Source: Fusobacteriaceae bacterium
Lineage (GTDB): Bacteria; Fusobacteriota; Fusobacteriia; Fusobacteriales; Fusobacteriaceae
NCBI GenBank assembly: GCA_031289425.1
Contig: JAITPM010000093.1
Location: 1 to 57,822 of the forward strand
Direction: 5' to 3'
Length of the DNA stretch: 57,822 nt
This document shows, piece by piece, positions 1-57,822 of this stretch. Under the pieces are notes generated by a model, which did no database searches, was not told the DNA's origin, and worked only from the letters and a program-made list of their open reading frames with translations. The translations under genes were made by a program, and so were the position numbers. Within the stretch, counting starts at the first letter, position 1. The number at the start of each line of letters is the position of its first letter.

Positions 1-84
1 TTATATAAAATGGAATATATATTAAAATTAATTAAAACAGCTAAAAACATTGTAAATAATGAGAAATTCAAAGAAAAGCAATGA
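1..84 (+). CDS. Possible 3' end of a gene entering from the left edge
   Basis: The frame is open from base 1 to a TGA at 82-84 and encodes 27 Lys/Asn/Ile-rich residues. It could be the tail of a gene that starts before the window, or chance, since AT-rich DNA readily gives such short frames. An internal ATG at 10-12 has no visible ribosome binding site. No family is recognisable. Confidence 0.2.
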   Translation, partial: LYKMEYILKLIKTAKNIVNNEKFKEKQ

Positions 85-130
85 GTTCTTAATATAATAA
101 TCAATAATTTATATGAAATTTCTATAAAAT

Positions 131-159
131 TTGACAAATAAAAAATATAATGGTAATAA
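131..159 (+). promoter_or_regulatory. Possible promoter ahead of the lipoprotein pseudogene
   Basis: A TTGACA box (131-136) is followed after 17 bp by TAATAA (154-159). It points at the broken lipoprotein gene, about 145 bp downstream. The -35 box is perfect but the -10 box is poor, and such matches are common in AT-rich DNA. Confidence 0.3.
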
Positions 160-303
160 TAATAGTAACATCCCTCAAATAAAAATCATGATTTTTTAAA
201 AATAAGAAATACATGACTATAAATTCATACATCCTAGGATTACTTAAAAATAAGTAGTTTTTAATTTATATAAAATATTAGGATAATTTTGGAGAAAATA
301 AAT

Positions 304-762
304 GTGAAAAAAATATTATCCATAATCATAATGTGTTTTTTAAGTTTATTTTTCACTTCATGTGAATTACAAACATTTGTGGGAGATAAAGCAAGGTAGA
401 AGAATATTAAGAGAAAATCTTAGGAAAAGATATAACGAAGAATTTATTATGAACTTTTAAATGCACTTGGTTGGAACATATATAGTACAGATATTGCAAT
501 ATTGGAGTTAGTTGTGCTAGACAAGGAATTTGTTCAAGGCAATTATAAAACTGAACTAGATAAGAAAATTATGCAATGCTACGTCATTAAAAAAACAGCT
601 ACGATTCCTTTAAATAAAGAGATAAATTTAGCAAATAGAGGAGTTCGCATAGTCATCACAAAAAGATGTAATCAAATAATAATTGCAATAAAAAAAGACA
701 ATAATAAAATGCCTCAGGAAAGTATAAATAAGAGATTAAATAAAGGCTTTTTTATAAATTAA
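304..762 (+). pseudogene. Frameshifted small lipoprotein gene
   Basis: A GTG at 304, with GGAG about 9 bp upstream, opens a lipoprotein signal peptide: basic MKK start, hydrophobic core, and a lipobox ending in FTSC. The frame stops at TAG 397-399. An Arg/Glu-rich stretch continues in the next frame (398 to about 440). The original frame is then open again from about 436 to a stop at 760-762, with a further ~108 residues. Two compensating small indels, one near 397 and one near 440, would rejoin a protein of about 150 residues. This is the pattern of a recently inactivated gene. The product resembles the small secreted lipoproteins common in fusobacteria, but no named family is claimed. The last part alone could be read as an 86-residue ORF from a TTG at 502, but that frame has no good ribosome binding site. 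Confidence 0.5.
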
Positions 763-785
763 CTGTTAAATTCGGGTTATGCTGG

Positions 786-996
786 ATAATAACTAATCGG
801 TTTCCATTGTCCGGACTGGAGGTTTCTTTAAACCGTAATATTCATATAACACCATTTCCAAACTGTAGAAATAGCAAATGTAATCTATCTTTTATCGCCT
901 CCACAAATTGTGGCACAGATGAGCGGAACGGATGCAACAATAAATGAACAACCATATCTAACAGAAAATAGCACTATAACGTGTACTGTAGGATGA
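786..996 (+). pseudogene. Remnant of a PAAR-like (DUF4280-type) protein gene
   Basis: Two out-of-register segments look like parts of one PAAR-like protein. One frame reads NIHITPFPNC (from about 838), resembling the conserved 'N-I-x-P-F-G-x-C' segment of the DUF4280 family. Another frame (about 885-996) reads SPPQIVAQ, then INEQPYLTENSTITC just before a TGA, resembling the 'G-x-P-x-L-x-x-S-x-x-x-C' end of the same family. No complete start or full-length frame survives. DUF4280/PAAR-like proteins cap contractile or toxin-delivery structures. The assignment rests on pattern recognition only. Confidence 0.4.
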
Positions 997-1074
997 ACCG
1001 TATCCTTTGTAAAAGAATTTAAAAATAATAAAATATCTCAAGATAAATAATAAAAATAAATGGAGATGATAAAA

Positions 1075-1182
1075 ATGAATGAAAGAGATTATGATGTAGA
1101 AGCTTTTGAAATTATTTTTAATGAGAACAAGATAGTAAAACAACTAAAGAAAAAATCACTATTAAGCAAAAAAGGCAAATAA
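1075..1182 (+). CDS. Small hypothetical protein (35 aa)
   Basis: An ATG with GGAGAT about 8 bp upstream opens 35 codons (starts MNERDYDVEA, ends SLLSKKGK). The product is soluble, with an acidic first half and a strongly basic end. No family is recognised. It sits inside decaying DNA and may itself be a gene fragment. The following 100 bp (1183-1283) hold only a short open stretch without a start, plus the ribosome binding site of the next gene. Confidence 0.3.
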   Translation: MNERDYDVEAFEIIFNENKIVKQLKKKSLLSKKGK

Positions 1183-1283
1183 TTAACCCGAAAAGAATAA
1201 AAATATCTTAGGATCCATACAATAAGATTATTAGAAGAGTTACCAGAAAAATTAATCACATCAAATAAATTCAGGAGGTTTCC

Positions 1284-1670
1284 ATGGAAAACAAAATATT
1301 TATAAAATTAGATAGCGATTTATACAAAAAAATTAATTTTTTAGGATTTTACTGTCATTTTATCTCTGTTGCAACTATAATAATCAGAATTTTGGGTATT
1401 ATTGGTTCTATTATAATGCTAAGTAGACTTTCCAGATTTTCTGGTTATTATTATTATTATTTTACTCTTATATCCGCTTTTCTTTTAACCACATTTGACA
1501 TTTATATAGAAACAATTGTCTTCAAAACCGGTACTTTTTTTAAAAAATCCATAGCAGAAAATGATGGGGAAATATTGAAGATGGCACTTCTTAGAAATGC
1601 TTTTTCTGTCAAACTAACTATAATATTAATAATAGTTTCAACATCCATTAAGATCATTTCACTTATTTAG
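1284..1670 (+). CDS. Small membrane protein, paralogue of the next gene
   Basis: A 128-residue protein with AGGAGG 6 bp before the ATG. It has about three hydrophobic segments (roughly residues 25-47, 57-75 and 108-128) and a loop containing GTFFKKSIAENDGEILKMAL. The next gene has the matching pattern GGSALKQSLISGNGKDLEVAI between its own membrane segments, so the two are diverged copies. Five consecutive Tyr codons come from a short TAT repeat. The overall style resembles the small fusobacterial membrane proteins grouped as DUF5362, but this is not certain. Function unknown. Confidence 0.6.
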   Translation: MENKIFIKLDSDLYKKINFLGFYCHFISVATIIIRILGIIGSIIMLSRLSRFSGYYYYYFTLISAFLLTTFDIYIETIVFKTGTFFKKSIAENDGEILKMALLRNAFSVKLTIILIIVSTSIKIISLI

Positions 1671-1717
1671 GACATTATATCAATATTAAAAACATTTAAA
1701 TCTAAAGGAGTAAAATT

Positions 1718-2254
1718 ATGGAAAATAGTAGTTTCGAAAATAATAACAACAATATAAATAATGATAACATAAATGATAATACAATCAATGATAAAATAAA
1801 TATAGAAAAAGATATCGAAGAATCTGATAATCTTTATTTATCTTTTGATATGGACGATGATTTTAAACAAAAAATGCGTTTTACCGGCGGGTATTATCAA
1901 ACCGTTGGAATACTTGGGTATATTAGTTTGGCCTTATTCGGTACTCTTTCCCTATTTTACGCTATAGCTTCTCGCAATTCCAGTTATATGGATTCTTCTG
2001 CTGGCTCTTTTGTGTATTTTTTTATTTTCATCGTTTTTGCTATACCGGTATTTTTATGTTCTTCAAAATGCTTTAAAGGTGGTTCCGCATTAAAACAATC
2101 TCTAATTTCTGGTAACGGAAAAGATCTGGAAGTTGCTATAGCATACTTTTATAGTATAACCAAAATAGGATTTATACTTTTTACTATATTTATGTTTATT
2201 GCATTTATAGGCTTTCTTTTTTCCATTTCAAGAGTTTTCAGACTACTTTATTAA
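1718..2254 (+). CDS. Small membrane protein with Asn-rich N-terminus
   Basis: A 178-residue protein that starts after an AAAGGAG site. Residues 1-40 are almost only Asn, Asp, Ile and Glu, a low-complexity cytoplasmic-looking tail absent from its upstream paralogue. Three hydrophobic segments follow (about 63-85, 97-118 and 148-172). Between segments 2 and 3 lies the shared signature FKGGSALKQSLISGNGKDLE. It is probably cotranscribed with 1284-1670, with 47 bp between them, and ends at the strong terminator 2271-2308. Function unknown. Confidence 0.6.
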   Translation: MENSSFENNNNNINNDNINDNTINDKINIEKDIEESDNLYLSFDMDDDFKQKMRFTGGYYQTVGILGYISLALFGTLSLFYAIASRNSSYMDSSAGSFVYFFIFIVFAIPVFLCSSKCFKGGSALKQSLISGNGKDLEVAIAYFYSITKIGFILFTIFMFIAFIGFLFSISRVFRLLY

Positions 2255-2270
2255 TTACTTATTTGTAATG

Positions 2271-2308
2271 AAAAACAGAACCTGATTTTGAAATCAGGCT
2301 CTGTTTTT
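2271..2308. terminator. Bidirectional Rho-independent terminator
   Basis: A long inverted repeat: AAAAACAGA-ACCTGATTT / AAATCAGG-CTCTGTTTTT with a 2-nt loop and one mismatch. A-runs and T-runs flank it on both sides. It lies between the plus-strand membrane protein and the convergent gatB. Confidence 0.85.
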
Positions 2309-2332
2309 AGGTTGTATAAAAATTCTCCCTAC

Positions 2333-3778
2333 TTACTTCAACTTCTCCTCAATAATCTCCGTAACAAGATTAGGATTAGCTTTCCCCTTTGAAATCTTCA
2401 TTACCTGCCCAATCAATCCCTTTAAAACCCTAGGTTTCCTTCCATCATCGGCAGCTTTGTAATCTTCCACCATTTTTATATTATTTTTTAATACTTCATT
2501 GATAATATCCTCGATAGCTCCTCTATCTGTGACTTGTATCATTCCATCTTCTCTGACTATAACTTCCGGTTCTCTATCATCTACCAATTTTTTCTCAAAT
2601 AAATCCTTTGCTATTTTACTTGAAATAGTACCATTATCTATTAATTTAATAATTTTTCCCAAAGTTTCAGGAGACATAGGAAACTTTTCTATTGAAATAT
2701 CTTTTTCTTTCAATATTCTAAATACATCACCCAAAATCCAATTAGCACCCGCTTTTGGATTAGATGAATACTTAGAAACTTCTTCGAAATAATTTGAAAG
2801 TTCGATATCTTCGCACAAAATACCTGCGTCATATTCTGGTATTCCGTAATCATTTAAAAATCTTTCTGTTCTATGCACTTTTGTTTCCGGCATTGTAATC
2901 TTTATTGTTTCTATTTCTCCGTCAGTTATTACAAGTTTTAACAAATCAGGCTCAGGAAAATATCTATAATCCATGGCTTCTTCTTTACTTCTCATCACAT
3001 TTGTGATTTGTAATTCTTCATTCCAAAGACGAGTCTCTTGATATACCTCTTCATTATTTTCGAGTGCAGATATTTGTCTACCAATCTCATAATCTATAGC
3101 CCTCGCAACAGCCTTAAAAGAATTCAAATTCTTGACTTCTACTCTAGTTCCAAATTTTGTACTTCCTTTTTCCATAACTGATATATTGGCATCACATCTG
3201 AGAGAACCTAACTCCATAGATACATCACTAATACCTGTATATTTAACTATTGATTTCAATGTATTCAAGTATTCGTAAGCTTCCTCAGATGATCTCATAT
3301 CCGGATCAGAAATTATTTCTATAAGTGGGATTGATGCTCTATTAAAGTTAATCAATGATTCATGTGCCGTATGAATAGATTTACCCGCATCTTCCTCTAT
3401 TTGCATTTTAGTAATCCCTACTTTTTTCCCTTTTCCATTTTTAAGTTTAAATTCTAAAAATCCCTTTTCCGCATAGGATTTATCAAATTGAGTGATTTGA
3501 TAATTTTTAGGAGTGTCCGGGTAAAAATAATTTTTTCTATCAAAAGAGCTTTCTTTATTTATTTGACAATTTAAAGCTAATGCACCTTTTATAGCATACT
3601 CGACTACTTTTTTATTTAATTTTGGAAGAGCACCGGGATGTCCCAAACAAATAGGGCATGTATGAGTATTAGGCAAATCATTATCATAGTCAGCATCACA
3701 ACCGCACCATACTTTAGTTTTTGTTTTTAATTGCAGATGAACCTCCAAACCTATTACAGATTCCCATTGTCTTTGCAT
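2333..3778 (-). CDS. gatB: Aspartyl/glutamyl-tRNA amidotransferase subunit B
   Basis: 481 residues, the usual GatB length. GatB is the kinase/tRNA-binding subunit of the GatCAB amidotransferase, which converts Glu-tRNA(Gln) and/or Asp-tRNA(Asn) to the amidated forms. The opening WESVIGLEVHLQL is the family signature. C25, C27, C41 and C44 form the zinc-binding CxC...CxxC set. The Pro/Asp-rich core contains DYRYFPEPDL. The C-terminal helical YqeY-like tail ends the protein. The start has GAGGAG upstream. It is the last gene of the gatC-gatA-gatB run, 64 bp after gatA, and ends at the 2271-2308 terminator. Confidence 0.97.
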   Translation of the reverse strand: MQRQWESVIGLEVHLQLKTKTKVWCGCDADYDNDLPNTHTCPICLGHPGALPKLNKKVVEYAIKGALALNCQINKESSFDRKNYFYPDTPKNYQITQFDKSYAEKGFLEFKLKNGKGKKVGITKMQIEEDAGKSIHTAHESLINFNRASIPLIEIISDPDMRSSEEAYEYLNTLKSIVKYTGISDVSMELGSLRCDANISVMEKGSTKFGTRVEVKNLNSFKAVARAIDYEIGRQISALENNEEVYQETRLWNEELQITNVMRSKEEAMDYRYFPEPDLLKLVITDGEIETIKITMPETKVHRTERFLNDYGIPEYDAGILCEDIELSNYFEEVSKYSSNPKAGANWILGDVFRILKEKDISIEKFPMSPETLGKIIKLIDNGTISSKIAKDLFEKKLVDDREPEVIVREDGMIQVTDRGAIEDIINEVLKNNIKMVEDYKAADDGRKPRVLKGLIGQVMKISKGKANPNLVTEIIEEKLK

Positions 3779-3842
3779 AATAATTCTCCTCTCTTTTTTT
3801 CTTTTTTCTTAAAAACTTTTTTTAAAAACTATATATGTTTTA

Positions 3843-5297
3843 TCAATATTCAGGTAATTTCCATGATCCTCTTATTTCTTCAAAAGCACTTCCAGCCTTT
3901 ATCAATATTTCTTCCTCAAATGGTTTTCCCAACAATTGTACTCCGACAGGTAAGTTATTCACCAATCCCGCAGGTAGTGACAATCCCGGTATTCCTGCTA
4001 AATTTGCAGAAAGCGTAAAAATATCTTCCAAATATAAATCAATAAGCGTCTTTGGATCAGATAACTTGAAAGCTACATTTGGAGTCACCGGAGTGAGTAT
4101 GATATCGACATCCTTAAAAGCATTGTCAAAATCATTCTTTATCAAATGTCTTACTTTCTGTGCTTTCTTGAAGTATGCATCATAGAATCCTGCACTTAAA
4201 ACATAAGTTCCTATCATTATACGCCTTTTTACTTCATCTCCAAACCCTTCGCTCCTAGAATTAACATATAAATCAAGTATATTTTCTACATTTTCTCCCT
4301 TGTATCCATATCTTACTCCATCGTATCTGGCAAGGTTTGAGCTTGCTTCAGCAGGAGCCAAAACATAATATGTAGGTATAGCATATTTTGTATGTGGCAA
4401 TGATATGTCTATTATTTCTGCTCTCAATTCTCGGAATTTTTCTATAGCATCTCTTATTACTTTTTCTACATCAGCATTCATTCCCTCTACAAAATATTCT
4501 TTTGGAACACCAATCTTGAGTCCTTTAATATCTTTTCCCAAATAAGATTCATAATCCGGTACAGGCACATTCTCTGCTGTGGCATCATATTCATCAGCCC
4601 CGGCTATTACATTTAGAAGTAATGCTACATCAGCTACATTTTTTCCAAATGGCCCTATTTGATCAAAAGAAGATCCATAAGCCATCAAGCCATATCTGGA
4701 TACTCTACCATAGGTAGGCTTCAATCCTACGATACCACAAAAAGCTGCAGGTTGCCTGATGCTTCCTCCTGTATCACTTCCCAATCCCAAAAATACTTCT
4801 TCCGCAGCTACTGCAGCAGCAGATCCGCCGCTACTTCCACCCGGCACTCTTTCAATATCCCAAGGATTTTTAGTCATTTTATAACATGATGCTTTTGTAC
4901 TACTTCCCATAGCGAATTCGTCCATGTTTCCAATCCCAACTATGATAGCATCCGCATCTTTTAATCGTTTTACAGCCGTACTATCATATATTCCCCTATA
5001 TCCTTTTAAAACTTTAGAACAAGACGTAGTTATATCCCCTTTGGATACCATATTATCCTTTATTATTACCGGAATGCCGGCTAATTTACCTAATTTTTCA
5101 CCTTTTACAATTTTTTCATCAATTATTCTGGCCTCTTCTAAAGCACTTTCTTTTCTTAAATAAACAAAACTATCAATTATTTTATCTATTTTTTCTATTC
5201 TTTCAAAAGTATAATTTACTAAATCAATACATTTTATCTCTTTATTTAATATTTTTTCTCTTATTTGAAAAGAATTCAATTTATGAAGTTTTTCCAT
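3843..5297 (-). CDS. gatA: Aspartyl/glutamyl-tRNA amidotransferase subunit A
   Basis: 484 residues, full length for the amidase-signature family. GatA hydrolyses glutamine and passes ammonia to the GatB site. The catalytic Ser-cisSer-Lys set is visible: K80 in VIIKDN, S155 in PGGSSGGSA and nucleophile S179 in GSDTGGS. Its ATG overlaps the gatC stop by one base (TAATG), so translation is coupled and the subunits are probably made in equal amounts. Confidence 0.97.
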   Translation of the reverse strand: MEKLHKLNSFQIREKILNKEIKCIDLVNYTFERIEKIDKIIDSFVYLRKESALEEARIIDEKIVKGEKLGKLAGIPVIIKDNMVSKGDITTSCSKVLKGYRGIYDSTAVKRLKDADAIIVGIGNMDEFAMGSSTKASCYKMTKNPWDIERVPGGSSGGSAAAVAAEEVFLGLGSDTGGSIRQPAAFCGIVGLKPTYGRVSRYGLMAYGSSFDQIGPFGKNVADVALLLNVIAGADEYDATAENVPVPDYESYLGKDIKGLKIGVPKEYFVEGMNADVEKVIRDAIEKFRELRAEIIDISLPHTKYAIPTYYVLAPAEASSNLARYDGVRYGYKGENVENILDLYVNSRSEGFGDEVKRRIMIGTYVLSAGFYDAYFKKAQKVRHLIKNDFDNAFKDVDIILTPVTPNVAFKLSDPKTLIDLYLEDIFTLSANLAGIPGLSLPAGLVNNLPVGVQLLGKPFEEEILIKAGSAFEEIRGSWKLPEY

Positions 5298-5590
5298 TAT
5301 TCACCACCTACAACCTTTGGAACTATAAAAGTACCACCAGAAGATACCGGAGCATTAGATACTGCCTCTATATCACCCAAAGATTCTATCACTACATCTT
5401 CTCTCAAGTTATTGACACCCTTATTTACATTAGTCAAAGGTTCGATCCCGGAAATATCTACTTCGTTTAACATATCAATATAGTCAAGTATACTATTTAA
5501 ATCTACTTGGAATTTTTCTATTTCTTTTTCAGAAAATTTAAGTCGAGCTAATTTAGCAACATTTAAGACCTCTTCTCTACTTAAAGCCAT
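5297..5590 (-). CDS. gatC: Aspartyl/glutamyl-tRNA amidotransferase subunit C
   Basis: 97 residues, the normal size for GatC, the small belt-like subunit that holds GatA to GatB. It shows the family pattern: N-terminal EEVLNVAKLARLKFSE helix, a middle ILDYIDMLNEVDISGIEPL and an extended C-terminal tail. GGAGG precedes the ATG. The stop overlaps the gatA start by one base. The gene lies 47 bp after the rluB-type gene and is probably in the same transcript. Confidence 0.95.
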   Translation of the reverse strand: MALSREEVLNVAKLARLKFSEKEIEKFQVDLNSILDYIDMLNEVDISGIEPLTNVNKGVNNLREDVVIESLGDIEAVSNAPVSSGGTFIVPKVVGGE

Positions 5591-5637
5591 TTTTCCTCCA
5601 GTTTTATATTTAAAATTTTATTATCTCTTTAAAAAAT

Positions 5638-6348
5638 TTACATAGAATATAGATATTTTATCTCATCATCAGTCAATTCTCTATATTCACCTTCATTAAG
5701 ATTCTCTATTGATAATTCGCCTATTTTTATACGTTTTAGTGATAATACTTTGCAATTTATAGCACGGCACATCCTTCTTATCTGTCTATTTCTTCCCTCT
5801 CTAATTGATATACTTATTGTGCTTTTATTATCTTTATAGTCCAAGATTTTTATTTTAGCAGGTAATGTGAGTCCATCCTCCAGCTTTATACCGTTTTCTA
5901 ATAAAAAAAGCCCATTTTTTTCTAACCCTCCAGCCATTACCAATATGTACTCTTTGTAAATCTCAGCTCTAGGATGCACCACTTTATTAAATAATTCGCC
6001 ATCATTGGTAAGTAACAACAATCCTGTTGTATCATAGTCCAATCTACCAATAGGAAAAATTTTTTCATTGCATTCTATCAAATCAACTACAGTTTTTCTA
6101 CCTCTATCATCTTTTACGCTGGATAATACATTTATAGGTTTGTTTAATATATAATAGACTTTTTTCTCTTGTAAATTTTTTATTTTTTTTCCATTTATTT
6201 TTATTTCGTCATTATTATCAATTTTCAATCCATGGTTTGCAATAATACCATTTACCATGATTTTTTTTTCGTCTACCATCTTATCTATTTCACGTCTAGA
6301 GCCTATTCCCATAGCAGCTAGATATTTATTCAATCTGATTTTTTCCAT
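5638..6348 (-). CDS. rluB: RsuA/RluB-family pseudouridine synthase
   Basis: 236 residues. An N-terminal S4 RNA-binding domain (about 3-48, RLNKYLAAMGIGSRREID) is followed by the synthase domain. The catalytic aspartate is D104 in GRLDYDTTGLLLLTNDG. The basic RNA-contact motif EGRNRQIRRMC lies near the C-terminus. The family modifies large- or small-subunit rRNA; in genomes with scpB next door the enzyme is usually RluB (23S rRNA). The ATG lies 2 bp after the scpB stop with no strong ribosome binding site, so translation is probably coupled. The exact target base cannot be read from sequence. Confidence 0.9.
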   Translation of the reverse strand: MEKIRLNKYLAAMGIGSRREIDKMVDEKKIMVNGIIANHGLKIDNNDEIKINGKKIKNLQEKKVYYILNKPINVLSSVKDDRGRKTVVDLIECNEKIFPIGRLDYDTTGLLLLTNDGELFNKVVHPRAEIYKEYILVMAGGLEKNGLFLLENGIKLEDGLTLPAKIKILDYKDNKSTISISIREGRNRQIRRMCRAINCKVLSLKRIKIGELSIENLNEGEYRELTDDEIKYLYSM

Positions 6349-6350
6349 TT

Positions 6351-7052
6351 TTAATCTACACTTTCTGCGTCAAATTCTTCGTCATCTTCATAAGGTTCTT
6401 CATAGGGTTCATACAAAACTTCTTCTGATTCATCTAAATTAGAAGTTTCAGGTATTTTACCATTTTCTGATAAATTCGGATCTATTACTTCATTTTTCAT
6501 ATTTTCAGCAATAATTTTAGAAATATCGATTTTATTATATATATTTCCGGTTTTAAGATCATTATATCCCGGTAGTTCTTCTATGTTTTCAATTCCTATG
6601 TATCCCAAAAATTTATCAGTTACCTCGTATAAATTAGGCCTTCCAGGTCCGCTTTTCTTTCCACATATTCGAACAAGTTTTTTTTCCAAAAGACTAAATA
6701 TTACTCCATCTACTAATATTCCTCTTATAGCCGCAATTTCACTTTTTGTAATTGGTTGCTTATAAGCAATAATAGTCAAAGTCTCAAAAGCTGCTGCAGA
6801 TAATTTTCTTGGTTTCCAATCTCTTTCAAAAAAATTAGTCACATCTTCCCCATATTTTGGATTAGTAACAAAATAAACATTATCTCCGGTTATTTCTAGA
6901 GATATGCCGGTGTTCCTTCTTTCGAATTTTAGGTCACGTAAAGTATCTATGGTTTCTTTTTCTGTTAATTCAAAATGTTTGGCCAAATCGCTTATTTTTA
7001 TTTCGTCTCCTCCAATAAGCATAATGGCTTCCATTTTATTCTTAATACTCAT
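6351..7052 (-). CDS. scpB: Segregation and condensation protein B
   Basis: About 233 residues. ScpB is the winged-helix partner of ScpA and SMC in chromosome condensation. Typical motifs are FVTNPKYGEDV, KLSAAAFETLTIIAYKQPITKSEI and RGPGRPNLYEVT-like (here KKSGPGRPNLYEV). The last ~40 residues are acidic. I chose ATG 7052 because AGAGGTGA sits at the right distance; a GTG at 7061 overlaps that ribosome binding site. scpA is not in the window, so the usual scpA-scpB pair is split. The downstream rluB link is typical. Confidence 0.92.
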   Translation of the reverse strand: MSIKNKMEAIMLIGGDEIKISDLAKHFELTEKETIDTLRDLKFERRNTGISLEITGDNVYFVTNPKYGEDVTNFFERDWKPRKLSAAAFETLTIIAYKQPITKSEIAAIRGILVDGVIFSLLEKKLVRICGKKSGPGRPNLYEVTDKFLGYIGIENIEELPGYNDLKTGNIYNKIDISKIIAENMKNEVIDPNLSENGKIPETSNLDESEEVLYEPYEEPYEDDEEFDAESVD

Positions 7053-7093
7053 AACTTTCACCTCTTATATAGTGCCATTTCCATTTTTTTATA

Positions 7094-8146
7094 TTAATAA
7101 TCTGTTTCAGGTGAAATCAAGATTTTACTATATCTCGAAAACTCTTTTAACAATACGTTTATACCATTAATAACAGCATTTAACGGATCATCTGAAATTG
7201 TTACTTTTAGATTTAAACTTTCTGATATTTTTTTATCAATACCGTTCAAAAGTGCTCCGCCACCTGTTATAAAAATACCTTTTTTCTTAATATCCGAAGC
7301 CAATTCCGGAGGAGTTCTCTCCAATATTACTTTTATTTCTTCTACTATCTGTTGGATTATATCACTTAAAGCTTCTACAATTTCTGAAGAATATACCTGC
7401 ACATTCTTAGGTAATCCATTTAATACGCTTCTTCCGCTTATTTCGACATATACATCATCATTCTCTCCCTGATCCATAACAGCTCCAATCTGTTTTTTAA
7501 TATCTTCTGCTGTTTTTATTCCGATAAGCAAACTATCCTTTTGACGTATAAAATCTACAATCGTAGCATCAAATTTATCTCCGGCAACTTTAAATGACGA
7601 TTTTTCTACTATTCCACCCAATGACAATACCGCTATTTCAGTCGTTCCTCCGCCAATATCTACAATCATATGACCCTCTGGCTCGAATATATCCAGTCCT
7701 ATACCAATTGCTGCTGCCATAGGTTCTTCTATAAGATAAGCCTCTCTTGCGCCGGCTTCTATTGTCACTTCTATTACTGCTCTTTTTTCTACCGGAGTCA
7801 CTCCCGCTGGGACACATATAATGACTCTTGGACTTGAAAATAAATTGTTGTGTTTAACTTTTTTGAAAAATATACGAAGCATTTTTTCAGTTATTTCATA
7901 TTCAGAGATAACCCCATTTTGTAGAGGTCTTATAGTTTCGAAATTCACTGGGAGTCTTCCCATCATTTGTTTTGCCCTTTCACCAATTTCAACTATTTCT
8001 TTAGTCTTAGAATTAACAGCCACAATAGATGGTTCATTTAAAATAATTCCTTTGTTTTTAACACAAATAAGGGTATTGGATGTACCAAGATCAATTCCTA
8101 AATCTTCAGAAAATATTCCTCGTACAGTTCTAAAAAAATTCTTCAT
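7094..8146 (-). CDS. mreB: Rod-shape actin homologue MreB
   Basis: 350 residues, typical for MreB/Mbl. The protein forms membrane-bound filaments that guide cell-wall synthesis. Visible actin-fold motifs are LGIDLGTSNTL (phosphate 1), VPAGVTPVEKRAV, IVDIGGGTTEIAVLSLGG (phosphate 2) and FITGGGALLNGI (adenosine). The N-terminal KNFFRTVRGIF is an amphipathic stretch that could bind membrane. AGAGGTGG precedes the start. It lies between maf and scpB; mreC and mreD are not next to it. It could equally be named mbl. Confidence 0.95.
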   Translation of the reverse strand: MKNFFRTVRGIFSEDLGIDLGTSNTLICVKNKGIILNEPSIVAVNSKTKEIVEIGERAKQMMGRLPVNFETIRPLQNGVISEYEITEKMLRIFFKKVKHNNLFSSPRVIICVPAGVTPVEKRAVIEVTIEAGAREAYLIEEPMAAAIGIGLDIFEPEGHMIVDIGGGTTEIAVLSLGGIVEKSSFKVAGDKFDATIVDFIRQKDSLLIGIKTAEDIKKQIGAVMDQGENDDVYVEISGRSVLNGLPKNVQVYSSEIVEALSDIIQQIVEEIKVILERTPPELASDIKKKGIFITGGGALLNGIDKKISESLNLKVTISDDPLNAVINGINVLLKEFSRYSKILISPETDY

Positions 8147-8224
8147 TATCCACCTCTAATAATTTATAGTGCACATTTATAATATATAGGTATTATGAAA
8201 ACCAGACATTCAATATAATCATTT

Positions 8225-8803
8225 TTATAATTTATCAATATCATCTATTTTTATACCTATTTTTTCCAATTTTTTGATAAATTTTGCAATTGGAAATCCC
8301 ATTACATTAAAGAAATCACCATCTATTCTATCAATAAGTATAGATCCTTTTCCTTGTATTCCATAAGAACCTGCTTTGTCCATTGGTTCCCCTGTTGATA
8401 CATACCATTTGATTATTCTATCATCAATGTATCTAAAAAAGACTTGGGTCATCTCATAATCACTTACGTCAATATTTTTAGATACATTTATAAATGAAAA
8501 TCCAGTCAATACCGTATGTTTTCTACCAGATAATTTTTCTAGTGTCTTTATTGCATCTGGTTCATCATAAGGTTTGCCTATTATCATTTCATCTAATATT
8601 ACTACTGTATCAGCGCCTAATACATATCTATTCGGATATTTCAATGCAATAGACTGAACTTTATTTTTTGCAATTTCTAATATTTTTGATCTTATATCTA
8701 TTTTATCACTTTTTTCATCATCATCAGATACAATTATTTCTAATTTAAATCCAGCATTTTCTAGTATTTCCTTTCTTCTCGGCGATTTAGATGCTAATAT
8801 CAT
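8225..8803 (-). CDS. maf: Maf-family nucleotide pyrophosphatase
   Basis: About 192 residues. Maf proteins hydrolyse non-canonical or excess nucleoside triphosphates (dTTP/UTP or modified bases) to monophosphates. The signature ASKSPRRKEIL lies at the N-terminus, then SDDDE, the core VLGADTVVILD, and TGFSF later. I prefer ATG 8803 because GGGG lies about 6 bp upstream; ATG 8815 adds four residues but has no clear binding site. It lies upstream of mreB, a common pairing. Confidence 0.93.
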   Translation of the reverse strand: MILASKSPRRKEILENAGFKLEIIVSDDDEKSDKIDIRSKILEIAKNKVQSIALKYPNRYVLGADTVVILDEMIIGKPYDEPDAIKTLEKLSGRKHTVLTGFSFINVSKNIDVSDYEMTQVFFRYIDDRIIKWYVSTGEPMDKAGSYGIQGKGSILIDRIDGDFFNVMGFPIAKFIKKLEKIGIKIDDIDKL

Positions 8804-8859
8804 GACCTTCCCCATTTACATCTTTGTATATATTTTTATAATTATATTTTTTATATATT

Positions 8860-10152
8860 TTATTTCTTATAAAGTTTTACTATAGGAACTGCTTTGGAAT
8901 CTTTTTTTTCTTTATCGTTTAATTGTTCTTGTTCTTTTTCCAACATTGCATAAATATCTACAAGATTTGGTAATTTTATAATTTTTTTTTCTTGTTTTTT
9001 ATCATTTGAGCTTTCCGATTGATCTTTTTCAACATTATTATTTAAAACCTCTTTTAACTCTGTTTGTTCTTTTATATTTTCTTTTATATTTTCTTTTATA
9101 CTTTCTCTTATATTTTCTGTGTTAATCTCCTTTACTATTTCGTTTTTTATTTCATTTTTTATTTCATTCATCAATTCTTCTTTTAGTTCTTCTCTGATTT
9201 TTTCTTTTATATTATTTGTTAAATTACTATTATTTTTATTATTTTTATTATTATTTTTGTTTTCACCTGCAATTTTGATTATATTAAATTGTTTATCCGA
9301 ATTTGTTATTTCTATTTTAGGTTTTCTTTCTTTCCCCACGAAATAATCAAAACTATTAACTAAATCATTTTTATTTTTTTCAAATTCTGATCTTCCAATT
9401 TTCATTACTCTTTTTTCTTCTTTTTTATTTTCTTCCTTTTTATTTTCTTCTTTTTTAATTTCTTCTTTCATTTCATTTCCCGCATTGTTAATGATTTCAT
9501 TTATTGCTAAAGTCTCTATTTTAATTGATTGTTTTTCATTATTTTTTTCTTTATTCTCAGTTCCGCTAGCTTCTATTTTCGCTTCTTTTCTCTTTAATGC
9601 GATCTCAGAATTCATTCTTTCCTTTTGAATGTATTCTCTATATAAATTTACTATCCACTTTATCAGGGGATATACAAAAGAAATAGTAATTGATAATAAT
9701 AGAATTCCGACAAGTCCAGTATAAACAATTAAATAATTAAATTTAGATAATAAAAGATAAAACAGGTATGCAGGTATATACCCTATTTGATTTTTAAATA
9801 AAGTTATATTTATGGAATTTCTTAACAACGTTTGATCAGCTATTTTATTCTCAAATGGTATCTTCAGTTGAATCATAAAATATAGGTATACCACACAAAG
9901 GCTTCCTATAATTATAAATTCTACACTTATCGGGAAAAGTTTCCTTTTATCACTGGATATCACAAAACTTAAAATCAAATTTATACCTATAAGCAAACCA
10001 ATTAAAATCCAAATTTTTCCTATATACATGTCTATGTACAAAAAAAATTTTATATTTTCAAGTGGCCCTTCCAAGAAAAAATCAGCCAAAAGATATAGGG
10101 AAATCCCCATACATATATATTTGGGTTTAAAAAAATCAATTATTTTTTTCAT
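8860..10152 (-). CDS. FtsK-N-like 4-TM membrane protein without ATPase motor
   Basis: 430 residues. Four hydrophobic helices (about 12-27, 44-66, 76-95 and 138-165) make up the first 170 residues. The stretch GYIPAYLFYLLLSKFNYLIVY resembles the end of the FtsK/SpoIIIE 4TM domain. The remaining ~255 residues are charged and of low complexity. They include KKEEN pentapeptides near residues 230-247 and IKNE/NIKE four-residue repeats near 320-360. The end is KLPNLVDIYAMLEKEQE and a short basic tail. FtsK has the same layout of membrane domain, variable linker and 'LP-x-L' element before its motor. Here the gene stops, and maf follows only about 45 bp on, so no motor domain is encoded. Neighbours are mreB and scpB. 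An unrelated membrane protein is the alternative. Confidence 0.5.
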   Translation of the reverse strand: MKKIIDFFKPKYICMGISLYLLADFFLEGPLENIKFFLYIDMYIGKIWILIGLLIGINLILSFVISSDKRKLFPISVEFIIIGSLCVVYLYFMIQLKIPFENKIADQTLLRNSINITLFKNQIGYIPAYLFYLLLSKFNYLIVYTGLVGILLLSITISFVYPLIKWIVNLYREYIQKERMNSEIALKRKEAKIEASGTENKEKNNEKQSIKIETLAINEIINNAGNEMKEEIKKEENKKEENKKEEKRVMKIGRSEFEKNKNDLVNSFDYFVGKERKPKIEITNSDKQFNIIKIAGENKNNNKNNKNNSNLTNNIKEKIREELKEELMNEIKNEIKNEIVKEINTENIRESIKENIKENIKEQTELKEVLNNNVEKDQSESSNDKKQEKKIIKLPNLVDIYAMLEKEQEQLNDKEKKDSKAVPIVKLYKK

Positions 10153-10318
10153 CTTTTCTCCAAATTTGTTATCAAAATTAAAAATTCAGCTTTAATAACA
10201 ATTTTTTATATTTTATCACATCTAAAAATTTATTACAAGCATCTAGTTAAAATCTTTATATTATGTTTAGAGAATAGGAAAAATATATATCTTTCTAGTT
10301 TTATTTTTACTAATATTT

Positions 10319-10346
10319 AAAAATTCACGTATGACCGTGAATTTTT
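10319..10346. terminator. Terminator after rpmA
   Basis: Stem AAAAATTCACG / CGTGAATTTTT around a 6-nt loop (TATGAC), followed by T-rich DNA on both strands. It ends the rplU-prp-rpmA transcript on the minus strand. The ~220 bp between here and the 8860-10152 gene show only AT-rich DNA and that gene's ribosome binding site. Confidence 0.75.
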
Positions 10347-10373
10347 ATTTTTAAAGTATATTATATTTTTAAA

Positions 10374-10661
10374 TTATTGCTTTTCTGTATATACAGATAC
10401 TTGTTTTTTAGTCTTTCTATATCTTTCAAATTTTATATATCCATCTATTAAAGAAAATAAAGTATGATCCTTCCCTATTCCCATATTTTCACCAGGATGA
10501 AATATAGTACCTCTTTGTCTTACAATTATATTTCCAGCTTTTACAACTTCTCCATCATATTTTTTTACTCCTAAATATTTAGGATTTGAGTCTCTTCCAT
10601 TCTTAACAGAGCCTTGTCCTTTTTTATGAGCAAATAATTGTATATTCAATCTAAATAACAT
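10374..10661 (-). CDS. rpmA: 50S ribosomal protein L27 with cleavable N-terminal leader
   Basis: 95 residues. Mature L27 starts A-H-K-K-G-Q-G-S; here it is preceded by [10 protein letters not shown], the Prp-cleaved leader known from Firmicutes and fusobacteria. The expected cut is between F10 and A11. The flexible mature N-terminus reaches the peptidyl-transferase centre, so removal of the leader is needed for ribosome function. AAGGAGG precedes the ATG, which directly follows the prp stop codon. Confidence 0.97.
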
Positions 10662-10997
10662 CTATTTTACCTCCTTCTCTACAAGCTTTAAATTTTTAGG
10701 ATATTCTTTTTTAAGTTCCTTCAGCATCACAAACATTGTTTCTAATAATATGTCCGCTTCTTTCATTTTATCTTTATTCGATACATTCTCCATATTTACA
10801 TCCAGATAACCATCATCGCCCATTATATATTGGGGATCTATTTGCAAAACATCTTGCATACCACCAAGTGGAGTTTGTAAAATTATTGAAAGAGCAGCAC
10901 ATACGATATCATTTCCTATTATATTATAACCAGAATGTCTATAAGATCTATATCTTATTATTTTTCCATTCTTTCTGTAAATTCGCACAGTAGTCAT
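10662..10997 (-). CDS. prp: Ribosomal-processing cysteine protease Prp
   Basis: 111 residues. Prp is a small cysteine protease that cuts the leader off L27. The family's catalytic pair is visible: H21 in RHSGY and C33 in DIVCAALS, about twelve residues apart as in characterised Prp. It lies exactly between rplU and rpmA, the diagnostic position. The ATG is only 2 bp after the rplU stop and lacks a clear Shine-Dalgarno sequence, so translation probably depends on rplU. Confidence 0.95.
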   Translation of the reverse strand: MTTVRIYRKNGKIIRYRSYRHSGYNIIGNDIVCAALSIILQTPLGGMQDVLQIDPQYIMGDDGYLDVNMENVSNKDKMKEADILLETMFVMLKELKKEYPKNLKLVEKEVK

Positions 10998-10999
10998 TA

Positions 11000-11311
11000 C
11001 TACGCTTTTATAGCTACAATTTTTATTTCAGTATAAAATTGTCTGTGACCTTTTTTTCTACGAGTTGCTTTTTTAGGCTTGTATTTGAAGTTTATTACCT
11101 TTGGTCCTTTTCCTTGAGAAAGAATTTCTGCACTAACACTAGCTCCATCAATTTTGGGAGTACCAATTTTCAAAGTTCCATCCCCACCAATCATTAAAAC
11201 ATCAGTTAATTCTACAGTTGATTCTACCTCAGCATTTAACTTTTCTACTTTTAATACGTCACCTTCAGCAACTTTGTATTGTTTTCCACCAGTTTTGATA
11301 ACTGCATACAT
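11000..11311 (-). CDS. rplU: 50S ribosomal protein L21
   Basis: 103 residues, the normal length. It opens [14 protein letters not shown], the L21 signature, and carries the basic C-terminal 23S rRNA-binding segment [21 protein letters not shown] precedes the ATG. It is the first gene of rplU-prp-rpmA and has its own promoter and leader (11312-11409). Confidence 0.97.
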
Positions 11312-11374
11312 ATATAAACACCTCCAAAGTCATTATTCGCTGATAGAGGTAGCTGATTACCCCTAATCATGCGC
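11312..11374 (-). ncRNA. Putative L21 autoregulatory mRNA leader
   Basis: About 60 nt lie between the predicted start site and the rplU ATG. Reading on the minus strand, they contain a hairpin TGATTA-GGGG-TAATCA (about 11354-11369) and a partly overlapping possible pairing, GCT...AGC, close to the ribosome binding site. L21 operons in low-GC bacteria often have such a leader, bound by a product of the operon. The match to a named leader family was not tested. Confidence 0.45.
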
Positions 11375-11380
11375 CTGATA

Positions 11381-11409
11381 ATTTTATCATATATAATCCA
11401 TTTTGTCAA
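11381..11409 (-). promoter_or_regulatory. Promoter of rplU-prp-rpmA
   Basis: On the minus strand: TTGACA (11409-11404), a 17-bp spacer, then TAAAAT (11386-11381) with an extended -10 TGA just upstream. It is a near-consensus housekeeping promoter at the right place for a ribosomal protein operon. Confidence 0.75.
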
Positions 11410-11461
11410 TTATTATTTTGAATCTTCAATCCAGAATTTAATCTCGTATTTATCTCTGATT

Positions 11462-12367
11462 TTATTTATTTTTATCTTTTAATAAATCACCAAAAATACC
11501 GGTAAGCGCTGCTATATTTTGCAATTCCATTGGTACAATAATTTTCGTTGCTTGTCCATCAGCCATTTTGGCAAATGTTTCAAGTCCTTGCAAAGCTAAA
11601 AATTTATCATCTGCACCTGCTTCTTTTATGACTCTTATAGCTTCCGCCTTACCTTCGGCTGCTTTGACCATAGCTTGTTTTATTGCTTCTGCTTTTAGTA
11701 TTTCAGACTCTTTTGCTGCTTCTGCACGAAGTATTGTAGACTCTCTTTCTCCTTCAGCTACTAATATTGCCGCTTGTTTTTGTCCTTCTGCTCTTAGAAT
11801 AGACTCCCTCTTTTCTCTATCCGCCTTCATTTGTCGTTCCATAGCTACTTTAATTTCTACAGGAGGATCAATGTTTTTTAGCTCAACTCTAGTTATTTTC
11901 ATTCCCCAAGGGTCTGTAGCCTCATCTATTATAATTCTCATTTCAGAATTAATCCTGTCTCTTGATGTCAGTGTTTCTTCTAAATCCATTCCGCCTATTA
12001 TATTTCTAAGAGTTGTAGCTGTCAAATTCTCTATTGCGTTTGTTGGATTTTCGATTCCATAAGTATATAATTTTGGGTCTGTTATCTGCAAATAAATTAC
12101 AGAATCAATTTGAATCGTTACATTATCTCTTGTAATAACTGGTTGTGGTCTAAAATCCAACACTTGTTCTTTTAATGAAACATCTTTTCTTATTTTATCC
12201 ATAAATGGTAATAAAAGATAGAATCCACTTGTCCATGTTCTGTTATATTTACCTATTCTTTCGATAACATATGCTCTTGATTGTGGAACAACTTTTACAT
12301 TTATAAAAAATAAAATAACCATTACTATTATAACTATCAATACTACTATTGTCATATCAGCTCTCAT
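11462..12367 (-). CDS. SPFH/stomatin-like membrane protein (paraslipin type)
   Basis: 301 residues. One N-terminal membrane helix (about 5-24) is followed by the SPFH/band-7 domain (about 25-190): VPQSRAYVIERIGKYNRT, DNVTIQIDSVIYLQITDP and the ATTLRNIIG motif. An Ala/Glu-rich helix (about 190-245, repeats of AEGE/AEAAKES) would form a coiled coil for oligomerisation. Family members form large rings in membrane microdomains and often partner an NfeD or FtsH protein; none is adjacent here. The GGAGG site lies about 12 bp from the chosen ATG, slightly far. Confidence 0.9.
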   Translation of the reverse strand: MRADMTIVVLIVIIVMVILFFINVKVVPQSRAYVIERIGKYNRTWTSGFYLLLPFMDKIRKDVSLKEQVLDFRPQPVITRDNVTIQIDSVIYLQITDPKLYTYGIENPTNAIENLTATTLRNIIGGMDLEETLTSRDRINSEMRIIIDEATDPWGMKITRVELKNIDPPVEIKVAMERQMKADREKRESILRAEGQKQAAILVAEGERESTILRAEAAKESEILKAEAIKQAMVKAAEGKAEAIRVIKEAGADDKFLALQGLETFAKMADGQATKIIVPMELQNIAALTGIFGDLLKDKNK

Positions 12368-12438
12368 ATTTATTTCAGACCTCCATCATATAGATACATT
12401 AACCCACTACACCTTGAGAGTAACAATTAATCCTACCC

Positions 12439-12795
12439 TTAAAACAACCCAGGTATATTTACTCCGCCTGTTACTTTATTCATTTCAGCTTCTGCCATTT
12501 GATCTGCTTGTCTCATGGCCTCTTTCACTGCGGAAGTAATCAAATCTTCCAACAATTCCTTGTCACTTGCAGCTTCCTTTATTATTTCTTCGCTCAGCTT
12601 AATCTCCAACAATTCTTTCTGTCCGTTTACTTTTACTATGACAGCACCACCACCTACAGACGCTTCCAGTTCTTTAGTTTTTAATTCTTCTTGTACTTCT
12701 AGCATCCTTTGTTGCATTGTCTGAGCTTGTTTTAAAATATCAACCTGATTATTGGCTGTTCCAGCAGTTTTTGAAGTTTTTAATTTCCTTACCAT
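12439..12795 (-). CDS. YbaB/EbfC nucleoid-associated protein
   Basis: 118 residues. The family is a DNA-binding dimer with a tweezer shape. Visible are the helix ILKQAQTMQQRMLEVQEELK, the glycine-rich VGGGAVIVKVNGQKELL strands, the LEDLITSAVKEAMRQAD helix and the terminal GGVNIPGLF. The start has GGAGG at the right spacing, and the gene has its own promoter (12861-12889). It is often found next to recR/dnaX, but not here. Confidence 0.92.
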   Translation of the reverse strand: MVRKLKTSKTAGTANNQVDILKQAQTMQQRMLEVQEELKTKELEASVGGGAVIVKVNGQKELLEIKLSEEIIKEAASDKELLEDLITSAVKEAMRQADQMAEAEMNKVTGGVNIPGLF

Positions 12796-12860
12796 TTTAA
12801 TCCTCCATATTTTCTATTTTCATAAATAAAAATATTTTTTTTAATCTTTGCAGTGTCATT

Positions 12861-12889
12861 ATTATAACAAAGTATATCATTTTTTTCAA
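12861..12889 (-). promoter_or_regulatory. Promoter of the YbaB/EbfC gene
   Basis: On the minus strand: TTGAAA (12889-12884), exactly 17 bp, then a perfect TATAAT (12866-12861). The transcript would start about 60 bp before the ATG. Confidence 0.7.
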
Positions 12890-12901
12890 GTTTTTTTGGT
12901 A

Positions 12902-14617
12902 TTATTTTATATCGTATGGAAAATATTTCATAGGTCTAAAATAATAATCCTTGTTTAATTCAAGTTCATTCAAATGATTTATAAGATTTGCAAAAGGAAC
13001 ATTTTCCTCAAAAAACGAATTCAATCCTGAAACTGTAGTAATTTCGATCACTGAATAATCCGGTAATTTCAGATTCCTAGCTAGGTCTTCGATACATTTT
13101 GACAACCCGCCTATTTCATCTACGAGCCCATTTTTCATAGCATCTGAGCCCAACCAAACTTTACCTTGACCAATTTTATGTACATCTTCCTTTTTGAGTC
13201 TTCTTCCTGTTGCTACTGCCGTTAGGAAGTCCTCATATACAGCCTCACTAGATTTATATAATTTTTGAGCCTTTTCCACATTAAATGCTGTGAAAACAGA
13301 ATATAGATCTGAATAATTACCTTTCTTAATCGTCTCAATATTTATGTTCCCTTTTTCATCCAATAGTTTTGAAAAATTAGGTATGAGGCTAACGACTCCT
13401 ATCGAACCTGTGACACTATTTCTGTCAGCATATATTTTTGTTGCATAAGCGGAAATATAATACCCACCTGAAGCTGCTGTCCCACCTATTGATACATATA
13501 CCGGCTTATATCGACCTACCTCTTGTACTTTATTAGCGATAATATCAGAAGCTATCGCCGACCCTCCAGGTGAATTAACTCTTAGAACGATTCCCTTTAT
13601 GCTGATGTCATTTTTAGCCTTTTCTAAATCAGTAATTATTGCTTCCGGATAAATATATCCTCTTGCTCTTGTTTTAGTATCAATTATTTCTCCTTCAGCA
13701 GTAATGATTGCAATCTTATTTCTATTTGTAATTTTTGGTGATATAGTATTCGCAAGCATGTATTTATTTATACTTATCACATTATTTCCAAATTGTCTCT
13801 TAAATTCTTCATAATATATAAGCCCGTCTATCATTTGGATTTCTAAAAGTTTTTGAGGAGAAGACGCTACTAAATCTCCATTTAATATTTTATTTTCAAA
13901 TTTATCTTTATTTTGTGCCCTTTTTATTGAAATATCATTGATAAAATCTTTATATATTTTATCATATATTTCTGTCAAGTTCTCTCTAAACTCATTTGAC
14001 ATCCTACTTTTAGTATAATTTTCTCCATATGACTTATAATCCCCCACATGGATCACATTAAAACTAACCCCTATTCTATCCATAAAATTTTTATAGTACT
14101 CCAATTCTAGATAATATCCGGTAATATCTACAGAAGCACTGGCAGAAGGTGGCATCATAATCTTATCTGCTTGGATAGCGAACCAATAATTTCTATTGTT
14201 CATCCTAGTAGTGTGGGCATATATTTTCTTGCCGTTAGCCTTAATCTTTTGTAGAATTTCTGATAATTCTTCTATTTGACCATAATTTAATCCCATTCTA
14301 TCCAGCTTCAAAATTATTCCATTTACTGAAGGATCTCGACTTATTTCATTTAAGGTTTTTATTATAGTATAAAAGCTAATCTCTCTCTCATTGAAAAAAT
14401 TGGGGATATTCGTCCTCTTTTCCATAATTCTTCTGGAAAAATCTATTTCAACATAGGTATTTCTAGCGATAGTAATTTCCTTATTAAATTTCTTTGCAGA
14501 AAATACACCTATCAAAGAAACAATAACCAAAAGAAGTAAAAATATTTTTATAAAAAATGAGATTATTTCTTTTACTATAAAAAGTAACCCTCTTAAAATG
14601 AAATTAATAATTTTCAA
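12902..14617 (-). CDS. sppA: Signal peptide peptidase SppA, long (67K) type
   Basis: 571 residues with an N-terminal membrane anchor (about 10-43) and two tandem peptidase S49 repeats, as in the E. coli 67K form. The catalytic dyad is visible: K195 in GDYKSYGE in the first repeat and S383 in AASGGYY in the second. SppA degrades signal peptides left in the membrane after secretion and faces the outside of the inner membrane. The start is TTG, 4-5 bp after GGAGGA. It follows pepF by 28 bp in one transcript, which suggests joint peptide turnover. Confidence 0.95.
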   Translation of the reverse strand: MKIINFILRGLLFIVKEIISFFIKIFLLLLVIVSLIGVFSAKKFNKEITIARNTYVEIDFSRRIMEKRTNIPNFFNEREISFYTIIKTLNEISRDPSVNGIILKLDRMGLNYGQIEELSEILQKIKANGKKIYAHTTRMNNRNYWFAIQADKIMMPPSASASVDITGYYLELEYYKNFMDRIGVSFNVIHVGDYKSYGENYTKSRMSNEFRENLTEIYDKIYKDFINDISIKRAQNKDKFENKILNGDLVASSPQKLLEIQMIDGLIYYEEFKRQFGNNVISINKYMLANTISPKITNRNKIAIITAEGEIIDTKTRARGYIYPEAIITDLEKAKNDISIKGIVLRVNSPGGSAIASDIIANKVQEVGRYKPVYVSIGGTAASGGYYISAYATKIYADRNSVTGSIGVVSLIPNFSKLLDEKGNINIETIKKGNYSDLYSVFTAFNVEKAQKLYKSSEAVYEDFLTAVATGRRLKKEDVHKIGQGKVWLGSDAMKNGLVDEIGGLSKCIEDLARNLKLPDYSVIEITTVSGLNSFFEENVPFANLINHLNELELNKDYYFRPMKYFPYDIK

Positions 14618-14645
14618 TTGTCCTCCATAAAATTATATAAAAAAT

Positions 14646-16835
14646 TTATTTTAACTTCGCTAATTCTTCTTCTAATAAGTCCAATAACCTATCGAATTCT
14701 TTACCGACAGCATCAAAACTCTCCAATTTACCAAGATCTACTCCTGCTTTTTTGAGCTGCGCCATAGGGTTATCGTTTCCACCTGATTTCAATAATTCTA
14801 TATACTCATCAATTGTTTTTTTCCTTTCTTCTTCAGTATATTTTGGATTAGTGATTCTATCATACAAATTGGCCGAGCTTGCAAAACTTGTAGCATATTG
14901 GTAAACATAATAAGGTGAATTATAAAAATGTGGAATTCTTGCCCAAATTATCTTCTGTAATTCATCTATTTCCAAAACATCCCCAAAGTATTCTTTGAAT
15001 AATGTATCCATAATTTCACTCAATGCTTCCGGAGTAACAGGTTTTTGATCTTCTATTAATTTATGAGCCTGATATTCATAATTAGCAAATAATGTTTGTA
15101 TATAATAAGTGCCAACTATATTTCCCAAAGCTTGTTCCAATAATGCTATTTTTTCTTTCGGATCAGTGCTTATATTTATCATATAATCCAATAATAATCT
15201 TTCATTAAACGTAGAAGCGACTTCTGCTACAAATATAGTATAATCAGCCGTAGAGTAGGGTTGAGTCTCATGAGACAACATTGTATGCAAAGTATGACCC
15301 AATTCGTGAGCCAATGTAAATACATCGTCCATAGTAGATTGATAATTTAATAACATATAGGGATGCACACCGTATATTCCTATTGAATATGCTCCACTTC
15401 TTTTATTTTCTGTTTCAAAAACGTCCAGCCAACCTTCGCTTATCGCTCTATTTAATTTATTTGCATAATCCTCTCCCAATGGAGCAACTGATTTTTTGAC
15501 TATTTCTTTGGCTTCATCATAAAGAAATTCTCTTTTATAATCCACTATATTTATAGAATTATCATAATAATGATATTTATCTAGAGAAAGTGCTTTTTTT
15601 CTGATAGTAATATATCTTTTTAGAGGTTCCGTATTGTTTTTTGCTGAGCTTAGCAAAGTATGATAAACAGAAACATCTATATTTTTAGGTTCCAATGCTT
15701 TTTCCAAAGAAGATGCGTAATTTTTAGCTTTTGCAAGAGCCACATCCCTTTGAAGTAAGGATCTGTAAATAGCACAATAAGTATTTTTGTTATCTTCGTA
15801 AACTCCATAAAGTGCTTCAAAAGCTTTTCTTCTGTCTTCTTGATTTCTATTTGTTGATAAAATTTTTGAATAAACTCCGTTTGTAGCTGCCCCTTTAAAC
15901 CCGTCTGATAATTCTATTTCTTTGAACTTTATATCGGATATTGATAATTCACTATATACATCATGAGGCGTTCCCAAATATTGACTGAAATAAGATATTA
16001 ATTTTTCTTTATCTTCATCTAACACATGTTTTTGAAGTCTAAATAATTCTTTAATTCCAAATTTATGAGATTGTAGCTCTATATTTTCAGCTATCCACTT
16101 GTCAATTGTTTCTTCTTCTATTTCTAACATTTCAGGTGTTATCCACGCAGTATTTACTCCATACTCTGCCACAACAGCTTCTATTTTTTGCAATTTTTCA
16201 GAAGCAATCGTATCCTTTGAATTCAAATCCTTTGTCATATATGGGTATACATACAATTTTTCAACAATTTTTGATAATTCTTCTTCCAATAATATTAATT
16301 TTACAAAATCATTGGAATTTTCTTTTATTTTTCCTTTGTATATGGGAACTTCTTTCATTAATTCTCTGGCTTTTGTTAAATCATTTTCCCATTGTTCCCA
16401 ATTTGCGTAGATATCGTTTAAATTCCATTTATATTTTTGTTCTACTTCTTCTCTTTTCATAATTTTATTTCCTACCTCTTTTTTTGTTTTTTCTTCTTTT
16501 ATCTCTTCTTCTTTTATTTCTTCTTCTTTTATTTCTTCTTCTTTTATTTCTTCTTCTTTTATTTCTTCTTCTTTTGTCTCTTTTTCTTTTATCGCTTCTT
16601 CTTTTGTCGCTTCTTCTTTTGTCGCTTCTTCTTTTGTCTCTTCTTCTTTTATATTTTCTTTCTGGTCATTGTTTTCATTTTCTAGTGGCTTTTCAACTTG
16701 AATTTTCTCATTGGAAATTTTTAATTTTTTAAACAAAAACTCTTCTAGTTTATTATCTCCGCCAAAGAAAACTCCACTTACAACTCCAATTATTAAGATA
16801 GCAGTAGCTAATGGAATAAATAAAAATTTTTTCAT
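14646..16835 (-). CDS. pepF: Membrane-anchored oligoendopeptidase F with KE-repeat spacer
   Basis: 729 residues, about 125 longer than ordinary PepF. Residues 4-26 form a membrane helix after MKK, which predicts the rest lies outside the membrane. Residues 63-120 are about twelve pentapeptides of the type KEEEI/KEEAT. The normal PepF start (KREEVEQKYKWNL) follows at about 126. The M3 metallopeptidase motif is intact: H510-E511-x-x-H514 in AHELGHTLH, with a downstream Glu in FVAEVAST. The C-terminus and thimet-oligopeptidase fold look complete. Family PepF enzymes are usually cytoplasmic and cut short peptides. AGAGGGG precedes the ATG. Confidence 0.93.
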   Translation of the reverse strand: MKKFLFIPLATAILIIGVVSGVFFGGDNKLEEFLFKKLKISNEKIQVEKPLENENNDQKENIKEEETKEEATKEEATKEEAIKEKETKEEEIKEEEIKEEEIKEEEIKEEEIKEEKTKKEVGNKIMKREEVEQKYKWNLNDIYANWEQWENDLTKARELMKEVPIYKGKIKENSNDFVKLILLEEELSKIVEKLYVYPYMTKDLNSKDTIASEKLQKIEAVVAEYGVNTAWITPEMLEIEEETIDKWIAENIELQSHKFGIKELFRLQKHVLDEDKEKLISYFSQYLGTPHDVYSELSISDIKFKEIELSDGFKGAATNGVYSKILSTNRNQEDRRKAFEALYGVYEDNKNTYCAIYRSLLQRDVALAKAKNYASSLEKALEPKNIDVSVYHTLLSSAKNNTEPLKRYITIRKKALSLDKYHYYDNSINIVDYKREFLYDEAKEIVKKSVAPLGEDYANKLNRAISEGWLDVFETENKRSGAYSIGIYGVHPYMLLNYQSTMDDVFTLAHELGHTLHTMLSHETQPYSTADYTIFVAEVASTFNERLLLDYMINISTDPKEKIALLEQALGNIVGTYYIQTLFANYEYQAHKLIEDQKPVTPEALSEIMDTLFKEYFGDVLEIDELQKIIWARIPHFYNSPYYVYQYATSFASSANLYDRITNPKYTEEERKKTIDEYIELLKSGGNDNPMAQLKKAGVDLGKLESFDAVGKEFDRLLDLLEEELAKLK
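16476..16649 (-). repeat. 15-bp tandem repeat in pepF (KEExx pentapeptides)
   Basis: About twelve tandem copies of a 15-bp unit, reading TTCTTCTTTTATTTC on the plus strand, in frame within pepF. The copies in the middle are identical; those at the 5' coding side have changed to encode KEEAT. Unit loss or gain keeps the reading frame. Confidence 0.9.
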
Positions 16836-16872
16836 AAAATTTCCCCTCTTTTATTTTTTAGTTGACAAAAAT

Positions 16873-16882
16873 ATTATACCAT
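16873..16882 (-). promoter_or_regulatory. Extended -10 promoter of pepF-sppA
   Basis: On the minus strand TTATGG-TATAAT gives a perfect -10 box (16878-16873) with an extended TGG. No convincing -35 box lies 17 bp upstream. Position fits the pepF start about 38 bp downstream. Confidence 0.5.
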
Positions 16883-16890
16883 AAAGTGTA

Positions 16891-18207
16891 TCATTTGTCT
16901 TGTGGTAATATTTTATTTAGCACAATTCCTACTACAGCAGCTATTGATAGACCGGATAAAGATACTGTCTTCCATACCCCTATTTCATTTACCGCAATTC
17001 CTAATACGAATATAAGTGCCGCAATTAGGAGGTTTCTAGAATTTGAAAAATCCAATTGAGCCTCCACTAAAATCCTTACTCCAATGGCCGCAATCATTCC
17101 GAACAATATGATAGAAATCCCACCCATAACAGGTGCAGGAATAGTTTGAAGCATTACCCCAAATTTACCTAAAAATCCGAGAACGATCGCATAAACGGCC
17201 GCAATCCTTAATACACTTGGGTCATATATTTTTGTAACAGCTAAAACTCCAGTATTTTCTCCGTAAGTAGTATTTGATGGTCCACCCAATAGCCCCGCTA
17301 TAGATGTAGCCAATCCATCTCCAATTAAAGTCCTATGCACACCCGGTTCTTCGAAGAAATTTTTATTTACCACAGCTCCATTCGTTGTGATATCTCCGAT
17401 ATGTTCAATAAAAGTTACTAAAGCTATGGGAGCAATTGCTAATATAGCCGTCAGCGAAAAAGTAGGAACAGTTTTTAGAATTCCTATCGCTTCTCCGGAA
17501 AGACCTACCCAATTTGCTGAAGTTATAGCCTTTAAATCGACCATACCAAAGAATAGAGAAACTAAATACCCTATTATTACGGATATCAATATTGGAACCA
17601 ATCTAAAAAATGAATGTTTCATAATTGATATAATAATCATAGAAATCACCACAATTGACGCTACAAAAAAATTCCTACCACTGAAAACTCCATTTTGATA
17701 CATTGCCATATTTATAGCTACCGGGCTTAATCTAAGGCCAATTACCATTATAATCGGGCCAGTAACCACAGGTGGAAAAAATGATTTTATTTTCTCAGCA
17801 CCATATATTTTGACAAGCAATGCCATTAGCAAATATACGAGCCCAGCACATATCACACCGCCCTTCACTGCAGCGACCCCCATTGTCTTTAATACCATCT
17901 GCAAAGCCCCTATAAAAGCAAATGAGGATCCCAAAAACACAGGAACAATTCCCTTCGTGCACAGATGAAATACTAAAGTACCTATACCCGCTGTTATCAA
18001 TGCTAGAGAAGGATTCATATTTGTCAGAGCAGGTACCAAAACGGTAGCACCAAACATGGCTAACACATGCTGAGCTCCCAATACAAGCTTAGTCTTTGTC
18101 CCAATATTAATTTCTTTTATTTTTTTGTTTTCTATCTTTTTATCTTCTATTTTTTTATCTTCTATCTTTTTGTCTTTTATTTTTTTATCTACTTTCACTG
18201 AACTCAT
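16891..18207 (-). CDS. uraA: Uracil permease (NCS2 family)
   Basis: 438 residues. NCS2/UraA proteins carry uracil into the cell with protons. The QH motif (Q46-H47), E268 in FIEH and the family signature E317-N-x-G-x-x-x-x-T-K326 are all present, with 12-14 hydrophobic segments. Residues 7-31 before the first helix are pentapeptides of the type KKIED, an unusual Lys-rich cytoplasmic tail. AGGAGG precedes the ATG. It is a single gene, followed after about 55 bp by pepF. No PyrR-type attenuator was seen in its short leader. Confidence 0.92.
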   Translation of the reverse strand: MSSVKVDKKIKDKKIEDKKIEDKKIENKKIKEINIGTKTKLVLGAQHVLAMFGATVLVPALTNMNPSLALITAGIGTLVFHLCTKGIVPVFLGSSFAFIGALQMVLKTMGVAAVKGGVICAGLVYLLMALLVKIYGAEKIKSFFPPVVTGPIIMVIGLRLSPVAINMAMYQNGVFSGRNFFVASIVVISMIIISIMKHSFFRLVPILISVIIGYLVSLFFGMVDLKAITSANWVGLSGEAIGILKTVPTFSLTAILAIAPIALVTFIEHIGDITTNGAVVNKNFFEEPGVHRTLIGDGLATSIAGLLGGPSNTTYGENTGVLAVTKIYDPSVLRIAAVYAIVLGFLGKFGVMLQTIPAPVMGGISIILFGMIAAIGVRILVEAQLDFSNSRNLLIAALIFVLGIAVNEIGVWKTVSLSGLSIAAVVGIVLNKILPQDK

Positions 18208-18283
18208 TTTTATATTCCTCCATTTATGTTTAATTTTATTTTGAATACTATTACGCCCTTTTTTTACAAATATTTTGTCCAGA

Positions 18284-18310
18284 AAAAAAGATAGGAATAC
18301 CTATCTTTTT
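18284..18310 (-). terminator. Terminator overlapping the thioesterase stop codon
   Basis: Stem AAAAAGATAGG / CCTATCTTTTT with a 4-nt loop. On the minus strand the stop codon TAG of the thioesterase gene lies in the first arm, and a run of T ends the second arm. Confidence 0.75.
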
Positions 18311-18678
18311 ATGTTAGACATAAATTTTGCAAAATTTATAATATACCTACCATGAGTTCCCTCACCAACTATTTCGTCTCCATATTTTACTACTACATTA
18401 AATGTTAATTTTTTACCTTCTAACTTCTCCAAAGTTGCAGTACAAGTGATTTTATCCCCTATTGCATTAGCTTTCAAATGTGCGACATTAACTGTTGTTC
18501 CTACTGTAGACTCTCCATCTGCCAACTCTTTCCCAGCTAGTAAAAAAGATGCATTTTCCATAAATGCAATTAACATTGGAGTAGAAAAAACATCTGCTGC
18601 ACCAGAGCATAAACATTTTGCAGTTTCATTAGCTCCAACTATTTTTTCTATTGTTAGCGTCATTCCTTCTTTTAACAT
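18301..18678 (-). CDS. FlK-like hotdog acyl-CoA thioesterase
   Basis: 125 residues, a single hotdog domain. The catalytic set of fluoroacetyl-CoA thioesterase FlK is matched by T33 (FSTP), E41 (FMENAS) and H67 (VAHLKA). The end KLTFNVVVKYGDEIVGEGTHGRYII is the family's last strands. FlK relatives in most bacteria act on unknown short acyl-CoA esters; the fluoroacetyl activity should not be assumed. AAGGAGG precedes the ATG. It appears to be transcribed alone. Confidence 0.85.
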   Translation of the reverse strand: MLKEGMTLTIEKIVGANETAKCLCSGAADVFSTPMLIAFMENASFLLAGKELADGESTVGTTVNVAHLKANAIGDKITCTATLEKLEGKKLTFNVVVKYGDEIVGEGTHGRYIINFAKFMSNIKR

Positions 18679-18816
18679 TGTTTCCTCCTTATTTATTATA
18701 TAATTTTTATATATTTTAACATATTTTCAATCATATTAATTTTTTTTATTTTATCATTGTTATTTTAAAATGTCAAATTGATATTTTGTATCTTTCAAAA
18801 ATAAATTTTTAAAGAT

Positions 18817-19452
18817 TCATTTGTTTAATTTTATCATGCATAAAAGTTTCCCACTTTTAAATTCTATTTTACATTGATCCGATATAGCAATATTTCCCAT
18901 ACAGCGAGAACTTTCCTGCGCAAGGCAGTATTTTTCCAGGGGATATTTAAACCCGATTAACGATAATTCTTCGACGTTTTCTGAAAAAGGAATGAAAGAA
19001 ACTGTATAATTTTTATATCCATTTAACGTATAAAAATTATTAATCTTAAATATAATCTCATTTTCATTTAAAAAAATAATATTTTTATATTTAAATATTA
19101 AATTTAAATTAGTTATCAAATGATCCGTCCTTCCTCCGGTACCCCCTATAACATATAACTTATCGTAGTTTAACGTTGATACATAATCTAATATTATCTC
19201 TCCATCAGTTTTATCTTTTTCTTCTGAAAATTTATCAATTTTTACATTTAATTTTTTATATTTTTCTAAAATATTTTTATCGACAGAATCAAAATCTCCA
19301 GATATTCTGATTGGCATCAACCCTAATTTGTCCACATGATAAAGTCCACCATCAGCACAAAAAATATCACCCACACATTCATCAATATATTTTTTATAAA
19401 ATTCATAGGAGCCATTTATCTCCCCATTTAAAAATATATATGCAATCTTCAT
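18817..19452 (-). CDS. thiN: Thiamine pyrophosphokinase
   Basis: 211 residues from the chosen start. The enzyme makes thiamine pyrophosphate from thiamine and ATP. Motifs in order are CADGG, SGDFDS, EEKDKTDGE and GGTGGRTDH in the catalytic domain (about 20-125). A beta-rich thiamine-binding C-terminal domain with SGKLLCMIKLNK at the end follows. I chose ATG 19452 because AGAGG lies 5 bp upstream; a TTG at 19479 would overlap the upstream stop and adds nine poor residues. It lies just after the exported nuclease gene; a shared transcript is likely. No TPP riboswitch was seen. Confidence 0.9.
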   Translation of the reverse strand: MKIAYIFLNGEINGSYEFYKKYIDECVGDIFCADGGLYHVDKLGLMPIRISGDFDSVDKNILEKYKKLNVKIDKFSEEKDKTDGEIILDYVSTLNYDKLYVIGGTGGRTDHLITNLNLIFKYKNIIFLNENEIIFKINNFYTLNGYKNYTVSFIPFSENVEELSLIGFKYPLEKYCLAQESSRCMGNIAISDQCKIEFKSGKLLCMIKLNK

Positions 19453-19475
19453 ATTCCTCTCATTCCGTTCCAATT

Positions 19476-20291
19476 TCAATCATCATCCTCTAATATATCG
19501 ACTTCTATAAATATTGGTAAATGATCTGAAATTTTCTCTTTCATTTCTTTATATTTCTCATCTGTAAAGTCAACCGCTCCACTTTTACCCGTGAATTCAT
19601 CTGTATGGATCAATGATAAAAATATATTATCATATGAACTTGACAATTTATTTGCACCCAATGTGGTTTTTATAACAGGATCCAGCGCATAAATAATCTT
19701 ATCTTTGTGGTTTAACAAATTTTCAAAAGATTCATCAAAAGCAATAAAATTAAAATCTCCGGCTATAATTATATCATTTTCATCCAAATCTTGATTTTGA
19801 AAGTAATCATAGACTTTATTTAATTTAAAAATTTCCCCTCTTCTTCTGGACTCCTCTTTTCCAAAAATTATATGAACCAAAATAAGTGTAAAATCAAAAC
19901 TCCCTATTTTAAAACCCGCCCCATAAGGTTCTCTTGAATATTCATTCTCACCCGGGTAGAACCCACTTTCTTTTATAAATTTTACTTTATCTTTTTTCCA
20001 AACATAGCCATAATATTCTTTATACTCAGAATTCCCTACCGAATATGGAGAAATATGATATCCCCACTTTTCGCCAGTTTTTTTTTCTAATGCTCTGACC
20101 AAATTTTCCAATCCATTTTTATTCATTACTTCTACAAGGCCTACTAACTCAAACTGAGATATTACATTAGCCATAAGTTTATAATCTTTATTATTTTTTC
20201 CCAATCGCAAAGTATTGAATGACGCTATCTTTGCAGTATCAGAAAAACTGACAAAAGATAAGATTGACAGTATTAATAATATTTTTTTCAT
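19476..20291 (-). CDS. Secreted endonuclease/exonuclease/phosphatase-family protein
   Basis: 271 residues. Residues 1-18 are a signal peptide (MKKILLILSILSFVSFS). The mature part has the EEP fold: IASFNTLRLG, LVGLVEV (metal-binding Glu), FTLILVH, IIAGDFNF and the terminal SDHLPIFIEV. Family members of this size include DNase I-like nucleases and extracellular phosphodiesterases; DNA breakdown for nutrition or matrix turnover is plausible. The start at 20291 is chosen because it begins the signal peptide and has AGGGG upstream; a longer frame to 20318 is unlikely. Confidence 0.85.
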   Translation of the reverse strand: MKKILLILSILSFVSFSDTAKIASFNTLRLGKNNKDYKLMANVISQFELVGLVEVMNKNGLENLVRALEKKTGEKWGYHISPYSVGNSEYKEYYGYVWKKDKVKFIKESGFYPGENEYSREPYGAGFKIGSFDFTLILVHIIFGKEESRRRGEIFKLNKVYDYFQNQDLDENDIIIAGDFNFIAFDESFENLLNHKDKIIYALDPVIKTTLGANKLSSSYDNIFLSLIHTDEFTGKSGAVDFTDEKYKEMKEKISDHLPIFIEVDILEDDD

Positions 20292-20481
20292 GAACTCATC
20301 CCCTATTTTTTGACCCAATTTATTTCAATCAATTTTACCATAATATTTGATTTTTATAAAGCAAATTATTTTTTTATAATCATAGCAATTTTATTATTAA
20401 AATAAATTTATAAAAACTATAAATTTTATTTCAAACTCTTTCAAAATAGCTATTTATCACATCTTATGAATTTGTTTTTCA

Positions 20482-20510
20482 TTGACATTTTCTTATTTTT
20501 CTTTTATAAT
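20482..20510 (+). promoter_or_regulatory. Consensus promoter of the HAD phosphatase gene
   Basis: A perfect TTGACA (20482-20487), exactly 17 bp, then a perfect TATAAT (20505-20510). It lies about 45 bp before the ATG and probably drives the HAD gene and the large activase gene 23 bp further on. Confidence 0.85.
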
Positions 20511-20555
20511 AAAATATACAAGTATTTATCCAAAATTATTAACAGGAGATATGTT

Positions 20556-21278
20556 ATGGTTGCCGCTTTTTTCGATATTGATGGAACAATATACAGAAAT
20601 TCTTTGTTGATTGAACACTTTAAAAGACTCTTGAAATATGAATTATTGGATTTTAAAGAATACGATACCCGGGTAAAAGATAATTATAAACTTTGGGACG
20701 AAAGAAAAGGCGATTATGAGAAATATCTGGGTGGTCTAACCGAAACATATGTTGATGCCATCCGGGGATTACCATTATCTTATAACGACTTTGTTTCTGA
20801 TCAAGTTTTAGAAATAAAAGGAGGGAGAGTCTATGCATATACAAGAGGAATGATAAAATGGCATCAAGATCAAGGGCATTTAGTTATTTTTATTTCTGGA
20901 AGTCCTGATTTTCTGGTATCACGTATGGCTAAAAAATTTGGAGTGACCGATTTTTGTGGCTCTGTTTACCATGTAGAAGATGGAAAACTTTCAGGAAAGA
21001 TTTCTCCAATGTGGGATTCTAAAAATAAATTAAAAGCAATTGATAGCTTTTGTCATAAATACGAAATAAACTTAGATGATAGTTTTGCTTATGGTGATAC
21101 CCACGGAGATATTACCATGTTACAGTTGGTAGGTCATCCCCGAGCGATTAATCCTTCAAAGGAATTGCTCTATTCGATTAAAAAAGACGATGATTTAAGA
21201 AATAAAACTGAAATTATTATAGAAAGAAAAGATGTCATCTATAAAATAGATGCAAGCGTAGATATTATTGATATTTAG
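20556..21278 (+). CDS. HAD-superfamily IB hydrolase (SerB-like)
   Basis: 240 residues. The HAD motifs are complete: D7-x-D9-G-T in FFDIDGT, ISGSP (motif II), a lysine near SKNKLKA and GDTHGDITML (motif III/IV). Subfamily IB includes phosphoserine phosphatase and lipid-phosphate phosphatases. The substrate cannot be read from the sequence. Phosphoserine is a reasonable candidate because serA and serC are in the window, but the helical cap here is like generic IB hydrolases. ATG 20556 is chosen for its CAGGAGAT site; the frame further upstream runs through the promoter. Confidence 0.85.
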   Translation: MVAAFFDIDGTIYRNSLLIEHFKRLLKYELLDFKEYDTRVKDNYKLWDERKGDYEKYLGGLTETYVDAIRGLPLSYNDFVSDQVLEIKGGRVYAYTRGMIKWHQDQGHLVIFISGSPDFLVSRMAKKFGVTDFCGSVYHVEDGKLSGKISPMWDSKNKLKAIDSFCHKYEINLDDSFAYGDTHGDITMLQLVGHPRAINPSKELLYSIKKDDDLRNKTEIIIERKDVIYKIDASVDIIDI

Positions 21279-21301
21279 GTCTTAAAAGGGTGATAAAAAA
21301 T

Positions 21302-24300
21302 ATGGTTAAATTCTATATTGGTGTAGATGTTGGTTCTACTACTATAAAAATTGTATGTTTAGATGAGAATAATAAATCTGTATATTCTTTGTATCAAAGA
21401 CATTTATCAAGCGTGAGAGAAACCACTAAAAATTTGGCGTTAGAATTTTTAAACCATATGAAAAAAGAATACGGCGATAACATTTGTTATAAAATATGCC
21501 TTACTGGTTCCAGTGGAATGGGAATCGCTGAATATACTAATTTGCCCTTTGTCCAAGAAGTTATTGCATGCATAGAATCAATACAAAAAAATATACCTGA
21601 TACAGATGTAGCAATCGAATTGGGTGGAGAAGATGCAAAGATTACATTCCTCAAGGACAATATGGATCAAAGAATGAATGGTAGCTGTGCAGGTGGCACG
21701 GGAGCTTTTATTGATCAGATAGCTACTTTGATCAACACAGATGCTGCCGGACTCAATGAATTGGCTAAAGGCTATGACACTATTTATCCTATAGCTGCAA
21801 GATGTGGTGTATTTGCAAAGACTGATATTCAACCGCTTTTAAATGAAGGAGTCAAAAAAGAGAATATAGCAGTATCTGTTTTGCAAGCTGTAGTAAATCA
21901 AACGATTACAGGACTTGCAGGTGGTAAAAAAATAGCCGGTAAAGTCGCATTTTTAGGCGGTCCACTTTATTTTTTGAGTGAGCTTAGAAAACGCTTTATT
22001 GAAACTTTAAAATTGGCTGATGAAAATATAGTTTTTCCAGAAAGTTCTCAATTATTTGTAGCATACGGAGCAGCTATGTATTCAAGAGAAAATTCTTTGG
22101 ACTTTTATCCTGATGATTTGCAAAATAAAATTCTGCTTTTAAATCAAAATGAAATGTCCGATACTTCGAGGTTGCCTCAATTATTTAAAAATGAAGAAGA
22201 GTTGGCTTTATTTAAGGAGAGGCACAATAAAGAAATTGTATCTACTGAGGATTTGAAAACCTATAAAGGTGATGTTTTTCTAGGTATTGATGCCGGTTCG
22301 ACTACTATGAAGACTGTCTTAATATCTGAAAACAATAAAATTTTACATTCATTTTATTCTAACAATAATGGAGCTCCCTTAGAGACTATTATAAGTTCCT
22401 TGAAGGAATTGTACAAATTACTTCCGGAAGGTGTTATTATCCGATCATCTTGTGTTACCGGATATGGAGAGAGCCTATTACAGACAGCATTAAAAATCGA
22501 TATCGGTATTGTAGAAACTATGGCTCATTATCAAGGGGCAAAGTTTTTTAGAGATGATGTAGATTTTATTTTGGATATAGGCGGACAAGATATGAAATGT
22601 CTGCGAATAGAAAACGGTATAATAACTTCGATACTTTTGAATGAGGCGTGTTCTTCCGGATGTGGCTCCTTTCTCGAAACATTCGCGAAATCTCTTGACC
22701 TAGGCATAGAAGAATTCGCAAAATTGGGTCTTACTGCGAGGGCTCCGGCGGATCTAGGTACCAGATGTACCGTCTTTATGAATTCGAAAGTCAAACAATC
22801 TCAAAAAGATGGCGTCAATGTAGGTGATATATCGGCCGGACTTTCATATTCTGTAATAAAAAATACTTTATTTAAGGTTATAAAAATAAAAAATAAAGAA
22901 GAACTGGGAAAAAATATAGTGGTTCAAGGTGGTACTTTTTTAAATGATTGTGTTTTACGTGCTTTTGAATTGGTATCAGAAAGAGAAGTAATCAGACCAA
23001 ATGTAGCCGGACTGATGGGAGCCTTTGGAGCCGCACTTATAGCAAAAGAAAAAGCAAAGGAAAAATCTACAATTTTATCCTATAATGAATTGGATAAATT
23101 TTCATATACTTCAAATCTTGCTCGTTGTGGTCTCTGTACAAATAAATGTCTGCTTACCATAAATAAATTTGAAGATGGAAGTAAATTTATATCTGGAAAC
23201 AGATGTGATAACCCGCTCGGCAAATTAGACAAAAAAAACGCACCAAATATGTTTGAATACAAATACAACAGAATATTCAATTATATCCCATTAGAAGCCA
23301 GTCAAGCCACAAGAGGCGAAATTGGTATACCTCGAGTTTTGAACATGTACGATTCTTATCCATTTTGGTTTACACTTTTGACTGAGTTGGGATTTAGAGT
23401 GATTTTATCTTCTGATTCTTCCAAAACTCTCTACGAAAAGGGAATAGATACCATATCTTCTGATTCTATTTGTTATCCGGCGAAATTGGTTCATGGTCAT
23501 ATCATTGATCTGGTGGAAAAAGGTGTAAAAAAGATTTTTTATCCCTGTGTGATGTTTGAAGAAAAAGAATCAAACAAATCTCAAAATCAATACAATTGCC
23601 CCATTGTGATGTCATACCCCGAAGTTATCAAAAATAATTTGGACATTCTCAAGGAGAAGCAAGTCGAAATCTTCACTCCTTTTTTCTCCTTGGCAGATAA
23701 AGATGTAATAATAAAAACTGTGATTGAAGAATTCCATATCTTTGGCGTAACACGCTATGAGGCCAAAATAGCTGTAGAAAGAGCATTAAGAGAAAAATAT
23801 AATTACAGACGAGACTTAAGAAACAAAGCTATTGAAATAATAGATGATTTAAACAGAGAAGGCAAACCCGGAATCGTAGTAGCCGGACGCCCTTACCATT
23901 GTGATAAAGAAATACATCATGGTATTCCGAATATAATAAATTCATTTGGAATGGCTGTGCTGACAGGAGATGCTGTAGCCTCTCTCACGTCCGTAGGCGA
24001 AGATCTGAGGGTTATAGATCAATGGACTTATCATTCACGGCTTTATCGGGCTGCGACCTATGTAGGTAAATCTAAGAACTTAGAATTAATAGAATTAAAC
24101 AGCTTTAGCTGCGGTCTTGATGCGGTTACCACTGACCAAGTGGCAGAAATTTTGTCAAATCACGGTAAGACCCATACCTTACTTAAAATAGATGAAATAA
24201 GTAATTTGGGCGCTATAAAAATCAGACTTAGAAGTTTATTGGCCGCATTGGAATACAAAAAAAATAAAATTGCCAATACAATTAAGAAAAAAATATATAT

Positions 24301-25531
24301 AAAAATGCCTTTTACAAAAGAAATGAAGAAAGATTACACTATCTTGGTACCTCAAATGGCTCCTATGCATTTTGATTTATTAAAAATAGCTTTTTCAAAA
24401 TCCGGATATAACTTAGAAGTTTTGGGAGAAAATAAAAATGCCTTAGATTGTGGGCTAAAATTTGTAAACAATGATGCCTGCTATCCATCTATTTTAGTTA
24501 TTGGAGAATTAATATCAGCATTGCAATCCGGTAAATATGACCAAAACAAAGTCGCTGTCATGATTTCACAGACTGGCGGAAGTTGTAGAGCTACCAATTA
24601 TGTAGGTTTTTTAAAAAAAGCTATCAAAGATGCCGGATTTGAACATGTTCCTATTATATCTCTAAATGTTTCTGGATTGGAAAAACAGAAGGGATTTAGC
24701 CTTAACCTATCTCTTATCAACAAAAGCATGATTGCCCTCTCCTATGGGGATTTGCTTATGAAACTAGTATATAGTGTCAGACCATATGAAAAAATAAAAG
24801 GTGCGACAAATGAACTATATAGATATTGGAATGAAAAAATAAGAGATAGCATAGAAAGTGGGAAATTTAGTTATTATAAGAAAAATGTACAAAATATAGT
24901 GGATGATTTTACAAAGATAGATGTTACCGGCGAAAATAAGATAAAAGTCGGAATCGTAGGCGAAATATTGGTAAAATTCAGCCCATTTGCAAATAATTAT
25001 TTGGCGGACTACATAGAAAAAGAAGGCGGAGAAGTATACACATCCAGTCTTATAGGGTTTGTAAAATATTGTATATACAGTGATATTTTTACAACTAGAA
25101 AATTTAAGGGGAAAATCGCTACATTAAAATTACATGCAGCTTTGATGTTTATAAATAGATATACTTCTGTTATAAATAATGCCCTAAAAAAATATAAAGG
25201 TAGATTTATGCTGGAAAATCCTATACAAGAAACTGCAAAAATAACCTCTAAATTTATATCAATTGGTCATCAATCTGGCGAAGGTTGGTATTTACTTGGA
25301 GAAATGATAGAATTTATAGAACATGGTGTCGGTAATATAGTTTGTACTCAACCTTTCGGATGTCTTCCCAATCATATTACAGGAAAGGGTATGATAAAAA
25401 AATTGAGGGAATCTTTTTCAAACGCCAATATAGTTCCTATTGACTATGATCCGGGATTTTCTGAGGTAAATCAAATAAACAGAATAAAGCTTATGTTGTC
25501 TGTTGCCAAAAAAAATTTAAATAAAATATAA
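21302..25531 (+). CDS. 2-hydroxyacyl-CoA dehydratase activase, fused multidomain type
   Basis: 1409 residues. Two BadF/BadG/HgdC-type ATPase domains come first (about 1-260 and 320-590). Each has the DxGSTT phosphate motif, a GGEDAK or GGQDMK motif, and both cluster cysteines: SCAGGTG with ARCGVF in the first, ACSSGCGSF with TRCTVF in the second. A Cys-rich segment (RCGLCTNKC) and a DUF2229/HgdA-like region fill the rest. Known activases use ATP and a [4Fe-4S] cluster to push an electron into a dehydratase; the long fused forms have no settled substrate. ATG 21302 follows AAGGGTGAT; a GTG at 21290 lies within that site. It is probably cotranscribed with the HAD gene. Confidence 0.88.
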   Translation: MVKFYIGVDVGSTTIKIVCLDENNKSVYSLYQRHLSSVRETTKNLALEFLNHMKKEYGDNICYKICLTGSSGMGIAEYTNLPFVQEVIACIESIQKNIPDTDVAIELGGEDAKITFLKDNMDQRMNGSCAGGTGAFIDQIATLINTDAAGLNELAKGYDTIYPIAARCGVFAKTDIQPLLNEGVKKENIAVSVLQAVVNQTITGLAGGKKIAGKVAFLGGPLYFLSELRKRFIETLKLADENIVFPESSQLFVAYGAAMYSRENSLDFYPDDLQNKILLLNQNEMSDTSRLPQLFKNEEELALFKERHNKEIVSTEDLKTYKGDVFLGIDAGSTTMKTVLISENNKILHSFYSNNNGAPLETIISSLKELYKLLPEGVIIRSSCVTGYGESLLQTALKIDIGIVETMAHYQGAKFFRDDVDFILDIGGQDMKCLRIENGIITSILLNEACSSGCGSFLETFAKSLDLGIEEFAKLGLTARAPADLGTRCTVFMNSKVKQSQKDGVNVGDISAGLSYSVIKNTLFKVIKIKNKEELGKNIVVQGGTFLNDCVLRAFELVSEREVIRPNVAGLMGAFGAALIAKEKAKEKSTILSYNELDKFSYTSNLARCGLCTNKCLLTINKFEDGSKFISGNRCDNPLGKLDKKNAPNMFEYKYNRIFNYIPLEASQATRGEIGIPRVLNMYDSYPFWFTLLTELGFRVILSSDSSKTLYEKGIDTISSDSICYPAKLVHGHIIDLVEKGVKKIFYPCVMFEEKESNKSQNQYNCPIVMSYPEVIKNNLDILKEKQVEIFTPFFSLADKDVIIKTVIEEFHIFGVTRYEAKIAVERALREKYNYRRDLRNKAIEIIDDLNREGKPGIVVAGRPYHCDKEIHHGIPNIINSFGMAVLTGDAVASLTSVGEDLRVIDQWTYHSRLYRAATYVGKSKNLELIELNSFSCGLDAVTTDQVAEILSNHGKTHTLLKIDEISNLGAIKIRLRSLLAALEYKKNKIANTIKKKIYIKMPFTKEMKKDYTILVPQMAPMHFDLLKIAFSKSGYNLEVLGENKNALDCGLKFVNNDACYPSILVIGELISALQSGKYDQNKVAVMISQTGGSCRATNYVGFLKKAIKDAGFEHVPIISLNVSGLEKQKGFSLNLSLINKSMIALSYGDLLMKLVYSVRPYEKIKGATNELYRYWNEKIRDSIESGKFSYYKKNVQNIVDDFTKIDVTGENKIKVGIVGEILVKFSPFANNYLADYIEKEGGEVYTSSLIGFVKYCIYSDIFTTRKFKGKIATLKLHAALMFINRYTSVINNALKKYKGRFMLENPIQETAKITSKFISIGHQSGEGWYLLGEMIEFIEHGVGNIVCTQPFGCLPNHITGKGMIKKLRESFSNANIVPIDYDPGFSEVNQINRIKLMLSVAKKNLNKI

Positions 25532-25549
25532 ATAAATATTGCGAATCTA

Positions 25550-25578
25550 TTGACTTAAATAAAAAAATGTGATAATAA
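25550..25578 (+). promoter_or_regulatory. Possible promoter of the grdX-like gene
   Basis: TTGACT (25550-25555), 17 bp, then TAATAA (25573-25578), about 27 bp before the ATG. The -10 box is weak. If used, the transcript would have a very short leader. Confidence 0.4.
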
Positions 25579-25604
25579 TTTATTTAAGAAAAATGGAGGG
25601 CACT

Positions 25605-25985
25605 ATGGAAATCATTATTATTACAAATAACAATAAAGTATACAATTTTTACAAAGAAACTAACACTACTCTTTTTTATCAAAAAAAAGATTTGATTGAG
25701 CTCTTGGAAATTATAAAGGAGAAAATATATAACGGACATCGTCTTTTGTCTGACCCTATATTTTCTTCTTTAGAGCGTCCGGAAAATCCTTATAAATCTG
25801 TTGCTATTTCTAAAATAATATTTGAAGATAACAGAGATCATCAAAAATTAATTGATGGCGCTATAAGTATTGCCAAAAAAATCGAAAACAGAAAGAAATT
25901 TTATGATTTTAAAGAGAATAATTTGGAAGAATATAGATTTATAGATTTAAATTTACTTTCGGATATAATAAAAGATATGGACTAA
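25605..25985 (+). CDS. grdX: GrdX family protein
   Basis: 126 residues. GrdX is a small protein of unknown function encoded with the glycine reductase genes of amino-acid-fermenting bacteria. The family pattern is clear: N-terminal IIITNNNKV, then KIYNGHRLLSDPIF, then RPENPYKSVAISK. No glycine reductase subunits, thioredoxin genes or selenocysteine elements lie nearby, so it is an orphan here, next to the activase gene. GGAGG sits 5 bp before the ATG. Confidence 0.8.
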   Translation: MEIIIITNNNKVYNFYKETNTTLFYQKKDLIELLEIIKEKIYNGHRLLSDPIFSSLERPENPYKSVAISKIIFEDNRDHQKLIDGAISIAKKIENRKKFYDFKENNLEEYRFIDLNLLSDIIKDMD

Positions 25986-26033
25986 AAATTGTTGCTTACA
26001 ATTCAACAGATATATTTCGATATATATTAAAGC

Positions 26034-26062
26034 ATCACCAATAACCTAAAACTATTGGTGAT
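26034..26062. terminator. Bidirectional terminator between grdX and the acyl synthetase
   Basis: Stem ATCACCAATA / TATTGGTGAT with a 9-nt loop, followed by A/T runs on both sides. The convergent genes 25605-25985 (plus) and 26073-28598 (minus) both end here. Confidence 0.75.
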
Positions 26063-26072
26063 AAAAATATTT

Positions 26073-28598
26073 TTACTTATTAACAATTTCTGCACTGAAA
26101 GAATTTTGTTCGTTTAAGAATATTGTAATTTCATCTGTTATATTATTAACTATAGTGTCTATTTCATATTTTGTTGGTTCGATTAGGTCAAAAAATTTTA
26201 CAGTGATTTTTGTTCTTTTTGGAAATGATTTTCCAAATGGTAAAGCTTCAAAAGCCCCATCTATCGCAAATGGTAATATACTCACATTCATTTCTTTTGC
26301 TAATAATGCAAAAGTTTTTTTAAATTCTGACATTTTCCCATCTCGTGTCCTTGCTCCTTCAGGGAAGATTACCAGACTCTTTTTCTCCTTTAGTACTTTA
26401 GATGCAGCCTGTAGTGAATGTTTTAAATTTTTATTGACATCAATTAAAATAACATTACTTCTCTTTGCAATCCATTTTTTAATAGGGGAATTAAAATGTG
26501 CTGCTACAGCCAAAAAATATGTATTTTTCAATAATTTTAGCGGAAGTGAAATCGGTATATATACGGCATCCAAAAAACTTTGATGATTCCCCGATATTAT
26601 AAATTGATCTCCGACTATTTTTTCTCTTCCTATTACTTTCATTTTAAAATATATAAAAAATATAGGTTTTATTATAAAAAGTACTATCGAAGCTAATACA
26701 GAAAAATATGGTAATTCAATATCTTCACCACTATTTAGAATTCCTTTAATATCGCTTATACTATTTGTAAATGCTCCACCATTATCATTTACATATTTAG
26801 CTATATCCAAAACATTTTTCATTTCGCTCAATGTATCTTCTGTTATTTTTATAGCAAAACTATTTTCAATAAAAGATACAATTTCCAACATATCCAATGA
26901 ATCCAATCCCAAATCCAACTCCATATGTGAATCAGGAAATACTTTTACATTGTGATTATTTTCTATATTTTCCTTTATGATGTTATAAGTATCCTTGAGC
27001 TCATCTGGAATAGAAATATTTTTCTGCAAATTTTCCGGTATTTCTCCTTCATCAGAAGAATGCCCCTTTAGGAAATCTGTCAGCATAAATCTTCTTATTT
27101 TCCCAAGCCGTGTCTTTGGAAGCTCGTCTTTTACAGTTTTTATTTCCAGTATTTTTCTATAACCAGGAGCATTCAAATTATATTGGTCTATTATTTCCCA
27201 TTTTAATGTCTCTTTAATATTGGTAATTTGTCTTTTTTTTAATAAATCAAAATCAGGATATACAATCGCTATCAAATGATTGTTATATTCTGTAACGGCT
27301 ATTTCTTTTATTAGGTCGCTTCCTCTTAATATTTCATTTTCAATATCCGTGGGATTTATATTTTTTCCATTTGATAAAACGATCATTTCCTTCTTTCTGC
27401 CAATAATAGTAACAAAATTATTTATATATGTAGCCAAATCCCCCGAATGAAACCATCCGTTTTCATCTATTACTTCTTTTGTTGCTTCCGGTCTATTATA
27501 ATACCCTCTCATTACATTGGGACCTTTTATTAATAATTCTTCATCCGGTGCTATCATTACCGTTACATGAGGAATTGGTTCACCTACAGTACCTATCTTT
27601 CTATTAAAAGGTCTGTTGAACGAAACAAGTGGTGATGTTTCTGTCAGTCCATATCCCTCTATAATCGGAAGCCCCAAAGAGAATAAATTTCTAGCTATTT
27701 CTACATCCAGCTTGGCTCCCCCAGAAACACATAATTTTAAACATCCCCCAAATTCTTTTCCTATTTTTCCAAAGACAATTTTATTCAAAGTAAATGAATT
27801 AAATTTTTTACACATATTAAACAAATTTTTTGCTATAAAACTATTATTTATCTTCGACATAATTCCCTTGTGAAGCAATTCATAAATACGTGGAACTCCT
27901 ACTATTACAGTAATTTTATTCTCTTTCATAGCTTTTTTTAGACTTTCAGAATTCATTTCATCCAGTATAACCACAAAAGTACCAAAATAAATTGGTAATA
28001 TTAAAGTTATATTGAGAGGCAATACGTGATGAAATGGGAGTATCGCTAAAAATCTATCATGCTCATTCAAGACATCCACTTCTTTTACAGCATCAGAATT
28101 TGACATTAAATTATCGTATGTGAGCATTACTCCTTTGGGCTCACCCGTAGTTCCTGATGTATAGAGCAATACAGCTACTTCCGCTCTGTCTTCTATTATA
28201 AGCTCCATATTTTCAGGTATAAATTCATCCGGTAAAAATATTTCATCTACATTTATAATTTTTATATTTTGTTTGCTTGTAACTACAGTTTTCTGGGTAT
28301 TTTCTATATTTTTATTAGATGTAACAATATAAGAAGGATTGCAGTCATTCAATACATACAGCAATTGGTCAGGTTTATAATCTTCGTCTATTGCGACACA
28401 GGCGCATTTTTTATCCCATATTGCAAATAAAGAAAACATATACTCAGGCCTATTTTCCATATAAATAATTATTCTATTTTGAGGACTTATTTCAAACAGC
28501 GTGGAATAGTATTTTAGATTTGTTATTAGATCTTTATAAGAATAATTTTTTTCTTTATATATAAGTGCGGTTTTATTTCTGTCATAGATGAATTTCAT
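26073..28598 (-). CDS. Acyl-ACP/CoA synthetase - ACP - acyltransferase fusion (Aas-like)
   Basis: 841 residues in three domains. An AMP-forming synthetase (about 1-510) has LLYTSGTTGEPKGV, the GYGLTETSP motif and WFHSGD. An acyl carrier domain (about 535-605) has its phosphopantetheine serine S567 in LGLDSLDM. A PlsC-type acyltransferase (about 650-835) has NHQSFLD (671-677) and FPEGARTRDG. E. coli Aas joins an acyltransferase and a synthetase for lysophospholipid repair; the built-in carrier domain here suggests that fatty acid is activated, loaded on the protein's own carrier and passed to lysophosphatidate or lysophospholipid. GGAGG precedes the ATG, 11 bp after the small ORF stop. Confidence 0.9.
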   Translation of the reverse strand: MKFIYDRNKTALIYKEKNYSYKDLITNLKYYSTLFEISPQNRIIIYMENRPEYMFSLFAIWDKKCACVAIDEDYKPDQLLYVLNDCNPSYIVTSNKNIENTQKTVVTSKQNIKIINVDEIFLPDEFIPENMELIIEDRAEVAVLLYTSGTTGEPKGVMLTYDNLMSNSDAVKEVDVLNEHDRFLAILPFHHVLPLNITLILPIYFGTFVVILDEMNSESLKKAMKENKITVIVGVPRIYELLHKGIMSKINNSFIAKNLFNMCKKFNSFTLNKIVFGKIGKEFGGCLKLCVSGGAKLDVEIARNLFSLGLPIIEGYGLTETSPLVSFNRPFNRKIGTVGEPIPHVTVMIAPDEELLIKGPNVMRGYYNRPEATKEVIDENGWFHSGDLATYINNFVTIIGRKKEMIVLSNGKNINPTDIENEILRGSDLIKEIAVTEYNNHLIAIVYPDFDLLKKRQITNIKETLKWEIIDQYNLNAPGYRKILEIKTVKDELPKTRLGKIRRFMLTDFLKGHSSDEGEIPENLQKNISIPDELKDTYNIIKENIENNHNVKVFPDSHMELDLGLDSLDMLEIVSFIENSFAIKITEDTLSEMKNVLDIAKYVNDNGGAFTNSISDIKGILNSGEDIELPYFSVLASIVLFIIKPIFFIYFKMKVIGREKIVGDQFIISGNHQSFLDAVYIPISLPLKLLKNTYFLAVAAHFNSPIKKWIAKRSNVILIDVNKNLKHSLQAASKVLKEKKSLVIFPEGARTRDGKMSEFKKTFALLAKEMNVSILPFAIDGAFEALPFGKSFPKRTKITVKFFDLIEPTKYEIDTIVNNITDEITIFLNEQNSFSAEIVNK

Positions 28599-28609
28599 TG
28601 GGCCTCCGT

Positions 28610-28756
28610 TTATATATTGTCTATTAATTGTTCTAATTCTTCTTTTTCTGATGTATCTAAATCTATTCCTGATTTTAATTTTTTTAAAATACTACTGTCT
28701 TGTCCTGAAGTAGTTTTTTCCAATATTTTTATTATTAATTTTACATAAAAATTCAT
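28610..28756 (-). CDS. Small hypothetical protein (48 aa) in the acyl-synthetase operon
   Basis: An ATG at 28756 opens 48 codons (starts MNFYVKLIIKILEK, ends EELEQLIDNI). It stops 11 bp before the start of the synthetase fusion and has an extended -10 promoter about 35 bp upstream. The product has an amphipathic N-terminal helix and an acidic end. The ribosome binding site is weak (GGTGAT). No family is recognised. Position and length make it a credible leader gene or partner protein. Confidence 0.5.
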   Translation of the reverse strand: MNFYVKLIIKILEKTTSGQDSSILKKLKSGIDLDTSEKEELEQLIDNI

Positions 28757-28788
28757 ATTATCACCATCTGAGTTTGATTTTTATAAAT

Positions 28789-28797
28789 ATTATAGCA
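28789..28797 (-). promoter_or_regulatory. Extended -10 promoter of the small ORF/acyl-synthetase operon
   Basis: On the minus strand TGC-TATAAT (TATAAT at 28794-28789) forms a perfect extended -10 box. The -35 region is poor. Confidence 0.5.
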
Positions 28798-28859
28798 TAC
28801 TTTGTTATTAAATTCATTTTTTTATTTAGGTTCTATAAATATTTTATTGAATAACCTAA

Positions 28860-28881
28860 ACAAGGGAGCACGCCCCCTTGT
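28860..28881. repeat. GC-rich intergenic palindrome
   Basis: An imperfect palindrome ACAAGGG...CCCTTGT with a GC-rich centre (AGCACGCC), very unlike the AT-rich surroundings. It lies downstream of the DUF1015 gene and has no clear U-tract. It shares ACAAGGGGGCGT (minus strand) with the palindrome at 40257-40278. Confidence 0.55.
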
Positions 28882-28910
28882 CTTATTTATTTCCTTGCCC
28901 ATTGTCTGCC

Positions 28911-30152
28911 TTAAATCTTATGTATAAATAACCCGCTACGTAACTTAGGCTCAAACCATGTAGATTTTGGCGGCATCAAAAGCCCCGCATCAGCTACCGC
29001 AAAAAGCTCCTTTATAGATGTGGGATACATAGCAAATGCTACTTTCATACCAGTCTTAACCCTTCTCTCCAACTCTCCTAATCCCCTTATTCCACCTATA
29101 AAATCTATTCTATTATCAGTTTTGGGGTCAGATATTCCTAAAATTGGTTCAAGTAAATGGTTTTGCAATATAGATACATCCAATTTTTCTATCGGGTCAT
29201 TGGATTTTATACTGTCATTCACAGATAATTTATACCATTTATTTCCCAAATACATTCCTATTATTCCTTTTAAATCAGGCTTTATTATTTCTTCCCTGGT
29301 TTCTTCTATTTTGAAGCAATGAGTAATTTTATCCAAGAATTCCTTTTCAGTAAGTCCATTTAAATCCCTTACAACTCTATTATAATCCATAATCATAAGC
29401 TCATCATCCGGAAACAATACAGATAAAAAATAGTTATAATCCTCTCTTCCGGTATGTCTGGGATTTGCTTTTTTTCTCTCTCGACTCACGTGTACAGCAC
29501 TCGCAGCTCTATGATGCCCATCAGCTATATAAGTATTTTTTATTTCTAAAAAAGCTTCATAAATCGCTATTATACCCTGGATATCGTCGATTTTCCATAC
29601 AGTATGTCTAATATTATCAATTGAAATAAAGTCATAAATAGGGTCTTTTTTCTTTTCATCATTTATTATTTTATTGATAGCATCATTCGATGGGTATGTC
29701 AAAAAAATAGGTCCGGTTTGAGCATTACACGTATCAATATGCGAAATTCTGTCCAGCTCTTTTTCCTTTAATGTATTTTCATGTTTTTTAATAATTCCAT
29801 TTTCATAATCAACTACTGCAGAACAGGCAACAATGCCAGTTTGCTTTCTTCCGTCCATAATGAGCTGATAAACATAATAACAAGGGATCTCGTCAGATAT
29901 GAATTCTCCCATTGCTATCATATTCCACAATGTATCATGTGCTTTTTCATAAACTTCAGAACTGTAAGGATTGACATTTAGACTCGGTTCAAATTGAGTT
30001 TCAGATCTATCTATTTTTAAAAAAGATAGTGGTTCATTTTTTATGATTTCCCTAGCCTCTTCAGTATTATAAACATCATAGGGAAGTGCTGCGATTCTAT
30101 TAGCTATATCAGACCTAGGTCGTATAGCAGCAAATGCCTTTATAATCGCCAT
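28911..30152 (-). CDS. DUF1015 family protein in the serine operon
   Basis: 413 residues. The DUF1015 family shows AAIRPRSDIANRIAALPYDV at the N-terminus and YIADGHHRAASA in the middle. The DGHHR motif is shared with ParB-like free serine kinases (SerK). The gene follows serC and serA with 40 bp of spacing and is surely cotranscribed, as in many Clostridia. This suggests a job in phosphoserine/serine interconversion, possibly in place of a classical SerB. That function is inference. The ATG at 30152 has AGGAGG about 10 bp upstream; a longer frame begins at 30182 but lacks a site. Confidence 0.88.
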   Translation of the reverse strand: MAIIKAFAAIRPRSDIANRIAALPYDVYNTEEAREIIKNEPLSFLKIDRSETQFEPSLNVNPYSSEVYEKAHDTLWNMIAMGEFISDEIPCYYVYQLIMDGRKQTGIVACSAVVDYENGIIKKHENTLKEKELDRISHIDTCNAQTGPIFLTYPSNDAINKIINDEKKKDPIYDFISIDNIRHTVWKIDDIQGIIAIYEAFLEIKNTYIADGHHRAASAVHVSRERKKANPRHTGREDYNYFLSVLFPDDELMIMDYNRVVRDLNGLTEKEFLDKITHCFKIEETREEIIKPDLKGIIGMYLGNKWYKLSVNDSIKSNDPIEKLDVSILQNHLLEPILGISDPKTDNRIDFIGGIRGLGELERRVKTGMKVAFAMYPTSIKELFAVADAGLLMPPKSTWFEPKLRSGLFIHKI

Positions 30153-30192
30153 ATTGCTCTGCCTCCTTTTTATTAATTTCATATATTTTTCC

Positions 30193-31356
30193 TTATTTTA
30201 CTACTCTTACCTTTAAAACTCCCTCAATTTCCTTTATTTTTTTTACCGCTTCATCACTAATAGGAGTATCCAAATCAAAAAGACTACAAGCATATTCTCC
30301 TCTACTTTTGTTTAGCATATTTCCTATATTTATATCAGAATCCCCCAACATTCTTGACAATTGGCTAATCATATTTTTAATATTTTTATGAAGAATCAAG
30401 ATTCTCCCTGCAGTTATACATTTCCCCATATCGCAATTAGGGTAATTCACAGAGTTTTTTATATTTCCATTTTCTAAAAAGTTCCTTATTTCTTCTACTG
30501 CCATGATAGCGCAATTATCTTCTGATTCGCCTGTAGAAGCCCCAAGGTGTGGAGTTACAATTGCATTATGTGCATTCAAAACTATATTATCGGGAAAATC
30601 TGAAAGATACCTTTTTACCTTTCCCGATTTGAGAGCTTCTATCATATCCTCATCATTTACGAGCATATCCCTGGCATAATTCAACACGACAACTCCGTTT
30701 TTCATAAGAGCCATTGTGTCTCTATTAATCATATACTTTGTATCTGCAAGCAATGGAACATGTAATGTTATGTAATCACAATTTTTATATATATGATTTA
30801 CATCTGTAATCCTGGTGATTTCTTTGTCCAAATTCCAAGCTGCATCAACCGATATAAATGGATCATATCCATACACTTTCATTCCGAGATGTATAGCTGC
30901 ATTGGCCGTCAATACCCCTACTGCTCCCAATCCGATTACTCCCAATTTTTTATCTTTTATTTCGCTTCCGGCAAATTGCTTTTTCTTTTTTTCCGTTAAT
31001 TCCGCAATGACCGGATTATCTTTTTCTTCAGCTAACCAATTTATACCTCCGACTATATCCCTGGAAGAAAGCAATAATCCTGTCAAGACCAATTCTTTTA
31101 CCCCATTTGCATTAGCTCCGGGTGTATTAAACACGACTATTCCCGCCTTGGAACATCTTTCCAATGGGATATTATTTACTCCAGCTCCTGCCCTTGCTAT
31201 AACATGAAGACTATCGTGAAATTGAAAATTTTTCATATCCTCACTACGTACCAGGATAGCCTCTGATTCTTCTATTGTATCTGTTTTTCTATAATCTTCA
31301 GAAAACATTTTTAGTCCCATTTCAGATATAGAATTTAAGCATGTATACCTAAACAT
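30193..31356 (-). CDS. serA: D-3-phosphoglycerate dehydrogenase
   Basis: 387 residues. It oxidises 3-phosphoglycerate, the first step of serine synthesis. The NAD-binding motif is LGVIGLGAVGVLTANAA; ARAGAGVNNIP lies in the substrate domain; the catalytic His is in PHLGAST. A short ACT-like C-terminal region (ILILHKNIKNMISQLSRML, then GVLKVRVV) probably gives allosteric control. The ATG directly follows the serC stop (TAAATG), with AAGGAG upstream. Confidence 0.95.
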   Translation of the reverse strand: MFRYTCLNSISEMGLKMFSEDYRKTDTIEESEAILVRSEDMKNFQFHDSLHVIARAGAGVNNIPLERCSKAGIVVFNTPGANANGVKELVLTGLLLSSRDIVGGINWLAEEKDNPVIAELTEKKKKQFAGSEIKDKKLGVIGLGAVGVLTANAAIHLGMKVYGYDPFISVDAAWNLDKEITRITDVNHIYKNCDYITLHVPLLADTKYMINRDTMALMKNGVVVLNYARDMLVNDEDMIEALKSGKVKRYLSDFPDNIVLNAHNAIVTPHLGASTGESEDNCAIMAVEEIRNFLENGNIKNSVNYPNCDMGKCITAGRILILHKNIKNMISQLSRMLGDSDINIGNMLNKSRGEYACSLFDLDTPISDEAVKKIKEIEGVLKVRVVK

Positions 31357-32439
31357 TTATTTATTCTCCTTTTCAAATTTTTTCATAAATTCAACTAATT
31401 TTATCACTCCATCTATAGGCATGGCATTATATATGCTCGCACGCATTCCTCCTACAGATCTATGTCCCCTTAGGCTTTCAAATCCGGCTGCTTTGGATTC
31501 TTTTATAAATTTTTCATCCAATTCACTGCTGCCGGTAATAAAAGGAACATTTAGAAGAGATCTATCTTTTTTTACAACTGTTCCCTTGAAAAGAGTATTA
31601 CTATCCAAAAAATCATAAATAATTTTAGCTTTTTTTTCATTGGTAGCTTTCATTGCTACAAGTCCGCCATTTTTCTTTAACCATTTAAAAACCTTTCCAC
31701 ACATATATATACAGACGCAATTTGGTGTATTATAAAGAGATTTATTATCCGCATGAATTTTATATTTCATCATTGTAGGCGTATACGGCAATACATCTTC
31801 TGTTATCAAGTCTTCTCTTATAATAACGATTACCATTCCTGCTGGGCCAAGATTTTTCTGCACTCCACCGTATAAGAGCCCATACTTAGTAATATCCACA
31901 GGTTCTGACATAAAACATGAAGATATGTCAGCGACTAATATTTTTCCTTTAGTGTCAGGTAAACTTTTATATTTTGTACCATAAATAGTATTGTTTTCAC
32001 AAATATAAACATAATCGGCAGAAGCAGATATAGATAAATCAGTACAATCAGGTATATAACAAAAATTTTTATCTTCTGATGAAGCTATTTTGTTTGCCTT
32101 TCCGTAAATTTTTGCCTCTTCGTATGCTCTTTTTGCCCATTGTCCGGTAACTATATAATCAGCAACTCTATTTTTCATGAGGTTCATAGGAATCATAGAG
32201 AATTGCAAATGCCCTCCCCCTTGTAAAAATAAAACTTTATAATTATTCGGTATTTCCATTAATTCTCTGATATCTTTTTCGGCCTCATCTATAATCTCTT
32301 CAAAAGGTCTGGAACGATGACTCATTTCCATTACGGACATTCCTGTTCCTCGATAATCTAGCATTTCTGCGGCAGTTTCTTTTAATACTTCTTCTGGCAA
32401 TACCGCTGGTCCTGCAGAAAAGTTGTACACTCTTCCCAT
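31357..32439 (-). CDS. serC: Phosphoserine aminotransferase
   Basis: 360 residues, standard length. It transfers an amino group from glutamate to phosphohydroxypyruvate. Visible are FSAGPAVLPEEVL at the start, FLQGGGHLQFSMIP, and the PLP lysine in LLYGGVQKNLGPAG. The C-terminus has FESLRGHRSVGGMRASIYNA. TTAGGAGG precedes the ATG. It is the first gene of serC-serA-DUF1015 and has its own promoter. Confidence 0.96.
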   Translation of the reverse strand: MGRVYNFSAGPAVLPEEVLKETAAEMLDYRGTGMSVMEMSHRSRPFEEIIDEAEKDIRELMEIPNNYKVLFLQGGGHLQFSMIPMNLMKNRVADYIVTGQWAKRAYEEAKIYGKANKIASSEDKNFCYIPDCTDLSISASADYVYICENNTIYGTKYKSLPDTKGKILVADISSCFMSEPVDITKYGLLYGGVQKNLGPAGMVIVIIREDLITEDVLPYTPTMMKYKIHADNKSLYNTPNCVCIYMCGKVFKWLKKNGGLVAMKATNEKKAKIIYDFLDSNTLFKGTVVKKDRSLLNVPFITGSSELDEKFIKESKAAGFESLRGHRSVGGMRASIYNAMPIDGVIKLVEFMKKFEKENK

Positions 32440-32466
32440 TTTTAAACCTCCTAAAATTATTTTTAT

Positions 32467-32525
32467 AGACCTTATTCATTAAGATTCAATGGTCTTATTT
32501 TATAATATATTAAAAATTTAGTCAA
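32467..32525 (-). promoter_or_regulatory. Promoter and short leader of the serC operon
   Basis: On the minus strand TTGACT (32525-32520), 17 bp, TAAAAT (32502-32497). The start of the transcript can form AGACC/GGTCT pairing (32467-32495) around an AT-rich loop. No T-box sequence (AGGGTGG...) is present, so regulation by uncharged tRNA is not supported. Confidence 0.55.
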
Positions 32526-32652
32526 GTATTTTAAAAAAATTGGCACTTTTTTTTATATTAGTTTTATTTTAATATATTTTGTATATAAATGGAAAATAAA
32601 TATAATTTCAATCAATATTTTTAATAAAATTATTTTGTATAAATATATTATT

Positions 32653-32680
32653 CTACCCCTACGTTTATTTGCAGGGGTAG
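32653..32680. repeat. GC-rich intergenic palindrome after valS
   Basis: CTACCCCT and AGGGGTAG are perfect inverted arms around a 12-nt centre. It lies 14 bp downstream of the valS stop. No U-tract follows on the minus strand. It may act as an mRNA end-stabilising hairpin or be a degenerate miniature element. Confidence 0.5.
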
Positions 32681-32693
32681 GTGTTAATACTCT

Positions 32694-35354
32694 TTATTTA
32701 AGGCCATTTATATTTTCGTTAATTTTATTCAACTTATCTTGGCATTCCTTTTGAATTCTTTTTTCCCTGTCCAAAATATGTTCAGGAGCCTTAGAAATAA
32801 ATTTTTCATCAGATAATTTTGCATTTACTTTATCCAATTCTTTATGAATTTTCGCTGCTTGATCCAATAATTTTTTTAATTCTGCTTCTTTATTCAAAAG
32901 TCCAGCTAATTCCATATATACTTCGGATTCTTTAGCTACTCTAAATCCACATTGTTCAGGTTTTGTTATATTCTCACCAAAAATAAAATTATCTATATTG
33001 GCTAAATCTGATATAAACAATTTATTTTCTTCTAATGTCTTAAGTTCATTTTTATTTAGTGTTTTTATTGAAACATTTGCCATTTTAGCAGGAGAAATTC
33101 CCATTTCTGCTCTTATATTTCTGAGAGAAGATACAACTTCTTTGATATATTCAAAATTAGTTGTTATAGTTTTATCTATAGCTTTATCTTCTCCTACCGG
33201 ATAAGATGCCAACATAATTGTAGGAGAATTATCTTTTTTGATAATTTGCCAGATTTCTTCTGTTATAAAAGGCATATAAGGATGCAGCAATCTAAGACCT
33301 GTTTCCAATACTGTCCATAACATATATTGAGCCGTGAGTTTTGATTTTTTGAAAGCATCATCTTTATTATAGAGTCTTATTTTTGCTATTTCAACATACC
33401 AATCACAAAAATCTCCTCTTAAAAATTCAAAAATTGACTTGGCCGATTCATCCAACATATATTTATTGATTTTTTCTTCCACTTCTTTGGCCGTTTCATT
33501 CAATCTAGACAAAATCCATCTATCTACCATTTCATATGATATGTCGTTTTTATCTATTTTATTTATATCAAATCCTTCCAAATTCATCAATACAAATCTA
33601 GCCGCATTCCATATTTTATTTGCAAAAGATTTCCCCATATCCAGTAATTTTTCACTCCAGAAAACATCCTGCCCTTGAGATGTATTATAAATCATAGCAA
33701 ACCTCATTGCATCTGCTCCATGAGCATTTATTAAGTCTATAGGGTCTGGTGAATTGCCCAAAGTCTTTGACATCTTTATTCCGAATTCATCTCTAACTAT
33801 TCCATGCAAGAACACATGGTGAAATGGTATGTCTTTCATTTCATACAATCCAAAAAATATCATCCTTGCTACCCAGAAAAATAATATGTCTGCTCCGGTT
33901 ACCAGAACAGATGTAGGATAAAAAGTGGATAATTCTTTGGTCTTATCAGGCCAACCCAAGGTAGAAAATGGCCATAACGCAGATGAAAACCATGTATCTA
34001 AAACATCATTTTCTTGTTCCAATTTTATTTCTTTACCATAATATTTTCTCGCTTCTTCATATGCCTTTTCTTCAGATACTTCTACGAATATTTTTTTATC
34101 AGGACCATACCAAGCAGGTATTCTATGTCCCCACCAAAGTTGTCTAGAAATACACCAATCTCTTATATTATTTAGCCAATTATAATATACTTTTTCCCAT
34201 CTTTTGGGAATTATTTCTATCTGACCATTTTGGACTACTTCCAATGCCCTTTTGGCAAGTCCGTCCATTTTCACGAACCATTGTTCTGATACTCTCGGCT
34301 CTACGATACTGTTACATCTATAGCAATGACCTACACTATGAGAATGGTCTTCAGTCTTTATCAAAAAACCTTGAGTACTCAAATCATCAGCTATCAAAAC
34401 TCTTGCATCTAACATAGTCATTCCGGCATATTTTTTATATTCATCTACTACTTTACCTTCTTTAGTCATCATTGATATAATAGGAAGATTATGTTTTTTC
34501 CCTACTTCAAAATCGTTCGGATCATGGGCAGGCGTAATTTTCAGAGCTCCCGTACCAAATTCTCTATCTACATATGGATCTGCTATTATAGGTATTTCTC
34601 TATTTACAAGAGGTAATATCAAATATTTCCCTATCAAATTTTTATATCTTTCATCTTCAGGATGTACCGCAACAGCTGTATCAGCCAACATAGTTTCTGG
34701 TCTCGTAGTAGCTATTATTATAAATTCATCTGAATTCTTTACAGGGTATTTTATATACCACAAACTACCTTTTGTATCTGTATGGTCTACTTCATCATCA
34801 GCGATTGCTGTCCCACATCTAGGACACCAATTGACCAAATATTCACCCTTATAAATCATGTTTTCTTTATATAAATCTACAAATATTGATCGAACTGCAT
34901 GGGACAATCCTTCATCCATTGTGAATCTTTCTCTATCCCAATCCAATGATGCACCCAACATTCTCAGTTGAGTAGTTATTATTCCACCATGTTTTTCTTT
35001 CCATTTCCATGTTTCTTCAATAAATTTATCTCTACCCAAATCTTCTTTTTTTAATCCTTCATCGGCTAGCTTTCTTTCTACTTTATTTTGCGTTGCTATC
35101 CCTGCATGGTCACATCCCGGCACCCACAAAGTGTTATATCCACACATTCTTTTATATCTTATTAATGTATCTTGTATACAGTTATTTAAAACATGTCCCA
35201 TATGCAAAATTCCTGTAACGTTAGGAGGAGGAATAACTATAGAGTAACTTTTTTTGCCTGCATCCATATGACCCTGGAAATATTTATTTTCCTCCCATAT
35301 TTTATACCATTTTTTTTCTATATCATTAGGGGAATATTGTTTATCTAGCTCCAT
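32694..35354 (-). CDS. valS: Valyl-tRNA synthetase
   Basis: 886 residues, full length. Class I synthetase that charges tRNA(Val) and edits threonine. The HIGH motif is HMGH in PPPNVTGILHMGHVLNN, and the KMSKS loop is KMSKTLG. The CP1 editing region (TTRPETMLADTAVAV) and a C-terminal coiled coil are present. The ATG overlaps the ribosome binding region at the end of engB, only 4 bp after its stop, so it is translated from the long tig-clpP-clpX-lon-engB-valS transcript. Confidence 0.97.
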   Translation of the reverse strand: MELDKQYSPNDIEKKWYKIWEENKYFQGHMDAGKKSYSIVIPPPNVTGILHMGHVLNNCIQDTLIRYKRMCGYNTLWVPGCDHAGIATQNKVERKLADEGLKKEDLGRDKFIEETWKWKEKHGGIITTQLRMLGASLDWDRERFTMDEGLSHAVRSIFVDLYKENMIYKGEYLVNWCPRCGTAIADDEVDHTDTKGSLWYIKYPVKNSDEFIIIATTRPETMLADTAVAVHPEDERYKNLIGKYLILPLVNREIPIIADPYVDREFGTGALKITPAHDPNDFEVGKKHNLPIISMMTKEGKVVDEYKKYAGMTMLDARVLIADDLSTQGFLIKTEDHSHSVGHCYRCNSIVEPRVSEQWFVKMDGLAKRALEVVQNGQIEIIPKRWEKVYYNWLNNIRDWCISRQLWWGHRIPAWYGPDKKIFVEVSEEKAYEEARKYYGKEIKLEQENDVLDTWFSSALWPFSTLGWPDKTKELSTFYPTSVLVTGADILFFWVARMIFFGLYEMKDIPFHHVFLHGIVRDEFGIKMSKTLGNSPDPIDLINAHGADAMRFAMIYNTSQGQDVFWSEKLLDMGKSFANKIWNAARFVLMNLEGFDINKIDKNDISYEMVDRWILSRLNETAKEVEEKINKYMLDESAKSIFEFLRGDFCDWYVEIAKIRLYNKDDAFKKSKLTAQYMLWTVLETGLRLLHPYMPFITEEIWQIIKKDNSPTIMLASYPVGEDKAIDKTITTNFEYIKEVVSSLRNIRAEMGISPAKMANVSIKTLNKNELKTLEENKLFISDLANIDNFIFGENITKPEQCGFRVAKESEVYMELAGLLNKEAELKKLLDQAAKIHKELDKVNAKLSDEKFISKAPEHILDREKRIQKECQDKLNKINENINGLK

Positions 35355-35358
35355 TTTT

Positions 35359-35985
35359 CTACATCTCCTGCATGTTATTTTTATCTATTTTATCTATTTC
35401 TTCTATGCATATAAAGCTTTCTATAAAATCCAGCACATCATTTTTTCCATAATTTGTAAGGGATGAATGAAAAAGTACATCATCATTAGAAAAAGTCAAT
35501 TTTTTCTTAATTTCTTTAAGCATCTTTGCCCTTTCATTATTTGATAATTTATCAACTTTGGTAAAAATAATTTTAAATTTTATATTATTATAATCCAACC
35601 ATTTTAATACCTCTATATCGTCTTCACTGGGTATTCGTCGTATATCTAAAAGTGTAAATATCATTTTATTCCTCTTAGACTCCAGATAACCTGCAATAGT
35701 CTTATTCCAATCTTCTTTCATAGCCTTGGAGACTTTGGCAAACCCATAACCGGGAAGATCCACAAAATAAATTTCTCTATTTATAAGAAAATAATTTATA
35801 AGCTGCGTTCTACCCGGTGTTTTGCTTGTTTTTGCCAGTTTTTTTCTTCCGGTTATGCTGTTTATTAATGACGATTTACCAACATTGGATCTGCCCACAA
35901 AAGCAAATTCCATATTTTTCAATTCTTCCGGATAATCTTTTGGATGTAGTGCTGATTTTACAAAATCAGCCTGTTTTATTAACAT
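35359..35985 (-). CDS. engB: Ribosome biogenesis GTPase EngB/YsxC
   Basis: 208 residues. EngB is an essential GTPase needed for late 50S subunit assembly. The G1 motif is GRSNVGKSS, G2 is KTPGRT, G3 is DLPGYGFA and G4 is TKVDK. AAAGGAG precedes the ATG. It lies 27 bp after lon; the lon-engB pairing is a conserved neighbourhood in low-GC bacteria. Confidence 0.96.
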   Translation of the reverse strand: MLIKQADFVKSALHPKDYPEELKNMEFAFVGRSNVGKSSLINSITGRKKLAKTSKTPGRTQLINYFLINREIYFVDLPGYGFAKVSKAMKEDWNKTIAGYLESKRNKMIFTLLDIRRIPSEDDIEVLKWLDYNNIKFKIIFTKVDKLSNNERAKMLKEIKKKLTFSNDDVLFHSSLTNYGKNDVLDFIESFICIEEIDKIDKNNMQEM

Positions 35986-36012
35986 TTTTTCTCCTTTAGA
36001 GCAATCGATGGT

Positions 36013-38319
36013 CTAATTTGAAAAAACCAATTTTTCAACATCATCATAAGTTTTTACAAAGTATATTTTCATATTTTTCGATACTTCTTCCGGAATATCC
36101 ACTTCATCTACTCTATTGTCATCCGGCAATATTACCTCATAAATGCCCGCTCTGTGAGCCCCTATCACTTTTTCTTTTACTCCGCCAATTGCAAGAACTT
36201 CTCCCGTTATTGTCAATTCTCCTGTCATTGCTATATCTTGCTTTACTTTTTTCCCGGTCAATACAGATATGATTGTCGTCGCAATAGTTATTCCGGCAGA
36301 AGGGCCATCTTTCGGTGTTGCTCCTTCCGGAAAATGTAAATGTATATTATTTCTTTCGAAAAAATCATCTACTGAAGCCGGATATTTTTGCGGATTTGCC
36401 TTGACATATGTATAAGCAACCTGTGCCGATTCCTTCATTACATTTCCCAAAGTCCCGGTAAGTGACAATTCTCCTTTTCCAGGTATAGCCACACCTTGCA
36501 CTTCTAGGGTAACTCCTCCTACAGCTGTCCAAGCTAGCCCATTTACATTTCCTACTTTAGCTTGTTTTTCTGCCAATTTATCTATTCTAAATTTAGGTTT
36601 TCCTAGATATTTTTCTAAAATCTCATCATTTATTACAATCTTTTGAAGATTATTTTCGACTACGTCCCTAGCCAGTTTCCTGCAAAGAGTTACTATTTCT
36701 CTCTTTAGATTTCTGACCCCTGCTTCTCTTGTATATTCATTTATAATTCTTAAAATCATTGCTTCCGGAATTTCTAGGTCAAGTTTTTCAAGACCATTCT
36801 CCTCTTTAGCTTGTTTTATCAAAAATCTTTGAGCAATATGTAATTTTTCATATTCTGTATAAGATGATAATTCTATGATTTCCATTCTATCAATTAATGG
36901 TTGACTCACATTTCTCAAATCATTAGCTGTCGCTACAAAAAATACTTTGGATAAATCATAAGGAATATCAATATAATGATCATCAAAGGTTTTATTTTGT
37001 TCCGGATCCAGTACTTCCAACATTGCAGATGCCGGATCTCCCTTATAATCATTTGCCATTTTATCTATTTCATCCAGAAGCATTACAGGATTTTTTGTCC
37101 CTGCTTCTTTCATAGCCTTTATTATTTTACCCGGCATAGATCCAATATAGGTTCTTCTATGTCCTCTTATTTCAGCTTCATCTCTGACTCCGCCTAATGA
37201 TACTCTTACAAATTTTCTTCCCATTGCTTCGGCGATAGATTTTACAAGAGATGTCTTCCCTACTCCCGGAGGTCCTGCGAAACATAAAATACTTCCTTTC
37301 ATGGCAGGATTTAATTTCTTGACCGCTAAATAATCCAAGACTCTTTCTTTGGCGTCTTTCAATCCGTAGTGGTCTCTTTCCAATATGCTATTGGCTTTTT
37401 CCAAATTTACTATATCTTTTGTTGTCTTTTCCCAAGGAAGTTCCAATAAAGTCTCGATATAATTTCTGGATACTGTAGATTCAGCAGAATACGGCGGCAT
37501 TTTTGCCAACTTTTTCATTTCTACATCTATTTTGGCTTTGACATCCTTTGGTATTTTTGCTTTTTGCAATTTTTCCAACAAATCCAACATATCGTCATCT
37601 TGCGAATAATCTCCCAGTTCTTCCTTCATAACAGCAATTTTCTCTTTAATATAATATGCCTTTTGAGATTCATTCATTTTAGTTTTGACTTTATCATCTA
37701 TCTTTTTTTCTAATGAAGCTATTTCCATCTCATTAGTCAATAAATTAATTAATTCTTCTCCTCTTTCCTTTATATCAAAAATTTCTAATAATGTTTGTTT
37801 GGCAGTAGCACCTATTGGTAGATTTGATGATATAATATCAAAGGCATTATTAATATCTTTGATTCCCTTTAAATTTACTAATAATTCAGCCGAAATTCTT
37901 CCGGTTAACGTTACATATTTTTCAAAATAACTCATAATTTTTCTATATACTGCTTCTGTTTCTTTACTATTGGCGTTTGTACATTTTATTACTTTATAAG
38001 ACGCTTTGTAGAAAGTATCTTCTAAATCTACTGTCTCGAATTCTATTCTATCCTCGGCTTCTACCAAAACTTTTACAGTATTATTAGGCATTTTGACTAT
38101 TTGAAGTACATTTACAACAACTCCGATATCATAGATATCATTTTTAGAATTTATTCCTTCTTTTAAAGGATCCTTTTGCATACCTAATACCAATCTACTT
38201 TTGTTATTCACTGCTTCATCTAATGTATTTTTACTTTTTACTCTCCCTACATAGATAGGTGTCACAATTCCCGGAAATATCACCACATCTCTAGTAGGTA
38301 AAAAGAATGCTTTTTCCAT
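36013..38319 (-). CDS. lon: ATP-dependent protease Lon
   Basis: 768 residues. Domains in order: LON substrate-binding N-domain (FLPTRDVVIFPG start), helical region, AAA+ module with GPPGVGKTSL and the Ser-Lys protease domain with S674 in DGPSAG and a Lys about 43 residues later. Lon degrades misfolded and regulatory proteins. I chose ATG 38319 because GGAGGG lies upstream; a longer frame to 38343 overlaps clpX. It follows clpX by 10 bp. Confidence 0.96.
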   Translation of the reverse strand: MEKAFFLPTRDVVIFPGIVTPIYVGRVKSKNTLDEAVNNKSRLVLGMQKDPLKEGINSKNDIYDIGVVVNVLQIVKMPNNTVKVLVEAEDRIEFETVDLEDTFYKASYKVIKCTNANSKETEAVYRKIMSYFEKYVTLTGRISAELLVNLKGIKDINNAFDIISSNLPIGATAKQTLLEIFDIKERGEELINLLTNEMEIASLEKKIDDKVKTKMNESQKAYYIKEKIAVMKEELGDYSQDDDMLDLLEKLQKAKIPKDVKAKIDVEMKKLAKMPPYSAESTVSRNYIETLLELPWEKTTKDIVNLEKANSILERDHYGLKDAKERVLDYLAVKKLNPAMKGSILCFAGPPGVGKTSLVKSIAEAMGRKFVRVSLGGVRDEAEIRGHRRTYIGSMPGKIIKAMKEAGTKNPVMLLDEIDKMANDYKGDPASAMLEVLDPEQNKTFDDHYIDIPYDLSKVFFVATANDLRNVSQPLIDRMEIIELSSYTEYEKLHIAQRFLIKQAKEENGLEKLDLEIPEAMILRIINEYTREAGVRNLKREIVTLCRKLARDVVENNLQKIVINDEILEKYLGKPKFRIDKLAEKQAKVGNVNGLAWTAVGGVTLEVQGVAIPGKGELSLTGTLGNVMKESAQVAYTYVKANPQKYPASVDDFFERNNIHLHFPEGATPKDGPSAGITIATTIISVLTGKKVKQDIAMTGELTITGEVLAIGGVKEKVIGAHRAGIYEVILPDDNRVDEVDIPEEVSKNMKIYFVKTYDDVEKLVFSN

Positions 38320-38329
38320 AATTCCCTCC

Positions 38330-39577
38330 CTAGTTCCTTTCAATAATTACATTTTTAGACTCAAGTACCGCATCTTCTCCGACAATAATATTGCTTATTG
38401 TTTTTTCAGATGGTACTTGGTACATGATTTCGTTCATTGTTTGTTCAATTATAGACCTTAATCCTCTAGCACCAATTTTTCTCTCTATTGCTAGTTTTGC
38501 AATTTTTATAAGTGCTTCTTTTGTAAAATCCAATTTTACTCCTTCCATTTCAAACAATTTCTTATATTGTTTTACAATAGAATTCTTAGGTTCTGTTAAA
38601 ATTTGTATCATAGCTTCTTCATCCAGGTTACTCAATGTAGATATAATCGGTAATCTTCCTACTAATTCCGGTATTATTCCTTGTTTTATTAAATCTTCTG
38701 GCAATACCTTTAAAAACGTTTGTCCTATATTTTCATCTACATTAGCAATCACATCAGAACCAAATCCAATATTTTTTCTGTTTGTTCTGGATTTAATAAT
38801 TTTTTCTAATCCTTCAAATGCTCCACCTACTATAAACAAAATATTAGTAGTATTTATTTCTATCAAGTCTTGATTTGGATGTTTTCTTCCACCCTTTGGC
38901 GGCACTTGGGATTTTGTTCCTTCGATTATTTTTAATAGTGCTTGTTGTACACCTTCACCTGATACATCTCTTGTTATAGAAAGATTTTCAGATTTTCTGG
39001 CGATTTTATCTATTTCGTCTATATAGATAATACCTCTTTCAGCTGCTTCCACATCATAATTTGCAGCTTGTAGCAGTCTCACAAGGACATTCTCCACATC
39101 ATCTCCCACATATCCAGCCTCTGTAAGAGTAGTAGCATCAGCTATAGCAAAAGGGACACTCAATGTACGTGCCAACGTTTGTGCTAGCAGTGTTTTTCCT
39201 GAACCGGTAGGTCCTATTAATAAGACATTTGATTTTTGTAATTCTACAGGGTCATTTTTATCATTACCGTTTTTTTTCGCATAATGTAAAATTCTTTTGT
39301 AGTGATTGTACACTGCAACTGATAATACTTTTTTTGTCTCTTCTTGTCCAATAACATATTCATCAAGTTTCTTTTTCATCTCTTTTGGGGTGAGCAATTT
39401 CGTCTTAAACATATCAGAAGTATGACTTCCAGATTCTTCTTCTTTTGACATTTCCAATATATCATAACAACTTTCTATACATCTATCACAAATAAGAGCT
39501 CCGTCTATTCCACTAAATAATTTCGAAACTTCGTTTTCGCTGTTACCGCAAAATGAACATCTCACTTTCTTTACCAT
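38330..39577 (-). CDS. clpX: ATP-dependent Clp protease ATP-binding subunit ClpX
   Basis: 415 residues. N-terminal zinc domain with C7, C10, C30 and C33. AAA+ motifs are [12 protein letters not shown] (Walker A), IIYIDEIDK (Walker B) and the sensor/arginine region VGRLPII. The IGFGSDV segment is the expected ClpP-docking loop. ClpX unfolds substrates and feeds them to ClpP, encoded 15 bp upstream. AAAGGAGAT precedes the ATG. Confidence 0.97.
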
Positions 39578-39592
39578 CTTTATTTATCTCCT

Positions 39593-40168
39593 TTATTTCT
39601 TAAATATTTGATCAATTAATCCATAATTTAAAGCCTCTTGCGGAGACATAAAGTTATCTCTTTCAGTATCTTCAATAATTTTCTCAATTGGTTTTCCCGT
39701 TATATCAGATAAAATAATTGATAAATCTCGTTTAATTCTTATAATTTCTTTTGCTTGGATTTCAATATCTGTTGCTTGTCCCTTGGCACCTCCCAAAGGT
39801 TGATGAATCATAATTCTAGAGTGCTCCAAGGCGTATCTTTTGCCTTTACAACCTGCTGCCAATAAAAGTGCCCCCATACTTGCTGCCTGCCCTATACAAA
39901 CAGTTTGTATATTTGGCTTTACATAATTCATTGTATCTAATATTGCCATCCCTGAAGTTATCACTCCACCGGGACTATTAATATACATTACAATATCTTT
40001 TTGAGGATCTTCCGCCTCTAAAAACAAAAGTTGTGCGACTATTGCATTGGCTACAATGTCATCAACTTCTGTCCCCAAAAAAATTATTCTATCCTTTAAC
40101 AATCTAGAATATATATCATAGGCTCTTTCGGATCTTCCATCATTTTCTATTACTGTAGGATTATACAT
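39593..40168 (-). CDS. clpP: ATP-dependent Clp protease proteolytic subunit
   Basis: 191 residues. Serine protease that forms tetradecameric rings. The catalytic Ser is S97 in GQAASMG and the His is H122 in MIHQPLGG; the Asp lies later in the [18 protein letters not shown] region. I chose ATG 40168 because AGAAGGGGG lies upstream; the frame runs on to 40213 but the extra residues do not fit the family. It is encoded between tig and clpX as in many bacteria. Confidence 0.96.
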
Positions 40169-40256
40169 ATATTTCCCCCTTCTTTGTAAGATTTTAAATA
40201 AACAAATTAGCATATAAAAAATTATAAGTTTATTTCTTTATTTAAATAAGTTTTTA

Positions 40257-40278
40257 ACAAGGGGGCGTACCCCCCTGC
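40257..40278. repeat. GC-rich palindrome between tig and clpP
   Basis: AGGGGG...CCCCCT arms around CGTAC give a very GC-rich hairpin in a 121-bp AT-rich gap. It may act as a partial terminator that lowers clpP expression relative to tig, or an mRNA stabiliser. It shares ACAAGGGGGCGT with the element at 28860-28881. Confidence 0.55.
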
Positions 40279-40289
40279 TATTTTAAAAA

Positions 40290-41582
40290 CTATTTTTTTG
40301 CAGAATTAACAACAAAATCCATTGCTTTTTCCAATATTATTTCTGCACTCACAGATTTTTTAAAATTTTCCATATTTCCTTTTTTATTCATTTCTTCTTG
40401 TAGTTTTTCGAGATTGATTCCATAGTATGTCGCTATCTCCGTCATCCTATTAGTTATTTCTTCTTCGTTAGTTTCTATTCCCTCTTTTTTAGCAATGTTT
40501 TCTAGCAATAAATCCGATTTTACCTTCATAGCAGCAATCGGAGCTACTTGTTTTTCCAATTTTGCGATATCCATACCTGTCATTTCCAGATATGTTTCGA
40601 GTTTTATCCCTTGCATAGATAATTGTTGCTCCATTTCTCTTATTCTATTTCCTATTTCATTGGCAATCATAGAAAAAGGTAATTCAATTTTACTACCCGC
40701 AGCAATTTTATCCAATAATTTTATACGGTATTCGTTGTCAATTTTTTTCTCTTCTCTTTTTTGTATTTCATCATTTTTCTTTATTTTTAAATCTTCTAAA
40801 TTTTCATATCCAATTTCTTTGGCCAATTCATCATTCAATTCCGGAACTTTTAATTTTTTTATAGAATTTATTTTTACTTTGAATATTGCAAGTTTATTAG
40901 CCAAATCCTTTTGATGATAATTTTCAGGGAATGTAACATTTACTTCTCCTTCTTGGCCAAATACATACCCCACCAACTGGTCTTCAAAAGTATCTATAAA
41001 CATCTTGGAACCTAATTTTAATATATGGGAATCACTTTTTCCACCTGTAAAAGGTACTCCATCAACGAATCCTTCGAAGGCTATATCTACTGTATCTCCC
41101 AGTTGAGCCTTATAATCTTTTTCTGTACTTTCTAATTGAGATTTACTGTTTACTATCAGTTCTAATTCTTTATTCAAGATTTCATCACTCATTACAAATG
41201 TTCCCTTTTCTGCTTCCAATTCCTTGTATTCTCCTAGTTCGATATCAGGATATACATCTAAGTTAAATATTATATCAATCCCACTTCCTTTAAGATCAGT
41301 TTTCAATTGAGAAATATAAGTTATTGGAACTATTCCTTCTTCTTTTATGACTTGGTCATAATATTTATCCAACATTTTTTCTACAACTTGTCCGATTACC
41401 TTTTCTTTATACTCTTGTTCTATCCTTTCAAAAGGGGCTTTTCCTTTTCTAAATCCTTTTATTTCCACCTTATCCTTCATTTCATTTAAGATTTGCGTTT
41501 TTAATGGAAATACCTCCTCTCCCGTCAAAGCTATAGTAACTTCTACTGCTGAATTTTCTAGTTTTTTAATTTGATGATTCAT
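40290..41582 (-). CDS. tig: Trigger factor chaperone
   Basis: 430 residues, full length. An N-terminal ribosome-binding domain contains KGFRKGKAPFERIEQEY (the GFRxGxxP signature). A central FKBP-type domain (about 150-235) has DTVDIAFEGFVDGVPFTGG. The C-terminal helical chaperone arms complete it. Trigger factor meets nascent chains at the ribosome exit. AAGGAGG precedes the ATG. It starts the tig-clpP-clpX-lon block. Confidence 0.96.
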   Translation of the reverse strand: MNHQIKKLENSAVEVTIALTGEEVFPLKTQILNEMKDKVEIKGFRKGKAPFERIEQEYKEKVIGQVVEKMLDKYYDQVIKEEGIVPITYISQLKTDLKGSGIDIIFNLDVYPDIELGEYKELEAEKGTFVMSDEILNKELELIVNSKSQLESTEKDYKAQLGDTVDIAFEGFVDGVPFTGGKSDSHILKLGSKMFIDTFEDQLVGYVFGQEGEVNVTFPENYHQKDLANKLAIFKVKINSIKKLKVPELNDELAKEIGYENLEDLKIKKNDEIQKREEKKIDNEYRIKLLDKIAAGSKIELPFSMIANEIGNRIREMEQQLSMQGIKLETYLEMTGMDIAKLEKQVAPIAAMKVKSDLLLENIAKKEGIETNEEEITNRMTEIATYYGINLEKLQEEMNKKGNMENFKKSVSAEIILEKAMDFVVNSAKK

Positions 41583-41666
41583 TTTTTATTGTTCCTCCTT
41601 AAGTTTTAATTTGCATATTCTGATACTTCTCTATGCAATTATCTATAAATTAATACTATTACTTAC

Positions 41667-43361
41667 TCATTCTATTATTTTTATATCTTTAACTCTAATT
41701 TGAATAATTTTTTCACCTTTAAACATTGTTTTTTCAGGATAGTATACAATGTCAACTTTCTTATTTTCAATAGTGTTTTTATCTACTTTATGTCCCAAAT
41801 CAAAAGCTACCATATGATATGTCTTATCGTTTTTTAGTATAAATCCATTAAAATGTCTATCGCCTACTCCGAATTTTTTTATGTTTATAATAGTCACACC
41901 TCTATCCCAAAACAAAGGATTAGGGTTTCCCAAACCAAAAGGTGCAATATGATCCAATTCTTTAAATAAATCTTCATTTACATTCTCAACAGAATATTCT
42001 GTATCGATTTTCAATATTATATTATCCTCTTTTGTTTCCAAATTTTCAAGTACTTCTTTAAATTCTTTTTCAATTTCAGGAATTTTTTCTTCTTCTACGA
42101 CAAATCCCGAGGCCAAATCATGCCCGCCAAAACGTATCAGTTTATTTTTCATATTTTCAAATATATTAAAGATACTGATTCCACTGATACTTCTACAAGA
42201 TGCTTTTCCGCATCCATTATTTACAGCTATTAATGTAACCGGAACATTATACTTTATACTGAGTCTGGAAGATACTACCCCAATAACTCCGGGATGCCAT
42301 TTTCTAGAGTATAAGAATACGCTTTTTATTTTTTCTGTTTTCTTTTTATTAATTTTTAAAATCGCATCTTCATAAATTTGTCTTTCCAATTCTCTTCTTA
42401 TTTTATTATTTTTCTTCATTTCCTCTATTATATTACAAATTGTAAAATCATCTTCTTCTATAAAGAAATCCGCACCCATCTTAGATTCTCCTATTCTACC
42501 AAGAGAATTTATGAGAGGCGAGATAAAGTAACTCACATCTGTTGTAGTGATATCTTTATCATTCAATCTCAGATATCTCATAAGATATGTCAATCCCTTT
42601 ATTTTAGTATTTCTTAATCTCTTTAATCCCTCTTTTATTATGATTCTGTTTTCATATATCATAGGAACTACATCAGCTACCGTCCCTATCATCACAATAT
42701 CCATATATTGGTAAATATTTTCTATAGGTAAATCAAATTTTTTATAAATCCCCTGAGCCAGTTTTAGTACTACCCCTGCTCCGGACAAATGTTTAAATTT
42801 GTATGATTCACTAAGTTTAGGGTTCAATAATAATACTTCGTCATCTGCTTTATCTTTTATTGCTTTATGATGATCTGTTATTATAATCTCTACTCCTTGT
42901 TCTTTTGCATAACTTATATCTTCTATTTTATTATATCCGGTATCTACGGTAATTATCAATCTACCATTTTGTTTTTTTATATAGTCTATTGTTTTTTTAT
43001 CCAGTCCATAGCTTTCTTCTGTTCGTTTTGGTATATAATAATCTACATTTCCACCCAAATTTCTCAGAACAATGACCAAAAACGCTGTAGAAGTTATTCC
43101 GTCTACATCATAATCCCCATAGACAAATATTTTTTCATTATTTCGTATTTTTTCAAAAATCATTTCTATAATTTTATCCATTTTTTCAAATTCAAATGGA
43201 TCTCTAAAATTTTCAACTTCCGGGTTTATAAATTCTTTGACATTTTTTTCATCTCTAAATTCTCTATTTATCAATAGAGTCGTGATCAATATACTTTTAG
43301 CCCATTTTTGAGCCTTTTCAGAGATTTCCTTCAAATTCAAAGGATTATATTCCCATTTCAT
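41667..43361 (-). CDS. recJ: Single-stranded-DNA-specific exonuclease RecJ
   Basis: 564 residues. DHH-family nuclease with motif FVYGDYDVDGITS near residue 80, then ITVDTGYNKIE, the DHH itself in ITDHHKA, and DHHA1-domain elements (RFGGHDLASGF). RecJ digests single-stranded DNA 5' to 3' in mismatch and recombination repair. It starts 4 bp after rbfA, with AAAGGAA upstream, so it belongs to the nusA-infB transcript; many low-GC genomes have a different DHH protein (NrnA type) in this position. Confidence 0.93.
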   Translation of the reverse strand: MKWEYNPLNLKEISEKAQKWAKSILITTLLINREFRDEKNVKEFINPEVENFRDPFEFEKMDKIIEMIFEKIRNNEKIFVYGDYDVDGITSTAFLVIVLRNLGGNVDYYIPKRTEESYGLDKKTIDYIKKQNGRLIITVDTGYNKIEDISYAKEQGVEIIITDHHKAIKDKADDEVLLLNPKLSESYKFKHLSGAGVVLKLAQGIYKKFDLPIENIYQYMDIVMIGTVADVVPMIYENRIIIKEGLKRLRNTKIKGLTYLMRYLRLNDKDITTTDVSYFISPLINSLGRIGESKMGADFFIEEDDFTICNIIEEMKKNNKIRRELERQIYEDAILKINKKKTEKIKSVFLYSRKWHPGVIGVVSSRLSIKYNVPVTLIAVNNGCGKASCRSISGISIFNIFENMKNKLIRFGGHDLASGFVVEEEKIPEIEKEFKEVLENLETKEDNIILKIDTEYSVENVNEDLFKELDHIAPFGLGNPNPLFWDRGVTIINIKKFGVGDRHFNGFILKNDKTYHMVAFDLGHKVDKNTIENKKVDIVYYPEKTMFKGEKIIQIRVKDIKIIE

Positions 43362-43365
43362 TTAA

Positions 43366-43740
43366 TCACTTTCCTTTTATTTCATCCAAGAGTTTATTAA
43401 TTTTAGATGCATACTCCATAGAATCATCTATTTTAACTCTTATTTCAGGTATAAATCTTAAATCCATTCCTTCTGCTATTTTTTTTCTTAAAAAACCTTT
43501 TATCTCTTCCAGTCCGATTTGAATTTCTTTTTTATTTTTCTCCGCTGTTTCTGGGTCAGATGCTTCATTGGTATTCAATACACTAAAAAAAACATCAGCA
43601 AATTTCAAATCGTCTGTTACATTCACTTTTGTGACAGAAACTATTCCTTTTATTTTAGGGTTTTTTACTTCTGATAAAAGAAGGTTAGAAACAATTCTGA
43701 TTATTTCCTTTTCAATGCTCACCAATCTTTCTCTTTTCAT
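43366..43740 (-). CDS. rbfA: Ribosome-binding factor A
   Basis: 124 residues. RbfA helps mature the 30S subunit and its 16S 5' end. The KH-like fold is recognisable from RLVSIEKEIIRIVSNLL, VTKVNVTDDLKFADVFFSV and RFIPEIRVKIDDSMEYASKIN. GGAGG precedes the ATG. It lies 24 bp after infB in the standard infB-rbfA order. Confidence 0.94.
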   Translation of the reverse strand: MKRERLVSIEKEIIRIVSNLLLSEVKNPKIKGIVSVTKVNVTDDLKFADVFFSVLNTNEASDPETAEKNKKEIQIGLEEIKGFLRKKIAEGMDLRFIPEIRVKIDDSMEYASKINKLLDEIKGK

Positions 43741-43764
43741 GGTTCCTCCATTCTAATCATTATA

Positions 43765-46389
43765 CTATTTCAATACACGTTTTATTTCTTCGATTTCAAA
43801 ATTTTCTACTATATCTCCTTCTTTGATGTCATTAAAATTTTCTATTCCCAATCCACATTCTTGCCCGGCAGTTACTTCTTTGACATCATCTTTATATCTT
43901 TTTAGAGACGATAATTTCCCCTCATATACGATTATTCCGTTACGTAATATTCTTACACTACAAGAAACTTTTACTTTTCCGTCTACCACGATACAACCTG
44001 CTATATTCCCAACCTTTGATACTTTAAACACTTTTTTTATCTCTATTCTTCCGAGATATATTTCTTTGAACTCAGGATCTAACATTCCCGATAATGCTTT
44101 TTCGATATCTTCTGTTATATGATAGATTATATTAGATGTTCTGATTTCTACTCCGGATAATTCTGCTTCTTTTATTGCTTTTGTCGTAGGTCTGATATGA
44201 AATCCTATTATTATAGCATTAGAAGCACTTGCTAATTTTACATCACTTTCTGTAATCGCACCGGATGCAGCTTGTATAATTCTCACTACTACTTCATTAT
44301 TAGATAATTTCTCTAAAGATTCCCGCAAAGCGTCCACAGACCCCTTTGAATCTGCACGTAATACTAAATTGAGCTCTTTTATATTTTCATGTTCGAATTG
44401 ATCCGAAAGAGATTCCAAAGAAACATTTTTTCTCTTAGTTTCCTTCATTTTTCTTTCTTTAGCCATCTCTTCTACCATTCTTTTAGCATGTTGTTCATTT
44501 TTTATTACATATAATATTTCTCCGGCTTCCGGCACTTGATTAAATCCGATTATTTCCACCGGCTGAGATACTCCTACTATATCTATTCTTTCTCCCTTAT
44601 CATTTATGAGAGCCCTGACTTTACCGTGAACCTCTCCGGCTACTATAACATCTCCTATTTTTAATTGCCCTTCTTGTATTATCAAATCTACAATCGGACC
44701 AACTTTTGTATCCAAACGTGATTCCAATACGACTCCCTTTGCTCTTTTTTTATGGTTGGCCTTTAATTCTAATATTTCAGCTGTTATTAATATTGTATCC
44801 AACAAACTATCCAGATTCATTCTTTTTTTAGCAGAAATTTCTACAAATTCTGTATCTCCACCCCATTCTATTGAGACAAGTCCATGTTCCATAAGTCCTT
44901 GTTTTACCTTCATGGGATTTGCATCCGGTTTATCTATTTTATTTACTGCTACGACTATCGGAACATTAGCTGCTCTGGCATGAGAAATAGCTTCTACAGT
45001 CTGAGGCATAACACCGTCATCTGCTGCCACTACCAATATAGCAATATCTGTCACTTGAGCTCCTCTGGCTCTCATATCTGTAAAGGCTTCATGTCCTGGT
45101 GTATCTACAAAAGTTATTGATTTTCCATCTTTTATTACTTGATAAGCACCTATTTTTTGAGTGATTCCACCGGCTTCTCCATCTACCACATTAGATGATC
45201 TTATAGCATCCAATAATGATGTTTTCCCATGATCGACATGTCCCATTATTGTTATTATCGGAGGCCTCTCCTCCAGGTCTTCTTTCTTATCATCTATTTC
45301 AAGATCAAATTTTTCACCAAATTCTAATACTTGTTCTTCTTCTTGTTCTACGAGCACATTATATTTTTCGCCTAGTTCAGCAGCTAATTCAATAGAAACA
45401 GGGCTATTTATAGTTAACATTTGTCCCTTTAAAAATAACTTTTTTATTAAATCTCCTGAACTCACACCTATTTTTTCTGCAAATTCCCCCAATGTTATTT
45501 CCCCTCTGATCTTGATAAGCTTTATCCCATCTTCTTCTATTATTTCGGTTGCATTGGTACTTGCAGTTTTCATTGTAAAGTCGCTTCTTTTACCTTTTTT
45601 CTTTCTGTTCTTTTCTTTTTTACCTACACTGAAAGGAACCTTTGAGGAAATATTTTCAAAAGCAACTTCTGTTTCATCTTTTTCATTTGGGTCTCCAAAA
45701 ACTAAATTATCTGTAAAGTTTTCTTCTCCTTCATCCCATTTATCTTTAGCTCGTTTTTTTAACTTTCCTTTTTCGACAAAACTATTTTCTTTTCCTTCTT
45801 TTTGCGACTTTCCTTTATCAAATTTTAATTTTTTATTAACATCTTTTTCAGAATCTATTTCAGTTTCTTTTTCTCTATTTTTTTCTATGTTATTCTCTTT
45901 GTCTGATTTGATTTCATTCTCTCCTAATTGCTTTTCTTTGTTTATTTCTAAACTTTTTTCTATTGTTCCTTTTTCTTTTATTTTTTCTTCTTTTATTTTT
46001 TCTTCTTTTATTCTTTCTTCTTTTATTCTTTCTTCTTTTATTCTTTCTTCTTCTCTTTCTTCTTCTCTTTCTTCTTTTTCTATTTTTCCATCTTTATTTT
46101 TTTCTTCTCTATTTTTTTCTTCTCTATTTCTTTCTTCTCTATTTTTTTCTTTTTCCGATATTATTTGATTTTTATTTTCTCCAATATTTTCTACTTTCCC
46201 ATTAGTTTTAGATTTATTGGAATTATTAAGGTTATTTAAAGTTTGTTTTATTTTTTCTACGTCTGATTCTTCAATTCCGGAGAGATGTGATGAAAATTCC
46301 AATTGAAATTCTTCTCTCAATAAACTTATTAATTCTCTACTACTCATATTATATTGCTTCGCTAATTCATATACTTTAACTTTTTTCAT
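43765..46389 (-). CDS. infB: Translation initiation factor IF-2
   Basis: 874 residues. An N-terminal IF2-N helix domain (about 1-50) is followed by a very charged linker (about 55-290) that contains KEERI/KEEKI pentapeptides (about 83-140). Then come the second IF2-N domain (about 292-350) and the G domain with GHVDHGKTS (383-391), DTPGHEAF and NKID, and the C-terminal domains that bind fMet-tRNA. I chose ATG 46389 with AGAGG 5 bp upstream; a GTG at 46395 overlaps that site. Linkers of IF-2 are often charged, but the strict period here is unusual. Confidence 0.96.
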   Translation of the reverse strand: MKKVKVYELAKQYNMSSRELISLLREEFQLEFSSHLSGIEESDVEKIKQTLNNLNNSNKSKTNGKVENIGENKNQIISEKEKNREERNREEKNREEKNKDGKIEKEEREEEREEERIKEERIKEERIKEEKIKEEKIKEKGTIEKSLEINKEKQLGENEIKSDKENNIEKNREKETEIDSEKDVNKKLKFDKGKSQKEGKENSFVEKGKLKKRAKDKWDEGEENFTDNLVFGDPNEKDETEVAFENISSKVPFSVGKKEKNRKKKGKRSDFTMKTASTNATEIIEEDGIKLIKIRGEITLGEFAEKIGVSSGDLIKKLFLKGQMLTINSPVSIELAAELGEKYNVLVEQEEEQVLEFGEKFDLEIDDKKEDLEERPPIITIMGHVDHGKTSLLDAIRSSNVVDGEAGGITQKIGAYQVIKDGKSITFVDTPGHEAFTDMRARGAQVTDIAILVVAADDGVMPQTVEAISHARAANVPIVVAVNKIDKPDANPMKVKQGLMEHGLVSIEWGGDTEFVEISAKKRMNLDSLLDTILITAEILELKANHKKRAKGVVLESRLDTKVGPIVDLIIQEGQLKIGDVIVAGEVHGKVRALINDKGERIDIVGVSQPVEIIGFNQVPEAGEILYVIKNEQHAKRMVEEMAKERKMKETKRKNVSLESLSDQFEHENIKELNLVLRADSKGSVDALRESLEKLSNNEVVVRIIQAASGAITESDVKLASASNAIIIGFHIRPTTKAIKEAELSGVEIRTSNIIYHITEDIEKALSGMLDPEFKEIYLGRIEIKKVFKVSKVGNIAGCIVVDGKVKVSCSVRILRNGIIVYEGKLSSLKRYKDDVKEVTAGQECGLGIENFNDIKEGDIVENFEIEEIKRVLK
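45970..46143 (-). repeat. 15-bp tandem repeat in infB (KEERI/KEEKI pentapeptides)
   Basis: In-frame units of 15 bp, TTCTTCTTTTATTCT on the plus strand, differ from the pepF/nusA unit only in the last two bases. They encode the variable linker of IF-2. Flanking degenerate units read NREEK and REEEx. Confidence 0.85.
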
Positions 46390-46405
46390 AGTCACCTCTT
46401 CTAAT

Positions 46406-46933
46406 TTAATCTATAAACCCTCTTGCTATTCTTTTATTTTTAATTCCAACTACATTTACTTCTTCTTTTCCAAAAATGTCTCCAAGTTGAGATTTTGTAC
46501 TGTAATATATGTGCTTTATTCCATATTCATTTATTTTTTCTAGAATTCTCTTTTCAGGGTTTGAAGCAATATCCTGTGCTATTATTATAAAATAAATTTT
46601 TTCTATATCTTCCAAAACCATATTTACTCCGAAAGATAAATATTTTGAATATTTCATTGGTTTTAAAATATTTAAATAATTTTTTTCTACTTTCTTCAAG
46701 CAATTTAACATTTTTATCAAATCATCCGGAGAAATTTTTATTTTATTATGTGATGCCAATTTTTTAAGACAATTATGGTCTTTACAAATATAATAGCCTC
46801 TTGCTTGAAATATTTGATTTTTATCAAAGAAATAATTTACAGAATCTTTTTGGCACATCCTAAATAAATCTTCTTTAAATGATTTTTTTTTACATATTAA
46901 ACAGGTTCTTTCAGGAAAATTATCATTATTCAC
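46406..46933 (-). CDS. YlxR-L7Ae fusion protein
   Basis: 175 residues. Residues 5-80 are a YlxR (DUF448) domain: PERTCLICKKK, then RGYYICKDHNCLKKLA. Residues about 90-175 look like an L7Ae/YlxQ RNA-binding domain: GVNMVLEDIEKIYFIIIAQDIA, then a basic end. In Firmicutes ylxR and ylxQ are two genes between nusA and infB; here they are one. YlxR domains bind nucleic acid; L7Ae domains bind kink-turn RNA. The GTG start overlaps the nusA stop by 8 bp and has no strong binding site, so translation is coupled. Confidence 0.85.
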   Translation of the reverse strand: MNNDNFPERTCLICKKKSFKEDLFRMCQKDSVNYFFDKNQIFQARGYYICKDHNCLKKLASHNKIKISPDDLIKMLNCLKKVEKNYLNILKPMKYSKYLSFGVNMVLEDIEKIYFIIIAQDIASNPEKRILEKINEYGIKHIYYSTKSQLGDIFGKEEVNVVGIKNKRIARGFID

Positions 46934-48296
46934 CGTTCTTTTTTTTCGCCTCTTTTTTTGGTTTTTTTTCTTTCGTTATTTTTTCTTTTATTATTTTTTC
47001 TTTTATTATTTCTTCTTTTATTTCTTCTTCTTTTATTTCTTCTTCTTTTATTTCTTCTTCTTTTATTATTTCTTCTTTTATTATTTCTTCTTTTATTGTT
47101 TCTTCTTTAACTATTTCTTCTTTATTTATTTTTTCTTTTATTATTCTATCTTTTATTACTTCTTCTTCCTTCTTTTGATTTTCAGAATTATTTTTCAATT
47201 CTTCATTTGCATGTTTGACTTCTCTATTTTCTTGAGCCGCATTTTTTTCTTGAGTATCCGTTTTTATATCTATCCTCATGCCTGTCAATTTGGCTGCAAG
47301 TCTGGCATTTTGTCCATTCTTTCCTATTGCCAAAGAAAGTTGTGAATCATCAACTATAACTCTAGCCGTGCTTTTATCTTCCAGTACCTCGACACTTTTT
47401 ACTTTTGCCGGACTTAATACCGCAGATACAAACTCTTCTATAGATTCCTTCCAATTGACAATATCAATTTTTTCACCATTTAATTCATCTACTATATTTT
47501 TTATTCTCAAGCCTCTTTGACCGATACAAGCCCCTACTGTGTCGATATTTTTATCATCTGAATATACAGCAACCTTAGCTCTTGAGCCTGCTTCTCTTGC
47601 TACTGCTTTTACTTCTATTATTCCATTTGAAATCTCTGGTATTTCCAATTCAAATAATTTTTTTAACAATCCATCGCTTTTTCTTGAAATAATGATTCTA
47701 GGAAATCTACTTGTTTTTTCAACTTCAGACAAGTATACCTTTATTCTATCTCCCACTTTGTATGCATCAGAAGGAGATTGTTCAGCCGGAGTAAGTATAG
47801 CTTCTGCTCCATAAAATTCTATAAAGATATTTTTCTTATCGTCTATTCTTCTAATTATTCCTGTTATAATATCAAATTCTTTATCTTTAAATTTATCGTA
47901 AATATATTGCTTTTCTGATTCTCTGACTTTTTGGATAACAATTTGTTTACCATTTTGTATAGCATTTCTTCTAAAGTCTTCACAATTTATTTCTATTTTT
48001 ACGATATCTCCAAGTTTTGCTTTCTTTTTATGATCTTGTGCATCTTCTACAGATATTTCTAAAGCAGCATCATATAAATCCTCTTCGCTTACAACAGTTT
48101 TTATTTCAAAGAGCTTGACATCTCCAGTCTCTCGGTTTATTTCTACTTCGATTTTTTCTTCGTCTCCATGATTTTTCTTATAAGCTACCAATAAAGCTTG
48201 TTCTACTGTTTGTAAAAGAACTTCTTTGTCTATACCTTTTTCTCTTTCAAGCTCCTCTAAAGCCTCTAAAAAAATCTTTCCATCTTTACTCTTCAT
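46926..48296 (-). CDS. nusA: Transcription elongation factor NusA with KE-repeat tail
   Basis: 456 residues. The N-terminal RNA-polymerase-binding domain (about 1-125), the S1 domain (about 130-200) and two KH domains (GACIGQRGLRIKNIVDELNGEKIDIV and SLAIGKNGQNARLAAKLTG) are intact up to about residue 345. The rest is a charged tail with KEEII/KEEEI pentapeptides and a basic end (KKPKKEAKKKNGE). E. coli NusA has acidic repeat domains there; fusobacterial NusA normally stops near the KH domains. AGGAGG lies about 14 bp before the ATG. It precedes the YlxR-L7Ae gene in the rimP operon. Confidence 0.95.
   Translation of the reverse strand: MKSKDGKIFLEALEELEREKGIDKEVLLQTVEQALLVAYKKNHGDEEKIEVEINRETGDVKLFEIKTVVSEEDLYDAALEISVEDAQDHKKKAKLGDIVKIEINCEDFRRNAIQNGKQIVIQKVRESEKQYIYDKFKDKEFDIITGIIRRIDDKKNIFIEFYGAEAILTPAEQSPSDAYKVGDRIKVYLSEVEKTSRFPRIIISRKSDGLLKKLFELEIPEISNGIIEVKAVAREAGSRAKVAVYSDDKNIDTVGACIGQRGLRIKNIVDELNGEKIDIVNWKESIEEFVSAVLSPAKVKSVEVLEDKSTARVIVDDSQLSLAIGKNGQNARLAAKLTGMRIDIKTDTQEKNAAQENREVKHANEELKNNSENQKKEEEVIKDRIIKEKINKEEIVKEETIKEEIIKEEIIKEEEIKEEEIKEEEIKEEIIKEKIIKEKITKEKKPKKEAKKKNGE
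46968..47145 (-). repeat. 15-bp tandem repeat in nusA (KEExI pentapeptides)
   Basis: Tandem 15-bp units, many with the sequence TTCTTCTTTTATTTC on the plus strand, identical to the pepF unit. The stretch 47011-47067 is a perfect 57-bp match to 16507-16563. The repeats encode the C-terminal tail of NusA. Confidence 0.9.
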
Positions 48297-48333
48297 TTTA
48301 TTTTTCTATACCTCCTAAAAGCAATATATATTT

Positions 48334-48831
48334 CTAAACATCATTAAAATCAAATATTAAATTTGCTCTCTTTATTTCACCGATTTCTATTGTTACTTGT
48401 TCTTTTCCAATATCTAAAATAAGATTTTCCTCATCACATGATATTATTTTCCCCTCATATGATTTTACTTCATTCACTTTATGTTTCAGAGATACCTTAA
48501 TTTTTTCCCCCTGGAATCTTATAAAATCTTCTAATTTTTTTAGTGGTCTTTCTAACCCTGGTGATGAAACTTCCAAGAAAAAATTTTTGTCTATGATTTT
48601 GTCAATATCATCTTCTATTTTGCCACTTAACAGAGCACAATCTTCCAATGAAATATCCCTGTCCAAATATTCTACATAAACTCTTACATACCAATATCCT
48701 CCGTCTTGCAGATATTCTACATCAACTAAATGCATTTTAAGATTCTCTGCTGCAAGAAATGCTATATCCGTAATTTTTTTCAGAATTACTTCATTTTCTT
48801 TTTCTTGGTACGTCTTACTAATTTTTTTCAT
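48334..48831 (-). CDS. rimP: Ribosome maturation factor RimP
   Basis: 165 residues from the chosen ATG. RimP assists 30S assembly. Motifs are LKMHLVDVEYLQDGGYWYVRVYVE, DCALLSGKIEDDID and the central FFLEVSSPGLERPLK. I chose ATG 48831 because GAGGTGAT lies upstream; a TTG at 48861 would overlap that site. It is the first gene of rimP-nusA-ylxR/L7Ae-infB-rbfA-recJ. Confidence 0.94.
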   Translation of the reverse strand: MKKISKTYQEKENEVILKKITDIAFLAAENLKMHLVDVEYLQDGGYWYVRVYVEYLDRDISLEDCALLSGKIEDDIDKIIDKNFFLEVSSPGLERPLKKLEDFIRFQGEKIKVSLKHKVNEVKSYEGKIISCDEENLILDIGKEQVTIEIGEIKRANLIFDFNDV

Positions 48832-48940
48832 TTTGTTTTCTATCACCTCATTTAAATACAATCTTTTTCACTTTCCAGTGAAAAATTATCAAATTAGGGA
48901 GCGATTTAATCGCTCCCTACACATCACACATAAATTCTTA
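48832..48940 (-). promoter_or_regulatory. Structured leader of the rimP-nusA operon
   Basis: About 110 nt lie between the predicted start site and the rimP ATG. It contains a perfect 25-nt palindrome, arms TAGGGAGCGATT / AATCGCTCCCTA (48895-48919). A second hairpin, TTTTTCACT-GGAA-AGTGAAAAA (48864-48885), ends about 17 bp before the GAGGTGAT site. Two stable hairpins before a NusA operon suggest feedback attenuation by NusA or transcript pausing, but this is inference. Confidence 0.45.
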
Positions 48941-48945
48941 ATGAT

Positions 48946-48974
48946 ATTTTAGCATATTTTTTCTAAAAAATCAA
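48946..48974 (-). promoter_or_regulatory. Promoter of the rimP-nusA-infB operon
   Basis: On the minus strand TTGATT (48974-48969), exactly 17 bp, TAAAAT (48951-48946), preceded by an extended -10 TGC. Good spacing and location for the operon. Confidence 0.6.
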
Positions 48975-49008
48975 ATTTATTATTTTTTATCAAAAAAATC
49001 GCCCATAT

Positions 49009-49962
49009 TTATAAATTTGCAGCTCCAATGATTCCTGCATCATTACCCAATGTTGCCTGTTTGATATCGGCAACGTGTATTTTATCACCAGCAAAAGTAT
49101 ATTTCTTCACATATTTTTTGAGAGGTTCTATTAATGCGTCACCTTGATTTGCTATCCCTCCGGATAATAATATTTTTTCCGGTCTAAATATATTGACTAT
49201 ATCTATGATTCCCTCTGCCAAATGCATTATATACCTATCTATAATTGCTATTCCTTCTTCATCTCCGAGTCTGGCAGCTTCAAAAGGAGTCAGTCCATTT
49301 ATTTTGCTGAGATTTTTAGAACATAATTCATTTATTAAAGAATTCGGATTTTTTTCTGCCGCCCTTTTTGTATCTCTTATCAGTGCTGTAGCAGATGCAT
49401 AAGCTTCAAAGCATCCCTTTCTGCCACAAGTACATTGCTCTCCATCTACTACAAGTACCGTATGACCGAGCTCTACCCCACCTGGAGAACCACCCTCATA
49501 TATCTTCCCATCTATTATAACCCCGCCGCCTACTCCGGTTCCCAATGTTATGAGAACCATATTGTGTACTCCCTTTGCCCCTCCTGCGATAGCTTCTCCC
49601 AATGCAGCGCAATTAGCATCATTTGAAACCTTTATAGGTAAATCTATATTTTTTTTTAATTCTTCTGCCAACGGAACTCCTTCCCACAGCAGATTTGCGG
49701 CAAATAGAATTTCTCCCGTTTTAAAATTTACCGTTCCTGGGCATCCTATTCCTATAGATATGCAATTATTTAAATCAATTTTATGTAAATAAAGCAGTTC
49801 CTTTATTGCATTTGCCATATTTTTAATTATTTTTATATAGCCCAATTTTACATCTGTTTTTATAGATTTTTTTGCTATGATTTCATTTTTATCATTCACA
49901 ACACCCATCTTTATATTTGTTCCACCAATGTCAATCCCAATTTTATATTTAACTTCATTCAT
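49009..49962 (-). CDS. glk: ROK-family glucokinase
   Basis: 317 residues. The ATP motif IGIDIGGTNIKMG opens the protein; SNDANCAALGEA contains the catalytic Asp, and the ROK zinc cluster CTCGRKGCFEAYAS is complete. The C-terminal KILLSGGIANQGD closes the family signature. The enzyme phosphorylates glucose to glucose-6-phosphate. Other ROK sugars cannot be excluded. AGGAG precedes the ATG. It appears to be a single gene between the MORN gene and the rimP operon. Confidence 0.93.
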   Translation of the reverse strand: MNEVKYKIGIDIGGTNIKMGVVNDKNEIIAKKSIKTDVKLGYIKIIKNMANAIKELLYLHKIDLNNCISIGIGCPGTVNFKTGEILFAANLLWEGVPLAEELKKNIDLPIKVSNDANCAALGEAIAGGAKGVHNMVLITLGTGVGGGVIIDGKIYEGGSPGGVELGHTVLVVDGEQCTCGRKGCFEAYASATALIRDTKRAAEKNPNSLINELCSKNLSKINGLTPFEAARLGDEEGIAIIDRYIMHLAEGIIDIVNIFRPEKILLSGGIANQGDALIEPLKKYVKKYTFAGDKIHVADIKQATLGNDAGIIGAANL

Positions 49963-50079
49963 GATTTTTACTCCTATTTAGCTATAAAACTATACTTCGT
50001 TTTAGTATTTTTGCATTATTTTTTTATAAAAATCTTTGGATTTAATTTTGTTTATTATTTATTTTATTGTTTTATTGTT

Positions 50080-51765
50080 TTATTGTTTTATTTTTAATTG
50101 TCCTTCTTCGTCGTACTCTTTGATCCCATTAACTAATTCTCCATCTTTATAATTGGCTTCCTTTTTTGTAGTTCCTCTTTCATAGTATTCTTTGTATTTT
50201 CCATTTAATTTTCCATTTTTATAAGTACATTCTTTTTCCATTCTCCATGTATCATAATATGCTGTATATTTTCCTATAAATAATCCATTTTTGTAATTAC
50301 TCCACAGTTTCATCCTACCATTAATATGATATTCTTTGTATTCTCCATTAAGTATTCCATTGGTATAAATACTTTCTTCTTTTATTTTCCCATTTTCATA
50401 ATATTTTATATTTTTTCCATTCAATAGATCATTTTTATAGTTTAATTCTTCTTTTATTTTTCCATTTTCATAATATTTGTTATATTCCCCGTCTTTTTTT
50501 CCATTTACAAAATTGATTTTTAGTTTTATTTTTCCATTATCAAAATAATACTTAAATTCTTTTTCTCTTACACCATCTTTATGATGACCTTCAATTTTTA
50601 AATTTCCATTTTTATAATAATGTTCAAACTTTCTATTTAGTTTGTCATCTATATAAATTCCTATTGTTTTTATTTTTCCATTTTTGTAAAAAGCTTGATA
50701 TTCACCATTCTTTTTACCATTTTTTAAATATTTTATCTTCTTTATTTGTTTGTTATCATAATATTCTATATATATATCATTATTTCTATCATTTTTTAAA
50801 TTTACTTCTACTTTTATTGTTTCTTTTTTCTCTATTTCCTCTTTTTTCTCTATTTCTTCTTTTTTATTTATTTCTTCTTCTGTTTTCTCTTCTTCTATTT
50901 CTTCTCCTTCTGTTTTCTCTATTTCTTCTTTGTCTACTACTATATTTTCTGTTATACTCTTTTCTATTTCATCCTTCCTTATTGTATCGTTTTCCTTTTC
51001 ATTGTTCTCTATTTCATTTTTTTCTATTATATCTTTCTCTGCTATATCGTTTTTTATTTCGTTGTTCTCTATTTCAACTTTTTCTATTGCAGTATTCTCT
51101 ATCACATTATTTTCTGTTGTATCTTTCTCTATTACATCATTTTTTATATCATCTTCTTCTTTTTTATTTTCTTCTACTTCATTTTCTTCTACTTCATTTT
51201 CTTCTACTTCATTTTCCCCTACTTCATTTTTCCCTACTTCCAAATTGTTTTCTATTTCCACTTTTTCTAATATTGTACCTTCTACAACATTACTTTCTAT
51301 TGTAACTTTCTCTATTACATCATTTTTTATATCTTCTTCTTCTTTATTTTTTTCTTCTTTATTTTCTTCTTTTTCTACTGGGGTGTTTTCTGTAATATTA
51401 TTTTCTATTATATCTTTCTCTACTACATCGTTTTCTATTTCATTTTTTTCTATCAAATCATTCTCTACTACATTATTCTCTATTGTATTACTTTCATTTT
51501 CATTGTTATCTACTTCAATATTTTTTATTATATTATTATCAATTTTACTATTTTCCAGAATATCATTACTTAGTAAATTATTTTTTACTTTATGTACATC
51601 ATTTTCTATTGCATCTTCATAAATAGTTTTTATTTTTTCATAATTAGATTCTTTAGAATCGTATTCATCATCATTAAATTTTCCGTTATTAGAAAATAAT
51701 AATTTAATCAAATATGTTGTGGCAAGTATAATTGCAAATACTATAATGTAATAATCTTTAAACAT
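50080..51765 (-). CDS. Membrane-anchored MORN/YwqK-type repeat protein with long charged spacer
   Basis: 561 residues. A hydrophobic N-terminal segment (about 4-26) is followed by about 300 residues rich in Glu, Asn, Ile, Val and Lys. There the period is mostly five: units such as IENDV, VEKDI and VEENE. Residues about 330-561 are about ten MORN_2 units of roughly 23 residues (YYENGKIKEE...YKNGLLNGK). This repeat is known from YwqK and many Fusobacterium proteins that bind or neutralise partners. An outer-face anchored display protein is the simplest reading; no partner gene is adjacent. AAAGGTGG precedes the ATG. Confidence 0.85.
   Translation of the reverse strand: MFKDYYIIVFAIILATTYLIKLLFSNNGKFNDDEYDSKESNYEKIKTIYEDAIENDVHKVKNNLLSNDILENSKIDNNIIKNIEVDNNENESNTIENNVVENDLIEKNEIENDVVEKDIIENNITENTPVEKEENKEEKNKEEEDIKNDVIEKVTIESNVVEGTILEKVEIENNLEVGKNEVGENEVEENEVEENEVEENKKEEDDIKNDVIEKDTTENNVIENTAIEKVEIENNEIKNDIAEKDIIEKNEIENNEKENDTIRKDEIEKSITENIVVDKEEIEKTEGEEIEEEKTEEEINKKEEIEKKEEIEKKETIKVEVNLKNDRNNDIYIEYYDNKQIKKIKYLKNGKKNGEYQAFYKNGKIKTIGIYIDDKLNRKFEHYYKNGNLKIEGHHKDGVREKEFKYYFDNGKIKLKINFVNGKKDGEYNKYYENGKIKEELNYKNDLLNGKNIKYYENGKIKEESIYTNGILNGEYKEYHINGRMKLWSNYKNGLFIGKYTAYYDTWRMEKECTYKNGKLNGKYKEYYERGTTKKEANYKDGELVNGIKEYDEEGQLKIKQ
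50815..51660 (-). repeat. Degenerate 15-bp-period charged spacer in the MORN gene
   Basis: The spacer region of the MORN protein gene, most units of five codons with Glu at the second or third place. Copies are more diverged than in pepF or nusA. One block (about 51170-51230) is an exact short tandem of the VEENE type. Confidence 0.7.
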
Positions 51766-51865
51766 TTATATAACCACCTTTTTTATAATTTGTTTCAATT
51801 AATTCTTTAAATATAAAAAAATAATACAAATCACATTCAATAACATAATTTTTTGCATTCAGATT

Positions 51866-51874
51866 ATTATACCA
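51866..51874 (-). promoter_or_regulatory. Extended -10 promoter of the MORN gene
   Basis: On the minus strand TTATGG-TATAAT (TATAAT at 51871-51866), identical over 12 bases to the pepF promoter core. The rest of the 313-bp gap to rpsI holds only AT-rich DNA and the rpsI terminator. Confidence 0.45.
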
Positions 51875-52024
51875 TAATATCAATATTTTTTACAGAAAAT
51901 TTATATTTTTAATAGTACAAAATTTTGGCAGGAATTTTTTTATAAGTTTAAAAATTATTATCTCTGCTAGTTGTTTGTATTGGATAATGCTTTTACTTCA
52001 TTTTATCTATTTCAAAAAACATAA

Positions 52025-52055
52025 AAATCCCGAAAGACACCATCTTTCGGGATTT
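52025..52055 (-). terminator. Terminator of rplM-rpsI
   Basis: Stem AAATCCCGAAAG / CTTTCGGGATTT with a 7-nt loop, followed on the minus strand by a T-rich run. It lies 24 bp after the rpsI stop codon. Confidence 0.85.
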
Positions 52056-52078
52056 GATATATATATACATATAATATT

Positions 52079-52477
52079 CTAACGTTTTGAAAATTGAGGA
52101 CTTCTTCTAGATTTCTTTTTACCATATTTTTTTCTTTCTACCATTCTTGAATCTCTTGTAAGAAATCCGGCTTCTCTCAATGCAGGTTTTAAAGTTTCAT
52201 CAGTCATAAGAAGCGCTCTTGCTATACCATGTCTTATAGCTCCTGCTTGTCCTGAATTCCCTCCACCACTTACTTTGACTTTAACCTTATATTTGTTCAA
52301 AGTTTCTGTCAATACTAAAGGTTGTTCAACTATTCTGTGAAGAATTTCTCTACCACCAAAATATTCTCCCATTTCCTTTCCGTTTATTTCTACACCAGTA
52401 TTTCCTGGTACCAATATTACTCTTGCTACAGAAGTTTTTCTTCTTCCTGTTCCTCTATATTGATTAATTTCGACCAC
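52079..52477 (-). CDS. rpsI: 30S ribosomal protein S9
   Basis: 132 residues. S9 signature [10 protein letters not shown] near the N-terminus, [19 protein letters not shown] in the middle, and the conserved C-terminal end [12 protein letters not shown] that reaches the P-site tRNA. The start is GTG, 9 bp after a G-rich site (AAGGGGGG). It is cotranscribed with rplM, 15 bp upstream. Confidence 0.97.
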
Positions 52478-52492
52478 AGTTATTTACCCCCC

Positions 52493-52927
52493 TTAGAATT
52501 CTACCTTTTTTGGATTTTGTGCTTCATGATCATGTTCTGCTCCAGCAAACACTCTTAATCTAGTTAATTGTGCACTACCTAGCTTGTTCTTTGGAAGCAT
52601 TCTACTAACAGCTAACAAAAGCAATTCTTCAGGTCTTTTTTCTAATATAATTCCCAAAGTTCTTTTTCTTAGGCCTCCTGGATATCCAGAATGGTTATAA
52701 TAAACCTTATCTGTTATTTTTTTACCAGTAACCGCAATCTTAGCAACATTAGTAACAACAACATAATCTCCGCCATCAATATGTGGAGTAAAAGTTACTT
52801 TTTCCTTACCCATTAATTTTTTAGCAATCTCAACTGCTAGTCTTCCTAATATTTTTCCTTCTGCATCATAATGTACCCATTCTCTGGCTACGTCTTCTTT
52901 TCTTTGCATAAATGTATATTTTTTCAC
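52493..52927 (-). CDS. rplM: 50S ribosomal protein L13
   Basis: 144 residues. Signature KKYTFMQRKEDVAREWVHYDAEGKILGRLA, then HIDGGDYVVVTN and the C-terminal GAEHDHEAQNP. The start is GTG at 52927, 11 bp after AGGAGG; ATG 52909 would remove the conserved beginning. It precedes rpsI, the universal pairing, and has its own promoter and leader. Confidence 0.97.
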   Translation of the reverse strand: MKKYTFMQRKEDVAREWVHYDAEGKILGRLAVEIAKKLMGKEKVTFTPHIDGGDYVVVTNVAKIAVTGKKITDKVYYNHSGYPGGLRKRTLGIILEKRPEELLLLAVSRMLPKNKLGSAQLTRLRVFAGAEHDHEAQNPKKVEF

Positions 52928-53006
52928 TTGCTTATATCCTCCTGCTTTTTAAATGTTATATAAAAATATAACGCAACGGTCCTTTGTGGGAAAGGTAATC
53001 ATATAC
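52928..53006 (-). ncRNA. Putative L13 autoregulatory mRNA leader
   Basis: About 80 nt from the predicted start site to the GTG. On the minus strand it contains CCTTT...AAAGG (52981-52995) and GTTATAT-TTTT-ATATAAC (52955-52972), the latter close to the ribosome binding site. L13 operons often carry a leader that binds an r-protein; membership of a named leader family was not tested. Confidence 0.45.
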
Positions 53007-53012
53007 TCAGAT

Positions 53013-53041
53013 ATTGTACTGGTTTTTATCATTTATGTCAA
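53013..53041 (-). promoter_or_regulatory. Promoter of rplM-rpsI
   Basis: On the minus strand a perfect TTGACA (53041-53036), exactly 17 bp, TACAAT (53018-53013). The best promoter match in this part of the window. Confidence 0.8.
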
Positions 53042-53233
53042 CAAATTTATTTTTATTTTTAAAATTATAAATTTCCAGAAAAAGTATTCCATATTGTTAT
53101 GTCACTTAGAATAGATGCATATCAATGATTTGGTTGCAATAATCATTTTAAAATTTTATTCTCAAAATTTGCACTAGAATATTTTGCTAAAATAGTATAA
53201 AATATAATTAGGATTTTTCTAGGGGTGATTTAT

Positions 53234-55384
53234 TTGAATAATAATATAAAAAATAATAAAGAGAATAGTTATTTTAAAAAGCGTATATTTCTTTTTATTT
53301 TGGCTTTAATCGTTTTTATTCTAGCGAGTATTAACTTAAGCAAAATAATTCCACAAGAAAAATTAGATAAAATAACTAATATTTTTTCAAATTTAAATTT
53401 GAACAAGACTAATAAGGATGAAAAAATTAAAAATGAAAAGGACGTAATAAAAAATGAAGATATAAACGAAGATATAAGCAAAGAAGATATAGACAAAGAG
53501 AAGACAAACAAAGAAGAGACAAGCAAAGAAGAGACAAACAAAGAAGAGACAAACAAAGAAAATATAAATAAAGAAAATGAAACCGCCAGCGATCTAAAAA
53601 ATGATATAGTTGTGGATAACATAGACAATAAAAATATAGCTGAGTATAAAAAATTCGATATTGATGCCACTGAAAAAACTATAGAAGAAATCGTAATTAA
53701 CCCGGGAAATCCGACTGTAGCACCAGTGCCTACTAATGATATTTACTTTACAAAAATTTCTGGAATAAAAGTTTTTACTAATCCTGAAAACACAAAAAAA
53801 GAAGCAGACACTCTTATCGCTGGTGTCCGAGTAAAATTATTAGAAAAAAAAGCAGTTATTACAAAATCGGTTAAAAAAATAAAAGATAAAACCGGAAAAA
53901 CAGTTGACCAAACGACTGAAACTTCTACAAATTGGGAAAAAATATCCTACAGAAAAAATAATAAAAAAATTGAAGGTTGGATAAAAAGTAACAATCTTGT
54001 AAATACACTCCTTGAGCTTCTTAATGACAGCTGGAAAGAACTTGATTTCAATGAAATAGAAAAAAAAGAATATACTGACAATAAAAAAATTCCTGTAAGA
54101 GGGATTTATGTAAGCGGGTCTTCCGCAGGATTGTCTTCCAAAATGGATCAATTGATTGACCTTACTAAAAGGACAGATATAAATACATTTGTAATAGATG
54201 TGAAGGATGATTCAGGAAATTTATTATTTAAAATGGAAGAAGTGGAAAAATATAGCAAAAATGCAAATAAATATAATCAAATTAAAGACATGGAATCCTT
54301 TATGAAAAAATTAAAAGATAATAATATCTATACGATTGCAAGAATCGTATCCTTCAAGGATCCACAATATGCGGCTACAAACCCAGATAAAACAATATTA
54401 GATAAGACAACTAAAAAATCTTATACAGATAAAGATAAGGTCATCTGGATATCTCCTTACGATAGAAATCTTTGGGAATACAATATCGCAGTTGCAAAGG
54501 AAGCAGCAAGGGTTGGATTCAATGAAGTTCAATTTGATTACGTGAGATTTCCTGCTTCTAATGATGGTAAACTGGATAAGAACCTAGATTATAGAAATAC
54601 TAATAACGAACCTAAACCTGTTGCTATCCAAAAATATTTGAAATATGCCAGAACTGAGCTTGAACCTTTGGGAATCTACATAAGTGCAGATGTTTTTGGA
54701 CAAATAGGAAGTGTGCCTAATGACATGGATCTCGGTCAGCATTGGGAAGCTGTAAGTAACGTGGTAGATTACATATCACCAATGATATATCCTAGCCACT
54801 ATTCTTCTGGCGTCTATGGTATTGCTATTCCGGATACAGAACCTTATAATTTATTATACAGATGTACAAGAGATGAAATAAATAGAAATGAAAATATTGA
54901 TTCTCCTGCCGGTATAAGACCATGGATTCAGGCTTTCACAGCTACTTGGGTAAAGGATCACATCCCCTACGGATATGAAGAAATACAACAACAAATAAAG
55001 GCCTTATCGGATATAGGAATAAAGGAATATTTATTGTGGAATGCTTCTAATCATTATACTAATTTAGAAAAAAACCCACCAAAAGAAGAATCTAAAAAAG
55101 AAGAACTTAAAAAAGAAGAATCTAAAAAAGAAGAGCCTAAAAAAGAAGAACCTAAAAAAGAAGAACCTAAAAAAGAAATAAAAAAAGTTGACTCAAAAGA
55201 TACAAAGATAGATTTGCTTAATAGCAATAAAATTGAAACTAAACCTGAAACTAGACCTAGTACAATAAAAAAAGTCGAAAAACCTATAGAGAAACCTGTG
55301 GAAACTCCGGTTAAAAAACCTGATGAACCACCTAAGAAAGAGGAAAAATTGATTGACAGATTTAGAAATGTTATAAAATCTTAA
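53234..55384 (+). CDS. Membrane-anchored DUF4015 glycoside-hydrolase-like protein
   Basis: About 716 residues. A basic start and a membrane helix (about 18-37) are followed by a charged spacer (about residues 60-120, NKEET/SKEET units), an SH3-like region (about 175-255) and the DUF4015 barrel (about 285-600). The barrel has RGIYVSGSSAG, VIDVKDDSGNL, VQFDYVRFPASNDG and ISADVFGQIG. A second repeat region near the end (KKEEP/KKEES units, 55078-55185) precedes a Pro-rich tail. The barrel family is related to glycoside hydrolases but its substrate is unknown; cell-wall or capsule sugar is plausible. Start: TTG 53234 has AGGGGTGAT 5 bp upstream; GTG 53225 lies inside it. Confidence 0.85.
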   Translation: MNNNIKNNKENSYFKKRIFLFILALIVFILASINLSKIIPQEKLDKITNIFSNLNLNKTNKDEKIKNEKDVIKNEDINEDISKEDIDKEKTNKEETSKEETNKEETNKENINKENETASDLKNDIVVDNIDNKNIAEYKKFDIDATEKTIEEIVINPGNPTVAPVPTNDIYFTKISGIKVFTNPENTKKEADTLIAGVRVKLLEKKAVITKSVKKIKDKTGKTVDQTTETSTNWEKISYRKNNKKIEGWIKSNNLVNTLLELLNDSWKELDFNEIEKKEYTDNKKIPVRGIYVSGSSAGLSSKMDQLIDLTKRTDINTFVIDVKDDSGNLLFKMEEVEKYSKNANKYNQIKDMESFMKKLKDNNIYTIARIVSFKDPQYAATNPDKTILDKTTKKSYTDKDKVIWISPYDRNLWEYNIAVAKEAARVGFNEVQFDYVRFPASNDGKLDKNLDYRNTNNEPKPVAIQKYLKYARTELEPLGIYISADVFGQIGSVPNDMDLGQHWEAVSNVVDYISPMIYPSHYSSGVYGIAIPDTEPYNLLYRCTRDEINRNENIDSPAGIRPWIQAFTATWVKDHIPYGYEEIQQQIKALSDIGIKEYLLWNASNHYTNLEKNPPKEESKKEELKKEESKKEEPKKEEPKKEEPKKEIKKVDSKDTKIDLLNSNKIETKPETRPSTIKKVEKPIEKPVETPVKKPDEPPKKEEKLIDRFRNVIKS
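55078..55185 (+). repeat. 15-bp tandem repeat in the DUF4015 gene (KKEEx pentapeptides)
   Basis: In-frame 15-bp units, core AAAAAAGAAGAACCT, encode KKEEP, KKEES and KKEEL near the C-terminus. The gene also has NKEET units near 53455-53580. It is the only plus-strand gene of the window with the repeat. Confidence 0.85.
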
Positions 55385-55454
55385 AAAATTGATTACTTAT
55401 TTGAAAATTTATGATATAACATATAGGTCTATAAAACTTTTAGGAGTTAATATT

Positions 55455-56312
55455 TTGGATGGTATTATAATTATAAATAAACCTATAGGAATTACATCCT
55501 TTGATGTAATTCGTAAGTTAAGAAAAATTTTAAAAGAAAGAAAAATAGGTCATACTGGGACTTTGGACCCCTTAGCTGAAGGGGTCATGATTGTTTGTAT
55601 AGGAAAATCTACAAAATTGGCCCAAGATATAGAGGCCTATACAAAGGAATATATAGCCGGTTTTTCATTAGGATATGAAACAGACTCCCAAGACACTGAA
55701 GGTAAAATCATAAAAGAATCCGACAATTTTAATGTGAATCTAGAGACTTTGAAAGAGACTATCGCATCTTTTATAGGGAAAATAAAGCAAACTCCTCCTA
55801 TGTTTTCTGCCATAAAACAAGATGGTAAAAAATTATATCATTTGGCCAGAAATGGTATAACAATAGATAGGGAAGCGAGAGACATAGAGATAAAATATAT
55901 TGATATTTTATCATTCAATGGATTGACCGGGTTTATAAAAACAAAAGTTTCAAAAGGAACTTATATTCGCACGCTAATTAATGATATTGGTAAAAAATTG
56001 GGTACTTTTGCTACTATGACCTCATTAAAAAGAACACAAGTAGGTGATATTTCTATAGAAAATTCTTTTTCTATAGACAAAATAGAACAAATGAATGCAG
56101 AAAACGATCAAAGTTTCCTATTGCCCGTTGAAACTTTTTTTGATTATGCAGTATTCCATATAATTCTTGAAAAAGATTTTATTCTTTTTATCAACGGAAA
56201 TACTGTAATAATAAATAATGATGACGGCATGTATAAGATTTATTATAAAAATAACTTTTTAGGATTTGGCAAAGTAGTCGATAATCATTTAAAGGGTTAT
56301 AAATATTTTTAG
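55455..56312 (+). CDS. truB: tRNA pseudouridine(55) synthase TruB
   Basis: 285 residues. TruB makes pseudouridine 55 in the T-loop of tRNAs. The N-terminus MDGIIIINKPIGITSFDVI and the catalytic Asp D38 in HTGTLDPLAEGV are clear, with the KVSKGTYIRTLINDIG motif later. The start is TTG 55455, 7-8 bp after AGGAG; a frame from 55389 is not supported. It lies 70 bp after the DUF4015 gene. truB is usually near rbfA, but here it is about 11 kb away and on the other strand. Confidence 0.93.
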   Translation: MDGIIIINKPIGITSFDVIRKLRKILKERKIGHTGTLDPLAEGVMIVCIGKSTKLAQDIEAYTKEYIAGFSLGYETDSQDTEGKIIKESDNFNVNLETLKETIASFIGKIKQTPPMFSAIKQDGKKLYHLARNGITIDREARDIEIKYIDILSFNGLTGFIKTKVSKGTYIRTLINDIGKKLGTFATMTSLKRTQVGDISIENSFSIDKIEQMNAENDQSFLLPVETFFDYAVFHIILEKDFILFINGNTVIINNDDGMYKIYYKNNFLGFGKVVDNHLKGYKYF

Positions 56313-56327
56313 GAGAGGATACAAATA

Positions 56328-57822
56328 ATGAAAATTAAAAACATTGCAATTATTGCCCATGTTGACCATGGAAAGACAACATTAGTAGATTGTCTTTTAA
56401 AACAGGGTGGAGCTTTTGGAACACACGAACTGGAAAAAGTGGTGGATTGTGTTATGGACTCCAATGATATTGAGAGAGAGCGTGGAATCACTATTTTTTC
56501 CAAAAACGCTTCTGTTAAATATAAAGATTATAAAATAAACATAGTGGACACTCCAGGTCATGCTGATTTTGGAGGGGAAGTTCAACGGATTATGAAAATG
56601 GTAGATTCCGTTCTTTTATTGGTAGATGCATTTGAGGGACCCATGCCCCAGACAAAATATGTATTAAAAAAGGCTCTAGAGCAAGGACACAGACCAATTG
56701 TTGTCATAAATAAAGTAGATAAGCCAAATTCCAGACCAGAAGATGTCCTATATATGGTCTATGAATTATTTATAGAATTAAATGCCAATGAAGCACAATT
56801 AGATTTTCCTGTAATATATGCTTCCGGAAAAGGTGGATTTGCAAAGAACAATTTATCAGATGAAAATACAGGGGTAACACCACTTTTTGAATGCATCCTA
56901 AATCATGTAGATGACCCTGAAGGAGACGCAACCAAACCTTTGCAATTTCTTATTACAAATATTGCCTACGACAACTATGTGGGACGATTAGCCGTAGGTA
57001 GAATTCATAATGGTGTAATCAAAAGAAATCAAGAGATTGCATTAATAAAAAGAGACGGAACTATAAAAAAAGAAAAAGTATCCGTACTCTATGGTTATGA
57101 GGGACTAAAAAAAATAGAAATAGAAAGCTCTGAAGCCGGTGATATTGTATGTATCGCAGGCGTTGATAATATTGATATCGGTGAAACTTTGGCGAATATA
57201 GAAAATCCCGAAGCACTGCCTCTTATAGATATTGATGAGCCCACACTTGCTATGACATTTATGGTAAATGATTCTCCTTTCGCCGGTAAAGATGGTAAAT
57301 ATGTTACATCCAGACATATTTTAGAAAGGCTTCAAAAAGAATTGCAGACAAATGTCAGTATGAAAGTAGAATCTACCGATTCTACTGACGCCTTTGTAGT
57401 GAAAGGAAGAGGAGAATTACAATTATCTATTTTATTAGAAAATATGAGAAGAGAAGGTTTTGAAGTTCAAGTATCAAAACCCAGAGTTTTGTTTAAAGAA
57501 AAAAATGGAGTAAAATTAGAACCTATAGAAATGGCTCTTATTGATGTAGACAATAACTATACCGGTGTTGTTATAGAAAAACTGGGTATCCGAAAAGGTG
57601 AACTTATATCTATGATTCCAGGTATAGATGGCTATAATAGGCTGGAATTTAAAATTCCTGCAAGAGGATTAATTGGTTTCAGAAATGAATTTTTAACTGA
57701 TACAAAGGGAACCGGAATTCTAAACCAATCTTTTTATGACTATGAACCTTATAAAGGAGAAATTCCAACTAGAAACAAAGGAGTTCTGATAGCATTAGAA
57801 AATGGTGTTACCGTTCCTTATG
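56328..57822 (+). CDS. typA: Ribosome-associated GTPase TypA/BipA (3' end cut off)
   Basis: The frame is open to the right edge; 498 codons are visible of about 600. The G1 motif is AHVDHGKTT (10-18), G3 is DTPGHADF and G4 is NKVDKPNSRP. The EF-G-like domains follow, and the TypA-specific PARGLIGFRNEFLTDTKG is visible close to the cut. TypA binds ribosomes under stress and cold. AGGAGAGGAT precedes the ATG, 15 bp after truB, so it is cotranscribed with it. Confidence 0.96.
   Translation, partial: MKIKNIAIIAHVDHGKTTLVDCLLKQGGAFGTHELEKVVDCVMDSNDIERERGITIFSKNASVKYKDYKINIVDTPGHADFGGEVQRIMKMVDSVLLLVDAFEGPMPQTKYVLKKALEQGHRPIVVINKVDKPNSRPEDVLYMVYELFIELNANEAQLDFPVIYASGKGGFAKNNLSDENTGVTPLFECILNHVDDPEGDATKPLQFLITNIAYDNYVGRLAVGRIHNGVIKRNQEIALIKRDGTIKKEKVSVLYGYEGLKKIEIESSEAGDIVCIAGVDNIDIGETLANIENPEALPLIDIDEPTLAMTFMVNDSPFAGKDGKYVTSRHILERLQKELQTNVSMKVESTDSTDAFVVKGRGELQLSILLENMRREGFEVQVSKPRVLFKEKNGVKLEPIEMALIDVDNNYTGVVIEKLGIRKGELISMIPGIDGYNRLEFKIPARGLIGFRNEFLTDTKGTGILNQSFYDYEPYKGEIPTRNKGVLIALENGVTVPY

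Follow-up and report, generated by a model that had tools for sequence, protein, structure and literature searches.

A probable motorless descendant of ftsK beside maf and mreB in Fusobacteriaceae

FtsK couples cell division to chromosome segregation, and to our knowledge its two halves have so far been separated only by engineering. The window analysed here, a stretch of 57,822 nucleotides from a Fusobacteriaceae bacterium, contains a gene that raises the question of whether such a separation has also taken place in nature: its product looks like the N-terminal part of FtsK and ends where the motor would be expected to begin. An earlier sequence-only reading had offered a split FtsK, a divisome scaffold derived from FtsK and a decoy for FtsK assembly as possible explanations. 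From the comparisons described below we consider it likely, with a probability of roughly 0.8, that we are looking at the ftsK of this lineage, stripped of its DNA-pumping motor, and that its protein performs the division job of FtsK_N as a septal scaffold. In what follows, f1 denotes the family of the window and f2, f3 and f4 its sister families, g1 to g14 are genera, and G and L numbers stand for genomes and loci; f1 very probably corresponds to Fusobacteriaceae and f4 to Leptotrichiaceae. The term slot gene is used for the ORF at the ftsK position in f1 loci, the representative in the window being 8860..10152 on the minus strand.

The ORF call places the gene at exactly the position claimed earlier, 8860..10152 (−), with an ATG start and a product of 430 aa. 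Residues 1–170 (9643..10152, −) make up an FtsK_N-like membrane domain whose predicted helices are colinear with the FtsK N-terminus. Four membrane helices were apparent both from hydropathy and from the AlphaFold model, in which helices span residues 10–27, 36–44, 47–64, 73–95, 107–120, 125–137 and 140–240, with 10-residue pLDDT means of 76–97 over residues 1–230. The remainder, residues 171–430 (8863..9642, −), consists of a charged, repeat-rich linker and the C-terminus, K, E and N together accounting for 55% of residues 171–385. A Pfam scan of the protein detected no motor domain in the ORF (PF17854 alpha/beta, PF01580), and FtsK_gamma (PF09397) was found neither in the protein nor in its genome. 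Hydropathy, structure prediction and domain scan together bear out the original description of four helices and a charged linker that stops before the motor. The ‘LP-x-L’ end that had been pointed out is present as KLPNL at residues 393–397, but since it occurs in only 1/43 family members and in none of the linkers of 10 aligned FtsKs, it is not evidence of kinship. The linker-coding DNA holds degenerate tandem repeats of 12 and 15 bases (window positions 9067–9213 and 9413–9468), which may account for the length of the linker; the slot proteins of two congeners are shorter than the 430 aa of the window protein, at 266 and 278 aa.

The gene order around the slot bears on the origin of the gene. 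The earlier reading had maf following the gene, with mreB and scpB beside it. All three lie 3′ of the slot gene on the same strand: maf at 8225..8815 (−), 44 bp past the slot-gene stop (56 bp to an alternative start), mreB at 7094..8146 (−) and scpB at 6351..7061 (−). The last two served as synteny anchors together with 5638..6348 (−), the product of which we take, from its sequence, to be an RluB-type pseudouridine synthase. All ten of the sister-family FtsK loci fetched have ftsK at the slot. The eight from f4 carry an ftsK of 798–902 aa that adjoins mreB on its upstream side, and the two from f2 and f3 show the order ftsK, an ORF of ~125 aa, maf and mreB. The first 10 f1 loci fetched had a homologue of the window protein in the slot in 10/10 cases, and the window gene itself occupies the position of ftsK in this order. 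More widely, a slot ORF was called in 61/62 f1 loci from 48 genomes, immediately followed in 61/61 by maf, mreB or scpB in the same orientation; the exception is a contig that ends before the slot. An 11-member profile detected the slot gene in 50/61 f1 genomes, and four of the 11 genomes that it missed (G004, G017, G011 and G008) carry a divergent four-helix (4TM) protein in the slot. A 43-member profile added G078 and G080, which brings the total to 56/61. The remaining five are G067, where the contig ends just past mreB, and four assemblies that are 62–82% complete. When only genomes that are 90% complete or better and carry no more than 5% contamination are counted, 46/47 possess the slot gene.

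One relative retains a further piece of FtsK. The slot protein of G011 (L085, genus g10; 373 aa) comprises a membrane domain, a linker and an FtsK_gamma domain at residues 322–358, with no motor between them. The gamma assignment is based on a Pfam E-value of 1.4e-6, a genome-search score of 31.0 bits (cut-off 30.6) and an hhalign probability of 95.1%. The G011 assembly is 6% contaminated; the contig with gamma carries native f1-type maf, mreB and scpB. At the same place, the C-termini of the g7 and g3 proteins align weakly with gamma (24% and 10%, respectively; 1.7% when pooled), and nine other sets score 0.1–1.3%, so that G011 holds the only clear gamma among the slot proteins. The simplest story is that the motor was excised first and gamma was lost later, in one clade. 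The branching order within f1 is tentative, because it changes with the choice of root. With f2/f3 as the root and f4 omitted, the earliest branches are g3+g7 (0.40), followed by g10 (0.95–0.98), and a reduced-taxon tree agrees; rooting on f4 alone places g1 first (0.62). The tree with all taxa is unstable, with the outgroups apart, f4 joining g1 (0.59) and f2/f3 lying near g3/g7.

By its homology to FtsK_N, the slot protein is expected to act as a membrane scaffold at the septum. Division of E. coli depends on FtsK_N, which forms hexamers in the absence of the translocase (excerpts of PMC3870252). We propose that the ftsK of the f1 lineage has lost its alpha/beta motor, with the membrane domain and linker remaining in the same slot, and that the product would still do the division job of FtsK_N by joining the septal machinery as a membrane scaffold, probably an oligomeric one. 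The protein could instead serve mainly to tether DNA or Xer proteins at the septum. Such a role would fit the retention of gamma in G011 and its possible retention in g3 and g7, two early branches of the f2/f3-rooted tree; gamma of E. coli FtsK contacts XerD, and it is through gamma that FtsK normally activates XerD at dif (excerpts of PMC5052618). However, searches for gamma in the window protein were negative, and G011 is the only clear case among the slot proteins, although the membrane domain persists, and the Xer partners of such a tether are degenerate (see below). We therefore consider a tether unlikely as the main function and favour the stand-alone FtsK_N-type septal scaffold.

Descent from FtsK also had to be weighed against a chance likeness, in which an unrelated four-helix protein displaced ftsK and any 4TM protein with a charged tail would look equally similar. 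Identity is indeed very low. Comparison of 43 slot proteins with 10 FtsKs by hhalign nevertheless gave a probability of 97.5% (E 4.9e-12) for a colinear match of slot residues 16–202 to FtsK residues 22–224 at ~10% identity, and 97.2% when only the N-terminal parts were used. Reversed profiles scored 4.5% and 5.5%, and 40 column shuffles in blocks of ten had a median of 30%, with a single shuffle reaching the maximum of 90.5%. Circular shifts of the FtsK profile are uninformative as a control, since their scores stay near 95–97%. An HMM of the FtsK N-terminus was run against the 369 ORFs that reach 120 aa in 29 f1 loci. Slot proteins took all of places 1–6 (best E 1.4e-10; five pass 0.01), and below sixth place they are no longer set apart from other ORFs. 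Two glycines are the sole invariant columns among the 43 slot proteins, and both align with glycines of FtsK: Gly45 (codon 10018..10020, −; 43/43) with the invariant Gly50 of FtsK (L035 numbering), and Gly124 (codon 9781..9783, −; 43/43) with the SGG motif of FtsK, in which Gly123 is invariant. The AlphaFold model of an f3 FtsK N-terminus has helices at 3–27, 31–69, 77–98, 105–117 and from 123 onward; compared by helix boundaries, the two predicted structures are similar, with the same helix order and near-equal spacing.

Database profiles and folds were silent on the membrane domain. The search for Pfam FtsK_4TM suggested in the earlier reading gave no match in the window protein, the sole match seen in f1 having an E-value of 1.4 (L089). 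This silence cannot refute kinship, because the same profile also misses full-length f4 FtsKs in 4/4 cases scanned of 8 fetched (L036, L039, L041 and L043); it does find the FtsKs of f2 and f3. A PDB fold search returned no match for the slot protein, and a search of the PDB with the FtsK profile found no credible membrane-domain entry either. An unrelated origin thus has in its favour the low identity, the missing Pfam and fold matches and the one high-scoring shuffle. Against it stand the colinear match that holds up to the reversed and shuffled controls, the two aligned glycines, the predicted helix order and spacing, the ranking of slot proteins in the HMM search and the gamma domain on one member. 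The ~125-aa ORF beside ftsK of f2 and f3, which could also have given rise to the slot gene, is ruled out by a profile comparison of 0.2%. We regard an unrelated origin as very unlikely. The hhalign match with its controls and the AlphaFold helix order identify the 4TM membrane domain of the FtsK/SpoIIIE family, and synteny, profile comparison and the gamma-bearing relative converge on an FtsK-type membrane domain and linker without a motor. The suggestion of a divisome scaffold derived from FtsK therefore stands as far as derivation is concerned, and the scaffold part of it we put forward as an expectation from homology.

Loss of motor and gamma might also mean that ftsK is decaying into a pseudogene. 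The slot proteins range from 206 to 551 aa among 43 members, and in G075 (L068) a short slot ORF stops 421 bases ahead of maf. On the other hand, dN/dS over the whole slot gene was 0.12–0.44 in 14/14 pairs, and the gene is present in nearly all high-quality genomes, as noted above. Furthermore, the slot stop overlaps the maf start in 15/19 loci in which a start could be recognised by its pattern (27 examined), which makes it likely that the two genes are co-translated. Overall, the slot gene is a working gene, widespread and under purifying selection, and we see hardly any room for a pseudogene. A C-terminal ‘DDTSI’ peptide common to several members comes from the start of maf, read in a different frame, and so is not a motif of the protein.

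The absence of a motor extends beyond the window protein. PF01580 scores 183–210 bits in 24/24 sister genomes (one from f2, one from f3 and 22 from f4). Among the 61 f1 genomes searched with it, four pass the Pfam cut-off and none of them has an FtsK-like match. The f1 matches are a 1639-aa ORF of G012 (138.6 bits), a 468-aa ORF of G048 (36.5 bits) and three weak ones (in G000, G008 and again G012) of 24–27 bits that cover only profile positions 7–65 of 221. With a full-length FtsK profile, motor-type matches in the same 61 genomes were confined to these ORFs of G012 and G048, over motor positions only; the profile also matches the membrane domain of the slot gene in G006 (E 7.2e-10) and G083 (E 5.7e-8). 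Among the genomes searched, those assigned to named species show the contrast, no motor being found in Ilyobacter polytropus and one being present in Streptobacillus moniliformis. The sole strong motor match in f1, the 1639-aa ORF of G012 (G012:C10:58515-59519; L077, L101), has an FtsK-type motor and no match to the FtsK membrane domain.

If FtsK were split in this lineage, a second gene elsewhere should encode the motor. The check for such a gene, and for a full-length FtsK in the same genome, was proposed with the original reading and has now been run: in the window's own genome no motor match scored above 26.5 bits. This assembly is a 123-contig draft, 97.8% complete, which leaves some room for a missed gene, but motor-type matches are limited to 2/61 f1 genomes, and six f1 genomes are single contigs. 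Since the genome yielded no FtsK motor and the family none of the ordinary type, we reject a split FtsK as highly improbable, and a decoy as well. A decoy or inhibitor, whose motorless membrane domain could poison FtsK hexamers, can practically be dismissed, as no resident FtsK was found in the genome or the family for it to act on and the gene occupies the ftsK slot itself.

Loss of the pump raises the question of how chromosome dimers are handled. In six sister genomes sampled, with two Xer recombinases each, the catalytic residues are intact in 12/12, and the type a proteins end in HPxA in five and in RPFS in one. In f1, all 12 type b sequences, a sample drawn only from g3, g4, g5, g7, g10, g12 and g14, have lost Arg I and His III, and 10/12 have lost His II. 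Among 15 f1 type a sequences, 15 lack the tail, 8 lack Arg I and 7 lack His II, and the window genome is among the losses. Arg I is kept in seven, from g3, g5, g7, g10, g12 and g14; only 2/7 of them retain the aligned Lys, in a hairpin that is itself poorly aligned. Judged by these alignments, catalytic residues are gone from both classical Xers of f1: from all sampled copies of one, and in derived genera from the other.

A third recombinase of ~330 aa, which we term type c, is present in 36/37 f1 genomes and in 0/24 sister genomes (at E 1e-20), the mirror image of the distribution of the motor; an example is G000:C28:51769-52758 (L105, L144). Its catalytic residues were intact in 8/8 proteins examined, and type c forms its own clade among the Xers aligned, a tree from which XerS and XerA were left out. 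In G042 (1.03 Mb of 2.05) and G007 (1.165 of 1.68 Mb) the gene lies at the switch in GC skew, as read from 20 sample points each, and hence at the replication terminus in two genomes; G019 is rearranged, and its GC-skew placement of type c is ambiguous.

A dif-like site, with two 11-base arms and a 6-base centre, was recognised in 10/20 regions upstream of type c with at most 5/22 mismatches to a consensus that was read from the same regions, so that this count is circular. The 28-bp site starts 39–65 bp 5′ of the type c start codon (loci L151, L152, L153, L155, L156, L158, L160, L163, L165 and L166), and the window genome has no recognisable full site. Genome-wide, the four sites with 0–1 mismatches all lie less than 1 kb upstream of type c (G006, G005, G052 and G043), and the 13 with two mismatches fall into six upstream of type c and seven elsewhere. 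Weaker matches lie mostly away from type c. With up to three mismatches, 37 f1 genomes gave 78 matches as opposed to 32 for the pattern read backwards, and many of these are therefore due to chance. When compared with the dif of B. subtilis (sequence from PMC3025954, seen in part), the summed score was 285 (simulations: mean 261, maximum 269), with only 7/20 best matches falling on the conserved site; the apparent likeness is significant only in sum.

FtsK-XerCD-dif may have been replaced by a motor-independent system, with chromosome dimers handled without FtsK translocation, probably via the third, lineage-specific Xer. In the fullest form of this scenario, Fusobacteriaceae would have dismantled FtsK-XerCD-dif: excision of the motor would have left a septal FtsK_N protein, with gamma first kept and later lost, the classical Xer pair would have lost catalysis, and a single terminus-located Xer with its own dif-like site would resolve dimers without a pump. 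We advance this tentatively, at a little short of even odds. The contrasts in motor, Xer and slot all come from one branch of the tree and so amount to one correlated event, not to independent tests.

Parallels exist for both parts of the proposed arrangement. The slot gene resembles FtsK/SpoIIIE (FtsK_4TM, FtsK_alpha, FtsK_SpoIIIE and FtsK_gamma) in gene position, four-helix N-terminus, conserved glycines and charged variable linker, and differs in that the window protein has neither the alpha/beta motor nor gamma and, by its sequence, is not a DNA translocase. It is also like the laboratory truncations FtsK_N and FtsK-deltaC of E. coli, which consist of the membrane domain with or without the linker and form hexamers at midcell without the translocase; truncation in E. 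coli went with longer, filamentous cells and reduced viability (excerpts of PMC3870252). Unlike these, the protein described here would be the natural form in a bacterial family. Type c is comparable to XerS/difSL in being a single recombinase gene that often lies beside a dif-like site, but XerS still needs FtsK, and the f1 site is only predicted, in 10/20 upstream regions. In occurring in genomes without an FtsK motor, type c is closer to archaeal XerA/dif, which works independently of FtsK (both systems from excerpts of PMC5357621). A full-text search of mostly non-subscription literature, judged from titles and the openings of abstracts, returned no published report of a motorless FtsK in Fusobacteria, of FtsK loss or truncation, or of XerC/dif in Fusobacterium. 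What appears to be new here is a putative FtsK descendant that is not a translocase. This suggests that the membrane and pump jobs of FtsK are separable in nature, and makes f1 a direct test of what FtsK_N does alone and of how DNA and dimers of a circular chromosome are cleared from the septum without a pump. If true, the scheme would represent motor-independent dimer resolution in bacteria as well as a natural separation of the two functions of FtsK.

The surroundings of the slot vary among relatives. On the 5′ side of the window slot gene lie rpmA, prp and rplU (window 10374–11311), and several relatives have a divergent RseC/MucC-like gene there (one scanned). Between mreB and scpB, several f1 loci carry a gene for a protein of ~500–550 aa that is not in the window (for example L027:9780-11426, L029:4947-6518 and L096:4751-6376); the one member scanned had no Pfam match, and by eye the protein has a signal-like start. 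In genus g8, MreB is apparently missing from G045, G078 and G080 and from loci L093 and L094, where only weak DnaK-type matches were seen. In L093, L094, L172 and L173, maf is followed by scpB, and the g8 genomes G009, G051 and G079 retain MreB.

What the first reader, a model, noticed from the sequence alone, without database searches (positions are those of the whole stretch)
12902..16835. Anchored, outward-facing PepF paired with SppA
Ordinary PepF is a soluble cytoplasmic oligopeptidase. Here it has MKK plus a membrane helix, then about 60 residues of KEExx repeats, then an intact HELGH enzyme. It is cotranscribed with SppA, whose active site faces out. The pair could cut and finish off signal peptides or external peptides at the membrane surface, which would suit an amino-acid-fermenting organism.
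Basis: partly seen in the sequence, partly recalled or inferred. Interest (0 to 1): 0.58.

Follow-up and report, generated by a model that had tools for sequence, protein, structure and literature searches.

The report
Peptidase with two starts, one membrane-anchored
One bacterial gene appears to make the same peptide-cutting enzyme in two versions, one tied to the membrane and one loose in the cell, by starting translation at two places, and this layout is conserved across the Fusobacterium family.

Summary
The window (Fusobacteriaceae) has a 729-aa PepF with a TM helix, a KEE repeat linker and an intact HELGH enzyme, 28 nt upstream of SppA. The extension is not unique: 48 of 88 Fusobacteriota PepF loci carry a hydrophobic N-terminal extension. 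Its TM stretch is under amino-acid constraint in several genera, and lipoprotein-type signals replace it in some species. The 'refuting' internal Met126 is also real. In 44 of 48 such loci an in-frame start beside the enzyme domain has a strong Shine-Dalgarno, and 44 of 48 have good ones at both starts. Strong SDs precede 45 of 91 in-frame but 4 of 130 out-of-frame start codons there. Best reading: one gene, two starts, giving an anchored (probably periplasm-facing) and a cytosolic PepF. The codon-level test supports this in g3, g14 and part of g5 but is neutral in the window's own genus. SppA linkage is common, not required: g5, g9, g12 and g4 mostly have the extension without it; g7 has linkage without extension. 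The signal-peptide clean-up role remains a guess. Localisation and translation are untested. New variant of a known kind (bacterial N-terminal proteoform pairs).

The parts
14646..16835 (-). pepF long ORF, 729 aa: TM + charged linker + M3B oligoendopeptidase F
14646..16460 (-). short form from internal ATG (Met126): ordinary 604-aa PepF including the start Met
   Evidence: ATG with own SD; similar boundary as PepF of genera without the extension
16758..16826 (-). hydrophobic segment, residues 4-26 (predicted N-in/C-out anchor)
   Evidence: such a segment in 48 of 88 loci
16491..16660 (-). 15-bp tandem array, 11.3 copies, coding the KEE-rich linker (about residues 59-115)
16836..16850 (-). Shine-Dalgarno of the long start (AAGAGGGGAAATTTT)
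   Evidence: -8.2 kcal/mol
16461..16484 (-). 24 nt before the internal start, holding its Shine-Dalgarno (AAAAAAGAGGTAGGAAATAAAATT)
   Evidence: -8.2 kcal/mol; synonymous-codon p 0.036 for the fixed position, 0.27 for best-of-any
16873..16901 (-). promoter-like AAGACA-17-TATAAT at the 3' end of uraA, upstream of both starts; the same hexamers and spacing in G051 and G052
12902..14617 (-). sppA, 571 aa, TTG start, 28 nt after pepF
16891..18207 (-). uraA-type xanthine/uracil permease upstream; conserved neighbour in several genera

Best explanation
pepF is a two-start gene. Ribosomes starting at the upstream ATG make a long PepF with an N-terminal anchor and a flexible charged tether; Sec inserts it N-in/C-out, so the enzyme sits on the periplasmic face of the inner membrane. 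Ribosomes starting at the internal ATG (Met126), at its own Shine-Dalgarno, make the ordinary cytosolic PepF. One gene thus supplies oligopeptide cleavage in two compartments: trimming imported or signal-derived peptides outside, and recycling peptides inside. Shown: both starts carry strong, conserved initiation signals, and the TM stretch is under amino-acid selection in several genera. Inferred: that both starts are used, the topology and the substrates.
For: 48 of 88 PepF loci in the phylum have the hydrophobic extension; at least 6 state changes on a 66-row tree. TM pN/pS 0.17 (g14), 0.21 (g5, mortiferum type), 0.25 (g9), 0.47 (g3) against linker 0.56, 0.48, 0.68, 0.93. SD <= -7 kcal/mol at the long start in 46 of 48, at the internal start in 46 of 48, at both in 44 of 48. 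SD <= -8 before 45 of 91 in-frame versus 4 of 130 out-of-frame starts in the extensions, and before 2.0% of 661 in-frame ATGs inside the enzyme domain. Synonymous-codon resampling: median p 0.016 in g3 (12 loci), 0.0125 in g14 (7), 0.0035-0.011 in 4 g5 loci. G024 and G017 lack the extension and keep a short start with an SD (-12.2 and -6.0). Only one M3 peptidase (PF01432) in the window's genome. Anchor types turn over: lipobox-like signals in G016, G018 and G052. Promoter-like site upstream of both starts in all 3 genomes of the genus.
Against: No expression, N-terminal or localisation data. The synonymous-codon test is not significant in the window's genus (p 0.25-0.43, 3 loci), g9, g13, g10, G016, G003 or the other 7 g5 loci, because KE-rich codons give SD-like runs (12% of 3795 linker positions). 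Thinned to one locus per genus the frame contrast is 8 of 24 versus 2 of 36. In g25 the hydrophobic part shows no constraint (pN/pS 1.19, 3 loci). Cysteine content does not differ clearly by extension within the family (0.33 vs 0.54 per protein, 42 and 13 loci). pN/pS pools non-independent pairs. The extension is lost in several lineages, so it is not essential.
Confidence: 0.6

Rival explanations
1. Only the long form is made: PepF in these species is solely a membrane-anchored periplasmic enzyme, and the internal SD-like runs are by-products of KE-rich codons.
For: TM under amino-acid constraint; long-start SDs strong (46 of 48); synonymous test neutral in the window's genus, g9, g13, g10.
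Against: Frame contrast 45/91 vs 4/130; significant codon choice at the internal SD in g3, g14 and part of g5; an internal start codon near the domain boundary in all 48; short-only relatives start near that boundary.
Confidence: 0.2
2. Only the short form is made: translation starts at Met126 and the upstream frame is a leader without protein function.
For: Internal SD equal to or stronger than the long one in many loci; six g5 species lack a good ATG/GTG/TTG long start; the extension is dispensable in G024, G017, g6, g7.
Against: Amino-acid constraint and start-proximal Lys/Arg of the TM stretch; strong SD before the long start in 46 of 48; turnover to lipoprotein-type signals in g4 and G052.
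Confidence: 0.12
3. The window's long PepF is a recent fusion of a small upstream membrane protein (a separate ORF in G051 and G052) with PepF, or an assembly artefact at the repeat, so it says little about the family.
For: In G051 and G052 residues 1-121 of the window match a separate ORF of 119/221 aa, followed by a PepF with a different signal-like extension.
Against: Outgroup genera have the TM directly in frame with PepF at the same place after uraA; the separate ORF's N-terminus resembles those extensions (mean score 26.8-31.2) more than G051's or G052's own PepF extension does (4.4, 16.2), so a split in the G051/G052 stem is favoured. The frame is open through the array.
Confidence: 0.15

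Closest known systems
Oligoendopeptidase F (TIGR00181, M3B; solved relatives 2qr4, 3ce2)
   Same: Whole catalytic protein from about residue 124-128 on, HELGH motif
   Different: Extra 125 residues: TM anchor and KEE tether; PepF is usually described as cytosolic (recalled)
Surface PepF of Mycoplasma hyopneumoniae MHJ_0522 (PMC6787215, abstract and passages seen)
   Same: A PepF reported outside the cytosol, cleaving bradykinin, substance P and neurokinin A
   Different: The authors state that it lacks a translocation signal; here an N-terminal hydrophobic signal is encoded
Bacterial N-terminal proteoform pairs by internal initiation (PMC11005335, passages seen; cites Meydan et al.)
   Same: One gene, two in-frame starts; pairs such as PagC, OmpX and SseL differ by a targeting signal
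   Different: PepF is not named in the passages read; here conserved over a family with changing anchors
SppA plus oligopeptidase A signal-peptide degradation in E. coli (PMC9360617, passages seen; Novak et al. cited there)
   Same: SppA and an oligopeptidase linked to signal-peptide clean-up (oligopeptidase A is an M3 enzyme, recalled)
   Different: There oligopeptidase A acts in the cytoplasm; here one form of the M3 enzyme would be on the SppA side of the membrane
Conserved AUA/AUU starts with extended SD in Staphylococcus aureus (PMC13009471, passages seen)
   Same: Weak start codon after a strong SD
   Different: Here proposed for the long PepF start in six g5 species, untested

Membership tests
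Oligoendopeptidase F (PepF, M3B) | Full-length match over the curated cutoff | tested here: met
   TIGR00181 646.1 bits vs 490.55, residues 128-723
Oligoendopeptidase F (PepF, M3B) | HExxH zinc motif | tested here: met
   HELGH 510-514; H510, E511, H514 invariant in 4 of 4 aligned
Oligoendopeptidase F (PepF, M3B) | Cleaves oligopeptides; cytosolic | not testable with these tools
   No assay; localisation is the open question
SppA (S49) | 67K-type match over the curated cutoff and Ser-Lys pair | tested here: met
   TIGR00705 319.4 vs 311.45; Lys and Ser align with 3bez (which residues are catalytic is recalled)
N-terminal proteoform pair (dual translation start) | Two in-frame starts, each with initiation signals | tested here: met
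   Window -8.2 and -8.2 kcal/mol; 44 of 48 loci both <= -7
N-terminal proteoform pair (dual translation start) | Codon choice favours the internal SD | tested here: inconclusive
   Met in g3, g14 and part of g5; not in the window (p 0.27 best-of-any, 0.036 fixed position)
N-terminal proteoform pair (dual translation start) | Both proteins detected | not testable with these tools
   Needs Ribo-RET or N-terminomics
Inner-membrane-anchored periplasmic enzyme | Positive N-terminus then hydrophobic segment, under selection | tested here: met
   (selection measured in other genera, not in the window's own)
Inner-membrane-anchored periplasmic enzyme | C-terminal domain located outside | not testable with these tools
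   The structure model was too poor to add anything (mean pLDDT 56.6)

The most novel reading that the evidence does not exclude
Across Fusobacteriaceae a single pepF gene serves two compartments by dual translation starts, and evolution tunes the ratio through start codons: where the long start is weak (GTG, TTG, or the non-canonical ATA/ATT in six g5 species after a strong SD) the short one is ATG, and where the short start is GTG/TTG the long one is ATG (0 of 48 have both weak). The anchor is exchangeable (TM, lipoprotein-type), while the two-compartment layout is kept.
Probability: 0.4. Interest if true: 0.65.

Novelty: new variant of a known kind. Interest (0 to 1): 0.5.

Why it matters
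Automatic start calling would give either a cytosolic or an anchored enzyme and hide the other. If both forms exist, a phylum with human-associated members has a conserved peptide-trimming enzyme outside the cytosol, and a family-wide, comparative example of a bacterial gene split between compartments by two starts. It also gives natural variants (ATG/GTG/TTG/ATA/ATT starts, lost extensions, changed anchors) with which to test how start-site competition sets protein localisation.

Tried and rejected
Fusion in the window: my first reading, replaced by a split in G051/G052 after comparing outgroups. That comparison keeps the first three residues fixed and its shuffles destroy the hydrophobic pattern, so its z-values overstate; the contrast between the sets is what I use. 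G052's own extension also scores z 3.1.

Obligatory pairing with SppA: rejected. SppA is nearly universal (93 of 98 genomes), so its presence is uninformative.

Cysteine depletion as a sign of export: no clear contrast within the family.

Structure model: 4-row alignment, mean pLDDT 56.6; not used, and no fold search made.

Rows dropped: of 92 genomes with a match 88 loci were used, the window included; G058, G062, G063 and G064 were left out as weak matches, probable paralogues or fragments. The tree used 66 of 88: 3 fragments, 7 distant rows of g11/g26/g27, 10 of 13 g21 and 2 near-identical rows were dropped. The pN/pS script stopped with an error at g25, so g2 and g1 have no values; two g3 rows (L073, L075) had their long start set too far downstream there, corrected only. 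Long starts were set by hand for 13 of the 48 loci (6, 7). In G025 and G030 I chose the ATT/ATA as long start by its SD spacing; an in-frame ATG a few codons upstream with a weak SD (-3.2, -2.0) cannot be excluded. The Fisher p of 0.018 for the start-codon trade-off is not corrected for relatedness.

Paper searches that found nothing to the point, judged from listings: Fusobacterium with 'oligoendopeptidase F' (5 papers, none on this protein by title or abstract start), F. nucleatum vesicle proteomes (none), F. nucleatum TSS maps, general PepF export (which gave only the mycoplasma lead), two-form proteins, F. nucleatum peptidases. These cover open-licence PMC papers only.
Full report
WHAT IS THERE. 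On the minus strand lie uraA (16891-18207), pepF (14646-16835) and sppA (12902-14617). PepF has 729 residues: MKK, a 23-residue uncharged stretch (residues 4-26), a linker ending in a 15-bp tandem array (16491-16660, 11.3 copies) and a complete oligoendopeptidase F (TIGR00181 over residues 128-723, 646 bits; HELGH 510-514). SppA follows after 28 nt, with the Ser and Lys that align with Protease 4. A promoter-like AAGACA-17-TATAAT at the end of uraA is present with the same spacing in the two other genomes of the genus (read by eye in the sequences). The scan found 34 promoter-like sites against 24.9 expected, so only the conservation gives this site weight. PepF is the only PF01432 match in the genome.

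WHOSE IT IS. The genome is in a three-species genus of Fusobacteriaceae. One congener (G052) appears to be the MAG record JAISST010000027.1, 'Fusobacteriaceae bacterium isolate Md513_bin107' (its contig length, 23,400, equals that of G052:C21).

THE EXTENSION IS A FAMILY TRAIT. Of 98 genomes of the phylum 92 have a PepF match. I examined 88 loci, the window included. In 48 the frame upstream of the enzyme domain holds a hydrophobic stretch (17-residue Kyte-Doolittle mean at least 1.7). They cover all examined loci of g1, g2, g3, g9, g10, g12, g13 and g14, 11 of 12 of g5, 2 of 3 of g4, and all 3 of g25 in the neighbouring family f4. It is absent from g6, g7, g8, the one g11 locus and the other f4 genera. 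On a 66-row tree the trait needs at least 6 changes. In g14, g9, g5 (mortiferum type) and g3 the TM stretch is under amino-acid constraint (pN/pS 0.17, 0.25, 0.21, 0.47), more than the linker (0.56, 0.68, 0.48, 0.93) and less than the enzyme (0.10, 0.05, 0.09, 0.17); in g25 it is not (1.19). G016, G018 and G052 match a PROSITE-like lipobox pattern (pattern recalled), so the anchor type changes.

THE INTERNAL START IS ALSO A FAMILY TRAIT. That Met (126) has a Shine-Dalgarno as good as the upstream one (-8.2 and -8.2 kcal/mol). In the 48 loci, with long starts set by hand for 13 of them, 46 long starts and 46 internal starts have SD <= -7, and 44 have both. The internal start is the best of the in-frame candidates, a choice that favours low values. 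In the extensions strong SDs (<= -8) precede 45 of 91 in-frame start codons but 4 of 130 out-of-frame ones; one locus per genus gives 8 of 24 and 2 of 36. Within the enzyme domain 2.0% of 661 in-frame ATGs have such an SD. Because KE-rich codons make SD-like runs by themselves, I resampled synonymous codons and repeated the best-of choice: the internal SD is stronger than codon usage predicts in g3 (median p 0.016), g14 (0.0125) and 4 g5 loci (0.0035-0.011), near significance in g25 (0.09), and not in g1, g9, g13, g10 or the rest of g5. For the window p is 0.27, or 0.036 if the position is fixed beforehand. The internal start is thus well supported for the family and only plausible for the window itself.

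THE WINDOW AND ITS CONGENERS. In G051 and G052 the window's residues 1-121 match a separate ORF (119 and 221 aa), followed by a PepF with another signal-like extension. The separate ORF sits 55-92 nt after uraA, where the window's long start sits (59 nt), and its N-terminus resembles the extensions of other genera more than the PepF extensions of G051 and G052 do. The window therefore probably keeps the old layout, and its sisters split the gene and gained a new signal. A fusion in the window, or an assembly fault at the repeat, is not excluded.

START-CODON TRADE-OFF. Nine loci have a non-ATG long start; all nine have ATG as internal start. Seventeen have GTG/TTG inside; all have ATG outside (Fisher p 0.018, not corrected for relatedness). 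In G027, G028 and G029 the long frame has no ATG/GTG/TTG before the TM, and in G026 only a GTG with a weak SD (-2.4); an ATA stands at the Met position, 7-8 nt after a strong SD (-9.7 to -12.7). G025 (ATT) and G030 (ATA) look alike but have a weak upstream ATG. Conserved AUA/AUU starts after extended SDs, with about 10% of AUG output in poor medium, are reported for S. aureus (PMC13009471, passages seen). The long form would then be the minor one in these species.

SPPA. SppA is adjacent in 16 of 48 extension-bearing loci, within 7 kb in 8, absent from the fetched stretch in 20, and 4 have too little sequence. Of 40 loci without extension, 2 (g7) have it adjacent, 34 do not and 4 have too little sequence. 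SppA is present somewhere in 93 of 98 genomes. The neighbourhood is probably old, but the anchor does not depend on it. In E. coli SppA works on the periplasmic side and oligopeptidase A on cytoplasmic signal peptides (PMC9360617, passages seen), so a two-sided PepF beside SppA is an attractive idea without a test here.

MECHANISM. Step 1, transcription from a promoter upstream of both starts: inferred from sequence. Step 2, initiation at either start: inferred from conserved signals. Step 3, Sec insertion of the long form, N-in/C-out: inferred from MKK plus TM. Step 4, peptide cleavage by the same domain on both sides: from family knowledge. A surface PepF has been reported in a mycoplasma, without a signal (PMC6787215, abstract and passages seen). 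Pairs of bacterial proteins that differ by a targeting signal are known (PMC11005335, passages seen). This case is therefore a new variant of a known kind, notable for conservation over a family.

Noticed in passing
L048, L049, L050, L051 (G027, G026, G028, G029), upstream of pepF: The long PepF frame has ATA at the conserved Met position after a strong Shine-Dalgarno in 4 of 4 species; synonymous divergence of the TM part is low (pS 0.057 vs 0.362 in the enzyme), perhaps an RNA-level constraint.
   Followed up: partly
L042 and L043 (G051, G052), between uraA and pepF: A separate small membrane protein ORF with Ala/Lys/Glu-rich repeats (119 and 221 aa) whose 3' end overlaps the PepF reading frame.
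   Followed up: partly
8860-10152 (-): A 430-aa membrane protein (by eye) with a long Lys/Glu/Asn-rich tail and no Pfam match; KEE-rich stretches also occur at G000:C43.
   Followed up: no
21290-25531 (+): A 1413-aa ORF that looks like a fused 2-hydroxyacyl-CoA dehydratase activator type protein (recognised by eye, not searched).
   Followed up: no
L081, L082, L083 (g4), between uraA and pepF: A 159-aa ORF resembling S-ribosylhomocysteine lyase LuxS (by eye) lies between uraA and pepF in 3 of 3 g4 loci.
   Followed up: no
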